A stretch of 54,703 bases of DNA from positions 1-54,703 of IMG/VR virus record IMGVR_UViG_3300042888_002801; one strand, given 5' to 3'. Below, in pieces: positions 1-54,703 of the stretch. Under the pieces are notes generated by a model. The model ran no database searches. It was not told the DNA's origin and saw only the letters and a list, made by a program, of their open reading frames with translations. Numbering within the stretch: the first letter of the stretch is position 1; the number at the start of each line of letters is the position of its first letter. The DNA comes from a virus. A program made the translations under genes and the position numbers.

Positions 1-1358
1 ATGATCTTATTGTTCTTAAGAACAACCAAGGAACAGAAGAAACCCGAGTCCGTCATATGGATTATGGGGTTGTGCTTAGTGCTTTCTTCTGGAGACGATT
101 TAAAAACAAAGAAGACATAACATTCTTTGATCCTAACGAGGTACCTGACTTGTATGAAGCGTTTTATTCCAATACCAAACTGTTTGAAGAACTTTATATC
201 AAATATGAAAGCACGCCCGGCCTCCGTAAGAAAACGATGGCTGCGGAGGAAGTTTTTAAATCTGGTATTCTCAAAGAACGAACAGACACTGGACGTATAT
301 ATCTAGTGTTCATTGACAATGTGATGAAACAAGGACCATTTGATCCTGAGTATCATACAATTTACCAGAGTAACTTATGCTGTGAAATTCTTTTACCTAC
401 TAAATCCTTTAAACGTCTGGATGACAGCGATGGTCGTATCGCACTTTGCACTTTGGGCTCAATCAATTGGGGTGCGTTCCGTAACCCAGAAGATATGCGC
501 CGTGCTTGCCGCATATTGCATCGTAGCCTCAATAACATTCTTGACTATCAAGACTTTCTATCCATTCAGTCTAAATTATCAAACGATGAAATCAGACCCT
601 TGGGAATTGGTATCACCAACCTTGCCTACTGGCACGCCAAGAGAAGCCTTAACTACGGAGAGCCAGACTCCTTGGCTGAAGTCAAGACGTGGATGGAACA
701 TCAAGCCTACTACCTGACAGAGATGTCAGTTGAACTGGCCAAGGAACGTGGTCGTTGTGAACACAGCGATAAAACACGCTACGGCAAAGGCATCTTCCCC
801 TGGGAATTACGGGCCAATGGTGTCAACAACTTGACAGACTTTACTCCAGAACTAAACTGGGAAGGTCTACGTGCAGAAATGCGCAGTTATGGTGTGCGTA
901 ATGCAACCACAATGGCCATTGCTCCAGTAGAGTCTAGTTCGGTTGTGATCAATTCAACCAACGGTATTGAACTGCCCATGAGCTTGATCTCTGTTAAAGA
1001 ATCCAAAGCAGGATCGTTGACACAGGTGGTGCCCGAGTATCATAAACTCAAGAATAAATATCAACAGATGTGGGCACAAAAGGACTGTGATGGCTATCTG
1101 AAAACTGCAGCAGTGCTGGCAGCCTATGTTGACCAAAGCATTTCAACCAACACATTCTATAATCCTGCACACTTTGCTGATAGAAAAGTTCCTACAACAT
1201 TGATTGCTCGGAACTTGATGCAGGCACACCATTGGGGATTGAAAACATTTTACTATAGCCTGATTAACAAAGCAGGTAGTAAACAAGTGGACAAAGCAGC
1301 ACCTCTCGAAGTCATTGATTTTGATCTTGAAGAAGACTGCGAAGCATGTAAATTATAA
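1..1358 (+). CDS. nrdA: Ribonucleoside-diphosphate reductase alpha subunit, class Ia (C-terminal part)
   Basis: Large catalytic subunit that reduces ribonucleoside diphosphates to deoxyribonucleotides, here supplying phage DNA synthesis. The reading frame is open from base 3, so the 5' end lies outside the window; the Met at base 57 is internal because the residues before it (LKNNQGTEETRVRH) are NrdA sequence. Visible signatures are the active-site SNLCCEI (Asn, Cys and Glu of the radical site), the paired cysteine in IALCTLGSINWG and the C-terminal redox pair CEACKL, which accepts electrons from glutaredoxin or thioredoxin. Roughly 450 of about 760 residues are present. The nrdB, peroxiredoxin and glutaredoxin genes follow within 5 kb on the same strand, separated by five unrelated genes and one fragment. 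Identification is secure. Confidence 0.96.
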   Translation, partial: DLIVLKNNQGTEETRVRHMDYGVVLSAFFWRRFKNKEDITFFDPNEVPDLYEAFYSNTKLFEELYIKYESTPGLRKKTMAAEEVFKSGILKERTDTGRIYLVFIDNVMKQGPFDPEYHTIYQSNLCCEILLPTKSFKRLDDSDGRIALCTLGSINWGAFRNPEDMRRACRILHRSLNNILDYQDFLSIQSKLSNDEIRPLGIGITNLAYWHAKRSLNYGEPDSLAEVKTWMEHQAYYLTEMSVELAKERGRCEHSDKTRYGKGIFPWELRANGVNNLTDFTPELNWEGLRAEMRSYGVRNATTMAIAPVESSSVVINSTNGIELPMSLISVKESKAGSLTQVVPEYHKLKNKYQQMWAQKDCDGYLKTAAVLAAYVDQSISTNTFYNPAHFADRKVPTTLIARNLMQAHHWGLKTFYYSLINKAGSKQVDKAAPLEVIDFDLEEDCEACKL

Positions 1359-1367
1359 AAGGAAGAT

Positions 1368-2012
1368 ATGAAAAAATTAAAATGGTATACTACTGGAAAT
1401 TCAAAATTTGAAATTGAGTACACCTACGAAATGGATGGCGGCGGCACTACATTTGGAACAGAGTATGCCGATGTGATAAAGTCTCGTTACCCTAATAAAC
1501 AATTTAATCTAGCATACGAATGGTGTTCTGGTCCTGCATTTATTGGATTTGATTTGTTAGACCACAAAATATCCAAATCGTTGTTATGTACTGATATCTA
1601 TTATCCTGCAATTGAGTGCGTCAGGAATTCAGCTAAAGCAAATCAACTATTAAATGTTCAAGCATTGTTATTGGAAGATTTAGCATTATTACCAGGCGAT
1701 ATAAAGTTTGATCTGGTAGTAGGCAACCCGCCACATTTTGGTTCTAGCATTCACGACGAAAGTCACAGAAACAGAATAGTACTAGATAAAGATTGGAAGA
1801 TCCACAGAAATTTTTTCAATAATATTAAATCTCATCTCACAGCTGATGCAGTAATATTAATACAAGAAAACTTTGCTGGATCAACCCCTGATACATTTGA
1901 GAAGATGATAGATGAGGCAGGCTTAAAAATCAACGAGTGGTTTAAAAGCAAAGATTTTTTTAATTCTGCCCGTGGAAATTTCATTTACTATATCGAACTC
2001 TCAGTAAAATAA
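1368..2012 (+). CDS. SAM-dependent methyltransferase, HemK/PrmC-like (copy 1)
   Basis: Small Rossmann-type methyltransferase. The SAM-binding motif I reads EWCSGPAFIGF around residue 60 and the motif IV catalytic loop reads VVGNPPHF around residue 118, the NPPx pattern used by enzymes that methylate amide or ring nitrogen, such as the release-factor glutamine methylase PrmC. The substrate cannot be told from the sequence. It has an AGGAAG ribosome site 9 bases upstream and starts 9 bases after nrdA. A longer relative at 3614-4504 has the same EWCSGPxFIGF and NPPxF motifs, so the two are probably diverged copies flanking the aldolase block. Confidence 0.75.
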   Translation: MKKLKWYTTGNSKFEIEYTYEMDGGGTTFGTEYADVIKSRYPNKQFNLAYEWCSGPAFIGFDLLDHKISKSLLCTDIYYPAIECVRNSAKANQLLNVQALLLEDLALLPGDIKFDLVVGNPPHFGSSIHDESHRNRIVLDKDWKIHRNFFNNIKSHLTADAVILIQENFAGSTPDTFEKMIDEAGLKINEWFKSKDFFNSARGNFIYYIELSVK

Positions 2013-2021
2013 AGAAGAATT

Positions 2022-2213
2022 ATGAACAGCATCGAAAAGATTTGGGCCAGAGCCACTGGGCACCTGATAGGCGAGTCAGATCATGATCGACCAGATGTGC
2101 CTATACTAACTCTTCAGGAAGCTCGAGTAGCCTTGTTCTTCAAGACTTTTTGGGTTATAATACATGTTATAACTTGTGGCTTTATCATAGCCAACACAAT
2201 CAGACACTGGTAA
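2022..2213 (+). CDS. Small membrane protein, conserved in T4-like phages
   Basis: A 63-residue protein with a polar N-terminus (IEKIWARATGHLIG, then DHDRPDVP) and one hydrophobic helix at about residues 39-58 ending in NTIRHW, so probably a single-pass inner membrane protein with a cytoplasmic N-terminus. I recognise the pattern from marine T4-like phages but know no function. It sits 9 bases after the methyltransferase and 7 bases before the aldolase gene, as part of the same transcription unit. Confidence 0.7.
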   Translation: MNSIEKIWARATGHLIGESDHDRPDVPILTLQEARVALFFKTFWVIIHVITCGFIIANTIRHW

Positions 2214-2220
2214 AATTAGC

Positions 2221-2841
2221 ATGTTAGAAACCTGTTGCGATATATTAGTAGATGCGTACAAACGCAATTGGATTACCAGTCGAGATGGTAATGTAAGTAT
2301 TCGTCACCACGACCGTGATCACTTCTACATTACACCAAGTGGTGTACGTAAACAAACACTACAACCGGATCAGTTTAAGAAGATTGGTTTTCATGGCGAT
2401 TTTTGGCAGGATAAATTCTATACTGATATCAGTGCCAACCTTAATCCTAGCGGCGAATTGCCCCTGCATTTTGGATTGCAAAAAAATATGGGACAACATA
2501 GTAATGATGTCAGAGTTGTAGTGCATTTACATCCCACTTACTGCATTGCCGCAATGCACGCCGGTATTGATTTGAGTACTGTGAGTGTTGACTTTCCAGA
2601 ACTCAATCGCTATACCCGAGTAGCACCCAATGTGGGCGATGTGCCTCCTATTAGCCAAGAGCTTGCGGATCAGTGTCATAAGCAGTTACAATTAGACAAC
2701 AAGGGCAACATTGCCTACGACATTGTAGGTATCAAAGGTCACGGAGTGGTAGCAATTGACACCAGCCCTTGGCGAGCATACGAACACATTGAACGATTAG
2801 AACACATTTGCAAGATAGTACTTGCATCAGGAAAATATTAA
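2221..2841 (+). CDS. Class II aldolase/adducin-family protein
   Basis: Zinc-dependent class II aldolase fold (fuculose-phosphate aldolase, ribulose-5-phosphate 4-epimerase and MtnB family). Seen directly: an N-terminal substrate-phosphate segment (SRDGNVSIRHHD, then ITPSGVRK), the catalytic-Glu region PSGELPLHFGL, the zinc-binding His pair in VVVHLHPTYC and a third His in GIKGHGVVAID. Length (206 aa) is normal for the family. Such genes are frequent in T4-like phages, but the substrate is unclear; methylthioribulose-phosphate dehydratase-like activity is one possibility. It lies inside the nrd gene run, which hints at a link to nucleotide or methionine salvage, but that is inference. Confidence 0.8.
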   Translation: MLETCCDILVDAYKRNWITSRDGNVSIRHHDRDHFYITPSGVRKQTLQPDQFKKIGFHGDFWQDKFYTDISANLNPSGELPLHFGLQKNMGQHSNDVRVVVHLHPTYCIAAMHAGIDLSTVSVDFPELNRYTRVAPNVGDVPPISQELADQCHKQLQLDNKGNIAYDIVGIKGHGVVAIDTSPWRAYEHIERLEHICKIVLASGKY

Positions 2842-2842
2842 T

Positions 2843-3475
2843 ATGAGTTATATTGTAGGATCGTTACCGCCAATCAAATGTTTTGTTAAACGAGAGTTTC
2901 TCTATAACTTTGAAAAAGGTCATGGAGAATTAGAACCAGCCATCTGGGTTAGTCTCAAAGCCCTCAGAGGGCAGGTGTTTCGCATAGAATCATTGTTGCC
3001 CAATTACGGAGCACTGTATGACAAGTTGCCTATTCATGCGTATGTGTGGCAAGAGAACTATACAGGCACATTGCCCATTGACACTCTGCAACTCTGGGAC
3101 TGCATGGGCTATCGTTTTACCATCATTGAAAAAATAGGTCTACGTAATTTGGGTGTAAAATTTCTAGGCAAAGACAAAGAGTGGCACTACGGAACTTACT
3201 TGTTCACCGTGGACTTTTGTGCTGATGGCATGGATGTAGATACCGGTTTTACTGAAGTTGCAGAAGAACACAAGAGTTTTAATTTTATACGATTAGAAAA
3301 TGGTCAATTTGCCTGTCAACCCAATAACAGATGTTTATGGTATGATCAAAGTTTGATTTCTGGTAATGTCAAGTTCCCAGATTTTAAAGCTGCTCAAAAT
3401 TTATGGACAGTGGATGGCACACGCAAGTGGAGCGCCGGAGATGATTGGTTCTATACTATTGAAGAAAAAAAATGA
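2843..3475 (+). CDS. Hypothetical protein, conserved-phage type
   Basis: A 210-residue soluble protein rich in aromatic residues (Trp, Tyr, Phe), with no signal peptide and no membrane segment. I chose the ATG at 2843 because AGGA lies 10 bases upstream and it follows the aldolase stop by one base; the longer in-frame start lies inside the aldolase gene. Motifs such as YIVGSLPPIKCF at the N-terminus and the hydrophilic C-terminus FYTIEEKK recall uncharacterised proteins of T4-like phages. No catalytic motif is recognised. Confidence 0.7.
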   Translation: MSYIVGSLPPIKCFVKREFLYNFEKGHGELEPAIWVSLKALRGQVFRIESLLPNYGALYDKLPIHAYVWQENYTGTLPIDTLQLWDCMGYRFTIIEKIGLRNLGVKFLGKDKEWHYGTYLFTVDFCADGMDVDTGFTEVAEEHKSFNFIRLENGQFACQPNNRCLWYDQSLISGNVKFPDFKAAQNLWTVDGTRKWSAGDDWFYTIEEKK

Positions 3476-3621
3476 GTTTTATTGAATCAGTAAAGGGTGT
3501 ATTACCAGACTACACTAAAGATACAAAATTAAATCTGGATGCAGTGTTGCTTTGCAGTACATTGGATGCTGATGTTGCTACGCCCACCATCGCCGGGCAT
3601 TATTTTGGACAATATGATTAA
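3472..3621 (+). pseudogene. Truncated AhpD-like (alkylhydroperoxidase) N-terminal fragment
   Basis: A 49-codon reading frame that starts by ATGA overlap with the gene before it and ends inside the start of the next gene. Its first 35 to 40 residues (MSFIESVKGVLPDYTKD, then TKLNLDAVL) match by eye the N-terminus of AhpD-type alkylhydroperoxidases (pattern LPxYAKDxKLNL). AhpD is about 175 residues and its active CxxC lies near the C-terminus, so this fragment cannot be a peroxidase. It is either a decayed remnant cut by the arrival of the next gene or a re-used small protein. Confidence 0.55.
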
Positions 3622-4504
3622 TTCTTGGTTAACTTATTATAATAACATCAAGGATCAAAGCTGGCCGGAGTGTGTAACTGAGTATGAATTTAAATTCTTG
3701 ACTGACAAAATAAAACAAGAAATTATCAACGTACATAACGGATTACAGTATGTCGAGTTAAGCGACAATGACATAGAAGTTTTTCACGAAGGCCGCGGTT
3801 ATTGTGAAAAATATAATAATTTGCAATCCAGTGGTGACCTTGAAAAATTTGCAGTGGCCAAAGACTTTGATGTACATTACACCAAAGAAATCGACGGATA
3901 CGGTCGGAGCCATAGCCAGTTGTACCCGTTAGTTCTTGCAAAAATATACCCTGGGCAACAATTTGATAATTGTCTAGAGTGGTGCTCTGGCCCTGGATTT
4001 ATTGGGTTTAGATTAATAGCCGATAATGTTGTTAATTCTATTACAATGATGGATTTGTATGCACCTGCATTAGAAGCCTGCAAAAACACCTGGAGAAGTA
4101 GACCTGATAGATTAGAACAAAAAAATATGGAAACAGTTCAAGGGGCAACTGTTGACCGTCTCGAAAATAAATTGTTTGATCTAATTGTAGCTAACCCGCC
4201 AAACTTTGATAATATGAATTTGATTAGGTCTAGCAATTCTAGATTACACAGAATAACCCAAGACCCTGGCTGGCAAATACATAATGACTTTTTTCTGAAA
4301 ATTAAAAAAAATTTAATGCCCAACGGAAAAATTTTGTTAATGAAACACAAGGATGGCTCGCAACCGTCTGACCATATAACTTCTATTAGAGACGGCGGCT
4401 TAAAAATTAATAGAATTCTAACAGTTAAATCGCACTCGGATAGTTATTTTATGGAAGTAGTACATTACGAAAACAAGATGATAGATATTTTAAGGAACGA
4501 ATAA
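3614..4504 (+). CDS. SAM-dependent methyltransferase, HemK/PrmC-like (copy 2, with N-terminal extension)
   Basis: A 296-residue protein whose C-terminal 210 residues parallel the methyltransferase at 1368-2012: EWCSGPGFIGF is motif I, LFDLIVANPPNF is motif IV, and both share WQIH/WKIH NDFF-like segments. The extra N-terminal ~85 residues are charged and may bind a partner. The start at 3614 was preferred over 3539 because upstream residues belong to another frame (the AhpD-like fragment). Its stop overlaps the nrdB start by one base, so translation is probably coupled to nrdB. Substrate unknown. Confidence 0.72.
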   Translation: MINSWLTYYNNIKDQSWPECVTEYEFKFLTDKIKQEIINVHNGLQYVELSDNDIEVFHEGRGYCEKYNNLQSSGDLEKFAVAKDFDVHYTKEIDGYGRSHSQLYPLVLAKIYPGQQFDNCLEWCSGPGFIGFRLIADNVVNSITMMDLYAPALEACKNTWRSRPDRLEQKNMETVQGATVDRLENKLFDLIVANPPNFDNMNLIRSSNSRLHRITQDPGWQIHNDFFLKIKKNLMPNGKILLMKHKDGSQPSDHITSIRDGGLKINRILTVKSHSDSYFMEVVHYENKMIDILRNE

Positions 4505-5604
4505 TGAGTAAACAACAATACAACTTAACAACTAAAACAGACTATCTAAGTCGCAAGATGTTTCTAGATCCAGCAGGTCCAGTGACTATTCAACGCTTTG
4601 AAGAAGTAAAATATAAAAAAATTGCAGACTTTGATGCCACTGCTCGCGGCTTCTTTTGGCAACCAGAAGAGATCAGTTTGACCAAAGACAGCAATGACTT
4701 TAAAGATGCAAGTCAAGCAGTCAAGCACATTTTCACCAGCAACCTGCTGAGACAAACTGCATTAGACAGTTTACAAGGACGTGGACCAACCCAGGTATTC
4801 ACTCCTGTTTGTAGTCTACCTGAAGTTGAAGCACTGATGTACAACTGGGGATTTTTTGAAACAAACATCCATAGTAAAAGCTACAGCCATATCATTCGCA
4901 ACATCTACAATGTACCCAAGGATGTGTTTAACACTATCCATGACACTAAAGAGATTGTGGACATGGCATCCAGTGTGGGCAACTACTATGACAAGCTACA
5001 CGTTATCAACTGCCGCAAAGAACTTGGCCAAAAAGTCACAGAGAAAGAACACGTTTGCGCAGTATGGTTGGCACTACATGCCAGCTATGCTCTGGAAGCT
5101 TTCCGCTTTATGGTCAGCTTTGCAACAAGCCTAGCCATGGTAGAGAATAAAATCTTCATTGGCAATGGTAACATTATTCAATTGATCTTGCAAGACGAAC
5201 TGCTACACAAGGGATGGACTGCTTATTTGATTAATCAAGTGGTCAAGGAAGATCCTCGTTTCGTTGAAGCCAAACAAGAATGTGAACAAGAGGTATATCA
5301 ATTGTACATGGATGTTATTCGCGAAGAAAAAGACTGGGCAGACTATTTGTTCAAACTAGGCCCAGTGATTGGCCTAAATGCAAATATTCTCAAAGACTTT
5401 GTAGACTACACCGCAGTATCAGCATTGAAAGACATTGGTATCAAGTATCAAGCCAATGCGCCCAAAACAACACCAATACCTTGGTTCAACAAACACGTCA
5501 ATACATCAAACAAACAAACTGCACTCCAGGAGAATGAATCGACTAACTATGTTATTGGAGTTATGTCTGACCAACTTGACTACGATGAATTACCAAACTT
5601 ATAA
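4504..5604 (+). CDS. nrdB: Ribonucleoside-diphosphate reductase beta subunit, class Ia
   Basis: Ferritin-like subunit that builds the di-iron/tyrosyl radical cofactor for NrdA. By comparison with E. coli NrdB the metal ligands are D88 (LDSLQGRG), E119, H123, the Glu in AMVEN, and the Glu and His of QDELLH; the radical tyrosine is Y127 in HSKSYSHIIRNI. The C-terminus DYDELPNL resembles the tail that docks onto NrdA. One oddity: the first ligand pair reads E-T-N-I-H, one residue longer than the usual E-x-x-H. Length (366 aa) is normal. It is translationally coupled to the methyltransferase upstream and followed by peroxiredoxin and glutaredoxin. Confidence 0.96.
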   Translation: MSKQQYNLTTKTDYLSRKMFLDPAGPVTIQRFEEVKYKKIADFDATARGFFWQPEEISLTKDSNDFKDASQAVKHIFTSNLLRQTALDSLQGRGPTQVFTPVCSLPEVEALMYNWGFFETNIHSKSYSHIIRNIYNVPKDVFNTIHDTKEIVDMASSVGNYYDKLHVINCRKELGQKVTEKEHVCAVWLALHASYALEAFRFMVSFATSLAMVENKIFIGNGNIIQLILQDELLHKGWTAYLINQVVKEDPRFVEAKQECEQEVYQLYMDVIREEKDWADYLFKLGPVIGLNANILKDFVDYTAVSALKDIGIKYQANAPKTTPIPWFNKHVNTSNKQTALQENESTNYVIGVMSDQLDYDELPNL

Positions 5605-5614
5605 GGAAACAAAA

Positions 5615-6142
5615 ATGCAAAGTATACCAAATGTAACATTTGCCTTTAGACAAGGCGACGAAGAACCCAAAGGCGGTGGATGCCCTATTGGCGGCGAGTT
5701 TGTTTTTAAAACAAGCAATGATTTGTTTGCAAAAAAACGAATTATTGTGTTTAGCCTTCCAGGGGCGTTTACACCAACCTGTTCAACGTACCAACTACCC
5801 GGCTTTGAAGAACAGTTTGCTGATTTTCAAGCAAAAGGCATTGATGCAATCTATTGTGTCTCAGTAAACGACGGATTTGTTATGAACGAATGGGCCCGAG
5901 CATTGAACATCAAGAATGTTCAAGTCATACCAGACGGTGCTGGTGCTTTCACAGAAGGCATGGGCATGACAGTTGACATGAGTGCCATTGGTTTTGGTCG
6001 ACGTAGTCGCCGTTATGCTGCAGTAGTCAACAACGGCCAAGTAGAACACATGTTTGTTGAACCAGAATCAAGCGCAACAGATCCAGATCCCTACGGTGTT
6101 TCTAGTCCTGAAAACGTGATGAAACATCTATCAGGGGCATAA
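5615..6142 (+). CDS. Peroxiredoxin, Prx5/type II family
   Basis: Thiol peroxidase that reduces hydrogen peroxide and organic peroxides. The hallmark PGAFTPTCS contains the peroxidatic cysteine (around residue 55), preceded by IIVFSLPGAF as in Prx5/hybrid Prx. The family uses glutaredoxin or glutathione for recycling, and a glutaredoxin gene follows one base later, so the pair probably works together. The start at 5615 has AAGGAA just upstream; the longer in-frame extension lies inside nrdB. In the nrd neighbourhood it may protect the radical enzyme from oxidants. Confidence 0.92.
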   Translation: MQSIPNVTFAFRQGDEEPKGGGCPIGGEFVFKTSNDLFAKKRIIVFSLPGAFTPTCSTYQLPGFEEQFADFQAKGIDAIYCVSVNDGFVMNEWARALNIKNVQVIPDGAGAFTEGMGMTVDMSAIGFGRRSRRYAAVVNNGQVEHMFVEPESSATDPDPYGVSSPENVMKHLSGA

Positions 6143-6143
6143 T

Positions 6144-6368
6144 ATGAAAGCAATTATATGGAGTAAGTATCAGTGCCCTTATTGTGAACAAGCAACTGCA
6201 TTGTTGACCAGCAAAGGAATAACGTTTGAAGAAAAGAAAATTGGTGATGGCTATACCAAAGAAGATCTATTAGAAGCAGTGCCCAATGCCAGAGCAGTGC
6301 CACAAATATTCATTGATGACAAGTTAATAGGTGGATTTACAGAGCTACGTCAATTTTTACAAGGATAA
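6144..6368 (+). CDS. Glutaredoxin
   Basis: A 74-residue dithiol glutaredoxin with the active site CPYC at residues 11-14 (SKYQCPYCEQA), the cis-Pro turn in AVPQIFID and the glutathione-binding GGFTEL. It would pass electrons from glutathione to NrdA's C-terminal cysteines and probably to the adjacent peroxiredoxin. One base separates it from the peroxiredoxin stop; the two are almost certainly co-translated. Confidence 0.95.
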   Translation: MKAIIWSKYQCPYCEQATALLTSKGITFEEKKIGDGYTKEDLLEAVPNARAVPQIFIDDKLIGGFTELRQFLQG

Positions 6369-6369
6369 T

Positions 6370-6675
6370 ATGGAAATCGAATTAAACCGAGTTTATACTC
6401 TAAAACTAACCAATGCAGATGAAGTTGTTGCTAAAATTATTAAAAACAATGAGGATCATTATGTGGTAGAAAATCCACTGAGTGCAGTGCCTACGGAAAA
6501 AGGAATACAGTTGATTTTTACTGTGTTCACTGGAGATCCCAAACAAAATATCGCTATAAATAAAACTGCAATTGCAATGGTCTGCCAAACAAGAGAAGAA
6601 GTGTGCGACCACTATTTGGAAGCAACTACAGGAATCAAAGCAGTTCGCAACAATAGCAAAATTCTATTAGGATAA
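6370..6675 (+). CDS. Small Sm-like (LSm-type) hypothetical protein
   Basis: A 101-residue protein of beta-rich character. Its opening, LNRVYTLKLTNADEVVAKI, then VVENPLSAVP, resembles the small Sm-fold proteins frequent in T4-like cyanophages, where such proteins have unknown roles. I chose the ATG at 6370, one base after the glutaredoxin stop with AAGGA upstream; a longer form would begin inside glutaredoxin. The Sm assignment rests on pattern only and could be wrong. Confidence 0.6.
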   Translation: MEIELNRVYTLKLTNADEVVAKIIKNNEDHYVVENPLSAVPTEKGIQLIFTVFTGDPKQNIAINKTAIAMVCQTREEVCDHYLEATTGIKAVRNNSKILLG

Positions 6676-6679
6676 TATT

Positions 6680-6970
6680 ATGCCAGGACCGGTGCAAAGA
6701 GTTGGTGATGCCAACATTATGGGGGGAGTAATCATGACAGGTGATCCCACTGTGCTGGTCAACGGCCGACCAGTGGCCACCATTGGTGCAAGAGTTACAC
6801 CGCATTTTTGTTGTGGAAAACCACGTTGCCCTCCTATTCATTGTTTTGCACAAACTACCAGTTCGAATTTTACTGTGCTGGTCAATGGCGTACCTATATG
6901 CACATCGGGTGATGTTGACAATTGCGGACATTCTCGAAGCATTGGTAGCACTGATGTTTTGGTAGGGTAA
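6680..6970 (+). CDS. PAAR-domain spike-tip protein
   Basis: A 96-residue PAAR protein, which forms the sharpened tip of contractile-tail spikes (T4 gp5.4 family) and of type VI secretion. Seen: the opening MPGPVQRVGDANIMGG, the repeated beta units PTVLVNGRPVAT and FTVLVNGVPICTSGD, and Cys/His residues (HFCCGKPRC, PPIHC) able to hold the buried metal. It is followed at once by two probable virion proteins, consistent with a baseplate or tail-tip module. Confidence 0.9.
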   Translation: MPGPVQRVGDANIMGGVIMTGDPTVLVNGRPVATIGARVTPHFCCGKPRCPPIHCFAQTTSSNFTVLVNGVPICTSGDVDNCGHSRSIGSTDVLVG

Positions 6971-6974
6971 CAAG

Positions 6975-7967
6975 TTGTACACTACTCCTAGTATATTAAC
7001 CCCATTGCAGGTCAATGCTGGCGCTGGGTTATTACAAAATCAAGGACTTGCTGTCAATGCAGAATTAACCACTGCTATCAGCTCTTATATCACTACTGCT
7101 TTAATCAGTCCGCTAATAACCTGCATTGAAACTGCCATCAGCAACCAAGCAATCAGCAATGCTACCATTGCCAACTTGAATGTTTTGGCCAGTAATACCT
7201 GTCCAGCATTGGCAGATTCAATACCATACACTTACACAATTGATCTTGATGCAGACGCACAGGTAGGCAACAACATTGCTGGATTCACCAGTGTGTTAGT
7301 AAAATCTGCCAATGAGATCTTGGGCAACGGCGATATTGGCAAATTCTGTCAGACACTGAGCCAAGCCAGTGCGTATAATATTCAAACTTCGACTTTTGTA
7401 AACAGTGCAATAAATGGTCAAAATTATTTGGGCAGCACATTTACCAATATGAACAGTATGATCACTGGATCAGTTACAGCAGTTAATTTGGCCACTGTGG
7501 CTTTTGGACAAGACTTGGCCAACTTAGGACAATTGATCAACACAAATAATTTAAACAATCTTGGCAGTCCATTGGCTCTTGTGCAACAAATTTACAGTGT
7601 GGTAGGTGTGATGCCTAGTCTTAGCATAGCATTTGTACTGGCAGGAGTTCCAGAAGATGTAGTAGTAAATCTGACAGACACCACAGTAAGCGTTGAAGAT
7701 TCAGCACAAAAATTAATGTACAATGCAATGACCTACATCACTGGTGAAGATCTTGTTCAAATTTTAACTTTATTAAATGTACAAACCACAGGTATCACAA
7801 CCATGGCAGATTTACTGAATCCTGTAAAACTATTTCCCACCAGCTTTGAAAGTTTAACAGTGCCATTGGGGCCAAACACTTATCCTATCTATACTGATAG
7901 TAATGGGGCAGTAAATACCAACTTGATAAGAACATTGCCAGCTTATGTTTTAACGAGTCAAACATGA
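6975..7967 (+). CDS. Probable virion (baseplate/tail) protein
   Basis: A 330-residue protein rich in Asn, Thr, Ala, Ile and Gln with few charged residues, typical of phage structural proteins. It begins with TTG, with AGGG about 8 bases upstream, 4 bases after the PAAR gene. No enzyme motif is visible. Its position between the PAAR gene and a similar Asn/Thr-rich protein suggests a spike or baseplate part, as in T4-like cyanophages. That role is inference. Confidence 0.65.
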   Translation: MYTTPSILTPLQVNAGAGLLQNQGLAVNAELTTAISSYITTALISPLITCIETAISNQAISNATIANLNVLASNTCPALADSIPYTYTIDLDADAQVGNNIAGFTSVLVKSANEILGNGDIGKFCQTLSQASAYNIQTSTFVNSAINGQNYLGSTFTNMNSMITGSVTAVNLATVAFGQDLANLGQLINTNNLNNLGSPLALVQQIYSVVGVMPSLSIAFVLAGVPEDVVVNLTDTTVSVEDSAQKLMYNAMTYITGEDLVQILTLLNVQTTGITTMADLLNPVKLFPTSFESLTVPLGPNTYPIYTDSNGAVNTNLIRTLPAYVLTSQT

Positions 7968-8914
7968 TCACATTGGATAGACTGCAACAAATAATACCGC
8001 CAGATCAGGCTCTGGCCAACAAGGCATTGAGTGTGGCACTGCAACAAATATCTGGCATCTCAAACAATCCGTTGCCTGTGATGGCCAATGTAATTTCCAA
8101 TTTAGAAACCACAAAAGATTTGCCCTTGGTCACTGCATTGTCACAACCAGTGCCCAACGATGTTACACAATTTTACACTTCAACATTTAATCAAGGCAGT
8201 TATTCCACAACAACCACCAATATTGTAAATTCAATTGGTGTGGCTTCGGGTATAGGATACGTTGCACCCATCACAGAAGCCATTGGTAATATTGCCACTA
8301 TGAACGTGAGTGGTCTAAGCACCACATATCAAATAATGGCAAATGTTGTCAATGGTGATTATGATTATCCATTGCCAGATCCTCCTGGCGGATCTAGCAT
8401 ATTAATTCCCAGCGGACCCTATGCAGGATCATATGCCACTGCTGACGAGTGTTTTGACACTGCACTGATACCAGGTGCAGACGCTAACATTGCTAATTTG
8501 ATTGTAAGTTATCCTGTACAAACTGCGTCCATGAACAGCAATTGGTATGGCATGGGCAGTCAATTTGCCAATGAACAATATACCCAACAGGCAGCCAACA
8601 TAGATTTCACACTGCAAACATCTGGTCAACAATCAAGCATATTTGGATTTGTATATAGCTTGCCTTCCTATGCCACAGATACTACACAAGGTGGGATGAC
8701 ACAATTTCTTGAAGGTGTAGCAGATTTGAACACATTTACTGGTCAATGTGTAGTGGGTGCATTGCGTGAAGGAAGGAATGAAGCGGCACTGAGAAACGCA
8801 GGAGTAACCACAAACAGTACCATTCCAGCAAACTCCATTCCACCTCAGCCCACTGCCAATCTGATACCTGCCACATACACTTCTACTGAAGCAGCCAATA
8901 TAACAACAAGTTGA
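7964..8914 (+). CDS. Probable virion (baseplate/tail) protein
   Basis: A 316-residue Asn/Thr/Ser/Ala-rich protein overlapping the previous stop by ATGA. Composition resembles its neighbour (short aliphatic stretches, many Asn-Ile and Thr-Thr pairs), without signal peptide or enzymatic motif. The gene closes the PAAR-containing unit and a terminator-like hairpin covers its stop codon, so this three-gene block is likely one transcript end. Structural role inferred from context only. Confidence 0.63.
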   Translation: MITLDRLQQIIPPDQALANKALSVALQQISGISNNPLPVMANVISNLETTKDLPLVTALSQPVPNDVTQFYTSTFNQGSYSTTTTNIVNSIGVASGIGYVAPITEAIGNIATMNVSGLSTTYQIMANVVNGDYDYPLPDPPGGSSILIPSGPYAGSYATADECFDTALIPGADANIANLIVSYPVQTASMNSNWYGMGSQFANEQYTQQAANIDFTLQTSGQQSSIFGFVYSLPSYATDTTQGGMTQFLEGVADLNTFTGQCVVGALREGRNEAALRNAGVTTNSTIPANSIPPQPTANLIPATYTSTEAANITTS

Positions 8915-8928
8915 TTTGTTGTTTTTTT
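8902..8928 (+). terminator. Rho-independent terminator after the PAAR block
   Basis: AACAACAA (8902-8909) pairs with TTGTTGTT (8916-8923) around a 6-base loop and runs into a T tract. The stem is A/T-rich, so strength may be low, but a promoter follows directly. Confidence 0.55.
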
Positions 8929-8941
8929 ACAACACTGTGAT

Positions 8942-8970
8942 TTGACAACTAATTGTCTATTTGCTATAAT
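8942..8970 (+). promoter_or_regulatory. Sigma70 promoter, full consensus
   Basis: TTGACA, 17-base spacer, TATAAT preceded by TGC (extended -10). It directs the metalloprotease-like gene at 9000; the predicted start is near 8977, leaving a short leader with GGAG before the ATG. Confidence 0.88.
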
Positions 8971-8999
8971 AACAGCATAGTAAAAAATTAGGAGTTGTG

Positions 9000-9401
9000 A
9001 TGGAATTTTATGTTGAAGGAAGTTCTAAAACCAAAGCATTTGTTGAGTCACTGTTGCCTTCGATGCTGGAGCAGTTGAAACTCACAAAGAGTAAAAAACT
9101 CTTGCACATTATTATAGATAAAGAATTAGAAGATTTAGGAACCACTGTGCCGTTACAAGGCCTTGACACTTATTTGGTTGTTTTGAAACCGGTAAAAAAT
9201 CTATGGGAGCTAGGTGCCACCCTAGCACACGAATTGACTCATGTTGCTCAATTTGCTAAAGGCACGTTGAAAGTCACCCGCAATGGTAAAAAGTGGAACG
9301 GCAAATTTTATCACAGAAATTATCCATACCTGCAACAGCCATGGGAAGTTCAGGCCTTTGCCAAACAAGAAATTATCATACGCAGGGCATTGGAAGTGTA
9401 G
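9000..9401 (+). CDS. Zinc metallopeptidase-like protein (HExxH)
   Basis: A 133-residue protein with the zincin signature LAHELTHVAQFAKG around residue 80: two His zinc ligands and the catalytic Glu. A conserved Glu in PWEVQAFAKQ could be the third ligand. The layout resembles small SprT-like or phage putative metallopeptidases; the target is unknown. The ATG at 9000 is preferred over an in-frame GTG one codon earlier because of GGAG spacing. It stands alone between two strong promoters. Confidence 0.78.
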   Translation: MEFYVEGSSKTKAFVESLLPSMLEQLKLTKSKKLLHIIIDKELEDLGTTVPLQGLDTYLVVLKPVKNLWELGATLAHELTHVAQFAKGTLKVTRNGKKWNGKFYHRNYPYLQQPWEVQAFAKQEIIIRRALEV

Positions 9402-9427
9402 TGTTGTGTAAAAACAACACAAAATGG

Positions 9428-9456
9428 TTGACCAAAAACACCCAATTTGCTATAAT
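9428..9456 (+). promoter_or_regulatory. Sigma70 promoter
   Basis: TTGACC, 17-base spacer, TATAAT with TGC before it. Drives the gene at 9491 and probably the small genes after it. The GGTTGACC opening recurs at 38206, 54035 and 54389. Confidence 0.88.
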
Positions 9457-9490
9457 ACATACATAGACAGTTAACTAACGGAGCAAATTT

Positions 9491-9985
9491 ATGAACTGTA
9501 GCCCTACTTTGACAACAGAAGAATTCAAAAATGTGCATAATGGCCTGTGCAAATTGTCCGCAATCATGGGCGAATTAGAAGATACCATTCATCCTTTGTT
9601 GTTCAAAAAATTGCTCCAGGCCAAGGCTGAAATTGACAAAGGACTTGAAGGTGCTTACGAACAGGATAACAATGCGTTTGAAAACAAATTTTCACATTAT
9701 GAAAATGTTCGCAACGATCTAGGTCTAGCCACAGTTTGGTCTATGTTTGAGGTCAACAATCTCAATGACCGTCATACTTTTGAAGGTGCCACCACTGTGG
9801 TATATAAAGATTGGATGACTGACAAGGATATTGTGGTTGAGATAAATGGTCTTACATGGGCGGCTCTATATGTTGCGGCCAATGCGGCAATTCGCAATAG
9901 CACCGACAATCATCATGTCTACATCGAAGGCTTTGAACAGTCGTCGATTGACTCTACTGTGTTGTTCTTGTCCACCGGCTCTTAA
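9491..9985 (+). CDS. Hypothetical protein
   Basis: A 164-residue soluble acidic protein. The N-terminal half is helical (ELEDTIHPLLFKKLLQAK, then AEIDKGLEGAYE), and the C-terminal half looks beta-rich with FEGATTVVYKDW and DIVVEINGLTW. No recognised motif. A GGAG ribosome site and a strong upstream promoter support expression. First gene of a run of small genes to about 10792. Confidence 0.7.
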   Translation: MNCSPTLTTEEFKNVHNGLCKLSAIMGELEDTIHPLLFKKLLQAKAEIDKGLEGAYEQDNNAFENKFSHYENVRNDLGLATVWSMFEVNNLNDRHTFEGATTVVYKDWMTDKDIVVEINGLTWAALYVAANAAIRNSTDNHHVYIEGFEQSSIDSTVLFLSTGS

Positions 9986-10005
9986 TTTTAGTTTAAGGAT
10001 TCAAC

Positions 10006-10206
10006 ATGTCATATTATGTTTTTAAACACAATAAAGATTATGGTCCACGCAAAGGACTTGAAGGCCCATTCCACTATCCCAATGGCCAGGTGTTGTATTA
10101 TGATCCCAAGGCCGGTGAGTACTGGGATCCCTGCACAGACTTTTTTGTGCCCAACGAAGATGTAGCCCGTTTGCAGAACAGTATCTTTGACATTGTAAGG
10201 AGTTAA
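10006..10206 (+). CDS. Hypothetical small protein
   Basis: A 66-residue protein rich in aromatic residues and Pro/Gly (YGPRKGLEGPFHYPNGQ, then YYDPKAGEYWDPCTD). Preceded by AAGGA 8 bases upstream. No homology recognised; lies between two other small genes in one unit. Confidence 0.65.
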   Translation: MSYYVFKHNKDYGPRKGLEGPFHYPNGQVLYYDPKAGEYWDPCTDFFVPNEDVARLQNSIFDIVRS

Positions 10207-10208
10207 TC

Positions 10209-10388
10209 ATGGCAGTTGAAAAGAAAATTTATACAATGAGTGCCAAGTTAAGCCCCAAAGAACTAGGCGTGTACTTTGCGGCAGTTCTGCGTATGCAACA
10301 AGAATTAGAAGATGTTTTTATGCGTGGCAAAGAAGATACGGGTTTTCCGGAAGCAAACCAAGTAATTGATCATATAAGGAGTCTGTGA
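10209..10388 (+). CDS. Hypothetical small protein
   Basis: A 59-codon gene (MAVEKKIYTMSAKLSP and onward, ending DHIRSL) with AAGGAG before its ATG. Its stop overlaps the next ATG (TGATG), so the two are probably translationally coupled. No motif recognised; mainly helical with charged residues. Confidence 0.65.
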   Translation: MAVEKKIYTMSAKLSPKELGVYFAAVLRMQQELEDVFMRGKEDTGFPEANQVIDHIRSL

Positions 10389-10792
10389 TGGGATTAGATA
10401 TGTATGCCTATGCGGCAGTTAAACAAGGTCAGTACAGTGAGTTTTACGAAAGTGCTGAATACACCAACAACGAAGCTGTAAATACCAAGGTAACCAAGCC
10501 TAGAGAACTTGCATACTGGCGTAAACATCCTAACCTCCACGGCTGGATGCGGCAATTGTGGAACCGACGTGGCAACGAAGGCAGTTTTAACGGCGATGAG
10601 TTAGAACTGTTTAGAGAAGACATAGATGATCTTGAGCAAGATATACTAGACAACACACTGCCACACACACAAGGATTCTTCTTTGGCAACGACTCTGCTG
10701 AGCTCTACAAAGAGCAGGATTTGGAGTTTATCAAGAATGCTCGTTATGAGTTGTTCATGGGTCTCAGAGTATTTTATAATAGTTCATGGTGA
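10388..10792 (+). CDS. Conserved phage protein (MGLDMYxYA family)
   Basis: A 134-residue protein beginning MGLDMYAYA and containing ELAYWRKHPNLHGWM. This pattern marks a very widespread phage family, sometimes loosely labelled phosphoglycerate kinase in annotations although no such fold is evident. Acidic middle (DIDDLEQDILD). The ATG at 10388 is chosen over an upstream GTG because it overlaps the previous stop and follows AAGGAG. Biochemical role unknown. Confidence 0.8.
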   Translation: MGLDMYAYAAVKQGQYSEFYESAEYTNNEAVNTKVTKPRELAYWRKHPNLHGWMRQLWNRRGNEGSFNGDELELFREDIDDLEQDILDNTLPHTQGFFFGNDSAELYKEQDLEFIKNARYELFMGLRVFYNSSW

Positions 10793-10797
10793 TTAAA

Positions 10798-11106
10798 ATG
10801 AGATTATTTGTATTACTTTTTTTTGCGGCAAGTGTCAGTGCCGGGCAATTGCCTGAACCTGGTCTAGCACAACCAGCAATAGTTCCGCCACTGCCAGTGT
10901 TTGAGCAACCAAAATTGATACAAACACCCACAACCTATTATCAAACTGCACCAGTCACAACATACTATTATCCACCAGTTACAACAACCTATTATCGAAC
11001 TGCGCCAGTTACAACATACTATTATCCACCAATCACACGCTATATACCGCCTCGGTTAAATTATTATCCGATGCCAAGTGTGCAACCTATTCTAATACGC
11101 AGATGA
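10798..11106 (+). CDS. Exported Tyr/Thr/Pro repeat protein
   Basis: A 102-residue protein with a Sec signal peptide (MRLFVLLFFAASVSAG, cleavage likely after SVSA) and then a Pro/Tyr/Thr-rich mature part built of two near-identical units, YYxTAPVTTYYYPPV-like. Starts at 10798 or at the in-frame ATG 10786, which overlaps the gene before. It opens a four-gene set of exported or lipid-anchored proteins. Such repeats suggest an extended envelope or surface protein; function unknown. Confidence 0.68.
   Translation: MRLFVLLFFAASVSAGQLPEPGLAQPAIVPPLPVFEQPKLIQTPTTYYQTAPVTTYYYPPVTTTYYRTAPVTTYYYPPITRYIPPRLNYYPMPSVQPILIRR
10931..11038 (+). repeat. Two tandem 54-bp repeats
   Basis: Units 10931-10984 and 10985-11038 are nearly identical and encode the Tyr/Thr/Pro repeats of the exported protein. 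The period of 54 keeps the frame. Confidence 0.85.
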
Positions 11107-11366
11107 AAGTTTTAATTAGCATTATCTCTATCATGCTAGCAGGGTGTGCTACACAACCGCCATCACCCAAGTTTGATCCATTGGGATCTGCAGTTCCAAA
11201 TTGTCTAACTGCAAAAACTCAAATACCTTACTTGGAACAACAAATTGCAGTTTTTAAAACTGGTCGTGGTACTGCGCCGGAAACTGATGATGATCGCAAG
11301 TATATTGCAAGAATTAAGAATATTATTTGGTCGTTGAGGTCAACATGTCCAGCCGCTTATCTTTGA
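11103..11366 (+). CDS. Small lipoprotein
   Basis: An 87-residue protein with a lipobox, IMLAGC (Cys15), followed by ATQPPSPK, so it should be lipidated and held in the inner or outer membrane. The mature part is short and charged with two further Cys. ATGA overlap with the repeat protein upstream, and it overlaps the start of the next exported gene. A short Pro-containing lipoprotein overlapping another exported gene recalls spanin pairs, but the partner lacks an uncleaved anchor, so a lysis role is only a weak possibility. Confidence 0.7.
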   Translation: MKVLISIISIMLAGCATQPPSPKFDPLGSAVPNCLTAKTQIPYLEQQIAVFKTGRGTAPETDDDRKYIARIKNIIWSLRSTCPAAYL

Positions 11367-11908
11367 TCATATTATTGTTATTTGTAAATTCGGTTCATGC
11401 CGAATGTTATAGTCGCATTGCCATGAATAACAAAATTCAAGACCAAATGGTTGCAATTGCCAACATACAAAAAATCATAGTGCCCATAAGCGAAACACAA
11501 AATAAATGTATTGTGAATTTTCGTGCACAAGTGAATGGTGCTTGGCACACAATCGAAGGTGAAGCAACAGGAGTCAAAGCTGACAACACCGATCCACTAT
11601 GTACTCAAGCACTAAACTCGTCTAGTAGAAATTTTTTAACACAATCCGGAATCAGCAAGCTAAGTGTTGAACAAAACATGGTGTGTACTGATCAGCGCAT
11701 TGCCAAGACACGTTTGGTCAAGGTTGGTGATTCTATTAAGGAAAGTGAAGTTGCTCCGCACCCAAACTTTCCAAAACGATTTGAGTACAGAAACACATTT
11801 TGTCGATGGTTTATGGAACCAGAAGTACGTGTAGGAGATATCATACAACGACAAGGTATCGTTTGCCGAATTCGTGATGACGAGTGGCAAGTGGTTGACA
11901 AATGGTAA
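11345..11908 (+). CDS. Periplasmic hypothetical protein
   Basis: A 187-residue protein with a Sec signal peptide (LSLIILLLFVNSVHA, cut before ECYSRI) and seven Cys in the predicted mature chain, some of which could form disulfides in the periplasm. No family recognised. The start at 11345 gives a proper signal peptide; a TTG 18 bases earlier would only add six residues. The promoter for the next lipoprotein gene lies inside its last codons. Confidence 0.68.
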   Translation: MSSRLSLIILLLFVNSVHAECYSRIAMNNKIQDQMVAIANIQKIIVPISETQNKCIVNFRAQVNGAWHTIEGEATGVKADNTDPLCTQALNSSSRNFLTQSGISKLSVEQNMVCTDQRIAKTRLVKVGDSIKESEVAPHPNFPKRFEYRNTFCRWFMEPEVRVGDIIQRQGIVCRIRDDEWQVVDKW

Positions 11909-11923
11909 CAGTCGTGTTACAAT
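11895..11923 (+). promoter_or_regulatory. Sigma70 promoter for the LPP20-like gene
   Basis: TTGACA, 17-base spacer, TACAAT with TG one base before. It begins within the 3' end of the periplasmic gene and gives a leader of about 25 bases to the ATG at 11955. Confidence 0.75.
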
Positions 11924-11954
11924 TAACTATTAGATTTTATTAACAGGAGAAATC

Positions 11955-12740
11955 ATGAAGCGTCTAATTATTGCCAGTGCGGTGGCTGCATTAGTGGGTT
12001 GTTCAACTACCAGGGTTCCTTTAACCACGGTAACTTCCCCGACCCCGGCTGTAACTAAGGATCAAACAATTGCAGCGGCCGGCAAGGTAGACAGTCCTCG
12101 GACAATTGATCTACCAAGTTGGTACATTAAACCGCCAGCTTCTACTGACGATTATATTTGGTTTGCTGGCACTGGTTACAGTTCTGACTTGGCAATGAGT
12201 CGTGAAAAGGCCGTGCTGGATAGCCAGATGAAACTGGCAGACACAATCAATGGCGCAATGAATGCCATGGTCAAACAACAAAAGTCTGACAATGCTGGTA
12301 GTGTTGTTACAGACAAGACTTCTATCACAGTTAAAAAGATCATTGCCAATACAGTAATGACTGGTTACAGAATTGAAGACAGTCGTGTGTTAAGCGAGAA
12401 TCGTAACTACCGAACATTTATTTTGGTTCGTTATCCAATCGGCGATGCCAACAGATTGCTTAAAGATCGATTACAACGTGAAAGTCAAAGCAATGATTCA
12501 GATGAAGCATTGCAACGAGAACTAGATCGAGAAGTGGCGCCTCCGAGTAAATCCAAAACAATTGGTGCACTAACTCCTGCTCCGACAATTCAAGTTACGC
12601 CAGTGGCTCAATTGGCTCCATCTGCAACCACAGTGGCATCAGTTAACTTGCTTCAGACCAATAATGCTGAATACAATCAACGACGAGCAGAGGCACTACA
12701 AAAACCCAATGCCGTTGTTTTTCAAGAAACAATTAGATAA
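11955..12740 (+). CDS. LPP20-like outer-membrane lipoprotein
   Basis: A 261-residue lipoprotein: signal sequence with lipobox ALVGC (Cys16), then a domain at about residues 50-165 with LPSWYIKPP, YIWFAGTGYSSDLAMSREKA and AxxxLA helices, the arrangement of LPP20-type lipoproteins known from bacterial outer membranes. The C-terminal third is low complexity and may span periplasm. Good ribosome site (AGGAG) and own promoter. A cellular-type lipoprotein in a phage suggests envelope alteration, for example superinfection exclusion, but that is inference. Confidence 0.72.
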   Translation: MKRLIIASAVAALVGCSTTRVPLTTVTSPTPAVTKDQTIAAAGKVDSPRTIDLPSWYIKPPASTDDYIWFAGTGYSSDLAMSREKAVLDSQMKLADTINGAMNAMVKQQKSDNAGSVVTDKTSITVKKIIANTVMTGYRIEDSRVLSENRNYRTFILVRYPIGDANRLLKDRLQRESQSNDSDEALQRELDREVAPPSKSKTIGALTPAPTIQVTPVAQLAPSATTVASVNLLQTNNAEYNQRRAEALQKPNAVVFQETIR

Positions 12741-14158
12741 TGGTAGCATTTATCCAACCTAAGCCAAAAAATAAATATATGAATCACACTATAGATTACA
12801 GTGACGAAAAATTTAAAGGATTAAAATTGGCGGCCGATTGGATTCGCGATCTAGAAAGTAGTGACAGTAGGATCCACAAAGAAAAAGTAATTGAAAAAGC
12901 ACTTATGGCCTCCAAACTAGGCAGTGCCAGTGCCCAATGCTTTCTTTTTAACTGTTACCAAGCCTATAACCCATTCTATGTATTTGGAGTAAGACAGGTC
13001 CCAGAAACAATGGGACTAGTTGATCGTCCCAATCCTTGGCCATCGTTTTGGGGCCTGTTAGAAGCTCTACGCCTTCGCACAGTCACCGGTAACACTGCTC
13101 GAGATTCAATTGAACTCATGAGTCAAGAGTTTGATTCTGAAGAGTGGAACGGGCTGTGTCGCAGGGTCATTATCAAAGATCTGCGATGCGGCATCAGCGA
13201 AAAAACATTGAACAAGGTGTTGGGCAAATCAGAATGGAAAATACCAATTTTTAGTTGCCAACTTGCACAAGATTCAAATGATCATCCTGCCAAATTAAAA
13301 GGCACCAAACGCCTGGAAGTTAAACTGGATGGAGTGCGTGTTATAACAGTTGTTACCGGCGATGGTGTAAATTTATTCAGCCGTAATGGCAAACCGTTTG
13401 AAAACTTTCCACAGATTGCAGATGCACTGACATCAATTTTGGAAAAATTGCCAAGTGTGAATTTAGGTGGCCGAGGCTATATATTTGACGGCGAAATTGT
13501 GGGAGAAAGTTTCCAGCAACTAATGCGCCAAGCACATCGTAAAGGCAACGCTAAAACTGAAGGCATGGTATATCATGTGTTTGACATTGTTCCATTGCCG
13601 TACTTTAGAGAAGGCAAGTGGGATAAAGTTCAAACAGTTCGGTTGACACACCTTGAACAATTTAAATCTCAATTTGAGACCACTGATTGTATTAGAATCA
13701 TGCCTGGTATGAATGTAGATTTAAATACTGCCGAAGGACATGATGTCATGCGCAGATTTGCCGAAGCGTCAGTGGAGCAAGGCTACGAAGGCATTATGAT
13801 CAAAGATATTGATGCTCCATACGAGTGTAAACGTAGCAGTGCGTGGATGAAATGGAAACCTACAATTACTGTAGATCTCAATATTGTGGGGTTTGAAGAA
13901 GGAACTGGTCGCAATGTGGGCCGGTTAGGTGCTATAATTTGTGAAGGAGTTGACAATGACAGAACTATTCGTGTTAATGTTGGTAGCGGTTTGTCTGATA
14001 GCAATCGCGATGAGTATTGGGCCGCTCGCGATGAGCTTCTTGATCGGGTGGTTGAGGTTGAAGCGGACGCAGTTACTCAAAACCAAGACGGATCATACAG
14101 TCTGAGATTTCCACGATTTGTAAGATTTCGTGGATTTGAAGCAGGAGAAAAACTTTAA
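12740..14158 (+). CDS. ATP-dependent DNA ligase
   Basis: Seals nicks in DNA using ATP. Motif I with the nucleotide-accepting lysine is EVKLDGVR (Lys195 from this start), motif III is YIFDGEIVGE, motif IV EGIMIKD, and motif V WMKWKP; an OB-fold domain follows (LNIVGFEEGTGRNVGRLG). At 472 residues it is close to T4 ligase (487). The ATG at 12740 overlaps the previous stop by one base; another in-frame ATG is at 12779. The downstream AbrB-like gene overlaps its stop. Confidence 0.94.
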   Translation: MVAFIQPKPKNKYMNHTIDYSDEKFKGLKLAADWIRDLESSDSRIHKEKVIEKALMASKLGSASAQCFLFNCYQAYNPFYVFGVRQVPETMGLVDRPNPWPSFWGLLEALRLRTVTGNTARDSIELMSQEFDSEEWNGLCRRVIIKDLRCGISEKTLNKVLGKSEWKIPIFSCQLAQDSNDHPAKLKGTKRLEVKLDGVRVITVVTGDGVNLFSRNGKPFENFPQIADALTSILEKLPSVNLGGRGYIFDGEIVGESFQQLMRQAHRKGNAKTEGMVYHVFDIVPLPYFREGKWDKVQTVRLTHLEQFKSQFETTDCIRIMPGMNVDLNTAEGHDVMRRFAEASVEQGYEGIMIKDIDAPYECKRSSAWMKWKPTITVDLNIVGFEEGTGRNVGRLGAIICEGVDNDRTIRVNVGSGLSDSNRDEYWAARDELLDRVVEVEADAVTQNQDGSYSLRFPRFVRFRGFEAGEKL

Positions 14159-14418
14159 TGACAACAACCAGAAAATCATGGACACTAACAATTGATGAAG
14201 ATCCAGAAACTGGTGATGGCATATTGACCTTTCCAGAAGACCTGTTGGCAGCAGCAGGTTGGAAGGAAGGTGATAATTTATTGTGGACCGATCTCAAAAA
14301 CGGTTCATGGCAATTGAGCAAACAAACTGCCATGGACAAGCCAACATCTGAGGAAGAAGAAGCTTGGCAAGAGTTAGATAACAAACTAAAGGAAAAACAT
14401 AATGACAAAAATCAGTGA
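14158..14418 (+). CDS. AbrB/MazE-like small DNA-binding protein
   Basis: An 86-residue protein. The segment GDGILTFPEDLLAAAGWKEGDNLLW has the swapped-hairpin pattern of AbrB/SpoVT/MazE DNA-binding proteins (xxxPxxxLxxxGxxxGDxL). The C-terminal tail is a charged helix (EEEEAWQELDNKLKEK). Could be a phage transcription factor or an antitoxin-like protein, but no toxin gene is adjacent. Overlaps ligase by one base and the next gene by 17. Confidence 0.62.
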   Translation: MTTTRKSWTLTIDEDPETGDGILTFPEDLLAAAGWKEGDNLLWTDLKNGSWQLSKQTAMDKPTSEEEEAWQELDNKLKEKHNDKNQ

Positions 14419-14593
14419 TAAATTAATAAAAGTAAATGACAACTTTACTGTGAACATGTACGACAACGGTTTTATGGTCGAAATTGGTGGTCGCGACAGC
14501 GCCGACGAGTGGAAAACTGCAAAGATTCTCTGCAACACACTAGAGGATCTAATTGCAGTTGTTACAGAAGCAACATTGATGACCAAAGAATAA
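14402..14593 (+). CDS. Hypothetical small protein
   Basis: A 63-residue protein with the pattern NFTVNMYDNGFMVEIGGRD then WKTAKILC and LEDLIAVV, seen as small conserved proteins in T4-like phages. Probably a compact beta-sheet plus helix. AGGAAA lies upstream inside the previous gene. Function unknown. Confidence 0.65.
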   Translation: MTKISDKLIKVNDNFTVNMYDNGFMVEIGGRDSADEWKTAKILCNTLEDLIAVVTEATLMTKE

Positions 14594-14601
14594 AGTCACA
14601 G

Positions 14602-15159
14602 ATGACACAAGCACATCGTTGTAATGTGTGCAGTTGTGAATACACAGACGACGAAGGTGGGGTAGAAGGATACTTTGGTATATTGCCAGTTGCTTTCTGC
14701 CCTACATGTTTTAGTTGTATGTGCGACATGGCATCGCAATACATTGATCCTGTAGAAGAAGATACGTCTAAGCCAGAATACGACGAGCTATTGCGGCATC
14801 TTCGCGGTATTAGAAAAGTAGTGATCAACGATCAACATGGTGGATTTGGTCTAAGCCATCATGCTAAAATTCAATATCTAACACTCAGTGGTGTTACGTA
14901 CACTTTACAAGAACAACCAGACCGAGACACACAGCATAAAAAAGGCTCTGTGATAATGGTCAATGGAAAAGAATTCCAAGACCGTCACATTGATAGAGAT
15001 GATCCCATACTTGTTAAGATTGTTCAGGAAATGGGCAATGATGTACATGGGTTTTTTGCTAATTTAAAAATTGTAGAAATTCCTGCTGAGATTGATTGGC
15101 AAGTAGATCAACATGACGGATTAGAATGGATCTCTGAGAAACATCGAACATGGAATTAA
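14602..15159 (+). CDS. Conserved phage protein with N-terminal zinc finger
   Basis: A 185-residue protein. Cys residues in CNVCSC and CPTCFSCMC near the N-terminus could bind zinc. The C-terminal part (FFANLKIVEIPAEIDW, then DGLEWISEKHRTW) matches a signature I know from many T4-like phages without assigned function. I chose the ATG at 14602 because upstream residues overlap the preceding gene in another frame. Confidence 0.7.
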   Translation: MTQAHRCNVCSCEYTDDEGGVEGYFGILPVAFCPTCFSCMCDMASQYIDPVEEDTSKPEYDELLRHLRGIRKVVINDQHGGFGLSHHAKIQYLTLSGVTYTLQEQPDRDTQHKKGSVIMVNGKEFQDRHIDRDDPILVKIVQEMGNDVHGFFANLKIVEIPAEIDWQVDQHDGLEWISEKHRTWN

Positions 15160-15180
15160 AATATCGGTAAATACTAACTC

Positions 15181-16683
15181 ATGATATTAGCATACCTTCT
15201 TTTATTAACCGGCCTAATAATATCGGCTGTAGCAATTTACTATAGTGTGGTAGGACTGACCGCTATCTTTTCTGCGGCGGCAATACCGATCATAATCATG
15301 GGTTCGGCACTGGAAGTTGGTAAGCTGGTATGTGCTAGTTGGCTCAAAGCCAATTGGAATCGTGCACCAGGCTATATGAAGTACTACATGATTTCGGCCG
15401 TGATGGTCTTGATGCTTATTACCTCAATGGGTATCTTTGGGTTCCTTTCCAAAGCACACAACGATCAAAATTTAGTAAGTGGTGATGTCACAAGTAAGAT
15501 TGCCATTTATGATGAAAAAATCAAAACCGCAAAAGAGAATATAGATGCAAATCGCAAAGCACTCAAACAGATGGATGAATCAGTGGACCAAGTTATGGGC
15601 CGAAGTGCTGATGAAAAAGGTGCCGATAAAGCCGTGGCTCTACGCAAGGGTCAACAGAAAGAACGTCAGCGTCTCCTGTCTGAAATTGAAACCGAACAGA
15701 AAAAAGTTTCTAGCCTTAATGAAGAACGAGCCCCTATTGCTGCCGAGATACGCAAGGTGGAGGCAGAAGTCGGTCCGATAAGATATATTGCTAAATTGAT
15801 CTATGGTGATCAAGGTGCCGACGAAAACTCATTGGAACGTGCAGTAACTTGGATCATTATTCTTATTGTTGTGGTGTTTGATCCATTGGCAGTTATCATG
15901 TTGCTGGCTGCACAGATGACATTTGGCTGGAAAAAAGAAGATGACGTTCCACTGGTGCATGGTACAGTGCCAGCATACAAACCTGATGATGGCCCGTTGA
16001 CTGAAGAATATATCGCAGACCTAAAAGAATCTGCATCTGTACCCACAGGAAATGTAGTAAACAGGTCTTCGTTGTTTGCAGAATCAGACTCTGAGCTTGA
16101 CCCTTGCTACAAATGTGGTACAGCATTGATTGTTGTTCCGGGCATAGGTCCATTTTGTCCCAACAAAGAATGTGATGTAGCTGATGCCACTGGTGGCGAA
16201 AGTGTAGAATTCACTGACAATACGATTGGCGAAACCGATAAACAAGCTCGACGCAATTGGAAAACGGCAAACCCTGGTAAAAGTCTAAAAGCACATCAAC
16301 GATTGCACGAAGCAGGACACATAGATGAATTACCCTGGAACCACCCAGACTACCATCCAGACTATCAAGCTCAGTTGGCACTTGAAGCTGACAACGACTT
16401 ACCAGCAGCCAACGGCAACATACGTGGGTTTGGTTCAGTGTTTCCTACTCCGGCGGTCAAAGGCGACATGTATTTAAAAACTGACCGTTTGCCAAGTGAA
16501 TTGTACAAATTCAATGGTAATATCTGGATCATAATTGATAAAAATATCAGCGATAGTTATGTGTATGATGAAGCGTACATAGACCATCTGATAGAAAAAA
16601 TTGATTCAGGCGAATACGACCCTGATTTACTAAGCGAGTCCGAAAAAGACGGTATCGCACTCAGATTAAACATCAAGCCATAA
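15181..16683 (+). CDS. Membrane-anchored coiled-coil protein with zinc ribbon
   Basis: A 500-residue protein. Three hydrophobic segments occur at about residues 1-50 and 65-92, then a long charged coiled coil (about 105-200, rich in Lys, Glu, Gln and Ala), another membrane helix at about 222-245, and a soluble tail with a CYKCG plus CPNKEC zinc ribbon near residues 305-330. This layout occurs in T4-like phages as coil-containing proteins of unknown role. A TAAATACTAA box sits just before the ATG. Could be an envelope-modifying or anti-superinfection factor; unproven. Confidence 0.72.
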   Translation: MILAYLLLLTGLIISAVAIYYSVVGLTAIFSAAAIPIIIMGSALEVGKLVCASWLKANWNRAPGYMKYYMISAVMVLMLITSMGIFGFLSKAHNDQNLVSGDVTSKIAIYDEKIKTAKENIDANRKALKQMDESVDQVMGRSADEKGADKAVALRKGQQKERQRLLSEIETEQKKVSSLNEERAPIAAEIRKVEAEVGPIRYIAKLIYGDQGADENSLERAVTWIIILIVVVFDPLAVIMLLAAQMTFGWKKEDDVPLVHGTVPAYKPDDGPLTEEYIADLKESASVPTGNVVNRSSLFAESDSELDPCYKCGTALIVVPGIGPFCPNKECDVADATGGESVEFTDNTIGETDKQARRNWKTANPGKSLKAHQRLHEAGHIDELPWNHPDYHPDYQAQLALEADNDLPAANGNIRGFGSVFPTPAVKGDMYLKTDRLPSELYKFNGNIWIIIDKNISDSYVYDEAYIDHLIEKIDSGEYDPDLLSESEKDGIALRLNIKP

Positions 16684-16684
16684 C

Positions 16685-17884
16685 ATGGCAGATTCCATTG
16701 TTCATTGTAGTTTTTGTGCCAAACACAAAGATCAAGTAGTCAAACTTATTGTGGGCAACAATGCAGCTATCTGTGATGCCTGTGTGGATTTCTGTGAAAA
16801 TTTACTCAAAGACAGAAAAAAAACTGCCACGGCCAATGCAACTAAATCCACAGTGCTGGATCCTGGAGATATTAAAAATTTTTTAGATCAACATGTGGTG
16901 GGACAAGATTCAGCAAAAATAGTTTTATCAGTGGCCATTGCCAATCACTACAAACGTATTGGTAATTTAGATACCAATGTAGAAATACAAAAAGTCAATA
17001 TATTAATGACTGGACCCACTGGCACTGGTAAAACATTACTGGCAAGAACTGTGGCAAAATATCTAGATGTGCCATTTGCAGTGGCCGACGCCACTTGTCT
17101 CACTGAGGCAGGATATGTGGGTGATGATGTAGAAAGTCTGATAGGAAGATTGTATGCAGCAGCCAATGGTGATGTTCAACGATGTCAGCGTGGTATAGTG
17201 TTCCTGGATGAAGTTGATAAAATAGCAAGAAAAAGCGAAAGTGCCACAGTTGCCCGAGACGTGTCCGGTGAAGGTGTTCAACAGGCCTTGCTCAAATTGA
17301 TTGAAGGTACCAAGTGCAAAGTGTCTGCACATGGAAATCGTAAATCCGGTGATACCATAGAAATTGACACAACTAATATACTGTTTATTGCTGGTGGTGC
17401 ATTTGTGGGGTTAGATGCCATAGTAAAAAACCGTGTGCAAGGTACCACCATGGGATTTAGTGCAAATTTCAGCAGTGACATACATCTTGTCCAGGAACCA
17501 GTGATCCCCGATGACTTGGTCCGATACGGAATGATTCCTGAATTTGTGGGCCGATTTGGAAGCTGTGTTAATTTACAAGCGTTGACTAAACCGCAGTTAA
17601 TTAATATTTTAACTGAAATAAAACACAATGTTATCAGTCAATACAAATGGTTGTTTGATCAAGATGGTGTTGCACTAGAATTTGATCCAGACAGTTTGGA
17701 TCTCATAGCAGAACGTACATTGCACACAAAAACAGGCGCCAGAGGGTTACACATTGAACTAGAACGTGCATTGCTACCGCATATGTTTGATCTACCAAAA
17801 TATAAACGACAAAACATACTGCAAGTGGTCATCAATAAAGAGTTGATAAATACTCCTATGACACTGATACAAGAAAATTCATGA
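16685..17884 (+). CDS. clpX: ClpX-like ATP-dependent unfoldase
   Basis: AAA+ unfoldase that recognises, unfolds and translocates proteins into ClpP. It has the whole ClpX plan: N-terminal zinc-binding domain (C8, C11, C30, C33), Walker A GPTGTGKT (110-117), pore loop GYVG (143-146), Walker [10 protein letters not shown], arginine-finger region EFVGRFG, and sensor-2 GARGL. The ClpP-docking loop, IGF in E. coli, is MGF (256-258), and the substrate-gating RKH loop is RKS (219-221). At 399 residues it is near full length. Overlaps the bS21 gene by ATGA. Phage clpS and clpP genes lie at 18730 and 33221. Confidence 0.95.
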
Positions 17885-18102
17885 AACTATACGGACGAAC
17901 AGTTTTGGTCAAAGATGGCAACGTAGACAAAGCTCTGCGAAAATTCAAGAAAAAAATTCAAGATGATGGGTTGCTGAACAATCTTCGCGAGCGAGAATTT
18001 TATGAAAAACCTACCACTGAGAGAAAACGTAAAAAATCTGCGGCGAAAAACCGCTTGCAAAAACAAATAACGGCCCAGGCACTGCCAAAGAAATTGTTCT
18101 AA
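17881..18102 (+). CDS. rpsU: Ribosomal protein bS21
   Basis: A 73-residue basic protein with the bS21 core: [13 protein letters not shown], then [18 protein letters not shown], nearly identical in the [11 protein letters not shown] stretch to bacterial bS21. bS21 sits on the 30S platform by the anti-Shine-Dalgarno helix and affects translation initiation; phage copies are known and thought to enter host ribosomes. It is translationally coupled to clpX. The tail [13 protein letters not shown] is phage-specific. Confidence 0.93.
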
Positions 18103-18107
18103 GTCTC

Positions 18108-18136
18108 TTTACATTTAATCACTTTTAATCTATAAT
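18108..18136 (+). promoter_or_regulatory. Sigma70 promoter for hsp20
   Basis: TTTACA, 17-base spacer, TATAAT. Predicted transcription start near 18143, immediately before the structured leader. Confidence 0.78.
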
Positions 18137-18145
18137 AAATAACTG

Positions 18146-18171
18146 TGTAGATGCCGATGGTCGGGTCTATA
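18146..18171 (+). promoter_or_regulatory. 5'-terminal structured leader of hsp20
   Basis: TGTAGAT (18146-18152) pairs with GTCTATA (18165-18171); then an unpaired G, then CCGA/TCGG with a 3-base loop. The same architecture with different bases precedes the phasin gene at 32785-32812. Both are followed by GCTTAATAAAGGA, here at 18185-18197. Confidence 0.65.
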
Positions 18172-18205
18172 TTAAAGTCATCTTGCTTAATAAAGGAGAA
18201 AACAA

Positions 18206-18664
18206 ATGACAAAAACTCTCACACTTCGTAGTTTCGACATTCCTGCAATTCACAAATTTGGTATTGGTTTTGATAACTTATTTGATGATCTAATGCGTGT
18301 AAATGCTCAACAAGCCAACAACAACTATCCACCCTACAACATTGTACAGATCAACGATGATGAGTATATGATCAGTATTGCGGTAGCAGGTTTTGGCCAT
18401 GATAATTTGTCAGTTACAAAAGATAAAAACTTTTTGATTGTTGAAGGCACACATGCAGCTGAAACTGTGGAAAACAATGATTCTACGGCAGTATTTTTGC
18501 ACAAAGGAATCAGCGAAAGAAGTTTCCGTAGGGAATTTCAATTGGCAGATCACGTAGAAATTAACAATGCAAATCTTGAATTGGGGATTTTAACCATTCA
18601 TTTAAAACGTGAAGTACCTGAAGAAATGAAACCAAAGAGCATTGCAATTACCTATACAAACTAA
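18206..18664 (+). CDS. Small heat-shock protein, Hsp20 (alpha-crystallin) family
   Basis: A 152-residue ATP-independent chaperone that holds unfolding proteins. The alpha-crystallin domain spans about residues 42-140, with ANLELGILTIHL as the conserved A-x-x-x-G-I-L signature and the C-terminal I-x-I motif IAI for oligomer contacts. Preceded by a clear promoter, a hairpin leader and GGAG. Small heat-shock genes are known from T4-like cyanophages, where capsid or photosystem roles have been suggested. Here it lies with clpX and clpS. Confidence 0.93.
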   Translation: MTKTLTLRSFDIPAIHKFGIGFDNLFDDLMRVNAQQANNNYPPYNIVQINDDEYMISIAVAGFGHDNLSVTKDKNFLIVEGTHAAETVENNDSTAVFLHKGISERSFRREFQLADHVEINNANLELGILTIHLKREVPEEMKPKSIAITYTN

Positions 18665-18670
18665 TATAAT
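18642..18670 (+). promoter_or_regulatory. Sigma70 promoter for clpS
   Basis: TTGCAA, 17-base spacer, TATAAT, overlapping the end of hsp20. Predicted start near 18677. Confidence 0.7.
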
Positions 18671-18677
18671 AGTAAAT

Positions 18678-18701
18678 ACACAGTGGAGAGCAGTCTCCAC
18701 T
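18678..18701 (+). promoter_or_regulatory. 5'-terminal hairpin in the clpS leader
   Basis: ACAGTGGAGA pairs perfectly with TCTCCACTGT around GCAG, with no T run after it, so it is not a terminator. It starts within a base or two of the predicted transcript start; AATAAAGGA follows before the ATG. Confidence 0.65.
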
Positions 18702-18729
18702 GTACAATTATACCAATAAAGGAATGCCG

Positions 18730-19038
18730 ATGTCACAATCAGATACTGCCAAAAAAATACAAGTTAATCACGACATCAAGGAGCCACCAATGTTCAAGGT
18801 GATATATGTCAATGACAATCAGACTTCGGTGGAATTTGTAATTGAAAGTCTAGTTAGTGTGTTTAGTTATAATACTGATACTGCACTGAAAATTACCGAA
18901 AACATACACACCGAAGGCAGTGCAGTGGTAGCGGTATTACCTTATGAGATTGCTGAACAAAAAGGTGTCGAAGTGACATTGTCAGCAAGAAGCCAAAATT
19001 ATCCATTACAACTGAAATTAGAACCAGAACTGGTCTAA
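18730..19038 (+). CDS. clpS: ClpS-like N-degron adaptor
   Basis: Adaptor that binds proteins with destabilising N-terminal residues and hands them to a Clp unfoldase, ClpA in proteobacteria. The ClpS core is clear: PPMFKVIYVNDNQTSVEFV, the helix VSVFSYNTDTAL, the conserved His in ENIHTEG and the C-terminal YPLQLKLEPE. I prefer ATG 18730 over 18724 because AAAGGA is then at normal spacing. No ClpA is encoded here; the adaptor may serve host ClpA or work with the phage ClpX. Confidence 0.9.
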   Translation: MSQSDTAKKIQVNHDIKEPPMFKVIYVNDNQTSVEFVIESLVSVFSYNTDTALKITENIHTEGSAVVAVLPYEIAEQKGVEVTLSARSQNYPLQLKLEPELV

Positions 19039-19040
19039 GA

Positions 19041-19826
19041 TTACTTTATTTCTATGCGTTTAGGATAGTAAGGCCGTTGGCACCATTCAGTATCGCCGCG
19101 TCCTCTACAGTTATTAACATATCTGATGTCATTGGTAATTCTGTCTACCTGTTGATGATAGTGACCAAAACACCATGTATGGATTTTGTGTTCAGTGTCT
19201 TCATTCAATGCCAGCTCCAAATGTGGATTGCCAGTGGTGTTAAATCTCCAACTGCCGGACAATGCAATGTCATGCTCCACCAACCATGGTGCTGGTACTG
19301 TGTGTGACACAATCACAATAGATTTAACATCCGGATGAGTTTGTAATTTTTTAACACCTTGAATAAGATACGCTGCATCATTAAGTGCTGCCGAAGCAAC
19401 ATCGTCAACGGCAGTTTTACTAATTTGATACGTGTCTTGAAACCATAATTGGGTTTGATCTGCATCAATATTAAGATCAAAATCATAATTCCACCAGCCG
19501 TTTGCACCAATGATAGCAACACCATTGACAACAACCACATGCTCGCGCATGAATACTACATTTTTAATTTTAGCAAGTCTATCAGCCAGTTCTTTATAAC
19601 TTTGATTTAACGTATCAAGCTGCCAACGATGTTCGTCGTTGCCGTCGATATAAAAAACAGCTTGATAACATTCACTAAGATGAGTTAATGTTTCAACTGT
19701 TAAATCTATTGTTTTAGCAATATCGCCAGCTACTACACAAACTGGACTTGTGGCCTGCCCGGCCCAGTCAAATTTATCCCAGGTCTCGACGTGTAAGTCA
19801 GAAATTAAATCAAATGCAAAAGTCAT
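19041..19826 (-). CDS. Metallophosphoesterase
   Basis: Calcineurin-like phosphoesterase of 261 residues with the full metal-site series: DLISDLHVE (D-x-H), VVAGDIA (GD), DGNDEHRW (a variant of the GNHE block), IVSHTVPAPW and FGHYHQ (GHxH). Transcribed against its neighbours, it converges on clpS with 2 bases between stops. A second, distinct phosphoesterase is at 44910. Substrate unknown; related phage enzymes are often annotated as nucleotidases or phosphodiesterases. Confidence 0.85.
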   Translation of the reverse strand: MTFAFDLISDLHVETWDKFDWAGQATSPVCVVAGDIAKTIDLTVETLTHLSECYQAVFYIDGNDEHRWQLDTLNQSYKELADRLAKIKNVVFMREHVVVVNGVAIIGANGWWNYDFDLNIDADQTQLWFQDTYQISKTAVDDVASAALNDAAYLIQGVKKLQTHPDVKSIVIVSHTVPAPWLVEHDIALSGSWRFNTTGNPHLELALNEDTEHKIHTWCFGHYHQQVDRITNDIRYVNNCRGRGDTEWCQRPYYPKRIEIK

Positions 19827-19850
19827 GATACATATTTAAAAGGATTTTAC

Positions 19851-20222
19851 ATGAACATAATATTTGGAACAGAGCAAGCTGAAAAATTACGTGACCGTTT
19901 TACTGTGCTTGAACTTGATACTTTTACACTTGGCAACAGTGGACCAACTGTAACGGCATATTGTGTGATAGAAACAGTGCCGCTGGATCAAATGCCCATG
20001 ATTGAAGCATGGCAAAGATTACACACCGCATTGATAAAAAATTTTCAAGAACGAAATTGGACCTACTGTAATCCGTTAATAGCACAATTAAAAGGTGCCT
20101 GGAATTTAGAAATTGATAGCTTTTATGAAATTCTTCAACAAAGAATTGACAATTTATTAGCAACAGAGCCAGATAAAAATTGGACCCATGTCATTGAACG
20201 GCCAATTGGAGAAATATTTTAA
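19851..20222 (+). CDS. Conserved T4-like phage protein (MNIIFG family)
   Basis: A 123-residue protein beginning MNIIFGTEQAEKLRDRFTVL and containing TAYCVIETVPL and LKGAWNLEIDSFYE. I recognise this as a family common to marine T4-like phages without known function. It starts divergently from the phosphoesterase across 24 bases, with AAAAGGA before its ATG. Confidence 0.75.
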   Translation: MNIIFGTEQAEKLRDRFTVLELDTFTLGNSGPTVTAYCVIETVPLDQMPMIEAWQRLHTALIKNFQERNWTYCNPLIAQLKGAWNLEIDSFYEILQQRIDNLLATEPDKNWTHVIERPIGEIF

Positions 20223-20234
20223 CACTGGTATTGC

Positions 20235-21512
20235 CTAAGGTTTGGCATATTTTTTTGCTTTTTCGTATACAATTTTAAATTGTTGATTTGTTGGCCAAAT
20301 AAGATTTGTGTTGGTTTTAAAAAATTCCACAATAGATTGATGAGATGTTAGGTTATTCCAATGGTCAACCCAGTGATTACAACTCTTGGATTGTTCAAAT
20401 TTAACAAAGGCTAACGATAAGTTTGTTTCCAATTCAGAGTTAATTTGATCAAAAAAACTCTTGCTAAAAAAATGTTCGCGGTTATGATCTGCAATTTGTT
20501 GCAATTGAGCTAGTTTATGTTGTCTTTCATGATCAGTCCAATTTGCAATTTTTTTCATCAACAACACTATAGCTTGTAATCTTTTTGCAGGGTCTTTTAT
20601 AGTATCGTAACTTTCATCAATCACAGTATCAAATGTTTTAAATCCGTAGGTTCTTAGGTATTCTAAACTACCGTGCGTGGCTGCTAAAATAAAAGGTTGC
20701 CCACAGGCAATAGGGCGCAACGATTTTTCAGTCAACTGCAATCGGTCGTCATCAAATAATGTTTCTAACACAACTTCAATATCGGTATTTGCATAATCTT
20801 CTATAGTAAAATCTGCACTACTAGTGCTAGGAGCGGTGTTGACACTGAAATGATTTTCAAGGTGATGCTCAGATTGCCAACCTGGATTGGCAAACGTGTG
20901 ATTTTTGTAATACACACCCTGTTCGTTGAATACTGCAGATGTTTGACAGTCTGAGACCAAGTTGTGCTCTACTAGTAAATCAGCAAATTTTAGTCGATAT
21001 TCTCTAGTACCGGTCCATGCACGATTGTAAATTAAAAATTTTTTTGTTGGTGTTTTTTTTATTGATATGTGCTGGGCAAATCGAAACCAATCCAACGACA
21101 ACAGTGCATGATTCCAGTAGTAAATTGGAATAAAATTGTTATTTTGATAGATGTCAAGATTTTTAGATCTTTTTTCACTGTGTAGTAAAAATACGTTGTC
21201 ATAAATGCACGGCGTGTGTCTTAAATTATGTTGATTGTACTTGATGTTTAGTGATTTCAAAATAGTAGTAAATTTGTCACTCCAATCAAACTCATAATTT
21301 TCATACAACTCAAAATTTAAAGGCTCCTGGTCATAACAGTAAATACTTGGTTGAGAAGTTCTTTCTTGCCAGTTATAATTTTTAATTACATTCAAATCCT
21401 CGAACTTTTTTGATCCATATGGATAAAATCGATAAATTATTACAACTTCTCCGCAATTTTCTTCAGCAAGACTTTGGACATAGTGATACAGTCGATCTAA
21501 GGGAATACTCAT
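20235..21512 (-). CDS. Putative glycosyltransferase
   Basis: A 425-residue soluble protein on the minus strand. The C-terminal part (EKSLRPIACGQPFILAAT, then GSLEYLRTYGFKTF) is the pattern of GT-B/exostosin-like glycosyltransferases seen in large phages, where an Arg and small residues contact the sugar donor. The N-terminal half is rich in Tyr, Asn and Phe and unlike known families. Convergent with the gene before it. A TAAATACC box lies on its strand at 21518-21525, a few bases before the ATG. Confidence 0.6.
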   Translation of the reverse strand: MSIPLDRLYHYVQSLAEENCGEVVIIYRFYPYGSKKFEDLNVIKNYNWQERTSQPSIYCYDQEPLNFELYENYEFDWSDKFTTILKSLNIKYNQHNLRHTPCIYDNVFLLHSEKRSKNLDIYQNNNFIPIYYWNHALLSLDWFRFAQHISIKKTPTKKFLIYNRAWTGTREYRLKFADLLVEHNLVSDCQTSAVFNEQGVYYKNHTFANPGWQSEHHLENHFSVNTAPSTSSADFTIEDYANTDIEVVLETLFDDDRLQLTEKSLRPIACGQPFILAATHGSLEYLRTYGFKTFDTVIDESYDTIKDPAKRLQAIVLLMKKIANWTDHERQHKLAQLQQIADHNREHFFSKSFFDQINSELETNLSLAFVKFEQSKSCNHWVDHWNNLTSHQSIVEFFKTNTNLIWPTNQQFKIVYEKAKKYAKP

Positions 21513-21551
21513 AGGATGGTATTTACAATTAAAACCATCAAGGAATAAAAT

Positions 21552-22076
21552 ATGTCAACTCAGCTAATAAAAAAATACCAATTTCACAAATTCTGGGATG
21601 ATGAATTTAAACACCTACTGTACCAACATGAGGAATTTAACGATCCTGACAACTTGAAGCTTTGGACTGATGCAGGATATCCTAATCGGTTCACCGGTGA
21701 CATGTGTGATATGCGTAGTCAACAACCTTCATGGAATCAACGATTTGTAGATATGTTTTCGGGCAACGGCTGGAAGGACATTGGCACCAGTTATTATCGA
21801 ATGAGTACTGGCACAGTATTGCCTACACACAGCGATTTGTACAAAAAATATGTCAAATTGTTCAATCTTCAAGGTCGCGAACATACCATAAGACGTGCTA
21901 TAATATTTTTAGAAGATTGGCAACCTGGGCATTACGCCGAGTTGTTAGATGAACCTTTTGTGGGCTGGAGAGCAGGCGCAGCACTTGAGTGGAGCTATGA
22001 TGCCGCACACATGGCCGCCAATTTGGGAATCTCTCCTCGATACACATTACAGATTACAGGGCATGTAGATGATTAA
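21552..22076 (+). CDS. 2-oxoglutarate/Fe(II) oxygenase-like protein
   Basis: A 174-residue protein with the jelly-roll oxygenase pattern: iron ligands H-x-D in LPTHSDLYKKY, a distal His in DAAHMAANL and an Arg in PRYTLQITG that would bind 2-oxoglutarate. Similar small proteins are frequent in T4-like cyanophages. It overlaps the amidinotransferase gene by 8 bases. Substrate (protein, nucleobase or small molecule) unknown. Confidence 0.7.
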   Translation: MSTQLIKKYQFHKFWDDEFKHLLYQHEEFNDPDNLKLWTDAGYPNRFTGDMCDMRSQQPSWNQRFVDMFSGNGWKDIGTSYYRMSTGTVLPTHSDLYKKYVKLFNLQGREHTIRRAIIFLEDWQPGHYAELLDEPFVGWRAGAALEWSYDAAHMAANLGISPRYTLQITGHVDD

Positions 22077-22992
22077 CAGTTATAATGAATGGGACCCACT
22101 GGAAGAAATAGTAGTGGGGTCAGCAACCTATGCAAATTGGCCGTCCGCTGATCCTGTGTTTGCAAAAGAAAGTTCCAAAACTACCTGGACCAAAACACCA
22201 GTACCCAGTGGTCCAGTTCCACAATGGATCATTGATGAAACAAATGAAGATTTGGATGTATTGGCTGATACACTAACAAAATTAGGTATTGTAGTACATC
22301 GTCCAACAGAAATAAATTTTCAAGAACGCAACGGCATGTATAACTATTGTCCTAGAGACAGGTTGTTAATTGCAGGATCCACTGTGATTGATACTGCTGT
22401 GTTGTATCCCTGCAGAGACCAAGAAATTCAAGCACTAGATTTTGTAATAAAAAGTGCTAAAAAAGTATTGACCATGCCCAAAAATTCAGGTTATGTTCTA
22501 GACGCTGCAAACATATTACGATTGGGAAAAGACAAATATTTGTTCCTTGAAAGTGCCAGTGGTAATCGTCTCGCATGGCACTGGTTGATGGCCAATTTGC
22601 CTACCACAACCAGTATGGAACTTTGTAATTTTTATTCAGGCGTGCACATTGACAGCACCATAATGCCTTTGCGAGAAGGTGTTGTGTTGTTAAATGCCAG
22701 CAGAGTTAATAAATCTAATTGCCCACGTGTGTTTGCCGACTGGGAATGTATCTATATAGATGATGTTGTGGCACAAGATTTTTATCAGTATCCTTATGCA
22801 TCAAAATGGATAGGCATGAACATGTTGGTAGTTGATCCCAACACAGTGATAGTGGATGCCGCACAACACAGCTTAATGGAATTGTTAGCTAGGAAAAATT
22901 TTACTGTGATACCCCGTACATTGCGACACAGTAGAACACTAGGTGGCGGCTTTCATTGTGCCACACTGGATCTCCGGAGACGTCATGATTAA
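22069..22992 (+). CDS. Amidinotransferase (glycine/inosamine amidinotransferase family)
   Basis: Transfers an amidino group, typically from arginine, to an amine acceptor. Catalytic residues visible in order: D145 (LDAANILRLG), H193 (SGVHIDSTIMPL) and C297 (GGGFHCATLDL), in the spacing of the AGAT family. 307 residues, slightly short for the family, ending just after the Cys. Such genes occur in marine phages; the product is unknown. Its end overlaps the next gene by 8 bases. Confidence 0.85.
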   Translation: MINSYNEWDPLEEIVVGSATYANWPSADPVFAKESSKTTWTKTPVPSGPVPQWIIDETNEDLDVLADTLTKLGIVVHRPTEINFQERNGMYNYCPRDRLLIAGSTVIDTAVLYPCRDQEIQALDFVIKSAKKVLTMPKNSGYVLDAANILRLGKDKYLFLESASGNRLAWHWLMANLPTTTSMELCNFYSGVHIDSTIMPLREGVVLLNASRVNKSNCPRVFADWECIYIDDVVAQDFYQYPYASKWIGMNMLVVDPNTVIVDAAQHSLMELLARKNFTVIPRTLRHSRTLGGGFHCATLDLRRRHD

Positions 22993-24028
22993 TCCCATCA
23001 CAATTGATCCTGCGTTGATTCAGCAGTTGGTTGAACAAGAAGTTGAAAAAAATATTCTTAGTACAATTGAAAATCTTTGCCAAGATAAAGCATGGTTAGC
23101 TCGTATAGAGCACATGATCAATCAAACAGTAACACATGAAACTATTACTAGAATTGGCAGCATTGATATTAATACCATTATACGCCAGCGGGTTGATGAC
23201 AATATGAACACAGTCAAACAACAGTTGCTGACAGATTTTGCCAGTACCGGTATTGACGATCAAGCCACTGTGTGTCAATTGACCATAATGGACGATACCA
23301 CTGTGGTAGAAAATCGGCTAACCACTGCAGATCTAACAGTGGTCAATGGCGCTAGGATCAATGATCTTGCAGTGACTGGCAGTATTAATACAGATAATCC
23401 AGCCTGGACTGCATTGGCCGACAACATTAGTAATTCTGCTCTTGAAAAATTATCTGAGAAGTGGCGAACAGAATTGGTACAACAAGTTGCCGACCAAATA
23501 CGCAAACAAGGCATTGATTTTGATGCTGTAACCATTGGTGGCAATTATGTTGTCTCGGGCAATCAACTAAGCAAAACAATTACAGAATCAAGTTTGCAAT
23601 CAGTTGGATTGTTGAATCAACTGTCGGTCAAAGGCGATGCACACATAAACAATACTCTGCATGTGGTTAAAAGTAGAATAGGTATCAACACAGATTCTCC
23701 TGAAGCTGCACTCAGCGTGTGGGATGAAGAAGTTTCTGTAATTGTGGGCAAGCACAAGGCCAAACAGGCTTATATTGGCACAGGTAGAGATCAAACACTG
23801 AGTTTAGGAGTTAATCGTACACCATATCTTGACATTGACAACACCGGGCTGACCACTGTGAAAAAATTACAGGTAGGAGTGCACAAGTTCAGCCATGCCA
23901 CACAAGTTCCAGGCTGGTTAGGAACCAAAGGAGATATAGTGTTCAATGCTAATCCAGGCCCTGACCGTGTGTTTGCCTGGGTATGCACTGGTTCTTATAA
24001 TTGGCAAGTCATCAAAGGTGCAGAATGA
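22985..24028 (+). CDS. Tail-fibre-like structural protein
   Basis: A 347-residue protein with an N-terminal helical part rich in Gln/Asn and then beta-repeat-like segments (TTADLTVVNGARINDLAV, HINNTLHVVKSRIGINTDSPEAALSVW) typical of phage fibres that carry collagen-free trimeric beta structures. The closing VFAWVCTGSYNWQVIKGAE resembles the ends of cyanophage fibres. I chose ATG 22985, which overlaps the amidinotransferase stop. Likely virion-associated. Confidence 0.72.
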   Translation: MINPITIDPALIQQLVEQEVEKNILSTIENLCQDKAWLARIEHMINQTVTHETITRIGSIDINTIIRQRVDDNMNTVKQQLLTDFASTGIDDQATVCQLTIMDDTTVVENRLTTADLTVVNGARINDLAVTGSINTDNPAWTALADNISNSALEKLSEKWRTELVQQVADQIRKQGIDFDAVTIGGNYVVSGNQLSKTITESSLQSVGLLNQLSVKGDAHINNTLHVVKSRIGINTDSPEAALSVWDEEVSVIVGKHKAKQAYIGTGRDQTLSLGVNRTPYLDIDNTGLTTVKKLQVGVHKFSHATQVPGWLGTKGDIVFNANPGPDRVFAWVCTGSYNWQVIKGAE

Positions 24029-24582
24029 ACGTCAGTTGGGTATTGGCAGACGCCACAGCATTGGATCCCACACAGGATCTTGCGCAATTAAAAAATATAG
24101 GCAGCTTTTGGGGCGGCTGGCGTACATGGCGTGCCTGCGCCACAGACAATGTTGTTTGTCACAGTGCAACACAGGCTGAAAATTTATTGAAACGAAAATT
24201 TCAAACGCAATGTAATTTTTACATGCCAAATTCTGCTTACTTGACATTGAATCGTCCAGAAGGTGTGCGGTTGTATGAAGGTGAATTTGTGCATGATGTT
24301 GACCGTCAAGAAGAAATTGTTGCCATGCACTTGGCAGCTGGCGCCAATGACATTATACTACTGTTGGGATTTGATCTACAGGATCGACCAAAAAATCCTG
24401 ACAAGCTGGCAGAAAATCAAATGCAGCATTACCGAAATTTGTTTAAACAGGTAATTGTAAACAATCCTAACACACAATGGGTTTTGGTAGATCATCCAGG
24501 AGAAATTGGAAAATCGTTTGAATCATTGAACAACTTGACCAAAGACTCAATGAGCAGTGTGTTCAAAATGTTAGCTGCTTGA
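24025..24582 (+). CDS. Conserved phage protein, unknown
   Basis: A 185-residue soluble protein overlapping the fibre gene by ATGA. Features: SWVLADATALDPTQDLAQLK near the start, a WGGWRTWRACATDN segment with several Trp, and an alternating strand/helix pattern NDIILLLGFDLQ and TQWVLVDHPGE, suggesting an alpha/beta fold. I recognise similar proteins next to fibre genes in cyanophages; they have no assigned role. Confidence 0.65.
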   Translation: MNVSWVLADATALDPTQDLAQLKNIGSFWGGWRTWRACATDNVVCHSATQAENLLKRKFQTQCNFYMPNSAYLTLNRPEGVRLYEGEFVHDVDRQEEIVAMHLAAGANDIILLLGFDLQDRPKNPDKLAENQMQHYRNLFKQVIVNNPNTQWVLVDHPGEIGKSFESLNNLTKDSMSSVFKMLAA

Positions 24583-24607
24583 CTTGTAATTGGAGTTGTA
24601 GTATAAT
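24579..24607 (+). promoter_or_regulatory. Sigma70 promoter for uvsE
   Basis: TTGACT, 17-base spacer, TATAAT. The ATG of uvsE lies only 6 bases after the -10 box, so the transcript would be leaderless. Confidence 0.78.
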
Positions 24608-24612
24608 ACACT

Positions 24613-25632
24613 ATGACTACACTACAACGCATAGGTTTTTGTTGCAAATGGCTGAATGATCCTTCTGAATGTGGAGGCATGAAAGTCAATGCAAAGGACC
24701 GTGAACTGAACGGCAGATCAACTACCATGAGGTGGCTTCGCGAACATGTGGATGAAGCCGAACAACGTCAGTGGGATATCATGAATCACAATACTGCAGC
24801 CGCTGTGAAAATGATTGAGCGTGTGGCCACTCTGCCTGAAGGTCGCAGAATGGTTCGTCTGGGCAGTGAAATGCTACAGGGCTACACTGAACCCAGTTGG
24901 ATTGCGTGGTGGCAACGTCAGGAAATACAAGATCATTGTGCAAAGATATTTGCACCCATTGGTGAAACTGCACGTAGACTAGATGTCAGACTGAGTTTTC
25001 ACCCTGGACAGTTTTGTGTTTTGGCCAGTGAGAATCCTGGCATCGTAAATAGAAGTATACAGGAGTTTGAATATCATGCAGATATGGTTCGCTGGATGGG
25101 ATACGGCAAGACTTTCCAGGACTTTAAAATCAACGTACACATCTCGGGTAAACAAGGCCCCGATGGCATTCGCGCTGCCCTCCAACGTCTTAGCCCCGAA
25201 GCAAGAAACTGTATCACCATCGAAAATGACGAAAACGCCTGGGGAATCGACAGCAGTCTCGAACTTGCCCGAGACTGTGCCCTCGTGCTTGATATACACC
25301 ACCACTGGATCCGTACAGGAGACTACATTCAATCCTCCGACGATCGAGTTAAAGGCGTAATTGATTCATGGCGCGGTGTAAGACCTGCCATGCATTATAG
25401 TGTCAGCCGAGAAGACTATCTAGTGGGTCATGATGCCACTGAGTTGCCCGACATGCAAGCACTGCTTAACCAAGGTTTCAAAAAGCAAAAACTACGAGCC
25501 CATAGTGACTTCTATTGGAATTCGGCAGTGACCGATTGGGCATTGACCTTTGCTGAAAACTTTGATATTCAATGCGAAGCCAAGGGTAAAAATCTAGCTA
25601 GCCAACAAGTTTATGAACGATATATTGCTTAA
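24613..25632 (+). CDS. uvsE: UV damage endonuclease UvsE
   Basis: TIM-barrel nuclease that nicks DNA 5' of UV photoproducts, starting an alternative excision repair. Metal-site motifs in order: IGFCCKWLND, LSFHPGQF, INVHISGKQG, ITIENDENAWG, LVLDIHHHW, MHYSVSR, RAHSDFYWN and EAKGKN. 339 residues, family length. It has its own promoter and no ribosome site. The next gene overlaps its end by 20 bases. Confidence 0.95.
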   Translation: MTTLQRIGFCCKWLNDPSECGGMKVNAKDRELNGRSTTMRWLREHVDEAEQRQWDIMNHNTAAAVKMIERVATLPEGRRMVRLGSEMLQGYTEPSWIAWWQRQEIQDHCAKIFAPIGETARRLDVRLSFHPGQFCVLASENPGIVNRSIQEFEYHADMVRWMGYGKTFQDFKINVHISGKQGPDGIRAALQRLSPEARNCITIENDENAWGIDSSLELARDCALVLDIHHHWIRTGDYIQSSDDRVKGVIDSWRGVRPAMHYSVSREDYLVGHDATELPDMQALLNQGFKKQKLRAHSDFYWNSAVTDWALTFAENFDIQCEAKGKNLASQQVYERYIA

Positions 25633-25900
25633 CACATTTGACTGGATACGAGATGATTTTAAGTCCAACAGATTTCGCTTTGTTGTTGAGCTTGTTGCTT
25701 GGGCTATCAGCATTGGTTGCAGTATCACTATGGCACTCACAGTCCCCACCCCTCCGCTACTGGCTCTTTACCCTGTGTGGATCCTTGGCTGTGCTATGTA
25801 TGCTTGGGCTAGTTATACAAGGAAATCTTTTGGCATGCTGGCTAACTACATCCTGCTTGTAACTATTGACAGTGTTGGCCTGGTGCGCATGCTCATGTGA
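25613..25900 (+). CDS. Small three-helix membrane protein, conserved in T4-like phages
   Basis: A 95-residue protein: N-terminal FDWIRDDFKSNRFRFVVELVAWAISIG, then hydrophobic segments at about 25-44, 48-66 and 73-92, including ALTVPTPPLLALYPVWILGC. I recognise it as a very common small membrane protein of marine T4-like phages. Function unknown. Starts inside uvsE. Confidence 0.75.
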   Translation: MNDILLNTFDWIRDDFKSNRFRFVVELVAWAISIGCSITMALTVPTPPLLALYPVWILGCAMYAWASYTRKSFGMLANYILLVTIDSVGLVRMLM

Positions 25901-25942
25901 CTAAGCTCTTGACCTAAAATTTTATTGTACAAAAAATCATTC

Positions 25943-25950
25943 TATAAATA
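25943..25950 (+). promoter_or_regulatory. T4-late-type box TATAAATA
   Basis: Exact match to the T4 late promoter core, 29 bases before the ATG chosen for the polymerase gene. Its location favours the ATG over the upstream TTG. Confidence 0.45.
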
Positions 25951-25978
25951 TCTGCCTAAAGCAACCAATAGGCAACAC

Positions 25979-27655
25979 ATGGACAGATATAAAGAACTTG
26001 AACAACTTATAACACAATTTAGAAGAAATTTACCTCAAGACCAACACTATGCAGACAGACTGGCAGAAGAACTAGAACTAATAAGAGATCAAAACTTTGC
26101 TCGACATTTTTTGCGAGTGAGAGAAATATTAGATCTCACAACAGATATACCACACATCACTAGAGGATCAGCAGGAAGCAGTTTAGTATGCTGGCTCATG
26201 GGAATCAGTGATTTAGATCCAGTGGCAGAGAACATCCCTATAGCACGTTTCATGAATCCCAAACGTGATGATCTTCCTGACATCGATCTTGATTTTCCAC
26301 ACTGGCAACAGGCCACTGTGATGAATAGAATATTCAAACGCTGGCCTGGACAAAGTGCCAGAGTGTCAAACTATGTGATGTATAAGGAAAAGTCAGCCAA
26401 AAGAGAAGCAGCCAAACGACTGGGTGCCAAAGGCACTCTTAAACGTGGCTTTGAATTTCATCAAGTGCTACCCCCAGAAGAGATACAGGAAGCTGAACGT
26501 GTAACAGCCAAGCTCATGGGTAAAAAACGATGTATTTCAAAACACTGCGGTGGCATATTGATCTTTGATCGCGCTGTGCCCAAAAGTCTAATCAATGGTG
26601 ACAATCAGATCTTGTTAGACAAGTATGAAACTGAAGACCTTGAGCATTTTAAAATTGACATTTTGGCCAATCGTGGATTGAGTCAACTATGGGAAATTGA
26701 TCAGCGTTCGTTAACTGACTATCCTGAACATGATCAAGCCACCAGCGACCTACTAGGTCGTGGTGATGTGTTGGGTGTGACTCAGGGTGAGTCACCGGCC
26801 ATGAAAAGATTGTTCCGAGCTCTTAAAGTAAAAAGCCGTAGCGACTGTACTTTAGCTACTGCACTCATACGACCAGTGGCCACACAGGGCAGACGCAAGG
26901 CGTCTGCGTTTCAAGACTGGAGTACTGATACCATACAACAAGATACAGTTGTGTTTGAGGATGATGCCATAACCATGATAGCAGATATTTTAGAATGCGA
27001 CATGTATACAGCAGACATGTGGCGCAGAGCCTTTGCCAAACGCAATGAAGAAAAGATCTATGAATTCATGCAGTTAATTGGAGATCATCCTAAAAGAGAT
27101 ACTGTGCTGAGTGCCTTGAGAGAACTCAGCCATTTTGGTCTTTGCCGTGCTCATGCCACTAATTTAGGTAGATTGATCTGGGCGTTGGCTTACCAAAAAG
27201 CACACAATCCTGAACAATTCTGGAGAGCCTGCTTGAAACATTGTGAAGGCAGTTATAGTCGTTGGGTGTACTATCAAGAAGCCAAACTGGCCGGTGCGGT
27301 GCATGCTCCAATGGAGGGCGGCGAATGTGATGAATTAGCTCGTACTGGTCGTTGGACTAGCAGTAGATTTATTCCAGCCTGCACAGAAATACGGCGTCCT
27401 GGTGAAGTAGAATTTTTAGGACTTGTTGCCAATTATCGAGTGTTCAAAAGCGGCGCTAAAGATTACATTACCTTTGCTACCCTGGGCACAGGCAACGGAC
27501 GCTATTTAGATGTGATACTACCACATGCTATCAGTTTTTCAGAGCAACCAATTCTATGGGGAAAAGGCCGATTAGACTATGCAAACAATTCAGAATGTGT
27601 TAAAGTGTACAAAAGCAAACGCATGCGACTGCAAGAAATAGCACACATTGATTAA
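25979..27655 (+). CDS. C-family DNA polymerase (DnaE-like), minimal form
   Basis: Carries the palm, thumb and finger parts of bacterial replicative polymerase III alpha. Seen: ITRGSAGSSLVCWLMG, the catalytic PDIDLDF (residues 100-106), the third metal Asp in FKIDILANRGL, LGVTQGESPAMKRLF, ATALIRPVATQG, TADMWRRAFAKR and SHFGLCRAHATN. It lacks the ~280-residue PHP domain and most C-terminal parts, leaving 558 residues versus about 1160 in E. coli. A TTG at 25925 could add 18 residues. All catalytic Asp residues are kept, so activity is plausible, perhaps in repair next to UvsE. Confidence 0.85.
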   Translation: MDRYKELEQLITQFRRNLPQDQHYADRLAEELELIRDQNFARHFLRVREILDLTTDIPHITRGSAGSSLVCWLMGISDLDPVAENIPIARFMNPKRDDLPDIDLDFPHWQQATVMNRIFKRWPGQSARVSNYVMYKEKSAKREAAKRLGAKGTLKRGFEFHQVLPPEEIQEAERVTAKLMGKKRCISKHCGGILIFDRAVPKSLINGDNQILLDKYETEDLEHFKIDILANRGLSQLWEIDQRSLTDYPEHDQATSDLLGRGDVLGVTQGESPAMKRLFRALKVKSRSDCTLATALIRPVATQGRRKASAFQDWSTDTIQQDTVVFEDDAITMIADILECDMYTADMWRRAFAKRNEEKIYEFMQLIGDHPKRDTVLSALRELSHFGLCRAHATNLGRLIWALAYQKAHNPEQFWRACLKHCEGSYSRWVYYQEAKLAGAVHAPMEGGECDELARTGRWTSSRFIPACTEIRRPGEVEFLGLVANYRVFKSGAKDYITFATLGTGNGRYLDVILPHAISFSEQPILWGKGRLDYANNSECVKVYKSKRMRLQEIAHID

Positions 27656-27966
27656 TGGCCCGACTACACATATACCCACATAACGAACCTCAACAGGATC
27701 TACACATAGTGGCAGATCCTGCCGCACTGAGAGCACTAGCACAGGCTCTGTTAAGTGTGGCCAAAAATCCAAACATTTTTGAGCGAGTAAAGTTGCATAC
27801 AAGTGATGGACATGAATACACTGCTATGATTGTGTCTGGTATTTCTGAATCTGAGTGGCAAGACATATCTCCAGCCTATGCCAAATCAACTGTTCCGGCC
27901 ATCTCAGTCCTGGAAGATTATCATAGTTTAAAAACACAGTTGACAGAGTCCCAACAAAAATCGTAA
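27655..27966 (+). CDS. Hypothetical protein
   Basis: A 103-residue protein with the pattern LHIYPHNEPQQDLHIVADPAALRAL and TSDGHEYTAMIV, likely beta-alpha-beta. It overlaps the polymerase stop by one base and ends inside the pstS control region. Histidine-rich N-terminus; no motif recognised. Confidence 0.62.
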   Translation: MARLHIYPHNEPQQDLHIVADPAALRALAQALLSVAKNPNIFERVKLHTSDGHEYTAMIVSGISESEWQDISPAYAKSTVPAISVLEDYHSLKTQLTESQQKS

Positions 27967-27978
27967 CAAAACTGTAAT
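27961..27978 (+). promoter_or_regulatory. Putative Pho box before pstS
   Basis: TCGTAAC-AAAA-CTGTAAT has the two 7-base half-sites with a 4-base A-rich spacer of the PhoB site (consensus CTGTCAT). TTAAAT about 11 bases later could be the -10. The first half-site is weak. Confidence 0.42.
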
Positions 27979-28020
27979 ATGATTCTGCTTAAATAATTTT
28001 GTCACAACAAGGAGAACTCA

Positions 28021-29022
28021 GTGAACAAACTACTAGCAATCTTATTAACCGCAGTCGCTTTATCAGCAAACGCAGACATCACAGGCGCTGGCGCTACATT
28101 CCCATTCCCAATCTATGCCAAGTGGGCTGAAGGATACAAGAAAGCCACAGGCAACAGTTTGAACTATCAAAGCATTGGTAGTTCAGGTGGCATTAGACAA
28201 ATTAACGCAAAGACAGTTGACTTTGGTGCAACAGATGCGCCAGTTAAAGGTGAAGATCTTGACAAGAACGGACAAGTGCAGTTTCCTGCTATCATAGGCG
28301 GAACAGTTCCTGTAGTAAACTTAGATGGTATCAAGCCGGGTGAACTAAAGATTACTGGACCAGTAATGGCAGATGTATTCATGGGCAACATCATTCGTTG
28401 GAATGATCCTCGATTACTAGCATTAAACCCAGGTAAGACATTGCCTAACACTGAAATCACCATTGTTCATCGTGCTGATGGTTCAGGTACAACATTTAAC
28501 TGGACAGACTACTTGAGCACTGTAAGTCCAGAGTGGTTGGCCAAAGTAGGTCGCGGTGCCGCAGTCAAGTGGCCAGCGGCAAACTCAGTAGGTGGTAAAG
28601 GCAACGAAGGTGTTGCTGCCAACGTGAACAGAATCAAAGGTTCGATTGGATATGTAGAATATGCTTATGTTAAAAAGAACAACATGACATTCCTACAATT
28701 ACAAAACCGATCAGGCCGCTATGTCAGTCCAGATGATCTAACATTTGCCGCGGCTGCAGACGGTGCTGATTGGTTCAGTGTTCCTGGTATGGGACTCAGC
28801 ATTGTGGACCAACGTAATCCCAATGCTTGGCCTGTTAGTTCAGCCAGTTTCATCATCATGTACAAAGAGCCAAAGAATAAAACCAATAGTGATGAAGTGC
28901 TAAAGTTCTTTGATTGGGCATTTAAGAACGGCAAGAAAGATGCTATGGATTTAGATTATGTACCATTACCGGACAGTTTAACAAAGCAGATACGTGAACG
29001 TGTTTGGACACAAATTAAATAA
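28021..29022 (+). CDS. pstS: Phosphate-binding protein PstS
   Basis: Periplasmic phosphate-binding protein that feeds the Pst ABC importer. Signal peptide MNKLLAILLTAVALSANA, then the conserved ITGAGATFPFPIYAKW; phosphate ligands lie in SIGSSGGIRQI, FGATDAP and HRADGSGTTFNWTDYLS. 333 residues. GTG start with AAGGAG 6 bases before. No pstCAB is present, so it must serve the host transporter, as in cyanophages carrying pstS. Closed by a strong terminator. Confidence 0.96.
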   Translation: MNKLLAILLTAVALSANADITGAGATFPFPIYAKWAEGYKKATGNSLNYQSIGSSGGIRQINAKTVDFGATDAPVKGEDLDKNGQVQFPAIIGGTVPVVNLDGIKPGELKITGPVMADVFMGNIIRWNDPRLLALNPGKTLPNTEITIVHRADGSGTTFNWTDYLSTVSPEWLAKVGRGAAVKWPAANSVGGKGNEGVAANVNRIKGSIGYVEYAYVKKNNMTFLQLQNRSGRYVSPDDLTFAAAADGADWFSVPGMGLSIVDQRNPNAWPVSSASFIIMYKEPKNKTNSDEVLKFFDWAFKNGKKDAMDLDYVPLPDSLTKQIRERVWTQIK

Positions 29023-29068
29023 ACCGCGTACAAAATAGAGTACGGCTGGAGTCTCGTAACCAGCACTG

Positions 29069-29088
29069 GCACCTTCGGGTGCTTTTTT
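29069..29088 (+). terminator. Rho-independent terminator after pstS
   Basis: GCACC-TTCG-GGTGC with a stable UUCG loop, followed by six T. Confidence 0.92.
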
Positions 29089-29115
29089 ATGCCCACTAAA
29101 CTTGTGCTCTAGAGC

Positions 29116-29123
29116 AATAAATA
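29116..29123 (+). promoter_or_regulatory. T4-late-like box AATAAATA
   Basis: Lies 35 bases before the ATG of the exported gene at 29158, after the pstS terminator, where a new promoter is needed. Confidence 0.4.
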
Positions 29124-29157
29124 TTAACATAATAAGAATTATATAAAGTGAGCAATA

Positions 29158-29376
29158 ATGATAAAAAAAATCGCTCTAGGACTGGCTAGTCTTGTAAGTC
29201 TAGCGATTCCATCTGCACAACCTACCAATGCCAGAAACTCTGACAATGCAAACACCAACGAGTGTGTACGATGGATCTGGAGTGGGGATGTGTATGCTAG
29301 AAAAGTAACATGTGTGGAATGGCGTAAAAAAGATTGCTCTAATAGATTATACAAAGAAATTTGTAAACGGGAGTAA
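29158..29376 (+). CDS. Small exported Cys-containing protein
   Basis: A 72-residue protein with a signal peptide (IALGLASLVSLAIPSAQ) and a mature part with four Cys in ECVRWIWSGDVYARK, TCVEW, DCSNR and EICKRE. The pattern WSGDVYARKVTCVEWRKKDC is familiar from small proteins of marine T4-like phages. Four Cys could form two disulfides in the periplasm. Function unknown. Confidence 0.65.
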   Translation: MIKKIALGLASLVSLAIPSAQPTNARNSDNANTNECVRWIWSGDVYARKVTCVEWRKKDCSNRLYKEICKRE

Positions 29377-29381
29377 AAAAA

Positions 29382-29879
29382 ATGATAGATCCAATCACAG
29401 CACTAGCAGGAATACAAAGCGCAATCAGCATGGTCAAGAAGGCAGCTAATGTTGCCAATGACCTAGGCTCACTTGCGCCCATGATTGGCAAGATGTTTGA
29501 TGCCAAGAGCACTGCCACAAAAGCATTGATGGAGGCTAAAAAGTCTAAGAAAGGTTCCAACATGGGAACCGCACTTCAGATTGAGATGGCGTTAGAGCAA
29601 GCCAGAGCTTTTGAGGAAGAACTTAAAATGCTCTTTATGCAGACTGGTAAGATTGATGTGTGGAACAAGATTAAAGCTAGGCAAGCAGAAATGGATGCAG
29701 ATGATGCTCAAGAATTAAGACTTCATAATGCTCAACAACGAGCACGTAAACAAAAAGAAGCAGAGATGAATGAGTGGGCAATGATTATTGGCGCAGTTGC
29801 ATTTGTTTTATTTTTGTTGTTTATCGGTGGATATGAACTACACCAGTTTTGTCAAACAGGCAATAGGTGCGGAAGATGA
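29382..29879 (+). CDS. Conserved phage protein with C-terminal membrane helix
   Basis: A 165-residue protein: MIDPITALAGIQSAISMVKKA at the start, a long Glu/Lys/Gln-rich helical centre (likely coiled coil, residues 60-135) and one membrane helix at about residues 136-155. This plan is known in T4-like cyanophages as an unassigned small protein. GGGAG precedes the ATG, and its stop overlaps the next start. Confidence 0.7.
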   Translation: MIDPITALAGIQSAISMVKKAANVANDLGSLAPMIGKMFDAKSTATKALMEAKKSKKGSNMGTALQIEMALEQARAFEEELKMLFMQTGKIDVWNKIKARQAEMDADDAQELRLHNAQQRARKQKEAEMNEWAMIIGAVAFVLFLLFIGGYELHQFCQTGNRCGR

Positions 29880-30025
29880 ACGAATATCAAAAAACCTTTG
29901 ACATGTGTTTAAAGATATTTGTTTATGGGTGTGTGGCGTTGTATTTCTTGGGTTTTCTTAAATTTTTGCCTGATGATTTGTCAAATAAAATTGTAAATTT
30001 ATTATTAGGCAAAGTAGGACTATAA
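29876..30025 (+). CDS. Tiny single-pass membrane protein
   Basis: A 49-residue protein overlapping the previous stop by ATGA, with one hydrophobic helix (residues 13-31) and a short charged end. Holin-like in size but without evidence of lysis. Part of a chain of tiny membrane proteins. Confidence 0.55.
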   Translation: MNEYQKTFDMCLKIFVYGCVALYFLGFLKFLPDDLSNKIVNLLLGKVGL

Positions 30026-30039
30026 CTATAACTATTCCT

Positions 30040-30047
30040 AATAAATA
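30040..30047 (+). promoter_or_regulatory. T4-late-like box AATAAATA
   Basis: Followed by CTC and GGGAG before the ATG at 30065. The same TAAATACTC string recurs at 31493. Confidence 0.42.
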
Positions 30048-30064
30048 CTCAAAGGGAGAAAACT

Positions 30065-30181
30065 ATGTTAGATATATTACTTTGGGTAGCACTAGGTGCG
30101 TTTGTAGGCTGGAATTTTCCACAACCATCATGGGCCAAAACAATGCAGGAAAAAATACAATCACTGCTTGCTAAAAAATAA
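30065..30181 (+). CDS. Tiny membrane protein
   Basis: 38 residues: ILLWVALGAFVGWNFPQPSW then a Lys/Gln-rich end. The GAFVGWxFPQP pattern recurs in tiny proteins of marine T4-like phages. AAAGGGAG gives a strong ribosome site. Confidence 0.6.
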   Translation: MLDILLWVALGAFVGWNFPQPSWAKTMQEKIQSLLAKK

Positions 30182-30193
30182 GTGGAGATTTGC

Positions 30194-30358
30194 ATGGTAA
30201 CAAAGAAAGTTACTGCCAGAAGAAAATCAGTAGCGCCGCCTGCACCACCATCAAAAAACTTTTCAACGGCCGCTTTAGGGGTGTGTATGGTTATTCTTAC
30301 CAACTATCAAGCTGAAGTAAAACAAGCATTATCATTAATATTAAAAACGCTGACATGA
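30194..30358 (+). CDS. Tiny basic protein with hydrophobic helix
   Basis: 54 residues: a Lys/Arg-rich start (VTKKVTARRKS), a Pro stretch (APPAPPS) and one moderately hydrophobic helix (AALGVCMVILTNY). ATGA overlap with the sensor-like gene that follows implies coupling. Confidence 0.55.
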   Translation: MVTKKVTARRKSVAPPAPPSKNFSTAALGVCMVILTNYQAEVKQALSLILKTLT

Positions 30359-31080
30359 ATATATTAGACAAATTTTTAGAATTTAAAAAACTCCCTTACA
30401 TTCTAGCAGGAGTCATATTTCTTTGCAGTCTAGCGGTGCTTAGTTGTTTTAAAAGCGCCGAAACTCAGTTGGACACACTCAATCACGCTGTGTCGTTTAG
30501 TCGAGCTATGATCAGATCATCTGACGATCTGACCAATTATGCAAGATATTATGTCACAACAAAAAACGACCAATGGAAAACTGAATTCAACAATGTGCTC
30601 AAGATACGAAACGGTGAATTGGCTGATGAAAAGGGCGTGGTCAAATCATTCAAGGATAGACTCAAAGAAGTACCGTTTTTACAGAGTGAATTAGACACAC
30701 TTTTAAAAGCAGAACAGTTGAGCAACAATTTGGCAAAGCTAGAAATTGAAGCATTTGATTGGACTCAAAAGGGCAAAATTGAATTAAATTTCGACATACA
30801 AACTCATCACCACATGGCTGCACAATTGTTGATGTTTGGAGATGACTATAAGAACCATAAAAATCAAATTATCCAAACCACAAATGAATTTTACACGTCA
30901 GTTGTTAATAGGCTGCAATCACAATATCTGTTCTACATGACAACTGCATGGACAATGATAATCTGTATTAACATAAGTTTGATACTTTTAATAGTCGCTA
31001 TCAAACATAAAGACAGCATGGTGACTAGACCCAAACGTATAGTGAAAAAGTCACCTGTAAAAAAGCCAATTAGGAAATAG
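30355..31080 (+). CDS. Chemoreceptor-like four-helix-bundle sensor without output domain
   Basis: A 241-residue protein: membrane helix at about 14-32, a periplasmic helical region at about 33-192, a second membrane helix at about 196-217 and a short basic tail (RPKRIVKKSPVKKPIRK). The segment IRSSDDLTNYARYYVTT then LKIRNGE is typical of the ligand-binding four-helix bundles of methyl-accepting chemotaxis proteins and sensor kinases. No HAMP, kinase or signalling hairpin follows. It may form inactive mixed receptors or bind an extracellular signal; this is inference. Confidence 0.68.
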   Translation: MNILDKFLEFKKLPYILAGVIFLCSLAVLSCFKSAETQLDTLNHAVSFSRAMIRSSDDLTNYARYYVTTKNDQWKTEFNNVLKIRNGELADEKGVVKSFKDRLKEVPFLQSELDTLLKAEQLSNNLAKLEIEAFDWTQKGKIELNFDIQTHHHMAAQLLMFGDDYKNHKNQIIQTTNEFYTSVVNRLQSQYLFYMTTAWTMIICINISLILLIVAIKHKDSMVTRPKRIVKKSPVKKPIRK

Positions 31081-31092
31081 TATAATCTGAAT

Positions 31093-31123
31093 CAAACACA
31101 CAATGTGTGACATTGTGTGTTTG
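31093..31123 (+). terminator. Hairpin between convergent genes
   Basis: Perfect 14-bp stem CAAACACACAATGT/ACATTGTGTGTTTG with a GTG loop, 12 bases after one stop and 4 bases before the opposing one. T-rich tracts are weak, so it may work as a bidirectional end or RNA barrier. Confidence 0.6.
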
Positions 31124-31127
31124 TTGG

Positions 31128-31412
31128 TTACTTGGCCGCAACCTTTGGTGTTCTTGGCTTGGGTTCTGTTTTGGGTTTTGCAGGTGCTTTTGGCTTTACA
31201 GGTGCTTTTGGCTTTGCAGGTGCTTTTGGCTTTGCAACTACTGCCGCAGGTACTACTGCGTCTGGTACAACAACCACTGCTTCAACTGCTGGAGCTGTAA
31301 CAGGAACTGCGTTGGATGCTTCAACTGCTGCAGGCAATGCTTCTACCTTGCGGGGTTCTTCTGGAATAGTTTTGGGTCTAAGCGACAAGAATTTTTTTAA
31401 GAATGTTAACAT
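31128..31412 (-). CDS. Histone H1-like Lys/Pro/Ala repeat protein
   Basis: A 94-residue protein on the minus strand: MLTFLKKFLSLRPKTIPEEP at the start, an Ala/Val/Pro linker, then basic repeats KPKAPAKPKAPVKPKAPAKP. Bacterial AlgP- and H1-like DNA-binding proteins have such tails. The strand is chosen because TATAGGAGAACCC lies before this ATG, whereas the opposite-strand frames are Cys/Trp or Gly/Phe repeats without ribosome site. May bind DNA or RNA; untested. Confidence 0.65.
   Translation of the reverse strand: MLTFLKKFLSLRPKTIPEEPRKVEALPAAVEASNAVPVTAPAVEAVVVVPDAVVPAAVVAKPKAPAKPKAPVKPKAPAKPKTEPKPRTPKVAAK
31183..31236 (-). repeat. Three tandem 18-bp repeats
   Basis: GGTGCTTTTGGCTTT[A/G]CA occurs at 31183, 31201 and 31219 on the plus strand; on the minus strand it encodes the basic KPKAP units of the H1-like protein. 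Confidence 0.9.
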
Positions 31413-31461
31413 GGGTTCTCCTATACAGTGTATTTACTCCAAAAAAAAAATTAATTTTTAT

Positions 31462-31490
31462 TTGACATTTATGTGGCAATGCAATATAAT
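31462..31490 (+). promoter_or_regulatory. Sigma70 promoter, full consensus
   Basis: TTGACA, 17-base spacer, TATAAT. Directs the row of tiny genes from 31544. Confidence 0.85.
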
Positions 31491-31492
31491 AA

Positions 31493-31500
31493 CATAAATA
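31493..31500 (+). promoter_or_regulatory. T4-late-like box CATAAATA
   Basis: Directly after the sigma70 -10 box, so the same genes could be read early from one and late from the other. Followed by CTC as at 30040. Confidence 0.42.
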
Positions 31501-31543
31501 CTCAGTAGAAACCATGAGTAGCTACATATACAGGACATTACAA

Positions 31544-31720
31544 ATGAAATACCTATCAGAAAAAATGCTGTCTATCTTGGAACGTTTAAGTGAAATGTTT
31601 CCAGGTAACAGTTATCAAAGCCGCTTAGATCAATATCTAAGCACCAAAGGCATTACCGATGCTGCACAGTTGGAAACTTACGTCCGACAATTTAATTCTC
31701 AACTAGAAACTTATCTATGA
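31544..31720 (+). CDS. Small helical protein
   Basis: 58 residues (or 68 from the ATG at 31514), helical: YLSEKMLSILERLSEMFPG then SRLDQYLSTKGITDAAQLE. The composition recalls small DUF3563-like host proteins, but the match is weak. AGGA is 9 bases before the chosen ATG. ATGA overlap to the next gene. Confidence 0.58.
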   Translation: MKYLSEKMLSILERLSEMFPGNSYQSRLDQYLSTKGITDAAQLETYVRQFNSQLETYL

Positions 31721-31821
31721 AAAACTTTTTAAAAACCATTTACAAAGGTCTAATCACCTGGACAGAAATGATCCACGAATATCGTCAACACTCTGCCAGC
31801 AGACACCATTATTGGAAATAA
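31717..31821 (+). CDS. Tiny basic protein
   Basis: 34 residues, basic and aromatic (FLKTIYKGLITWTEM, then SRHHYWK). ATGA overlap with the gene before. No motif; coding status rests on coupling and position. Confidence 0.45.
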   Translation: MKNFLKTIYKGLITWTEMIHEYRQHSASRHHYWK

Positions 31822-31823
31822 TC

Positions 31824-31901
31824 ATGGAATTAGTAGCAATTCAAATTATATTATTTGGGATAATAATTCTAATGTATTTGGTACAGGAGTTGGATCAATG
31901 A
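31824..31901 (+). CDS. Tiny membrane peptide
   Basis: 25 residues, almost all hydrophobic (LVAIQIILFGIIILMYLV), likely one membrane helix. Two bases follow the previous stop, and its own stop overlaps the next ATG. Confidence 0.42.
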   Translation: MELVAIQIILFGIIILMYLVQELDQ

Positions 31902-31999
31902 ACTATTTAGACACATTGTTGATGTTGATACGCTGGGCGCAACAAGGTTGGGAAGTCCATCCTATCAACCTCAATGATGAAATCACTGGTTGGGTTTAA
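31898..31999 (+). CDS. Tiny hypothetical protein
   Basis: 33 residues (LLMLIRWAQQGWEVHPINLN) in an ATGA chain, preceded by AGGAG inside the membrane peptide gene. No homology recognised. Confidence 0.42.
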   Translation: MNYLDTLLMLIRWAQQGWEVHPINLNDEITGWV

Positions 32000-32021
32000 T
32001 CCAAAAATTGATAAGTAATTG

Positions 32022-32726
32022 ATGAATGAACTTATTGCCACCTTGGTGATGACACACATCACCATAGTGTGTGTTACTTTGTATCTACACCGCGGGCAAG
32101 CACATCGCGGCATACTTTTTCACCCTGTGCTAGAACACTTCATGCGAGCCTGGCTATGGCTCACCACAGGCATGGTTACCAAACAGTGGGTAGCAATACA
32201 TCGTAAACATCACAGATTCACAGAAGAATCTGGCGATCCACACAGCCCACATGTGTACGGAATTCTTAGAATTTTATTTCGCGGCGCTGAACTGTATCAT
32301 TCGGCCAGCAAAGACTCTGAGATGGTGCAACAATATGGCGCAGGCACACCCAACGATTGGCTGGAACAAAACGTATACACCAAGCACAGCCGCCTGGGTA
32401 TCTTGCTCATGTTACTGATAGATCTATTGCTGTTTGGTTATTGGGGCGTGTTAATATGGATTATCCAAATGATATGGATCCCATTCTGGGCGGCAGGTGT
32501 AATCAATGGGTTAGGACACTGGTGGGGGTATCGAAATGGTGAAACCAAAGATCACAGTAGAAACATTGTTCCTTGGGACATTGTTGTTGGTGGCGAATGC
32601 CTGCATAATAACCATCATTTGGATCCTGCTAACCCTCGACTGAGCCGTCGTTGGTTTGAATTTGATGCAGGCTGGATGTGGATACAAATTTTTAAATTTT
32701 CTAGGTTATTGACTTTAAAAAATTAG
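32022..32726 (+). CDS. Fatty-acid desaturase, membrane di-iron type
   Basis: Inserts a double bond in acyl chains, changing membrane fluidity. All three His boxes of the delta-9 acyl-CoA/lipid desaturase group are present: HRGQAH (23-28), HRKHH (60-64) and HNNHH near residue 200. Hydrophobic segments surround them as expected for the integral membrane fold. 234 residues, shorter than the usual 280-330, yet with the complete iron site. ATG 32022 is preferred over the TTG one codon before. Lipid remodelling near a phasin gene is notable. Confidence 0.9.
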   Translation: MNELIATLVMTHITIVCVTLYLHRGQAHRGILFHPVLEHFMRAWLWLTTGMVTKQWVAIHRKHHRFTEESGDPHSPHVYGILRILFRGAELYHSASKDSEMVQQYGAGTPNDWLEQNVYTKHSRLGILLMLLIDLLLFGYWGVLIWIIQMIWIPFWAAGVINGLGHWWGYRNGETKDHSRNIVPWDIVVGGECLHNNHHLDPANPRLSRRWFEFDAGWMWIQIFKFSRLLTLKN

Positions 32727-32749
32727 TGATCGCTCACTACAAATAATTG

Positions 32750-32779
32750 TTGCACTGCACAATAATTATCATATATAAT
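32750..32779 (+). promoter_or_regulatory. Sigma70-like promoter for the phasin gene
   Basis: TTGCAC, 18-base spacer, TATAAT. Predicted start near 32786, exactly at the base of the leader hairpin. Confidence 0.65.
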
Positions 32780-32784
32780 ATAGT

Positions 32785-32812
32785 ACAAGACGCTGCATAG
32801 GGCGGGTCTTGT
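32785..32812 (+). promoter_or_regulatory. 5'-terminal structured leader of the phasin gene
   Basis: ACAAGAC (32785-32791) pairs with GTCTTGT (32806-32812), then an unpaired G, then C-T-G-C with G-C-G-G around a 5-base loop. Same shape as the hsp20 leader with compensating changes. GCTTAATAAAGGA follows at 32822-32834. Confidence 0.68.
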
Positions 32813-32841
32813 TAACATTTCGCTTAATAAAGGAAAATAAA

Positions 32842-33105
32842 ATGTTCGCATTAGATAACACAATCGACTCTATTCAAACCAGTCAAAAAACTTTCGTTAA
32901 AACTTTTGTTCAAAATGAAACAATTGCAGATACACTCAACAAACTAGTTGATACCAACGCCGAATACTCCAAAAAGGCTGTTAAATTGGGTGCTGACACA
33001 ATGGCTACTTTGGTCGAAGAGGCCACCAAATTTGCTCAAACTGCTGGTAAATTTGATTACGCTAAAATGGTTGAAGAGTTTACGCCAAAAGCAAGTAAAA
33101 AATAA
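32842..33105 (+). CDS. Phasin-like granule-associated protein
   Basis: An 87-residue amphipathic helical protein: SIQTSQKTFVKTFVQNETIAD, then TNAEYSKKAVKLGADTMATL and VEEATKFAQTAGKFDYAKM. Heptad-like Ala/Thr/Lys pattern and the ending EFTPKASKK resemble PhaP-type phasins that coat polyhydroxybutyrate granules, although bacterial ones are usually about 190 residues. Strong AAAGGA site, own promoter and UUCG terminator, so it is a single-gene unit likely expressed at high level. Confidence 0.72.
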   Translation: MFALDNTIDSIQTSQKTFVKTFVQNETIADTLNKLVDTNAEYSKKAVKLGADTMATLVEEATKFAQTAGKFDYAKMVEEFTPKASKK

Positions 33106-33123
33106 AACAATAATTGTTTGGCC

Positions 33124-33156
33124 AAAATCCAGTATTTCGATACTGGATTTTTTTTT
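33124..33156 (+). terminator. Rho-independent terminator after the phasin gene
   Basis: 12-bp stem AAAATCCAGTAT/ATACTGGATTTT around TTCG, then a run of T. Confidence 0.95.
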
Positions 33157-33167
33157 GCCATAAGTAA

Positions 33168-33195
33168 TTGTACAATCATTATAGCATGCTATAAT
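33168..33195 (+). promoter_or_regulatory. Sigma70-like promoter for clpP
   Basis: TTGTAC, 16-base spacer, TATAAT with TGC before it. Confidence 0.65.
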
Positions 33196-33220
33196 ACATG
33201 CACTAACTTATTTAATTATC

Positions 33221-33796
33221 ATGACCACACCAGACTCAGACACCAATGTAAAAGATCATTCACAGCTGTTGAACGATACAGGTATGTATGTTTTTATGGG
33301 TCCAGTGGACGATGAAGCCATCAAACCTATCATTGAATGGATTCTTGTTGAAAATCATGTGGTCAAGAAAAAGAAAAAAGAACTGCTACTAATGATCTGC
33401 AGTGAAGGCGGCGATCTCCAAAGTGCGTTTGCACTGATAGATGTGATGAATGCCAGTAGTATTCCGGTTAAAACCATTGGACTAGGACAAATTGCCAGTG
33501 CAGGACTGTGTATATTCATTGCAGGGGCCAAGGGCCGCAGGGTTCTTACACCCAACACAAGTATTCTAAGTCATCAGTACAGCTGGGGCAGTGACGGCAA
33601 AGCACATGAATTGTTTGCACAGGTAAAAGAATACGAACTCACATTTCAGCGCATGTTAGAGTTGTATCGTAATGCAACTGGATTAGATGACGACGCCATA
33701 CGCAAATACCTGCTGCCGCCACAGGATGTTTGGCTAAGTTCCAAAGATGCATTGGAATTGCACATCTGTGACTATGTGAGTGATCTCAAGAAGTAA
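33221..33796 (+). CDS. clpP: ClpP-like serine protease
   Basis: Peptidase subunit that degrades proteins threaded in by a Clp unfoldase. Catalytic triad by comparison with E. coli ClpP: S93 (GQIASAGLCIF), H118 (ILSHQYSWG) and D169 (PPQDVWLS). The oxyanion loop reads ICSEGGD in place of the usual NSPGG. 191 residues. It does not neighbour clpX (16 kb away) but shares the genome with clpX, clpS and hsp20. No ribosome site is clear before the ATG. Convergent with the next gene, stops abutting. Confidence 0.9.
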   Translation: MTTPDSDTNVKDHSQLLNDTGMYVFMGPVDDEAIKPIIEWILVENHVVKKKKKELLLMICSEGGDLQSAFALIDVMNASSIPVKTIGLGQIASAGLCIFIAGAKGRRVLTPNTSILSHQYSWGSDGKAHELFAQVKEYELTFQRMLELYRNATGLDDDAIRKYLLPPQDVWLSSKDALELHICDYVSDLKK

Positions 33797-35356
33797 TTAC
33801 TTCTGACGCTTACGCCCTAGAGTTTTTTCGTTACCAAATTTCTCTGGTTCTTGATAGGCCTTGACATTGCTACGAGGCGGAATATAATCAACCAACTCCC
33901 CAGCTTTGCCCTTGTCTGCATCACCAGCAGTGGCAGTCTGCTCTACATTGGGTTCAACCTTGGGTTGTTTGTTGATGTTAAAAACCAACTTGCCACTTGA
34001 ACTAGATGTGCTGGAATAACTCTTTTGTGCCTCCAGTGTGACTTCGGTAAACAACTTGCTGGGCCATACTGTATTAAACCCTTGGATTATGAATTCTGTT
34101 TTGGCATTTTTAGCTTCAGTGTACATCTGCACAAACGCCGAGTTATTGAGAATGTCAGCGGCAGCATCACTGAAGTCTGTGGTCATGTTGATATGATTAA
34201 CAACCTTGTACGCAATACTTGCTACCATGTGATTCAATGGTACTATCTTGCTGGGATCTTCTGCAGTGCGATCGTGATAAATCTTCTTTAGATTTTTACT
34301 GATATTGATTTTGTCAATATCAAAGTCTTTGACACCTGCATATTGCTTTAAACCCATTACTTGTTGTACTTCTGCAGCAGTGATTAATTCTTGTTCTACT
34401 GCCAGGGTCAATGGGCCTGAATTATGATCACCTCGGTCAATGGTTTCTAGAATTTCAATCACATCGGCATATTGCTGTCGGAACTGTGTCATACCAGCAG
34501 CTTCTAGTTCACGCACACTGGTCAATAAGTTTATGCTAGATGCCATCGCACCCTTGGCGCCTTTTGAACTGAGTTTGATCTGTTTGCCTTCAGGACTGAT
34601 CAACAAACTATCGTATAACCCACCGCTGACATTTTGATTGAAACTCACAACAGATCCTGCAAATCCATCTTGACCCATGAAGATTTCCGCGGCCTTGGCA
34701 GCATTGCCTTTGACTGGAATACCACGGATCAGCACGATAGGTTGTAGCATTTCGCAAAAGTAATCACGGAAACCAGCAAAGTCCATCTTGCCCGCAGGCA
34801 CACTCACAGGAAACCTGTCAGTGGAAGTAATAATAACTGCGGCGCGATACTCGTCTGAGCTTTCACCAAACTTGGCAGCAATCTGTGCCAGTATACTGGA
34901 TGGAGTTTGACTTTTGAATTCAGTCAACACATCACTGGGTTTGTAACCGACTTTTTCTTTGCTGCCACGAGCATCCGATTGACTAAACCCACCAGGTATA
35001 TCTTTGGTTTGGAAAAATGTATTTTGTGTTCTGACCGGTTTGATTTCCTCGGCAAATTTTGCCAAGTATCTAGGACCCACCGCGGTATTAAATGCTGCTA
35101 TGCCAAATGCTCGTGTTCTTGCATTGGGACGATTAATCTGTTCAATCTCACGCCCAACTTGATCTTCTACCTGAGCAAAGGCCGCCAACATTTGTTGGAC
35201 ATCTGTGTATGATCCAACTTCTGGGTAAAAAGTCAGTCCCTGAAATGCAATTTGATCGTCGGCATCAGGGCCACGGTTGTAAATTTCGCCAGGTTGCCGG
35301 GCACTTAGTCCACGACTTTCTTCTAAATTGTCTAGCAAATCAAGTAGGTCACGCAT
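33797..35356 (-). CDS. Large hypothetical phage protein
   Basis: A 519-residue soluble protein on the minus strand. N-terminal Asp/Leu-rich helix (DLLDLLDNLEES), a middle with YKPSDVLTEFKSQTP and KFGESSDEYRAAVIITS, and IKLSSKGAKGAMASSINLL near residue 275, a Ser/Gly/Lys pattern that recurs in large-phage proteins of unknown function. The C-terminus is Lys/Arg-rich with low complexity. No signal or membrane helix. I cannot name its role; a DNA-handling or structural function is equally possible. Confidence 0.65.
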   Translation of the reverse strand: MRDLLDLLDNLEESRGLSARQPGEIYNRGPDADDQIAFQGLTFYPEVGSYTDVQQMLAAFAQVEDQVGREIEQINRPNARTRAFGIAAFNTAVGPRYLAKFAEEIKPVRTQNTFFQTKDIPGGFSQSDARGSKEKVGYKPSDVLTEFKSQTPSSILAQIAAKFGESSDEYRAAVIITSTDRFPVSVPAGKMDFAGFRDYFCEMLQPIVLIRGIPVKGNAAKAAEIFMGQDGFAGSVVSFNQNVSGGLYDSLLISPEGKQIKLSSKGAKGAMASSINLLTSVRELEAAGMTQFRQQYADVIEILETIDRGDHNSGPLTLAVEQELITAAEVQQVMGLKQYAGVKDFDIDKINISKNLKKIYHDRTAEDPSKIVPLNHMVASIAYKVVNHINMTTDFSDAAADILNNSAFVQMYTEAKNAKTEFIIQGFNTVWPSKLFTEVTLEAQKSYSSTSSSSGKLVFNINKQPKVEPNVEQTATAGDADKGKAGELVDYIPPRSNVKAYQEPEKFGNEKTLGRKRQK

Positions 35357-35414
35357 TGTATTTTTCCAAAAATTATAGTATACTTATACAATATTATGGC
35401 AGTAGCTGTTAGTT

Positions 35415-35422
35415 TATAAATA
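35415..35422 (+). promoter_or_regulatory. T4-late-type box TATAAATA
   Basis: Exact core, 9 bases before the ATG of the radical SAM gene, which has no ribosome site; initiation from it would give a near-leaderless mRNA. Confidence 0.5.
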
Positions 35423-35431
35423 AAAATTACA

Positions 35432-36733
35432 ATGTCATTTGAAAAAACTTTTTGCTCAAGCCCATGGTTGCACATGAGAATCAACAATTCTGGCAGTTAC
35501 GAGTATTGCAGATGGCAATCCAAAACATCTCAAACCAGCAGGATTGACGCTGATCACAACATAAGAAATCAATCACCAATTGACTACTTTCAGAATACCA
35601 TGGCGCCCATACGGACAAAATTACTTTCGGGTCAAGACCATGCTCCATGTTCTGAATGTCATCACATGGAACAACACAAAAAACCCAGTGGTAGACAGCG
35701 CCAGTTATTGAAAGTTGGTGTCACTGTTGACAAATTTGAAAAAACCATGATCAGCAGTCCGGTATTTCACGAATTTAAATACAGCAATGATCACAACGGG
35801 CATACTAACAGATTGCCCAGTGACTGGCAGATTGATCTTGGTAATTTTTGCAATTCGGCGTGTGTGTATTGTAATCCAGAATTTAGCAGTAGATTGGCCA
35901 CAGAATTTAAACGCATTGGATTGATAGATCAAATGCCTCCGGGCTCGTGGTGCAACGATGAAAAATTAATAAAAAAGTTCATTGACAATTTAAGCGTCTG
36001 CAATGAATTGCATTACCTGCACTTTCTTGGAGGTGAAACACTGATCACGCCTGGATTTGAAATTATTCTAAAAGGGATCATTGCCGCAGGCCTGGCCAAG
36101 AATGTCACAATAGGATTCACTACAAATCTCACTGTATGGAACAGTGATGTTATTGATTTGTTAACACAATTCAAACAGGTCAATTTGGGAGTAAGCATTG
36201 ATACCTTGACGCCAGTCAATGACTACGTGCGTTGGCCCAGTGATTTGCCCGAGGTCAATAAAATTTTAAATCAATGGATATCATTGTCTAAAAATCATGG
36301 TTGGTTAATGCAACTCAGAGTAACTCCAACTTGTTTGACAATACATGACTTGACAACAATTTATGATTTTGCATGGGACAATAAATTGTCAGTGGAAAGC
36401 TGTAATTTTCTTCAAGACCCAGAATTTTTAAGAATCAATGTGTTACCAAAACAACAAAGACTACAAATTTGTCAAGGTATAAAACAATGGATTGATGCAC
36501 ACACTGTAGAATCAACTGCGCAAATAATAAACACACGCGATCCTGGCATTGTGGAACAACAGTTGGTACAGGATGCAGCTAGTTATTGTAATTTGTTGGA
36601 GTTTGGCGAAGATGAACACCATCGATTGCCGCAACTTGTGCAGTATTTAAAAAAATTAGAAGCCAGCCGTAGCAATTGTGTGTTAGACTATGTGCCCCAA
36701 TATGAATCAATTTTCAGATCTGCTGGGTACTGA
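35432..36733 (+). CDS. Radical SAM protein, twitch type
   Basis: Binds a 4Fe-4S cluster through C140, C144 and C147 (GNFCNSACVYCNPEF) and would cleave SAM to a radical. The glycine-rich SAM site is FLGGETLI. N-terminal extra Cys residues (FCSSPWLHM, CRW, CSEC) match the twitch/SPASM-like auxiliary segment. 433 residues, common in T4-like phages beside glycosyltransferase genes. The substrate may be a peptide or sugar. It overlaps the next gene by 32 bases. Confidence 0.85.
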   Translation: MSFEKTFCSSPWLHMRINNSGSYEYCRWQSKTSQTSRIDADHNIRNQSPIDYFQNTMAPIRTKLLSGQDHAPCSECHHMEQHKKPSGRQRQLLKVGVTVDKFEKTMISSPVFHEFKYSNDHNGHTNRLPSDWQIDLGNFCNSACVYCNPEFSSRLATEFKRIGLIDQMPPGSWCNDEKLIKKFIDNLSVCNELHYLHFLGGETLITPGFEIILKGIIAAGLAKNVTIGFTTNLTVWNSDVIDLLTQFKQVNLGVSIDTLTPVNDYVRWPSDLPEVNKILNQWISLSKNHGWLMQLRVTPTCLTIHDLTTIYDFAWDNKLSVESCNFLQDPEFLRINVLPKQQRLQICQGIKQWIDAHTVESTAQIINTRDPGIVEQQLVQDAASYCNLLEFGEDEHHRLPQLVQYLKKLEASRSNCVLDYVPQYESIFRSAGY

Positions 36734-37136
36734 CATTCAACTCAATGTGCAATTACGACTGTCAGCTATTGTTGACAACGGCGTACCCACTGCCTTGGTC
36801 AAATACAACAATAAAATTTTGTTAAATCAAACACTTGATAGTGCAGTTTGTATAAACTGGGATTGTGGTCTGCTTGATCCCATGTGCATCCAGGTAGAAC
36901 TCATTGATAAAATATACAATGATCAAAAAGAAACTGCAATAATTATTGAATCCTTGACAGTTGATGGTGTTGCACTGATTCCTAAATACAATAATTTGAT
37001 TACTTATGTCAATGATCATGATATAGATACTCCTACTAATTATTTGGGATTCAATGGCATTTGGGAATTGCATATTCCTAGGCCATTTTATCAATGGCTA
37101 CACACCGTGCAAGGTCAAGGACTGTTGATCGAATAA
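36702..37136 (+). CDS. Conserved phage protein next to the radical SAM enzyme
   Basis: A 144-residue protein, beta-rich (LNVQLRLSAIVDNGVPT, then WDCGLLDPMCIQVELI), closing with GIWELHIPRPFYQWLH. The opening and closing patterns recur in marine T4-like phages beside radical SAM and glycosyltransferase genes. ATG 36702 is chosen over 36690. It overlaps both neighbours, suggesting a shared pathway. Confidence 0.65.
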   Translation: MNQFSDLLGTDIQLNVQLRLSAIVDNGVPTALVKYNNKILLNQTLDSAVCINWDCGLLDPMCIQVELIDKIYNDQKETAIIIESLTVDGVALIPKYNNLITYVNDHDIDTPTNYLGFNGIWELHIPRPFYQWLHTVQGQGLLIE

Positions 37137-38209
37137 TGAAAATTAGACTAATTGGACTACGCAACAATCTAGGTATTGGTCGGCACTACACCTGCTTTGC
37201 AGACGCTATCAAAAGAGTCAACGGCATTGGTAATCTTGTGGAAGAAATCAACTTTCAAGATTCGGCACAATTAAATTCAGCAGTGCAACAAAGCCAACCT
37301 GGAGACATCAACATCAGCTTTGTGCCCATGAACATACATGAACATTTTTGCGGACACAACGTTCAATGGACTGTGTTTGAAAGCACTCGCATACCCAGTT
37401 TGTTGATGAAGGTATTGCCACATGCTGACAGTGTGTGGGTTCCCAGTGGTTGGGGACAACAAACATTGATTACTCACGGAATTGATCCAGCCCGTGTGGC
37501 AGTGGTTCCTGAAGGCGTGGACACAGATCAATTCCATCCGTATGCTAGACCCAGCAACTTGGGCCGTCCGTTTAGATTTTTGTTTGTGGGCAAATACGAA
37601 CAAAGAAAAAGTTGCAACGAAGTTATCCAAGCATTTGCACAAGCATTTGGCAATAATCCAATGGTAGAGCTGGTGATCAAAACAAACTATTTTGTAGGAT
37701 ACGGGCTGACTCAACAGGATTTAGAAAAATACATACAAGATCAAGGGCTAACCAATGTGCAAGTGTTCTGGGGCGAAGCTGATAATCTAGTGGACTTTTA
37801 TCGCAACTGTGACGTTTTTGTGTTGCCATCCAAAGGCGAAGGTTGGGGCCTGCCCATCATTGAAGCTGCCGCATCAGGTATGCCCATTGTGTCAACATTT
37901 TACAGTGGGCATAGAGAATACCTGCAACACATAACAAGTGGCACAGTGCCTGTGGACTACAAATTGGGCACAATTGAGTGTCCCGAATACCACAGATTTT
38001 ATCCCGAACCCAGCAACAATTGGGGACTATGGGCCATACCTGATGTTGACCATTTGGCAGAATGCCTGAGGTTTGCTAAAAATCACTGGGATTTTTTAGC
38101 ACCCAATGCTCTTAAAAACAGCAGGGTTATCAGAACTGAATTTAGTTGGGCAAATAGCGTAAATTCTGCCCTAAAAACCCTTCAAAATCAAGGACTTTTA
38201 TCTGGTTGA
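37136..38209 (+). CDS. GT4-family glycosyltransferase
   Basis: Retaining GT-B glycosyltransferase of 357 residues. Donor-site features: RFLFVGKYEQRKS, VFWGEADNLVDFYRNCDVFV and the E-x7-E motif EGWGLPIIEAAASGMPIV. Starts on the previous stop (TAATG). With the radical SAM gene it forms a three-gene unit that may modify phage DNA, virion proteins or host glycans. Confidence 0.9.
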   Translation: MKIRLIGLRNNLGIGRHYTCFADAIKRVNGIGNLVEEINFQDSAQLNSAVQQSQPGDINISFVPMNIHEHFCGHNVQWTVFESTRIPSLLMKVLPHADSVWVPSGWGQQTLITHGIDPARVAVVPEGVDTDQFHPYARPSNLGRPFRFLFVGKYEQRKSCNEVIQAFAQAFGNNPMVELVIKTNYFVGYGLTQQDLEKYIQDQGLTNVQVFWGEADNLVDFYRNCDVFVLPSKGEGWGLPIIEAAASGMPIVSTFYSGHREYLQHITSGTVPVDYKLGTIECPEYHRFYPEPSNNWGLWAIPDVDHLAECLRFAKNHWDFLAPNALKNSRVIRTEFSWANSVNSALKTLQNQGLLSG

Positions 38210-38234
38210 CCAAATACTCCCAAACTGCTATAAT
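38206..38234 (+). promoter_or_regulatory. Sigma70 promoter, leaderless type
   Basis: TTGACC, 17-base spacer, TATAAT with TGC before it, overlapping the stop of the glycosyltransferase gene. The ATG at 38241 is 7 bases after the -10 box. Confidence 0.85.
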
Positions 38235-38240
38235 CATAGT

Positions 38241-38480
38241 ATGAAATTAGATACTGATGAAATTTTGCAATGGGCCGGAGCTGTGTTTATTGTAGCAGGA
38301 CACAGTTTAAATGCCGCAGGTCCTGAGGCCTATCCTTACAATATCCTTACATTTTTTATAGGAACAATACTGTTTCTGGCCTGGACTATCCGTGTTCGAA
38401 ACAAGCCACAGATGTTTGTGAACCTGGTGAGTGTGGCCATTGGGTTTACAGGACTAGTAAAAGCAATTGGCCAAGTTTAA
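38241..38480 (+). CDS. Small membrane protein, conserved in phages
   Basis: 79 residues with three hydrophobic segments (9-26, 32-49, 58-77); contains AGHSLNAAGPEAYPYNILTF, a pattern frequent in small membrane proteins of T4-like phages. Function unknown. mRNA probably leaderless. Confidence 0.68.
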   Translation: MKLDTDEILQWAGAVFIVAGHSLNAAGPEAYPYNILTFFIGTILFLAWTIRVRNKPQMFVNLVSVAIGFTGLVKAIGQV

Positions 38481-38495
38481 AGGAAAACATAAGCA

Positions 38496-38864
38496 ATGAA
38501 AGCATTTCTTGAAATCACTGATTGGGGCAACGAACGGGTGGTCAATCACGTTTACTTCTTAAGCGACAGCAAAGACAAGATGTATGCTTACATCAACAAG
38601 GAAGGTCGGATTGATGAAGTTAAAACTCCGTATCGCTTTCATGTTCGCGGACGCAAGTTTAAAGAGATCGCCAACACCTGGGGATTCCGACCACGTGATG
38701 AAGTAGAAGTAGAATCAGCAGGTGAACAGTACCGGGTTCCTGGTAGCAAGGGTGCAGTTTATACTGTGACCAATGACCGCGGAAGTTGGACTTGCACCTG
38801 CCCTGCATCGAAATGGCAAAAGGGCGAGTGCAAACACATTGTGAAATTAAAGACCGAAGCGTGA
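38496..38864 (+). CDS. SWIM zinc-finger protein
   Basis: 122 residues with a C-terminal SWIM finger, CTCPASKWQKGECKH (C100, C102, C112, H114), which can bind DNA or proteins. The N-terminal part is beta-rich (FLEITDWGNERVVNHVYFL). AAAGGA precedes the ATG. The end converges with the lectin-like gene, overlapping by 18 bases. Confidence 0.8.
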   Translation: MKAFLEITDWGNERVVNHVYFLSDSKDKMYAYINKEGRIDEVKTPYRFHVRGRKFKEIANTWGFRPRDEVEVESAGEQYRVPGSKGAVYTVTNDRGSWTCTCPASKWQKGECKHIVKLKTEA

Positions 38865-39554
38865 CTTGAAGTAGTTGAAGTTTTGCAGTTGTTCTTCTGC
38901 TGTTAATGTTCTGTTATACATCAACACCACAGCAATCTTACCTTGCATGTTGCGATTCTCATAGCCACTGGTACCAACATATAATTGTGTAGGTCCAGAG
39001 AAAGCAGGGTTGGTTGTTGTGCCTCCCATGACATTCCATCCGGCCACTGCCTGATCGCTTGCTATTCCATTTACGTAGAAAGTGGTTGCACCAAAGGTTC
39101 CAGCAGCCCAATCGTCGTCATTGCCGGGATTGGGTGCTTCCCAGCCGTTGTTGTAAAATCTCATGCTCTTGTCGCCTGGGATACCAAATAGGCCTGCTAG
39201 TCCACTCACAGTGAAATCAGGTTGGAATACCATGGTAAAATCTTGATACACATTGGTTGATGCAGTGTGGATACTGCCACCAAATGAGTTTGATCCACTA
39301 CCGCCTGCATTGGTAGACCAGTTGAAATAACTGGTCTGGCCATCAGCCACATAGGATATAGCACTGTAGTCGTTGACCACAGTTCCGTTATTGGCGGCAG
39401 TGGACAAGTCAGTTACGGCAGTGCCTGTTCCTGGGTAACTGGCAGGATCGCTAAAATCGTAATGTAATACTAATCCATCAGTGACTATTGACGAAGTCTG
39501 TGTAACGGACACGCCAGCTCCAACAGTGATTCCAGGTCCTATAGTTATGGCCAT
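38847..39554 (-). CDS. Lectin/LamG-like tail-fibre partner
   Basis: A 235-residue protein on the minus strand with a short Gly/Thr/Val-rich lead (ITIGPGITVGAGVSVTQ) and a concanavalin/LamG-like jelly roll: GLVLHYDFSDPASYPGTG, then VYQDFTMVFQPDFTV and the closing VVLMYNRTLTAEEQLQNF. Such domains bind sugars at fibre tips. It starts 3 bases after the giant fibre gene on the same strand, so the two form one late operon. Confidence 0.8.
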   Translation of the reverse strand: MAITIGPGITVGAGVSVTQTSSIVTDGLVLHYDFSDPASYPGTGTAVTDLSTAANNGTVVNDYSAISYVADGQTSYFNWSTNAGGSGSNSFGGSIHTASTNVYQDFTMVFQPDFTVSGLAGLFGIPGDKSMRFYNNGWEAPNPGNDDDWAAGTFGATTFYVNGIASDQAVAGWNVMGGTTTNPAFSGPTQLYVGTSGYENRNMQGKIAVVLMYNRTLTAEEQLQNFNYFKSRFGL

Positions 39555-39557
39555 TGT

Positions 39558-42500
39558 TTAACTTATCTTGGTGTAACCGTAATTTACAGTTACAGCGTTG
39601 CCGCTGGTGTTGTTGATACCAAAAGAGAACACATTGGTGTTGGCCACCGCAGGTTGAGCATTGGCGATAGCACCGGCTGTGCCTATAATCTGAGCAGGGA
39701 TGCTGGTAAACATCAATATGTTGCCACCGCCTTCATAGTTCCAGGCAAACTGTTGACCTATCACTGGCACGTTGGTGTTGGACACACTGACCGTGGCATT
39801 GTAGACTATGATACCGTTGGGTATGTTACCAAGGACCCATAGTTGATACGTGTTGTTGATCGGCACAGTGAAATTCTGTGTGCTGTTGCCTACGGGCACA
39901 GTCCAAGTGCTTTCGAATGTTGTGGCAACATTAGATAAGGTATTACCATTACCAAAGAAATTAGCGGCTGTAACATTGCCTGTGGCACTGATATTACCAG
40001 CTGAAATATTACCGGCACCAGTGATGTTGCCGCCACTCATGGTGATGGCACCGCCTGAGCCTGTGGTAATTAAATTACCGCCGGTTATGTTGCCAGAACC
40101 TCCTACTGTACCAGTGCCAAATGCTACATTGCCATTGAAATTTGCACCATTGACATTTCCGCCAGTTATAGTACCTGATCCAACAGTTAAGTTTCCACTG
40201 ACAATGTTGCCAACAGCACTGATGTTGCCAGGAGCACTCAAATTGCCAGTAGTATCAAATTGCCAAGTTCCACTAACAGTGGTAATAAAACCACCATTGC
40301 CACTAACGCCCATATAAGAGCTTTCATCAGCAGTTATCAAGTTTACATAACCACCACCAGCAAATAGATCCAAATTGGCGCCTAGGGGTCTAATTCGACT
40401 GCCACCGGGCAATGTTAATGTGCCAGCGGTATTAAATATCCACTGTGCTGAGTTACCAGCCGCATCATTGCTGTTGATTACGATGTTGCCGGTATTGGCC
40501 AACTGTATATACTTGTTGTCATCGCCGATGAACTGATTGAAGTATTGATTGTTGCCGGTGTCAAAATGTATGTGTGTGGGTTCGTCAATGATATTGCCCC
40601 GCACTCGCAGGTATAAATCATTTGTTAGGGACACAGGATCCGGTGCAAGATACAGTCCACTCTGTGTGTTGCTGGTGCCGGTGCCGATCACTGCCTCACC
40701 ATTGAATGTGACGCCGCCGGTTACTCGATTACCGTTGGCATAGTTTATTGCGATAATATTACCCGGCAAGGTCAAGTTACCATTGGCACCAAAGGTCCAC
40801 TGTGCTGTGTTGCCTGTATCGTCGTTGCTGTTGACCACGACATTACCGGTATTGGCCAACTTGACATACAAGTTGTCGTCGCCTAAGAATAACTCTGTGT
40901 TGTATAAGTTGCCTGTGGTCAAGTGCAAGTGATTGGCATCATTGACTGTGGGATAAATCAACAACTCTTGATCAGCATTGGTTCCACCTGTTGGTTTTAA
41001 AGCAATGGCACTACCACTAAGTCCGCCGTCCGGAATGTTGGTTTCATAAACAACACCACCCATTGGCAAGTTGAGGTTACCAGCCCCGTCAAAAGTCCAG
41101 GTACCACCGGCTTGAATCACAACATCACCTGCCAATGCGCTTGCATCAGCGGCACCCGAAGTTAGATAGATAGTGCCACCATTAACGCCATTACCAGTGC
41201 TGTCGCCAGCTTCGATGATTACATTACCACCTGCAGCACCTCTATCAATATTGCCCATGTTGCCGCCAGCATCGCCGGCACGGAGTGTGAGTATACCACC
41301 GTCTTGGGCAGGATAGTTGTCAACGCCAGTGGAAGCCGCACCGCCCTGGCCGCCCTGTATGGTAATAGTTCCGCCTGATCCACCAAAATCAACGTTGGAT
41401 GCTCCACCGCGGCCGCCTTCAATCACAACATCGCCGCCACTGCTGTCGCTGTCTTCGGCCGAATCACCAGCAAAAATATTGATGTCACCACCTTCGGAAG
41501 TAGATCCTGCACTGCGATCACGAGCCTGTAACAAGATGTCATCGGCTGAGTAGAGTTGTATGTCTGCACCGTTGCCTGTGGCACGGTTGTCGATGTCTAT
41601 GGTAGCTGTACCAACAATATTGCCGGGAATAGTTACATTACCTGTTGTGTCAAAAGTCCAGGTACCTGCACCTGCTACCGCCACTGTGACATTGCCGTTG
41701 GCCGTGGCTATGGCCACGTTGCTGTTGCCGTTTGAAATGCTTGACGTGGACACATTGATACCGGTCAGTTGGCTGCCGTTGCCAAAGAAATAGTTGCCAG
41801 TGATGTTGCCTGTAGCACTGACCAATCCAGTAGTAGTAATGTTGCCGCCTGCAATGTTACCACTGGAGGGTTCAACTGTGGCATAGTTTACATATTTTAT
41901 GTTGCCATCATAAGTCATTATACTCATGGCACCATTGGAGGTGATATCTTGTGTGACCACAGGAGCTGGTAAACTGGTCAATTCACTGCCGTTACCTTTG
42001 ATGTAAGCACCTGTGACGTTGCCAGTGGCACTGACGTTGGCCGGTGCTGTCAAGTTGCCATTTGAGTCAAAGGTCCATTGATAAGTGCCACCCAGACTGC
42101 GCACCGTGACTTGGCCATCACCGGTTATGCTTACGTCTGAGGCACTGGTCTGCACTATGCTGGCATTGGACCAGGTCAAACTTCCACCGGTAATGCTTAT
42201 ATTACCAGCAGTGATGTTGCCTGTAGTTGATATGCTGGTGTTACTATCGTTTTGTAATACAGCATTGCCGTTGACTGTAAGCACATTGCCTGGGCTTAGA
42301 CTGACAGGCACATTGTTCATAAAAATGGTAGCGTTCGACACATACAAATCGTTCCACTGATTTGTGGCATTGCCCAAACTGTAAATAGCATTGCCACTTG
42401 GAATGATATTGCCGGCCCATCCTGATTCACCGTAGGCCACAGCATTGCTATTGCCATACGTTGCTGGGAATCCATTTGCTTGACTGACATTGCCAAAGAA

Positions 42501-43448
42501 ATATCCACCTGTGATATTGCCAGTGGTGCTCACTGTGTTGGCACCAAACCCAGCCAACAATGTGACCACGTTGGCATTGCCGTAAGTTGCGGCGAGCCCA
42601 GTCAATTGACTGCCGTTGCCAAAGAAATATGGTGCAGTGATGTTGCCAACTGCACTCAACCCAATGTTTGTGGTCCACACATTGCCGGTAGAATTATATA
42701 ACAATGTAGCAATGTTATCATTGGCACCTACAGTAATGCCAGAACCATTGGCCGCATTGGCTGTGCTGGCTGCATTGGCCAATTGAATGGTCAATGTTTC
42801 GGTAACAATGTTGCCAACTTGTATAATGTTGCCTTGGACTGTTAAATTTCCAGCCACAGTCAGGTCACCATTTACCGAAGTGCCGGCACTGATGTTTAGA
42901 TACTGAGAATACACTGTGGCCCAACGACGTGTTGCACTACCTAAATTTCTAATGTTTGCTGTGTCTGGAAGCACAGATGAATTGACTACTACTGTGCCAA
43001 CTCCATTGGGCACCAAGTTGATATTGCCATTGGTATTGGTGGTTAGAACAGTGTTGTTGGCAATTTGGATATTGCTGTTCACTGGACCTGCAGCAAATAT
43101 TTGGTCAAAGTTTACATTAACTGCCGTAAAAGCCGTGATCAATGATTCACCTGGAGGTACAGTGTTGATGATCTGTTGACCACCCGAACTAAAAACCGCA
43201 GTCATGTTGCCCGAAGCGTTGGAAACTGCGTATGTTGCACCACCTGGCAAACTGGATAGGGTTATTGTGCTTGTGGGATATCCTGGTATCACTGTGCCAA
43301 TGTAATAGGTGGCATTGGCCGTGATGCCACCAAACGTGTTGCCCGAAAACACAATGGGCAGACCCGAAAACATATTGTCCACGGAATTGACGGTTATGAT
43401 ATTTCCAACAGGATTGGCAGCAGTGGCGTAAATGGTATATTGTGTCAT
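39558..43448 (-). CDS. Long repetitive tail-fibre protein
   Basis: 1296 residues of repetitive Gly/Asn/Thr/Val sequence. The unit GNITxxYFFGNGSQLTGL recurs many times, along with TWTFDTTGNVTIPG-like units, typical of phage fibres forming long trimeric beta shafts. A Gly/Asp-rich segment (GGDINIFAGDSAEDSDSSGG) lies near the middle. The C-terminus FSFGINNTSGNAVTVNYGY closes the shaft. A CATAAATA box lies upstream on its strand. Confidence 0.88.
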   Translation of the reverse strand: MTQYTIYATAANPVGNIITVNSVDNMFSGLPIVFSGNTFGGITANATYYIGTVIPGYPTSTITLSSLPGGATYAVSNASGNMTAVFSSGGQQIINTVPPGESLITAFTAVNVNFDQIFAAGPVNSNIQIANNTVLTTNTNGNINLVPNGVGTVVVNSSVLPDTANIRNLGSATRRWATVYSQYLNISAGTSVNGDLTVAGNLTVQGNIIQVGNIVTETLTIQLANAASTANAANGSGITVGANDNIATLLYNSTGNVWTTNIGLSAVGNITAPYFFGNGSQLTGLAATYGNANVVTLLAGFGANTVSTTGNITGGYFFGNVSQANGFPATYGNSNAVAYGESGWAGNIIPSGNAIYSLGNATNQWNDLYVSNATIFMNNVPVSLSPGNVLTVNGNAVLQNDSNTSISTTGNITAGNISITGGSLTWSNASIVQTSASDVSITGDGQVTVRSLGGTYQWTFDSNGNLTAPANVSATGNVTGAYIKGNGSELTSLPAPVVTQDITSNGAMSIMTYDGNIKYVNYATVEPSSGNIAGGNITTTGLVSATGNITGNYFFGNGSQLTGINVSTSSISNGNSNVAIATANGNVTVAVAGAGTWTFDTTGNVTIPGNIVGTATIDIDNRATGNGADIQLYSADDILLQARDRSAGSTSEGGDINIFAGDSAEDSDSSGGDVVIEGGRGGASNVDFGGSGGTITIQGGQGGAASTGVDNYPAQDGGILTLRAGDAGGNMGNIDRGAAGGNVIIEAGDSTGNGVNGGTIYLTSGAADASALAGDVVIQAGGTWTFDGAGNLNLPMGGVVYETNIPDGGLSGSAIALKPTGGTNADQELLIYPTVNDANHLHLTTGNLYNTELFLGDDNLYVKLANTGNVVVNSNDDTGNTAQWTFGANGNLTLPGNIIAINYANGNRVTGGVTFNGEAVIGTGTSNTQSGLYLAPDPVSLTNDLYLRVRGNIIDEPTHIHFDTGNNQYFNQFIGDDNKYIQLANTGNIVINSNDAAGNSAQWIFNTAGTLTLPGGSRIRPLGANLDLFAGGGYVNLITADESSYMGVSGNGGFITTVSGTWQFDTTGNLSAPGNISAVGNIVSGNLTVGSGTITGGNVNGANFNGNVAFGTGTVGGSGNITGGNLITTGSGGAITMSGGNITGAGNISAGNISATGNVTAANFFGNGNTLSNVATTFESTWTVPVGNSTQNFTVPINNTYQLWVLGNIPNGIIVYNATVSVSNTNVPVIGQQFAWNYEGGGNILMFTSIPAQIIGTAGAIANAQPAVANTNVFSFGINNTSGNAVTVNYGYTKIS

Positions 43449-43471
43449 TGAAGTAAATCAACCTTTATTGT

Positions 43472-43479
43472 TATTTATG
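43472..43479 (-). promoter_or_regulatory. T4-late-like box CATAAATA (minus strand)
   Basis: About 24 bases before the fibre ATG, on the fibre strand, as expected for a late structural operon. Confidence 0.45.
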
Positions 43480-43501
43480 GTTAAACTTGGTTCTAAAACT
43501 G

Positions 43502-43530
43502 TTGCGTAGATTCTGCAATCGTGTTATACT
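43502..43530 (+). promoter_or_regulatory. Sigma70-like promoter
   Basis: TTGCGT, 17-base spacer, TATACT with TG one base before. Divergent from the fibre operon. A short inverted repeat (CTGTTA-GT-TAACAG) falls close to the expected start. Confidence 0.6.
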
Positions 43531-43585
43531 AGCATCATACTGTTAGTTAACAGTTATTTTAAATTTAAAAAGGAAAACTTAAATT

Positions 43586-43858
43586 ATGATCACTCGTTTT
43601 AGTCCAAAAACAAAAACCTACAAACTGTTCACAGCATTGCACAGTGGCGAAACTGTTACTCCTGCCCAGGCTGAGAAACGTTTTGGTATCAAGAACATTT
43701 CTGCCGAAGCCAGCAGAATCCGTTCCGCTGGATTTGCAGTGTATTGCAACACCCGTAAAGCTGGCAACGGTGTAATGGTATCAGAATACGCCATTGGCAA
43801 ACCTTCACGCAAGGTTGTGGCTGCTGGTTACCGAGCATTGGCCATGGGCCTGGTGTAA
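43586..43858 (+). CDS. Small winged-helix-like DNA-binding protein
   Basis: 90 residues; YKLFTALHSGETVTPAQAEKRFGI then ISAEASRIRSAGFAVYCN has the helix-turn-helix plus wing look of small phage regulators. Basic C-terminus. AAAAAGGAAAA precedes the ATG. Closed by a perfect terminator. May regulate the neighbouring late genes; inference. Confidence 0.7.
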   Translation: MITRFSPKTKTYKLFTALHSGETVTPAQAEKRFGIKNISAEASRIRSAGFAVYCNTRKAGNGVMVSEYAIGKPSRKVVAAGYRALAMGLV

Positions 43859-43883
43859 TTCTTAGTTTAGGCTAGGAAGTTGT

Positions 43884-43911
43884 AAAAACCCTGCATTATG
43901 TAGGGTTTTTT
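43884..43911 (+). terminator. Rho-independent terminator
   Basis: AAAAACCCTGCAT pairs with ATGTAGGGTTTTT around a tiny loop, ending in T. Nearly the same hairpin recurs at 53981. Confidence 0.95.
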
Positions 43912-43912
43912 A

Positions 43913-43941
43913 TTGACCTAAAAATCACAACAGTGTAAAAT
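43913..43941 (+). promoter_or_regulatory. Sigma70-like promoter
   Basis: TTGACC, 17-base spacer, TAAAAT. Directs the cupin-like gene at 43967 and the small genes after it. Confidence 0.6.
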
Positions 43942-43966
43942 ATAGTTTTAGCCAAGTTTAATAACC

Positions 43967-44428
43967 ATGTCAAATTTCTTACTGCGTTGGTTGGAACGTC
44001 ATGACCGTAAACGTATCATAATGGATCGAGTCAATGACGCACCTTATTTAGAACGTTATTATGTTTTTTTAAAAGATCGTGCACGTTTTCCATTCAATGT
44101 GTTTTTACATCGATTCTTAAAAAGCGACCCAGATGATGTGCATGATCATCCGTGGCCGTATTTTACTCTCATTCTAAAAGGTGGCTACACCGAATGGATC
44201 CCGCATTTTAACATGCACGGTCAAAAAGTCATGGAAGTTGCAGTATGGCGCGGTCCTGGGCATTTTAGATTTAGCCGTGCAACCAGTTATCATCGTATTG
44301 AAATAGATCCAACAGTTGACACATGGACACTGTTTGTTCCTGGCCCAAAACAACGAGACTGGGGCTTTTTGACTCGCACCGGATGGATAGAAAGCGAGCA
44401 GTATCTTGCTCAACGGGCTCAACAATGA
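43967..44428 (+). CDS. Cupin-like phage protein
   Basis: 153 residues with a small-beta-barrel pattern: metal-binding His residues in DDVHDHPWPYFTLILKGGY and a later SYHRIEI, the two cupin motifs. Conserved in many T4-like phages, unknown substrate. Overlaps the next ATG by ATGA. Confidence 0.72.
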   Translation: MSNFLLRWLERHDRKRIIMDRVNDAPYLERYYVFLKDRARFPFNVFLHRFLKSDPDDVHDHPWPYFTLILKGGYTEWIPHFNMHGQKVMEVAVWRGPGHFRFSRATSYHRIEIDPTVDTWTLFVPGPKQRDWGFLTRTGWIESEQYLAQRAQQ

Positions 44429-44583
44429 TTTACTTAAATATTGCCATAGTGATGCTGACCGGGTACTGGTTAGTGACCTTTGATTACACAGAACGCCGGA
44501 TCACTTATATTTTTGATGGTATAATTTTTAGTTGGAATTTGGCAGAAATTTTGTTGTACGTAAATAAACTATTGGGGGAATAA
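44425..44583 (+). CDS. Small membrane protein
   Basis: 52 residues with a strong hydrophobic helix (IYLNIAIVMLTGYWLVTF) and a weaker second one. ATGA coupled to the cupin-like gene. No name. Confidence 0.58.
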   Translation: MIYLNIAIVMLTGYWLVTFDYTERRITYIFDGIIFSWNLAEILLYVNKLLGE

Positions 44584-44584
44584 G

Positions 44585-44944
44585 ATGGACATCAACATTG
44601 GTGATATTGTGATCGGTATGGTATTCGGTATTGTGTTATCCATAATGACATTTAACTGGATAATGAACAGAATTGGTGCACAAATTGCTGCCGAACTAGA
44701 GCAGGCACTGCCTGACAACATAGGTGTCACTGTTGAGGTTGACCAAAATGTAATTTACTGCTATAATAGCGAAACAAATCAATTTCTCTGTCAAGGGCAA
44801 ACACTGAAAGAAATACAGGAAGCATTCCAATCAAGATTTCCCAACATCAGTGCTTATATTGTTGGCGGAGATCCTGCAGTTGTGGCACAGTGGAAAAAAG
44901 AAATAAAAAATGAAATTAGCAATCACATCAGATCTACATCTTGA
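44585..44944 (+). CDS. Membrane-anchored conserved phage protein
   Basis: 119 residues: N-terminal helix (IVIGMVFGIVLSIMTFNWIM), then a soluble domain with VTVEVDQNVIYCYN and FLCQGQTLKEIQEAFQ, a pattern shared by small proteins of marine T4-like phages. It overlaps the phosphoesterase gene by 35 bases. Confidence 0.68.
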   Translation: MDINIGDIVIGMVFGIVLSIMTFNWIMNRIGAQIAAELEQALPDNIGVTVEVDQNVIYCYNSETNQFLCQGQTLKEIQEAFQSRFPNISAYIVGGDPAVVAQWKKEIKNEISNHIRSTS

Positions 44945-45707
44945 ATTCAGCGACATTGTTCTTGAGAACAATGAGTCAGCTGATGTGTTGATTCTTGGCG
45001 GTGATATCTATGTGGCAGACTCACTGACATCTGCAGTGACAGACTTTTTTCAGCGTGTGAGTTTTCGATTCCCTGAAACTATCTACGTCATGGGAAACCA
45101 CGAACACTATCATGGAGACTATGCCAAAAGTGCTGAGCGTATTCAAAACATGTTGGATTCGTTGAACATCCGCAATGTACATTTATTGGATCGTAGCACA
45201 TTAAAACTTGGTGATATCACATTCATTGGTGGCACACTATGGACTGATTTTAACCAGCGTGACCCATTGACCTTGCACGCCGCAGGCTCAATGATGAGTG
45301 ATTTTCGCGGTGTTCGAAACACCAATGATCATGTAAGTTGGAAGTTTTTGCCTGTGCATGCTTTACAAGAGCACACAGACATGATCAACTATATAAAACT
45401 AGTGCTAGATAATCGTCGGGCCAACAACATACATGATCCAAATGTTGTGGTAGTAGGTCATCATGCTCCGAGTTTTCAAAGTATCGCAGAGCAGTACCAG
45501 GGTGACAAAGTGATGAATGGATGTTTTGCAAGTGATCTAAGCAAGCTGATTCTGAACTATCCAGAGATTGTGCTTTGGACTCACGGGCACATGCATGATG
45601 AGTTTGACTATGAAATTGGCACCACACGAGTGGTCTGCAACCCAAGAGGCTATCATGGATATGAAACCCGAGCCAACAATTTTGTCATCAAATATGTTGA
45701 TGTCTAA
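44910..45707 (+). CDS. Metallophosphoesterase (second copy type)
   Basis: 265 residues with all metallophosphoesterase blocks: ITSDLHLEF, LGGDIYVAD, VMGNHEHYHGD, VVVGHHAPS and WTHGHMHDEFDY. More canonical than the gene at 19041 (a regular GNHE). Widespread in T4-like phages, with unclear substrate. Starts inside the previous gene. Confidence 0.9.
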   Translation: MKLAITSDLHLEFSDIVLENNESADVLILGGDIYVADSLTSAVTDFFQRVSFRFPETIYVMGNHEHYHGDYAKSAERIQNMLDSLNIRNVHLLDRSTLKLGDITFIGGTLWTDFNQRDPLTLHAAGSMMSDFRGVRNTNDHVSWKFLPVHALQEHTDMINYIKLVLDNRRANNIHDPNVVVVGHHAPSFQSIAEQYQGDKVMNGCFASDLSKLILNYPEIVLWTHGHMHDEFDYEIGTTRVVCNPRGYHGYETRANNFVIKYVDV

Positions 45708-45751
45708 TTGTACTCACAGTGAAATTGATAAATGGATTGAATTTGCCGAGC

Positions 45752-46021
45752 ATGAGATTTAGTTTTCAAGAGTGTCCAAGTTGGTTTACTAACTATGTAG
45801 TAGATGAATTTTTAGATGAGTTTCATTCTGGTGCTCATGCTACAAATGCAGTAAGTGATTCATTGAATGATTCTACACAGAGAGACAAGTTATTGGATTA
45901 TGCAGTAGAATTTTTTACTGCCAAAGGGATTTGTGTTAAAAAGCAAGATCGTCAAATTTGGTTTGACATAGATGAAAATGATCCAAAATATTTTTGGCTT
46001 ATATTAAAATGGAGTGAATGA
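45752..46021 (+). CDS. Hypothetical protein
   Basis: 89 residues, acidic: FSFQECPSWFTNYVVDEFLDEF at the start and WFDIDENDPKYFWLIL at the end, rich in Phe, Tyr and Trp. An in-frame GTG at 45719 could extend it. Ends with an overlap to the next gene. No homolog recognised. Confidence 0.6.
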   Translation: MRFSFQECPSWFTNYVVDEFLDEFHSGAHATNAVSDSLNDSTQRDKLLDYAVEFFTAKGICVKKQDRQIWFDIDENDPKYFWLILKWSE

Positions 46022-46281
46022 TGAGCAAACGAATTTATGAACTTGCTGAGCAAGCCGGAGCCTATTGCGAATCACTCAGAGGTGGCGATTATAAACCGCC
46101 AGTACTGGATGGCATGAACTTGGAAAAGTTTGCTGAGTTATTGATTCAGGAGTGTGCTGACTTTGCGTACCAGCAATCGATCTACTGTAAAGGTGTTCCA
46201 TGGAATCAAGTTATTAAACAACATTTTAACATGGAAATAACAGACGCTGATCGAGCACCGTATTTTAGGACAACCACATGA
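46021..46281 (+). CDS. Small conserved phage protein (RIxELAxQAG type)
   Basis: 86 residues: RIYELAEQAGAYCES, then MNLEKFAELLIQECADFA, a pattern very common in T4-like and other phages. GGAG is 6 bases before ATG 46021. Function unknown. ATGA to the next gene. Confidence 0.72.
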   Translation: MSKRIYELAEQAGAYCESLRGGDYKPPVLDGMNLEKFAELLIQECADFAYQQSIYCKGVPWNQVIKQHFNMEITDADRAPYFRTTT

Positions 46282-46955
46282 AAATTTACAAAAGCAACTA
46301 CCGATATCATTGGGTCAGTCCATATACCATTCTAAAAGCAGTTTGCTTTTGGGAAAAGGACGATGATGTTTTTTACAATCACGAAGATACGCCCGGCCAC
46401 AAATACGACAAATGGGTGGCCCGTTTAGAACCCATTTGCAAGGCCTGGATGAAGTTTTTAGACTTTGTTCATCCCAAGATCAACTATGTAAAAATTGACA
46501 GATACGATACCTGGAGCATGGATCATACCCTGGCTGACATAATCTTGCCCATGCTCAAACAGTTGAAGACAACCAAGCATGGCTCTCCCAGTGTGGATGA
46601 CCAGGATGTGCCTGAAGGACTAGGATTGAGAAGCACAGAAGCCGGACCCAAGGAAAACGAGTGGGACACCGACGATAACTGGTTCAAGCGTTGGGATTGG
46701 GTGTTGGATGAAATGATCTTTGCGTTTGAACACAAGGTCGACGATTCCTGGCAAGATGCTTTTCGCTCAGGCGAATTTGATCACAAAACAGTTGCCTGCG
46801 AATGGGACAAAAATGGCAAAGCCACCATGTACCACTGGGAAGATGGTCCAAATCACACATACAAATGTGACTACGAAGGCATGAAAAAAGTAGAGGAACG
46901 TATGCAAAACGGATTTGCATTGTTTGGCAAGTATTATCAAAATCTCTGGGACTGA
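46278..46955 (+). CDS. Conserved T4-like phage protein
   Basis: 225 residues, rich in Trp, Asp and Lys. The stretch KIDRYDTWSMDHTLADIILP is a family hallmark I know from many large phages. DTDDNWFKRWDWVLDEMIFAF and YEGMKKVEERMQNG follow. No membrane part. No function known; it might be a host takeover protein. Confidence 0.8.
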   Translation: MKIYKSNYRYHWVSPYTILKAVCFWEKDDDVFYNHEDTPGHKYDKWVARLEPICKAWMKFLDFVHPKINYVKIDRYDTWSMDHTLADIILPMLKQLKTTKHGSPSVDDQDVPEGLGLRSTEAGPKENEWDTDDNWFKRWDWVLDEMIFAFEHKVDDSWQDAFRSGEFDHKTVACEWDKNGKATMYHWEDGPNHTYKCDYEGMKKVEERMQNGFALFGKYYQNLWD

Positions 46956-47425
46956 TGGAAGAAAATAACTCAGCCAAAGGCCGTGCCAGTTTTGATATAA
47001 CTACAGGCAACACTTTGGTTAATTTTATTAACCGAAACGTCACACCATATCCTACCGAAGCTGGTGGTCCTAAATTTGATCTGATTCCTATAGAGAAACA
47101 GAAAGACATAATGATCAATCATGCTAGGATGTATGCCCAGCAAGAGTATGATAGAATTATGGAATTGGTTACAGTATTACAGAAACAAGCAGAAGACATC
47201 AAACGCAGACTTGATGTCACTGACATGGTTTATGCAGCAGAATATCAATTTCAAATTGTTATGGGCCAGTATTATTGGTTAGCGTTTGACACAAGAAAGC
47301 AAAAAATGATTTTATCACTTCACGGTCCAACTGAATGGAGCACAGGTAAACCAGAAAACTATGACTACATAACACAAGTCAAGTACATGGGCGACCATAC
47401 CTGGATGGAAATTCAACATGACTGA
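46955..47425 (+). CDS. DUF2452-type protein
   Basis: 156 residues: FDLIPIEKQKDIMINHARM, a coiled stretch EYDRIMELVTVLQKQAEDIKRR and YQFQIVMGQYYWLAFDT match the DUF2452 plan (KF-L-P, a helix with LQxQA, then YxLY-like end). Unknown function. It starts on the stop of its neighbour and overlaps the next gene by 8 bases. Confidence 0.68.
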   Translation: MEENNSAKGRASFDITTGNTLVNFINRNVTPYPTEAGGPKFDLIPIEKQKDIMINHARMYAQQEYDRIMELVTVLQKQAEDIKRRLDVTDMVYAAEYQFQIVMGQYYWLAFDTRKQKMILSLHGPTEWSTGKPENYDYITQVKYMGDHTWMEIQHD

Positions 47426-47687
47426 ACCGCAAAGTTCTGCAGTTTTTGCATCACATGTGAAACAATTACTAGCAGACACAGATCACAAAAAAGATCTTTG
47501 TGTTTACAAAAAAATTCCATTGATCGAATACACGGCATGGAAACAACAGTTTTCTTGGGATGCACTGTACGGTCTACGTTATGCTCAAAGTTTTTGCAAT
47601 CATTTTAACATAACAGACAACATACTGTACCACGACACAAACATTGATCGAGCAGATAAGTATATAAAGGAACAGTATCTTGAATAA
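47418..47687 (+). CDS. Hypothetical protein
   Basis: 89 residues, hydrophilic: FASHVKQLLADTDHKKDL, then WDALYGLRYAQSFCNHF. Overlaps both neighbours; its last codons hold the ribosome site of the next gene. No motif recognised. Confidence 0.6.
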   Translation: MTEPQSSAVFASHVKQLLADTDHKKDLCVYKKIPLIEYTAWKQQFSWDALYGLRYAQSFCNHFNITDNILYHDTNIDRADKYIKEQYLE

Positions 47688-48114
47688 ACGTCTTTATTTT
47701 GCGTATGGTGCCAATATGAATCGTGCGGTCATGCGCCGCCGATGCCCTACCGCTCAGCCGATCAAAGCCATGATGTTACAAAACTGGCAATTGGAATTCT
47801 ACAGCCATGCCACCATAATTCCGGTCAACGGTGCACAATGTGCCGGTGTACTGTGGTCGTTGACACCGCAGGACGAAGATGAACTGGATCATTTTGAAGG
47901 ATTTCCGCATTATTATTCAAAACGTGATTGGCGTCAAAATGGTAGTGATTTTTTCTTTTATGAAATGAACGGTCCACTGGGCGGTTATCCTGGCGAACGT
48001 TACGTAAATGATATTGGCTTATCTTATACTCAGTGGCGCTTGCCCGAAAAATTATTTGATGCGGCCATTGATCGAGTGTACACCAGATATGATCAAGAAT
48101 ATCCTGCCACCTAA
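47680..48114 (+). CDS. Gamma-glutamylcyclotransferase-like protein (AIG2/GGCT)
   Basis: 144 residues: YFAYGANM (substrate loop, usually YGSN), GVLWSLTPQDEDELDHFEGF with the catalytic Glu73 in HFEGFP. This family turns gamma-glutamyl peptides into 5-oxoproline. TTG start at 47680 with AAAGGA 7 bases before. May influence glutathione pools used by glutaredoxin; inference. Confidence 0.82.
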   Translation: MNKRLYFAYGANMNRAVMRRRCPTAQPIKAMMLQNWQLEFYSHATIIPVNGAQCAGVLWSLTPQDEDELDHFEGFPHYYSKRDWRQNGSDFFFYEMNGPLGGYPGERYVNDIGLSYTQWRLPEKLFDAAIDRVYTRYDQEYPAT

Positions 48115-48116
48115 TC

Positions 48117-48353
48117 ATGCTATTAGATCCTCCGGTTAGTTATCTCCGAGAAGCAGTGAGTTTTAGTCATGCCTGCGAAATCACCAAACCATTTGGAGAA
48201 ATTGAATATATTTTAGCTTGGTGCAAATTAGGAATGGACGATGAATGGCGTTGGCAATTGATAGAAACCAGTTCTGACCGCACTCCGGGAAAATATATCT
48301 TTTATTTTGATTCAGAACGGGATTACCTGGCATTTGTAATGCGGTGGCACTGA
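48117..48353 (+). CDS. Conserved small T4-like phage protein
   Basis: 78 residues; YILAWCKLGM, then RWQLIETSSDRTPGKYIFYFD and DYLAFVMRW make a very recognisable phage family with no known function. Two bases after the previous stop. Followed at once by a promoter. Confidence 0.75.
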   Translation: MLLDPPVSYLREAVSFSHACEITKPFGEIEYILAWCKLGMDDEWRWQLIETSSDRTPGKYIFYFDSERDYLAFVMRWH

Positions 48354-48354
48354 G

Positions 48355-48383
48355 TTGACACCAATTCAAATGTGTGCTATAAT
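48355..48383 (+). promoter_or_regulatory. Sigma70 promoter, full consensus
   Basis: TTGACA, 17-base spacer, TATAAT with TGC before it; directs 48413 and 48655. Confidence 0.85.
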
Positions 48384-48412
48384 TTAACTGTTATAAACTC
48401 TTTGGATAAACC

Positions 48413-48658
48413 ATGATGAGCCTTTTGAACTTGACACTACGCCCTACTGTAATATTTGATGTAACAAATGTTGAACATAGAAAAACTGTTGAACAATTTT
48501 TTCGTACTGGCACCTGGCGGCGTACTGATGTAATTTTTTTGTTGGAAACTCCCTACTATGATTTACCGGCAATGGTTACTGCTAAACTTACAGATTATTA
48601 TCTTCAATGTGAATTTGCCCCGTCAAAAGACAAGAAAAAACAAATTCAGGTGTTATGA
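48413..48658 (+). CDS. Small conserved phage protein
   Basis: 81 residues: SLLNLTLRPTVIFDVTNVEH then RKTVEQFFRTGTWRRTD, a simple alpha/beta pattern seen in T4-like phages. A second ATG lies one codon in (48416). ATGA to the next gene. Confidence 0.62.
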   Translation: MMSLLNLTLRPTVIFDVTNVEHRKTVEQFFRTGTWRRTDVIFLLETPYYDLPAMVTAKLTDYYLQCEFAPSKDKKKQIQVL

Positions 48659-48987
48659 CCCATACTTTTATAGCCATGTGGGACTGCAATGGTCTTGAAT
48701 ACCTCGATGACGTCACTGCAGATGAACAACGAGTCATGTGGGAACGACTACAAGGCAAGTCCAGCCCAAGACATGCACTTGCTAACCCATTCCATCTCAG
48801 ACTCAGGGCACAGGCAAACCCTCAGCGCAACTACGAGATTTACTTGTTTTCTGTTGATGATGGAATAACCAAACAGGATCTAGTGGAAGCATTTGATACA
48901 AATCCCCAATACATAGTGGATCATATACGCAAAAATGGCGAATGTTTTTACAGTGACCGCAACACCAACAAAAGAGTGATTGCCTAG
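48655..48987 (+). CDS. Conserved phage protein
   Basis: 110 residues: FIAMWDCNGLEYLDDVTADEQ then LRAQANPQRNYEIYLF, a family common in T4-like phages without function. Coupled to the previous gene. Its stop lies just before the next promoter. Confidence 0.68.
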   Translation: MTHTFIAMWDCNGLEYLDDVTADEQRVMWERLQGKSSPRHALANPFHLRLRAQANPQRNYEIYLFSVDDGITKQDLVEAFDTNPQYIVDHIRKNGECFYSDRNTNKRVIA

Positions 48988-48988
48988 G

Positions 48989-49017
48989 TTGACAACTGCT
49001 TTGTTTTTTAGTACAAT
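48989..49017 (+). promoter_or_regulatory. Sigma70 promoter for the ParB-like operon
   Basis: TTGACA, 17-base spacer, TACAAT. A leader of about 65 bases with AAAGGAAA precedes the ATG at 49088. Confidence 0.78.
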
Positions 49018-49087
49018 TACAACTGTTTGATAGAGTGGCTTCGTGCTGTTTTAAAAAACAATTTTATTAATTTTAAAGGAAATTCAA

Positions 49088-50278
49088 ATGACAACAACTG
49101 TCAATGCTATCACTTTGCCTCGTACTGTGAACAGAGGTGCCAATCCGTTTGCACCCATTGTGCTACAACAAAATCGTCGACTTACTCCTAACCAGGCTCG
49201 GGCCATTTATGTGCCGCTGACTCAAAGAGCCGCAAAGGCCAATGCCAATACCAAGGTTCAAAAAGCCGTTGCAGATTTAAAAGCTCGTCTTGCTGGACAA
49301 ACATATACACAGGAGCATTTTGGTGAACTCCTGCTGGTACCAGCCAGTGAAATTGACATCAATGTTGAGATCCAACGTGATGAGGAAGCCGACCATCAAG
49401 CAGACATTCTTGAACGTTTTGATCCACGCATTATCATGCCTGTGATGTGCACCAAATTGGCCAATGGTAGATACAGTGCCTGGGAAGGCCAGCAAAGTTC
49501 TTGTATCATATTCCACTTGATGCAGGCTGGATTGGTCAGCCCAGACCATTTGATCCAGATCAAATCTTTTGATGAAGACATGGCAGTTCCTGGCAGTGAT
49601 CTCAAAGGCGAAGCAGTAGGCAACTATGGATTCCGACAGATCAATGGTGGCATGCGCAAACCCATTGATGCATTTCACCTGCATCGCAGTCGTGTAAACG
49701 GTGTTAGACTGTACAATTCAGAATTTACTGAAGATGTGCAAAGTGAAGAAATCCAGCAGATACTTGAAAACAACAGTATGTTTCCGGCCAAGGCCAGTGC
49801 AGCTCAAAGCAATCAGGCCACACCGGGCATGGTCACATACCTGCATGGTTGTAACTTGATTGCTGGACACGGCACAGAACAAAAAGTGTTTGATTTGGCC
49901 AAGCAAGATTTGGACTGGGCACTAGCCTGGCACAATCGCTATTACCCAAACGAAAAAGGTGTAGATGGCGGTTTTATTTTGGCATTTGGTCGACTGCATC
50001 ATGCGGCTCGTGTCAACAAACCTGCAGTCAAACTGGATGCAGCAATGGAAAATGATCTGTTCAACATGTTCAAAACACTGTATGGTTCACCCAAGGCCTT
50101 TCATAAAGATTGTAAACAACGTCTGGAGTCATTTCAGTATGCCAACAATCTAAACAAATCCTGGAGTGACAGTTGTCTCACTCCAATTTTGGTGCTGGAC
50201 TATCTTGATGCCAAAAAGTATGCTGGCAAATTGAACATGCCTGTGGTACCTGGTATGAATCTGTATGCAGGAATCTAA
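49088..50278 (+). CDS. ParB-like nuclease-domain protein
   Basis: 396 residues. LLLVPASEIDINVEIQRDEE and ERFDPRIIMPVMCTKLANG then YSAWEGQQ resemble the ParB/Srx fold, where the equivalent of DGQHR binds nucleotide; here it reads EGQQS, so the usual Arg is replaced. Phage ParB-like proteins often precede DNA methyltransferases, as here. The rest of the protein is alpha-rich. It may bind CTP or DNA, but that is unproven. Confidence 0.72.
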   Translation: MTTTVNAITLPRTVNRGANPFAPIVLQQNRRLTPNQARAIYVPLTQRAAKANANTKVQKAVADLKARLAGQTYTQEHFGELLLVPASEIDINVEIQRDEEADHQADILERFDPRIIMPVMCTKLANGRYSAWEGQQSSCIIFHLMQAGLVSPDHLIQIKSFDEDMAVPGSDLKGEAVGNYGFRQINGGMRKPIDAFHLHRSRVNGVRLYNSEFTEDVQSEEIQQILENNSMFPAKASAAQSNQATPGMVTYLHGCNLIAGHGTEQKVFDLAKQDLDWALAWHNRYYPNEKGVDGGFILAFGRLHHAARVNKPAVKLDAAMENDLFNMFKTLYGSPKAFHKDCKQRLESFQYANNLNKSWSDSCLTPILVLDYLDAKKYAGKLNMPVVPGMNLYAGI

Positions 50279-50627
50279 ACCTTATTACTTTTATCTGTGG
50301 CGCCATCGTTTTGTTGATGATGCTACAGATAACATCCTAACCAGGACTTGTTTTGGCATCACTGGCAACCCAACAGGCCGTACACAAGGCTACGAAGGTC
50401 ATGTTGGGCACACAGTAAAATTCACAGGTTTATGGACAGGTCCAGAACGGCTTGTACGTGAACTAGAAAACAGAATCAAATCTGATTTTTATCAACACAT
50501 TGTAACAGGCACTAATGGATTTAGATACGAGTGGATCAACGAAAACATTGACCATCAAGCGGTACACGGATGGGTAGAATGGGAAATAGAAAATACATTC
50601 ATTGGAATAGAACGTGTCACTGATTGA
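50265..50627 (+). CDS. GIY-YIG-like nuclease protein
   Basis: 120 residues: YYFYLWRHRF and then FGITGNPTGRTQGYEGHVGH resemble the two beta strands and the Arg helix of GIY-YIG nucleases (YxxG... R). The catalytic Glu may be in LVRELENRIK. It overlaps both neighbours by about 14 bases, so three gene products are co-made. Might cut DNA at sites set by the ParB-like protein. Confidence 0.65.
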   Translation: MQESKPYYFYLWRHRFVDDATDNILTRTCFGITGNPTGRTQGYEGHVGHTVKFTGLWTGPERLVRELENRIKSDFYQHIVTGTNGFRYEWINENIDHQAVHGWVEWEIENTFIGIERVTD

Positions 50628-51768
50628 AACCTATTACAATAACATCTGTGCAGAGTGGGGAGTGATCCCCACTTCTGACGAATACACTGGTTACGAATCT
50701 GTAGATAGTCAACTCCGAGTGTTGAGCAAACAGGCATGGACTGCTGCAGACGATGCCGGCAAAGAAGCCATACAAGAAGCGGCATTTCAAATATATAGAT
50801 CAGTTGGCATTGTTCCTATAACTTATTACAGTTTAGAAGGATGTCGTCAACAGATTCATGCAGTGGCTGCGGCAAAAAAATCGGTTAAAAATAGCACTTT
50901 GGCCATTGGCGGTTCAGCAGGATCAGCATTTGGCCGTTTTTGGTTTCCCAACATGCAGGATGCCAAATGGAACAACAATGACACTGTGAGTATTCGGTCA
51001 CGGTTCAATCATGACAACAAACTCAGACGTGCCATTAAGATCTGTTACAAGTTCCGTGACAATGGAGATCAAGCAGTTCATCCTCGGAGTCTTAGAACCG
51101 CACTGGAATTGGTCAACGGCGGTACCATACAGAATTTCAAGCCAATGAATGCTCAGGCCATATGGGAATACATTTGTCCGGTGTTTCGCGGGCAAGTGTT
51201 GGATTTTAGCTCAGGCTACGGTGGCCGCATGCTGGGAGCATTGACCAGTAATCTACGCTATCATTATTCGGGTATAGATCCCAACACTCGCACCTATCAA
51301 GGTCTCGTGGCACTGGGCGAATTGATCACTGATTGTGGAATGGGTGCCGGATATGAAATGCACAACTGCGGCAGTGAAGAACTGGAGTCAGCACCTGACG
51401 CATACGATGCAGCATTTTCAAGTCCGCCTTATTTCAATCTGGAAACCTACTGCGATGAACCCACTCAGTGCATGAATCGCTATCGTAACCTTGATGCTTG
51501 GTTTGAATCTTATGTTGTGCCCACATTGCAAATGATACATCGCAGCTTGTGTTCAGATGGCATATATGCAGTAAACATAGCAGATTATAAAAATGGCAAA
51601 GAGCAGTTTGAAATTGTGGATCGATGGAAAGAAATAAGCAAGCAGGTCGGTTTTGAATACCAAGAAACTGTGAACATGTTATTGACCACACGACCCGGAG
51701 TAGGAAATAACAGAGCTGAGCAGGCTACAAAATCTGAAGGCATTTATATTTTTACCAAAAAACAATAG
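50614..51768 (+). CDS. DNA methyltransferase (SPPY type)
   Basis: 384 residues. Motif I VLDFSSGYGGRMLG (196-209) binds SAM and motif IV SSPPYF (269-274) is the catalytic loop of amino-methyltransferases (N4-cytosine or N6-adenine). The N-terminal 190 residues hold helical DNA-target contacts. GTG start inside the GIY-YIG gene. Last in the operon. It could protect phage DNA from host restriction. Confidence 0.85.
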   Translation: MSLIETYYNNICAEWGVIPTSDEYTGYESVDSQLRVLSKQAWTAADDAGKEAIQEAAFQIYRSVGIVPITYYSLEGCRQQIHAVAAAKKSVKNSTLAIGGSAGSAFGRFWFPNMQDAKWNNNDTVSIRSRFNHDNKLRRAIKICYKFRDNGDQAVHPRSLRTALELVNGGTIQNFKPMNAQAIWEYICPVFRGQVLDFSSGYGGRMLGALTSNLRYHYSGIDPNTRTYQGLVALGELITDCGMGAGYEMHNCGSEELESAPDAYDAAFSSPPYFNLETYCDEPTQCMNRYRNLDAWFESYVVPTLQMIHRSLCSDGIYAVNIADYKNGKEQFEIVDRWKEISKQVGFEYQETVNMLLTTRPGVGNNRAEQATKSEGIYIFTKKQ

Positions 51769-51804
51769 TTTGTCAACTAAATGTGTTGCCCAGGCGTTGT
51801 ATAT

Positions 51805-51828
51805 ATGTAGGGATAGAAATTTCTACAT
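51805..51828 (+). promoter_or_regulatory. Leader hairpin before the exported Ala/Lys/Pro gene
   Basis: ATGTAGGGA pairs with TTTCTACAT (two G-T pairs) around TAGAAA; AAAAAGGAAAC follows before the ATG. A TATATA at 51800 may be the -10. Resembles the 5' hairpins before clpS and hsp20. Confidence 0.45.
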
Positions 51829-51849
51829 TAACCAAAAAGGAAACTTATC

Positions 51850-52071
51850 ATGAAATTAGTCGCAACTTTGATCGCTTCAGCATTTGCTGTCTCTGCTTTT
51901 GCCGCAGAACCTGCCAAGAAAGAAGAAAAGAAAGCTGATGCCAAGCCTGCTGCCACAGCACCTGCTAAACCAGCTGCCGCACCTGCACCAGCAACGCCTG
52001 CCAAAAGTGAGCCTGCTAAGAAGGACGCACCTAAAGCAGACGCCAAGGCAGCTGCACCGGCATCCAAATAA
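51850..52071 (+). CDS. Exported Ala/Lys/Pro-rich protein
   Basis: 73 residues: signal peptide MKLVATLIASAFAVSAFA, then a low-complexity Ala/Lys/Pro tail (KPAAAPAPATPAKSEP). Very similar in style to small exported proteins of Burkholderiales, so it is probably a host-derived gene. AAAAGGAAAC gives a strong ribosome site. May coat the envelope or be a decoy; function unknown. Confidence 0.7.
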   Translation: MKLVATLIASAFAVSAFAAEPAKKEEKKADAKPAATAPAKPAAAPAPATPAKSEPAKKDAPKADAKAAAPASK

Positions 52072-52252
52072 TCTAGATGACAATGATGACTTCATAATAG
52101 ACGATGAAGTCACATTTGGACGTAATCGCAGGAGTTTAGAGTTTGGAAAAGTAGTACACGATGATGAAGAACTTTCTGATTATGTCCAAGATAGATTAGC
52201 ATTGGCAAGATCCTTGGCAATGCAAGCATACAAAAAAGCCCACGCTACGTAA
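52007..52252 (+). CDS. Conserved phage protein (FGRNRR family) with unclear start
   Basis: The reading frame at about 52073-52252 (DDFIIDDEVTFGRNRRSLEF then VQDRLALARSLAMQ) is a strong match by eye to a T4-like phage family. No ATG precedes it in frame; the nearest is a GTG at 52007 inside the exported gene without ribosome site. Either the true start is non-standard, translation is coupled or frameshifted from the gene before, or the gene has lost its start when the exported gene arrived. Confidence 0.55.
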   Translation: MSLLRRTHLKQTPRQLHRHPNNLDDNDDFIIDDEVTFGRNRRSLEFGKVVHDDEELSDYVQDRLALARSLAMQAYKKAHAT

Positions 52253-52270
52253 AAGTGCCTGGGCTTTTTA
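52232..52270 (+). terminator. Rho-independent terminator
   Basis: AAAAAGCCCA pairs with TGGGCTTTTT; the loop includes the stop codon of the gene. T run follows. Confidence 0.85.
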
Positions 52271-52286
52271 TTTGAATATATACACT

Positions 52287-53189
52287 ATGTTAGAATATGA
52301 ACTGTCACAAACAGGCATTGGGTCAACACTGTCAATATTGTCAATGCTGTTGCATTCTGGAGAACCCATTACTCTGCATACGCCAGCATCAAACACAACT
52401 CTTAGAGAAATAAAAAAAATCTTTCAAATTGAACAATTGACCATTGTTGACAAACAGGCATTGGAAGATGATCTAATATTAAAATGCACAGACAAAGGTA
52501 AATTTTTTAGTCCGTATCTTCATAATGATAATTTGGCTTTGTTTGGTAAACAATATCCTATCTCTGACCAGCGCAAACCATGCATTGGATTGGCCACCTG
52601 GGACCTGCAGTATGAATTTGCAAACAATGCATTTCCTTACAATCGATTATATTCAAAAGAATTCTGGAGTGAAATTTTTCAGTTGGCGCAATCAGCGGGA
52701 TATGATGTCATAACATTTAACAGATTAGATACCAGCATTGAACAAAAAGTCTGGCAGCTAAATGAACTATGTGATTGTGTGATTGGCTACGAAGGCGGCA
52801 TGTGTCATCTTGCTCACACATTGTCAATCCCTACTGTAATAATGCCCTGGCATCATTATGAGGATGGACGTTCTCCTGACTCTGATATGTTTTATGTACC
52901 ACAAAAATTACACCTAGATCCCAAAACTTATTTTGTCAAAGACGAGCAAGAAATACTGTCTTGGACTCCAACATATTTTGCTGAACTAATAACACAGTTG
53001 CACGACAGTCAGGGAAATAGTGTATTTTTTAATAGTGACCTTATTATAAGCCCGCCCAATCTTAAAAGTGTTGCAATAAAAACTGTTGATGGACAAGAGT
53101 TAAACATAGTGTTGTCACAGTTTGAATTAGATTTCATTAAAAAATACATAAAAAATATTGCAATTGCCGGAATCAAATATTCCATATAA
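52287..53189 (+). CDS. GT9-like glycosyltransferase (heptosyltransferase fold)
   Basis: 300 residues. The C-terminal half carries the ADP-heptose-type donor site: CDCVIGYEGGMCHLAH then LSIPTVIMPW. The N-terminal half has ELSQTGIGSTLSILSM and a Rossmann-like alternation. Weak match otherwise, so the donor is unknown. Preceded by a terminator; TTG at 52272 would add five residues. Followed by the SGNH hydrolase 11 bases later. Confidence 0.68.
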   Translation: MLEYELSQTGIGSTLSILSMLLHSGEPITLHTPASNTTLREIKKIFQIEQLTIVDKQALEDDLILKCTDKGKFFSPYLHNDNLALFGKQYPISDQRKPCIGLATWDLQYEFANNAFPYNRLYSKEFWSEIFQLAQSAGYDVITFNRLDTSIEQKVWQLNELCDCVIGYEGGMCHLAHTLSIPTVIMPWHHYEDGRSPDSDMFYVPQKLHLDPKTYFVKDEQEILSWTPTYFAELITQLHDSQGNSVFFNSDLIISPPNLKSVAIKTVDGQELNIVLSQFELDFIKKYIKNIAIAGIKYSI

Positions 53190-53200
53190 AGTAGGATAAT

Positions 53201-53962
53201 ATGTCACGAATAATAGCGTTTGGAGATAGTTTTGTTGTGGGCGACCAAGATGATTTTGGCCCTGCTGATATAAACTACAATCCAAAATTTCCACCAACAC
53301 ACAACATGCCGCCGATTGAAAGAGAAGAATATCTTAAAAACAATGTTAGTTTTGCGGCCATTATTGCAAAAAAATTAAATTGCGAATTTCTTAACAAGGC
53401 AGGAAGAGGACATAGCAATTTTTACCAGTTGGATAGATTAATGAGAATTATCTACAATGGATTATTAACAGAAAAAGACACAATATTGTTTGGGATTACC
53501 ACCACCTATAGAGATAGAAGAAGTCTGTCAGTCAATAATAAAGGTATAAATGACAATGGATTAGTAGAAAATCAGAATTTACGTTTTGTTGAGATATTTG
53601 ATTTATTTTATATTATATCTGCATTGGATCAAATATCTAAGAAATACAAAGTAAATATAATCAAATTTAATTTATTTGATAATCCATTGTATAGTTTTGA
53701 AGATCATTTAAATAGTTTTGATAAGATTCTTGAAACTGACAATTTCTTGGGTCATCAGTTTAATAATAATACTCTAGTAGATATACTCAATGATACTTGG
53801 GGGCAAAATTATAATAAAAGGCCACCTTATCACACTGAATTAACAGTATCGGATGCATACAAAAAATATTATACATGGAATAATCATCCTTCAATATTGG
53901 GACATCAGAAAATTGCAGATTGGTTTTTACAAAATATCAACTGGTCCGATTTAATAAAGTAG
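53201..53962 (+). CDS. SGNH/GDSL hydrolase-like protein
   Basis: 253 residues: block I IIAFGDSFVVGD with catalytic Ser10, GRGHSNFYQ as the oxyanion Gly/Asn block and NNHPSILGHQKIADW with the final His. These enzymes remove acyl or acetyl groups from sugars or lipids; beside a glycosyltransferase it suggests glycan modification. Strongly A/T-rich relative to its neighbours. A terminator follows. Confidence 0.8.
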   Translation: MSRIIAFGDSFVVGDQDDFGPADINYNPKFPPTHNMPPIEREEYLKNNVSFAAIIAKKLNCEFLNKAGRGHSNFYQLDRLMRIIYNGLLTEKDTILFGITTTYRDRRSLSVNNKGINDNGLVENQNLRFVEIFDLFYIISALDQISKKYKVNIIKFNLFDNPLYSFEDHLNSFDKILETDNFLGHQFNNNTLVDILNDTWGQNYNKRPPYHTELTVSDAYKKYYTWNNHPSILGHQKIADWFLQNINWSDLIK

Positions 53963-53980
53963 TGCTAAAAAACAACACCT

Positions 53981-54008
53981 AAAACCCTGTATTTTATAGG
54001 GTTTTTTT
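53981..54008 (+). terminator. Rho-independent terminator
   Basis: AAAACCCTGTA pairs with TATAGGGTTTT, then T. Near twin of the one at 43884. Confidence 0.93.
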
Positions 54009-54034
54009 GTGGCTAAAATACAACAAAATTTTGG

Positions 54035-54063
54035 TTGACCCAAAATGCCCGATTTGCTATAAT
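54035..54063 (+). promoter_or_regulatory. Sigma70 promoter, leaderless type
   Basis: TTGACC, 17-base spacer, TATAAT with TGC before it; the ATG at 54070 is where transcription should start. Confidence 0.88.
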
Positions 54064-54069
54064 ACTAAC

Positions 54070-54384
54070 ATGAAGACAAGAAAACGCCGTCAAGACACCA
54101 AGCATGCAGTTTACATGTTAGTAAACACTAACACCAATGAGTCATATATTGGCATCACTGTATGCGGCTCGCAAGTAAAAAAAGCATTGAAAGTTCGCTT
54201 CCAAAAGCATGTGCGTCGCGCACTGACTGAAAACAAAACGTGGGCTTTATGCAACAGCATCCGCGAACACGGAGCAGAAGCTTTTGCAGTACTTTTAGTT
54301 GACATTGTGCGTGGACGCAAACCAGCTCATGCAGTAGAACGCGAGCTAATCAATGGCGAAAATCCAGCTCTGAACAGTCACTAA
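54070..54384 (+). CDS. GIY-YIG family nuclease
   Basis: 104 residues: HAVYMLVNTNTNESYIGIT is the GIY-YIG sheet (here VYM...YIG), followed by Arg-rich helix VRFQKHVRRALTE and a catalytic-Glu candidate in ERELINGENPALN. Typical small phage nuclease, possibly a homing relic or a host-DNA cutter. The start at 54070 has no ribosome site. Confidence 0.8.
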   Translation: MKTRKRRQDTKHAVYMLVNTNTNESYIGITVCGSQVKKALKVRFQKHVRRALTENKTWALCNSIREHGAEAFAVLLVDIVRGRKPAHAVERELINGENPALNSH

Positions 54385-54388
54385 ACGG

Positions 54389-54417
54389 TTGACCCAAAAC
54401 ACAAGATCGGTTATAAT
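54389..54417 (+). promoter_or_regulatory. Sigma70 promoter
   Basis: TTGACC, 17-base spacer, TATAAT, within 5 bases of the nuclease stop. Directs the last gene. Confidence 0.85.
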
Positions 54418-54447
54418 AACAGCATGTTAAGCAAAAAGGAGTTCAAA

Positions 54448-54703
54448 ATGGTAGATGAAAAGTACAAATCTCAGTTTTATTTAGACTGGACCAATGATGA
54501 AACTGGTCCAGTTGCTCGCTGGCATTCCAACGATAAAATTCCTTTTGCAGACATGTTGCAAAATTTTGTAGATGCAGGTTGGATGGATGCTCAGATACAA
54601 TCCAACAGTTTGGCTCAACGCATAATTGAAGACCGTGCCGCTATTGAAGCTTATCGTGCCAACTATCGTGGTCCTAGCACAGAAGAAATGTTAGAAGCCC
54701 GCG
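54448..54703 (+). CDS. Hypothetical protein, cut by window end
   Basis: Open to the window edge, at least 85 residues: YKSQFYLDWTNDETGPVARW then FADMLQNFVDAGWMDAQIQ and many Ala/Glu. AAGGAG lies 6 bases before this ATG; an in-frame ATG at 54424 would be leaderless. Not recognised. Confidence 0.6.
   Translation, partial: MVDEKYKSQFYLDWTNDETGPVARWHSNDKIPFADMLQNFVDAGWMDAQIQSNSLAQRIIEDRAAIEAYRANYRGPSTEEMLEAR

Follow-up and report, generated by a model that had tools for sequence, protein, structure and literature searches.

The closest described counterpart of the RNA element analyzed here is the ROSE thermometer of Pseudomonas ibpA, which folds into two hairpins. According to the published account of this element (Krajewski et al. 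2013, PMC3669281), hairpin I is stable and hairpin II, in which the motif U(U/C)GCU lies over the Shine-Dalgarno (SD) sequence, melts on heating. The Pseudomonas ROSE element is described there as opening between 25 and 42°C, with hairpin II alone giving thermoregulation, and perfected pairing of the anti-SD strand shuts expression off; in P. putida, a second upper G-C clamp also mattered. ROSE-like elements have been reported before bacterial ABC transporter genes (2024, PMC11342760), and the λ cIII leader and the Salmonella groES leader are listed as RNA thermometers (PMC4166951). As far as these two sources go, thermometers in phages, thermometers on groES, and ROSE-like elements with targets other than small heat shock genes were thus each already known. 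Our searches of the open-access PMC literature returned no report of a ROSE element in a phage, and the open-access papers searched gave no account of how phage hsp20 genes are controlled.

The window, i.e., the whole stretch of DNA that was analyzed, is a 54.7-kb virus record in which the leaders of an hsp20 gene and of a phasin-like gene are copies of one two-hairpin RNA element; the leader elements, the genes that they precede, the Clp genes, and the hairpin after the phasin-like gene all lie on the plus strand. The hsp20 gene (18206..18664, 152 aa) matches Pfam HSP20 (1.4e-15) and the IbpA model (1.1e-39, below the cut-off of that model). Upstream of it lie a promoter-like stretch at 18108..18141 (TTTACA at 18108-18113, a 17-nt spacer, and TATAAT at 18131-18136; 11 of 12 sigma-70 matches) and an overlapping ATAAATA box at 18135-18141, which we take to resemble a T4 late promoter. 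Of 75 sibling leaders, 48 have such a box a short distance upstream, in most cases at the same position, compared with a background of 1.1%. With a start a few nucleotides past the promoter-like stretch, hairpin I would stand at the 5' end of the message; the mRNA probably begins at or near this hairpin. Hairpin I occupies 18145..18172 with an unpaired G at 18153, as indicated by folding, covariation, and the ROSE_3 alignment described below. Hairpin II, at 18181..18199, places the anti-SD strand over the SD with an unpaired G at 18185, as indicated by the minimum free energy fold and by covariation. It contains the ROSE motif UUGCU (18183..18187) and the SD AAGGAG (18193..18198), which ends 7 nt before the ATG.

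The second copy precedes the gene for a phasin-like small helical protein of 87 aa (32842..33105). Its hairpin I spans 32785..32812 with an unpaired G at 32792 and is supported by folding and by the model searches described below. Its hairpin II spans 32818..32836 with an unpaired G at 32822, contains the motif UCGCU (32820-32824) and the SD AAGGAA (32830-32835), and is supported by folding and by compensatory changes relative to the hsp20 leaders. The sequence-only reading had proposed that the hairpins before the two genes share a lower stem, an unpaired G, and a 4-bp upper stem, and folding confirmed this shape. The folding energy of hairpin I is -10.9 kcal/mol in the hsp20 leader and -14.0 kcal/mol in the phasin-like leader, and 6 and 0 of 200 dinucleotide shuffles, respectively, fold equally well as the isolated hairpins. 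For the whole leaders, the corresponding numbers are 15 of 200 for hsp20 (z -1.57, a weak signal) and 0 of 200 for the phasin-like gene. That reading had also noted an identical 13-mer after both hairpins; GCTTAATAAAGGA does occur exactly twice in the record, both times at these leaders, and is the part of hairpin II that runs from the unpaired G through the upper stem and loop to the SD. The latter reads UCUU-G-CUU(AAUA)AAG-GAGA before hsp20 and UUUC-G-CUU(AAUA)AAG-GAAA before the phasin-like gene, in both cases closing over the SD. The hsp20 leader joins GGAG with CUU and the phasin-like leader GGAA with UUC, i.e., a C-G pair at the SD became U-A and a U-G pair became C-G, so that the SD and its partner changed together. 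A model search of the window found these two elements only.

Genes for proteolysis flank both loci: clpX (16685..17884; Pfam zf-C4_ClpX and AAA_2) lies upstream of the hsp20 leader and lacks the element, clpS (18724..19038; Pfam ClpS, 7.4e-23) directly follows hsp20, and a clpP-like protease gene (33221..33796; Pfam CLP_protease, 1.7e-27) directly follows the phasin-like gene. The phage thus carries a small proteostasis set around the two putative thermometer genes. By eye, a clpS-like gene also stands 3' of hsp20 in two other phage loci (L381 and L403). A 13-bp inverted repeat at 18677-18706, between hsp20 and clpS, is terminator-like on the minus strand, and an intrinsic-terminator-like hairpin follows the phasin-like gene at 33124..33151. 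Directly upstream of the phasin-like leader lies a fatty acid desaturase gene (32019-32726; Pfam, 2.3e-14); in bacteria, this enzyme has a temperature-related function.

No Rfam family reached its cut-off in the window. The ROSE_3 family (RF02523) nevertheless aligned to the hsp20 leader over model positions 1-69 of 69, including both hairpins, with a score of 25.0 bits versus a gathering cut-off of 43 bits, and it aligned end to end to five of the seven other phage loci given. The contention of the sequence-only reading that no named RNA family has this form is contradicted by this full-length alignment and by the same two-hairpin form of the Pseudomonas ibpA ROSE. A distinct, unnamed RNA family was rejected on three grounds, namely the ROSE_3 alignment, the ROSE leaders of Pseudomonas (two of which score 78.9 and 48.7 bits with ROSE_3), and the performance of the phage model R1, which finds the ROSE leader in all ten Pseudomonadaceae loci given (23-37 bits). 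None of the phage leaders tested reached the ROSE_3 cut-off (best, 38.7 bits in L245); the 20 named-phage loci gave no ROSE hit at cut-off and sub-threshold ROSE_3 hits in three (34.1, 21.8, and 20.1 bits). Rfam gave no ROSE hit for the phasin-like leader of the window or for six dnaK, groES, and phasin-like loci, and no ROSE family other than ROSE_3 was listed at E ≤ 10 in the scans that covered the window hsp20 leader with the seven other loci, the phasin-like leader, and the named phages. Since the cut-off is not reached, we do not file the element as a member of ROSE_3. The structural features of the broader ROSE-like class that were examined are present: in the 3'-proximal hairpin, the motif U(U/C)GCU pairs imperfectly with the SD and leaves a G unpaired, and a 5' hairpin precedes this SD hairpin; as for the typical target, a small heat shock gene, the hsp20 leader conforms and the phasin-like leader departs. 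The PhotoRC-II family of cyanophages was considered because one match group (L009) looked like cyanophage psbA; it was rejected, as Rfam gave ROSE_3 and no PhotoRC-II and the genes concerned were hsp20.

As compared with the Pseudomonas ibpA ROSE as described (PMC3669281) and with ROSE_3, the phage element has the same two hairpins, a hairpin I of the form GAU-G-CCGA..UCGG-GUC with its unpaired G, a U(U/C)GCU anti-SD in hairpin II, the hsp20 start next to it, and a length of ~65 nt. It differs in being phage-borne, in an AU-rich upper stem and loop (GCUUAAUAAAGGAG) that lacks the second upper G-C clamp, in scoring below the ROSE_3 cut-off, in preceding dnaK, groES, and the phasin-like gene as well, in often following an ATAAATA box, and in occurring in up to three copies per phage contig. 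The classical ROSE elements of rhizobia (ROSE1, B. japonicum hspA) and of E. coli ibpA share U(U/C)GCU over the SD and small heat shock genes as targets (PMC3669281), but they have three to four hairpins. The elements of the ABC transporter genes (PMC11342760) share UUGCU and a place outside the small heat shock genes; they are bacterial, and a text search of that paper for 'phage', 'viral', and 'dnaK' gave no occurrence. In λ cIII, as summarized in PMC4166951, the translation of a phage mRNA is likewise set by a temperature-dependent leader structure, although that leader opens when cool and serves a different target. The Salmonella thermometer of the same source is also a groES leader but a bacterial one. 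We consider it very probable that each of the two window leaders is a ROSE-like RNA thermometer. The sequence-only reading had named an RNA thermometer among its suggestions, and that part stands; it had seen hairpin I alone and overlooked the SD hairpin, the would-be sensor.

Conservation of the element beyond the window was assessed by pattern scans of IMG/VR. The pattern CGGGTCT-N6..30-CTTAATAAAGG occurred in 91 stretches, 55 of which also matched a 5'-arm pattern that the scan had not used, followed by the start of hsp20 or of a phasin-like gene; the other 36 gave no 5'-arm match, and by eye at least one of them (L068) is also an element. A second scan returned 97 stretches and added more elements. 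The 107 elements parsed, which include three copies of the window's own, stand before hsp20 (94), before a phasin-like gene (11), or before neither (2); L221 was dropped as a chance match before alignment A1. Among 65 distinct phage leaders, 97.7% of the cells pair (95.4% for helix 2, i.e., hairpin II), and 80 cells are changed on both sides, compared with 14.9 in shuffled controls and at most 21 with slid partners, although the search patterns fixed parts of hairpins I and II and only the remaining pairs of this set are free evidence. This restriction does not apply to the 76 leaders fetched by hsp20 protein, in which 96.5% of the cells were paired and 206 double-change cells were counted versus 52.6 in shuffles and at most 44 with slid partners, in an alignment fitted to the model, which favors the structure. 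The double changes in this set cover all 11 pairs of hairpin I and three of the seven pairs of hairpin II. The motif U(U/C)GCU is present in 74 of the 76, and the unpaired position of the anti-SD is G in 74 and A in two. Overall, the pairs covary strongly; the search for further instances with pairing kept returned such instances and did not refute the element.

The phasin-like leader was recognized by a model from which it had been withheld. Model R2 comprised 57 phage leaders, 56 of them before confirmed hsp20 and the other before a truncated ORF, and excluded both window leaders and every phasin-like leader. It scored the window phasin-like leader at 49.0 bits (E 1e-10) and that of the window hsp20 gene at 76.9 bits, and it found all six other phasin-like leaders given (43-55 bits). 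Because the R2 training leaders had been found with strings from the window, the test was repeated with model R3, whose 76 training leaders had been collected through the hsp20 protein with no DNA pattern; one of them precedes a phasin-like gene. R3 scored the hsp20 and phasin-like leaders of the window at 66.9 and 41.4 bits, respectively, and again found six of six others (38.6-52.5 bits). Four further records (G313-G316), of which one hardly differs from the window in this region, carry both the hsp20 and the phasin-like elements, and in L404/L302, the phasin-like gene and hsp20 stand together behind one element. These results strongly support the earlier suggestion that a shared 5' RNA element regulates the two genes jointly. 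The label "phasin" itself fared less well and is kept here as phasin-like, the protein being at best a tentative member of that group: Phasin_2 scores the window protein at 15.1 bits versus a cut-off of 24.9, with weak matches below cut-off in three of 11 members (best E 0.0073). No phasin model was listed in NCBIfam and no PHROG matched at E ≤ 0.001, and a PDB sequence search with the phasin-like protein gave nothing relevant. Its AlphaFold2 model, with a mean pLDDT of 66.7 (low confidence), consists of four helices.

We further examined how widely the element precedes phage hsp20 genes. Matches to hsp20 at E ≤ 1e-5 were found in 508 of 50,697 phage records, a few of which are probably host DNA, and the sample consisted of the best 80 of 598 phage candidates by protein similarity (39-86% identity), which are close to the query. 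The element precedes hsp20 in 75 of these 80 loci, plus one phasin-hsp20 pair: 76 loci match at E ≤ 0.06, and the next ORF is hsp20 in 75 and a phasin-like gene in one. The four loci of the 80 that match neither R1 nor R3 are L298, L330, L335, and L342, and by eye L330 and L342 hold a variant. In the same 80 loci, U(U/C)GCU...AGGAG occurs 73 times in leaders and twice elsewhere on the plus strand, whereas the 188,658 nt of the opposite strand do not contain it. Among named phages, matches lie just before hsp20 in six of six (Melnitz-3, S-PM2, P-SSM2, HTVC115P, Phosso, and S-PRM1; 51.7 to 14.7 bits, weakest E 0.14). Of 14 further cyanophages, 13 have an R1 match before hsp20 (E ≤ 0.092), and the fourteenth, S-CAM1 (L692), lacks an R1 match and has an R3 match at E 0.01. 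These further phages were 12 from a 16-row list plus H17 and H9 from the hsp20 matches; H73 (suspected host DNA), H88 (a 1.7-kb fragment), and H77 and H82 (conspecific with H76 and H81, respectively) were left out. The hsp20 start is preceded within 40 nt by U(U/C)GCU...AGGAG in all 20 named phages, where for S-CAM3 (L696) a start upstream of the annotated one was used. S-CREM1 (L697) carries the element at 25.8 bits; the Rfam search reported by its authors, as given in PMC9964418, listed abiF, wcaG, manA, and glnA RNAs. In P-SSM2, a manA RNA (L268 800-997, 181.6 bits) lies upstream of the thermometer-like hsp20 leader, placing two structured RNAs in one neighborhood.

The gene order in several of these phages bears on whether the hairpins are instead an operator at which a phage or host RNA-binding protein, such as RegA, represses translation. 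The translation repressor gene regA lies directly upstream of hsp20 in S-PRM1, S-PM2, ACG-2014f, S-CAM1, and P-TIM68 and one gene further up in P-SSM2, and the G-CC...GGG parts of hairpin I are conserved in sequence. The outer stem of hairpin I, however, varies freely in sequence with its pairing kept, the element also precedes dnaK and groES in other phages, and ibpA in Pseudomonas has the element with hairpin II alone described as conferring thermoregulation (PMC3669281). We regard a protein-bound operator as very unlikely and continue with the thermometer reading.

The SD hairpin alone also led to other targets. A scan for CTYGCTTAATAAAGGAG returned at least 117 places; among the matches listed, 107 precede hsp20, and the other ten comprise dnaK (4), groES (1), phasin-like genes (2), truncated starts (2), and one probable chance match. 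A second scan, for TYGCTTANNAAAGGAAA, gave at least 114 places parsed, six of them before phasin-like genes by phmmer and seven more by eye; most of the other places listed are, from their upstream sequence, probably chance matches. Loci of dnaK and groES were then collected with queries from L381 and L436, respectively. The element itself had led to both queries, and the counts below include them (L573 and L653). In the best 80 of 598 dnaK candidates, which are close to the query (77-100% identity, query included), an R1 match lies directly before dnaK in 73 of the 78 loci with room upstream. A second match precedes the gene after dnaK in 71 loci, that gene being hsp20 in 70, and 66 loci have both matches. 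Of the five loci without an R1 match before dnaK, R3 matches four at E < 0.01 and L652 at 0.45. The element is present in seven of 18 phage groES loci (query included), and the remaining 11 have a plain ribosome site and no element, thus forming a natural negative control. In 437 kb of these loci, there are 151 matches at E ≤ 0.1, and each immediately precedes dnaK, groES, or the gene that follows dnaK. Counting against generality, neither the element nor a clear SD was found at three dnaK genes of distant phages, one in Lak-B4 and two in huge-phage records.

Three contigs (G302, G311, and G312) have three elements each, on dnaK, groES, and hsp20. In one of them, the 26-kb record 3300008262_006041 (L436/G311), dnaK, groES, a groEL-like ORF, and hsp20 lie close together, and dnaK, groES, and hsp20 each follow a thermometer-like leader of their own. 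The 356-kb jumbo phage record 3300023174_000036 (L592/G304) contains dnaK and hsp20, each with an element.

In the proposed mechanism, hairpin I would remain stable, close to the 5' end of the mRNA or directly at it, and help the leader fold, and at low temperature hairpin II would pair the imperfect anti-SD U(U/C)GCU with the SD and hide the latter from ribosomes. As an infected cell warms, hairpin II would melt, and the chaperone would be translated without a protein regulator. Melting in the physiological range and the resulting control of translation are suggested by analogy with the Pseudomonas element. The presence of the same leader before heat-shock genes in many phages, together with its likeness to ROSE, implies that phages probably switch on their own chaperones in heat. 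Nearest-neighbor folding predicts that the chance of an open SD rises from 0.087 at 20°C to 0.142 at 42°C for the window hsp20 leader, a smaller rise than the median of 2.6-fold for 13 control genes. For the phasin-like leader, the predicted chance increases from 0.008 to 0.075 over the same range. The Melnitz-3 leader is predicted to be open throughout, and in the whole-leader simulation, leaders and controls were not distinguished. When hairpin II is modeled in isolation, the predicted half-opening temperature has a median of 59°C for 32 phage hsp20 hairpins and 67°C for two phasin hairpins, compared with a median at the 80°C upper limit of the model for 48 bacterial ROSE elements; these absolute values are not credible, since Pseudomonas ROSE is described as opening between 25 and 42°C. 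The ranking, in which phage hairpin II is modeled as weaker than that of bacterial ROSE, may hold. The upper stem of the phage SD hairpin is A/U-rich and has no counterpart of the second upper G-C clamp needed in P. putida, so that the hairpin may open at a lower temperature or repression may be leaky.

The weak simulated melting of the window hsp20 leader would also be expected if hairpin I simply shielded the mRNA from decay and GCTTAATAAAGGAG were a strong ribosome site, with no temperature sensing; the stability of hairpin I and its nearly fixed distance after the ATAAATA box in the 48 of 75 leaders noted above agree with such a 5' stability element. This explanation leaves unaccounted for the anti-SD motif with its unpaired G in 74 of 76 leaders, the compensatory changes at the SD, the bias toward chaperone genes, and the likeness to the Pseudomonas thermometers, and the 11 phage groES genes with plain ribosome sites do without such a leader. 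We therefore consider it unlikely and retain the thermometer reading.

On balance, we lean toward the broader view that large-genome phages possess a protein-free heat-shock regulon, in which one ROSE-like family on hsp20, dnaK, groES, and a phasin-like gene, with up to three members per contig, would need less heat to open than bacterial ROSE does; the family would be widespread at phage hsp20 genes, including those of well-studied cyanophages, and have been overlooked by annotation. As far as our searches show, it is new that such a clade is carried by phages, that it precedes most of the phage hsp20 genes examined, and that phages also use it on dnaK, groES, and the phasin-like gene. If this view is correct, phages sense the heat of the host by RNA alone and time their chaperones accordingly, and four or more gene families have recruited a single RNA family. 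The phage dnaK, groES, and phasin-like genes would extend the targets of ROSE-like elements beyond the ABC transporter genes described in PMC11342760 and into viruses. Such thermometers would bear on the effects of warming on phage infection in lakes and oceans, and the cultured phages S-PM2, P-SSM2, Syn19, HTVC115P, and Melnitz are suited to direct testing.

In bacterial genomes, the hairpin I pattern followed by AGGAG occurred in at least 120 stretches, with 85 before hsp20 among the matches listed; 84 of these 85 are in Pseudomonadaceae by record title, and the other is L179. In broader bacterial sampling, matches to the phage model are rare: with strict filters (E ≤ 1e-4), R1 matches four of 299 Pseudomonadota genomes, including the centre genome, in all four cases before hsp20. 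Since hsp20 genes of pseudomonads have a leader of this kind too, phages might have acquired hsp20 and its leader together from a bacterial donor, with the leader having lost its function. Strong covariation among phages, elements on genes other than hsp20, and retention of the element in most phage hsp20 leaders examined make such a relic extremely improbable, and the thermometer reading is preferred here as well. The exceptional L179 belongs to the Rhodobacteraceae bacterium Water_Bin34 MAG (G002), which has eight element matches. In seven contig stretches of this MAG, seven matches precede hsp20 and one, in the first 60 nt of L675, precedes a non-chaperone ORF. The apparent bacterial multi-copy case is weakened by T4-type replication genes, identified by eye, beside hsp20 on the two contigs read gene by gene (L675 and L681), which makes it likely that phage contigs were binned into the MAG. 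The element-like leader of L675 (1-330, 25.5 bits) counts against a strict chaperone rule, and its 89-aa ORF is a possible further target.

Among 15 element records tested, the T4-type capsid protein Gp23 and portal were found in one (G304) and terminase in two (G304 and G305); the other records may be fragments without Gp23, portal, or terminase, and their phage origin is as assigned by IMG/VR. Just upstream of one phage groES, at L656 997-1305, lies a tmRNA gene of the permuted, betaproteobacterial type (Rfam, 127-129 bits), which hints at a betaproteobacterial host.
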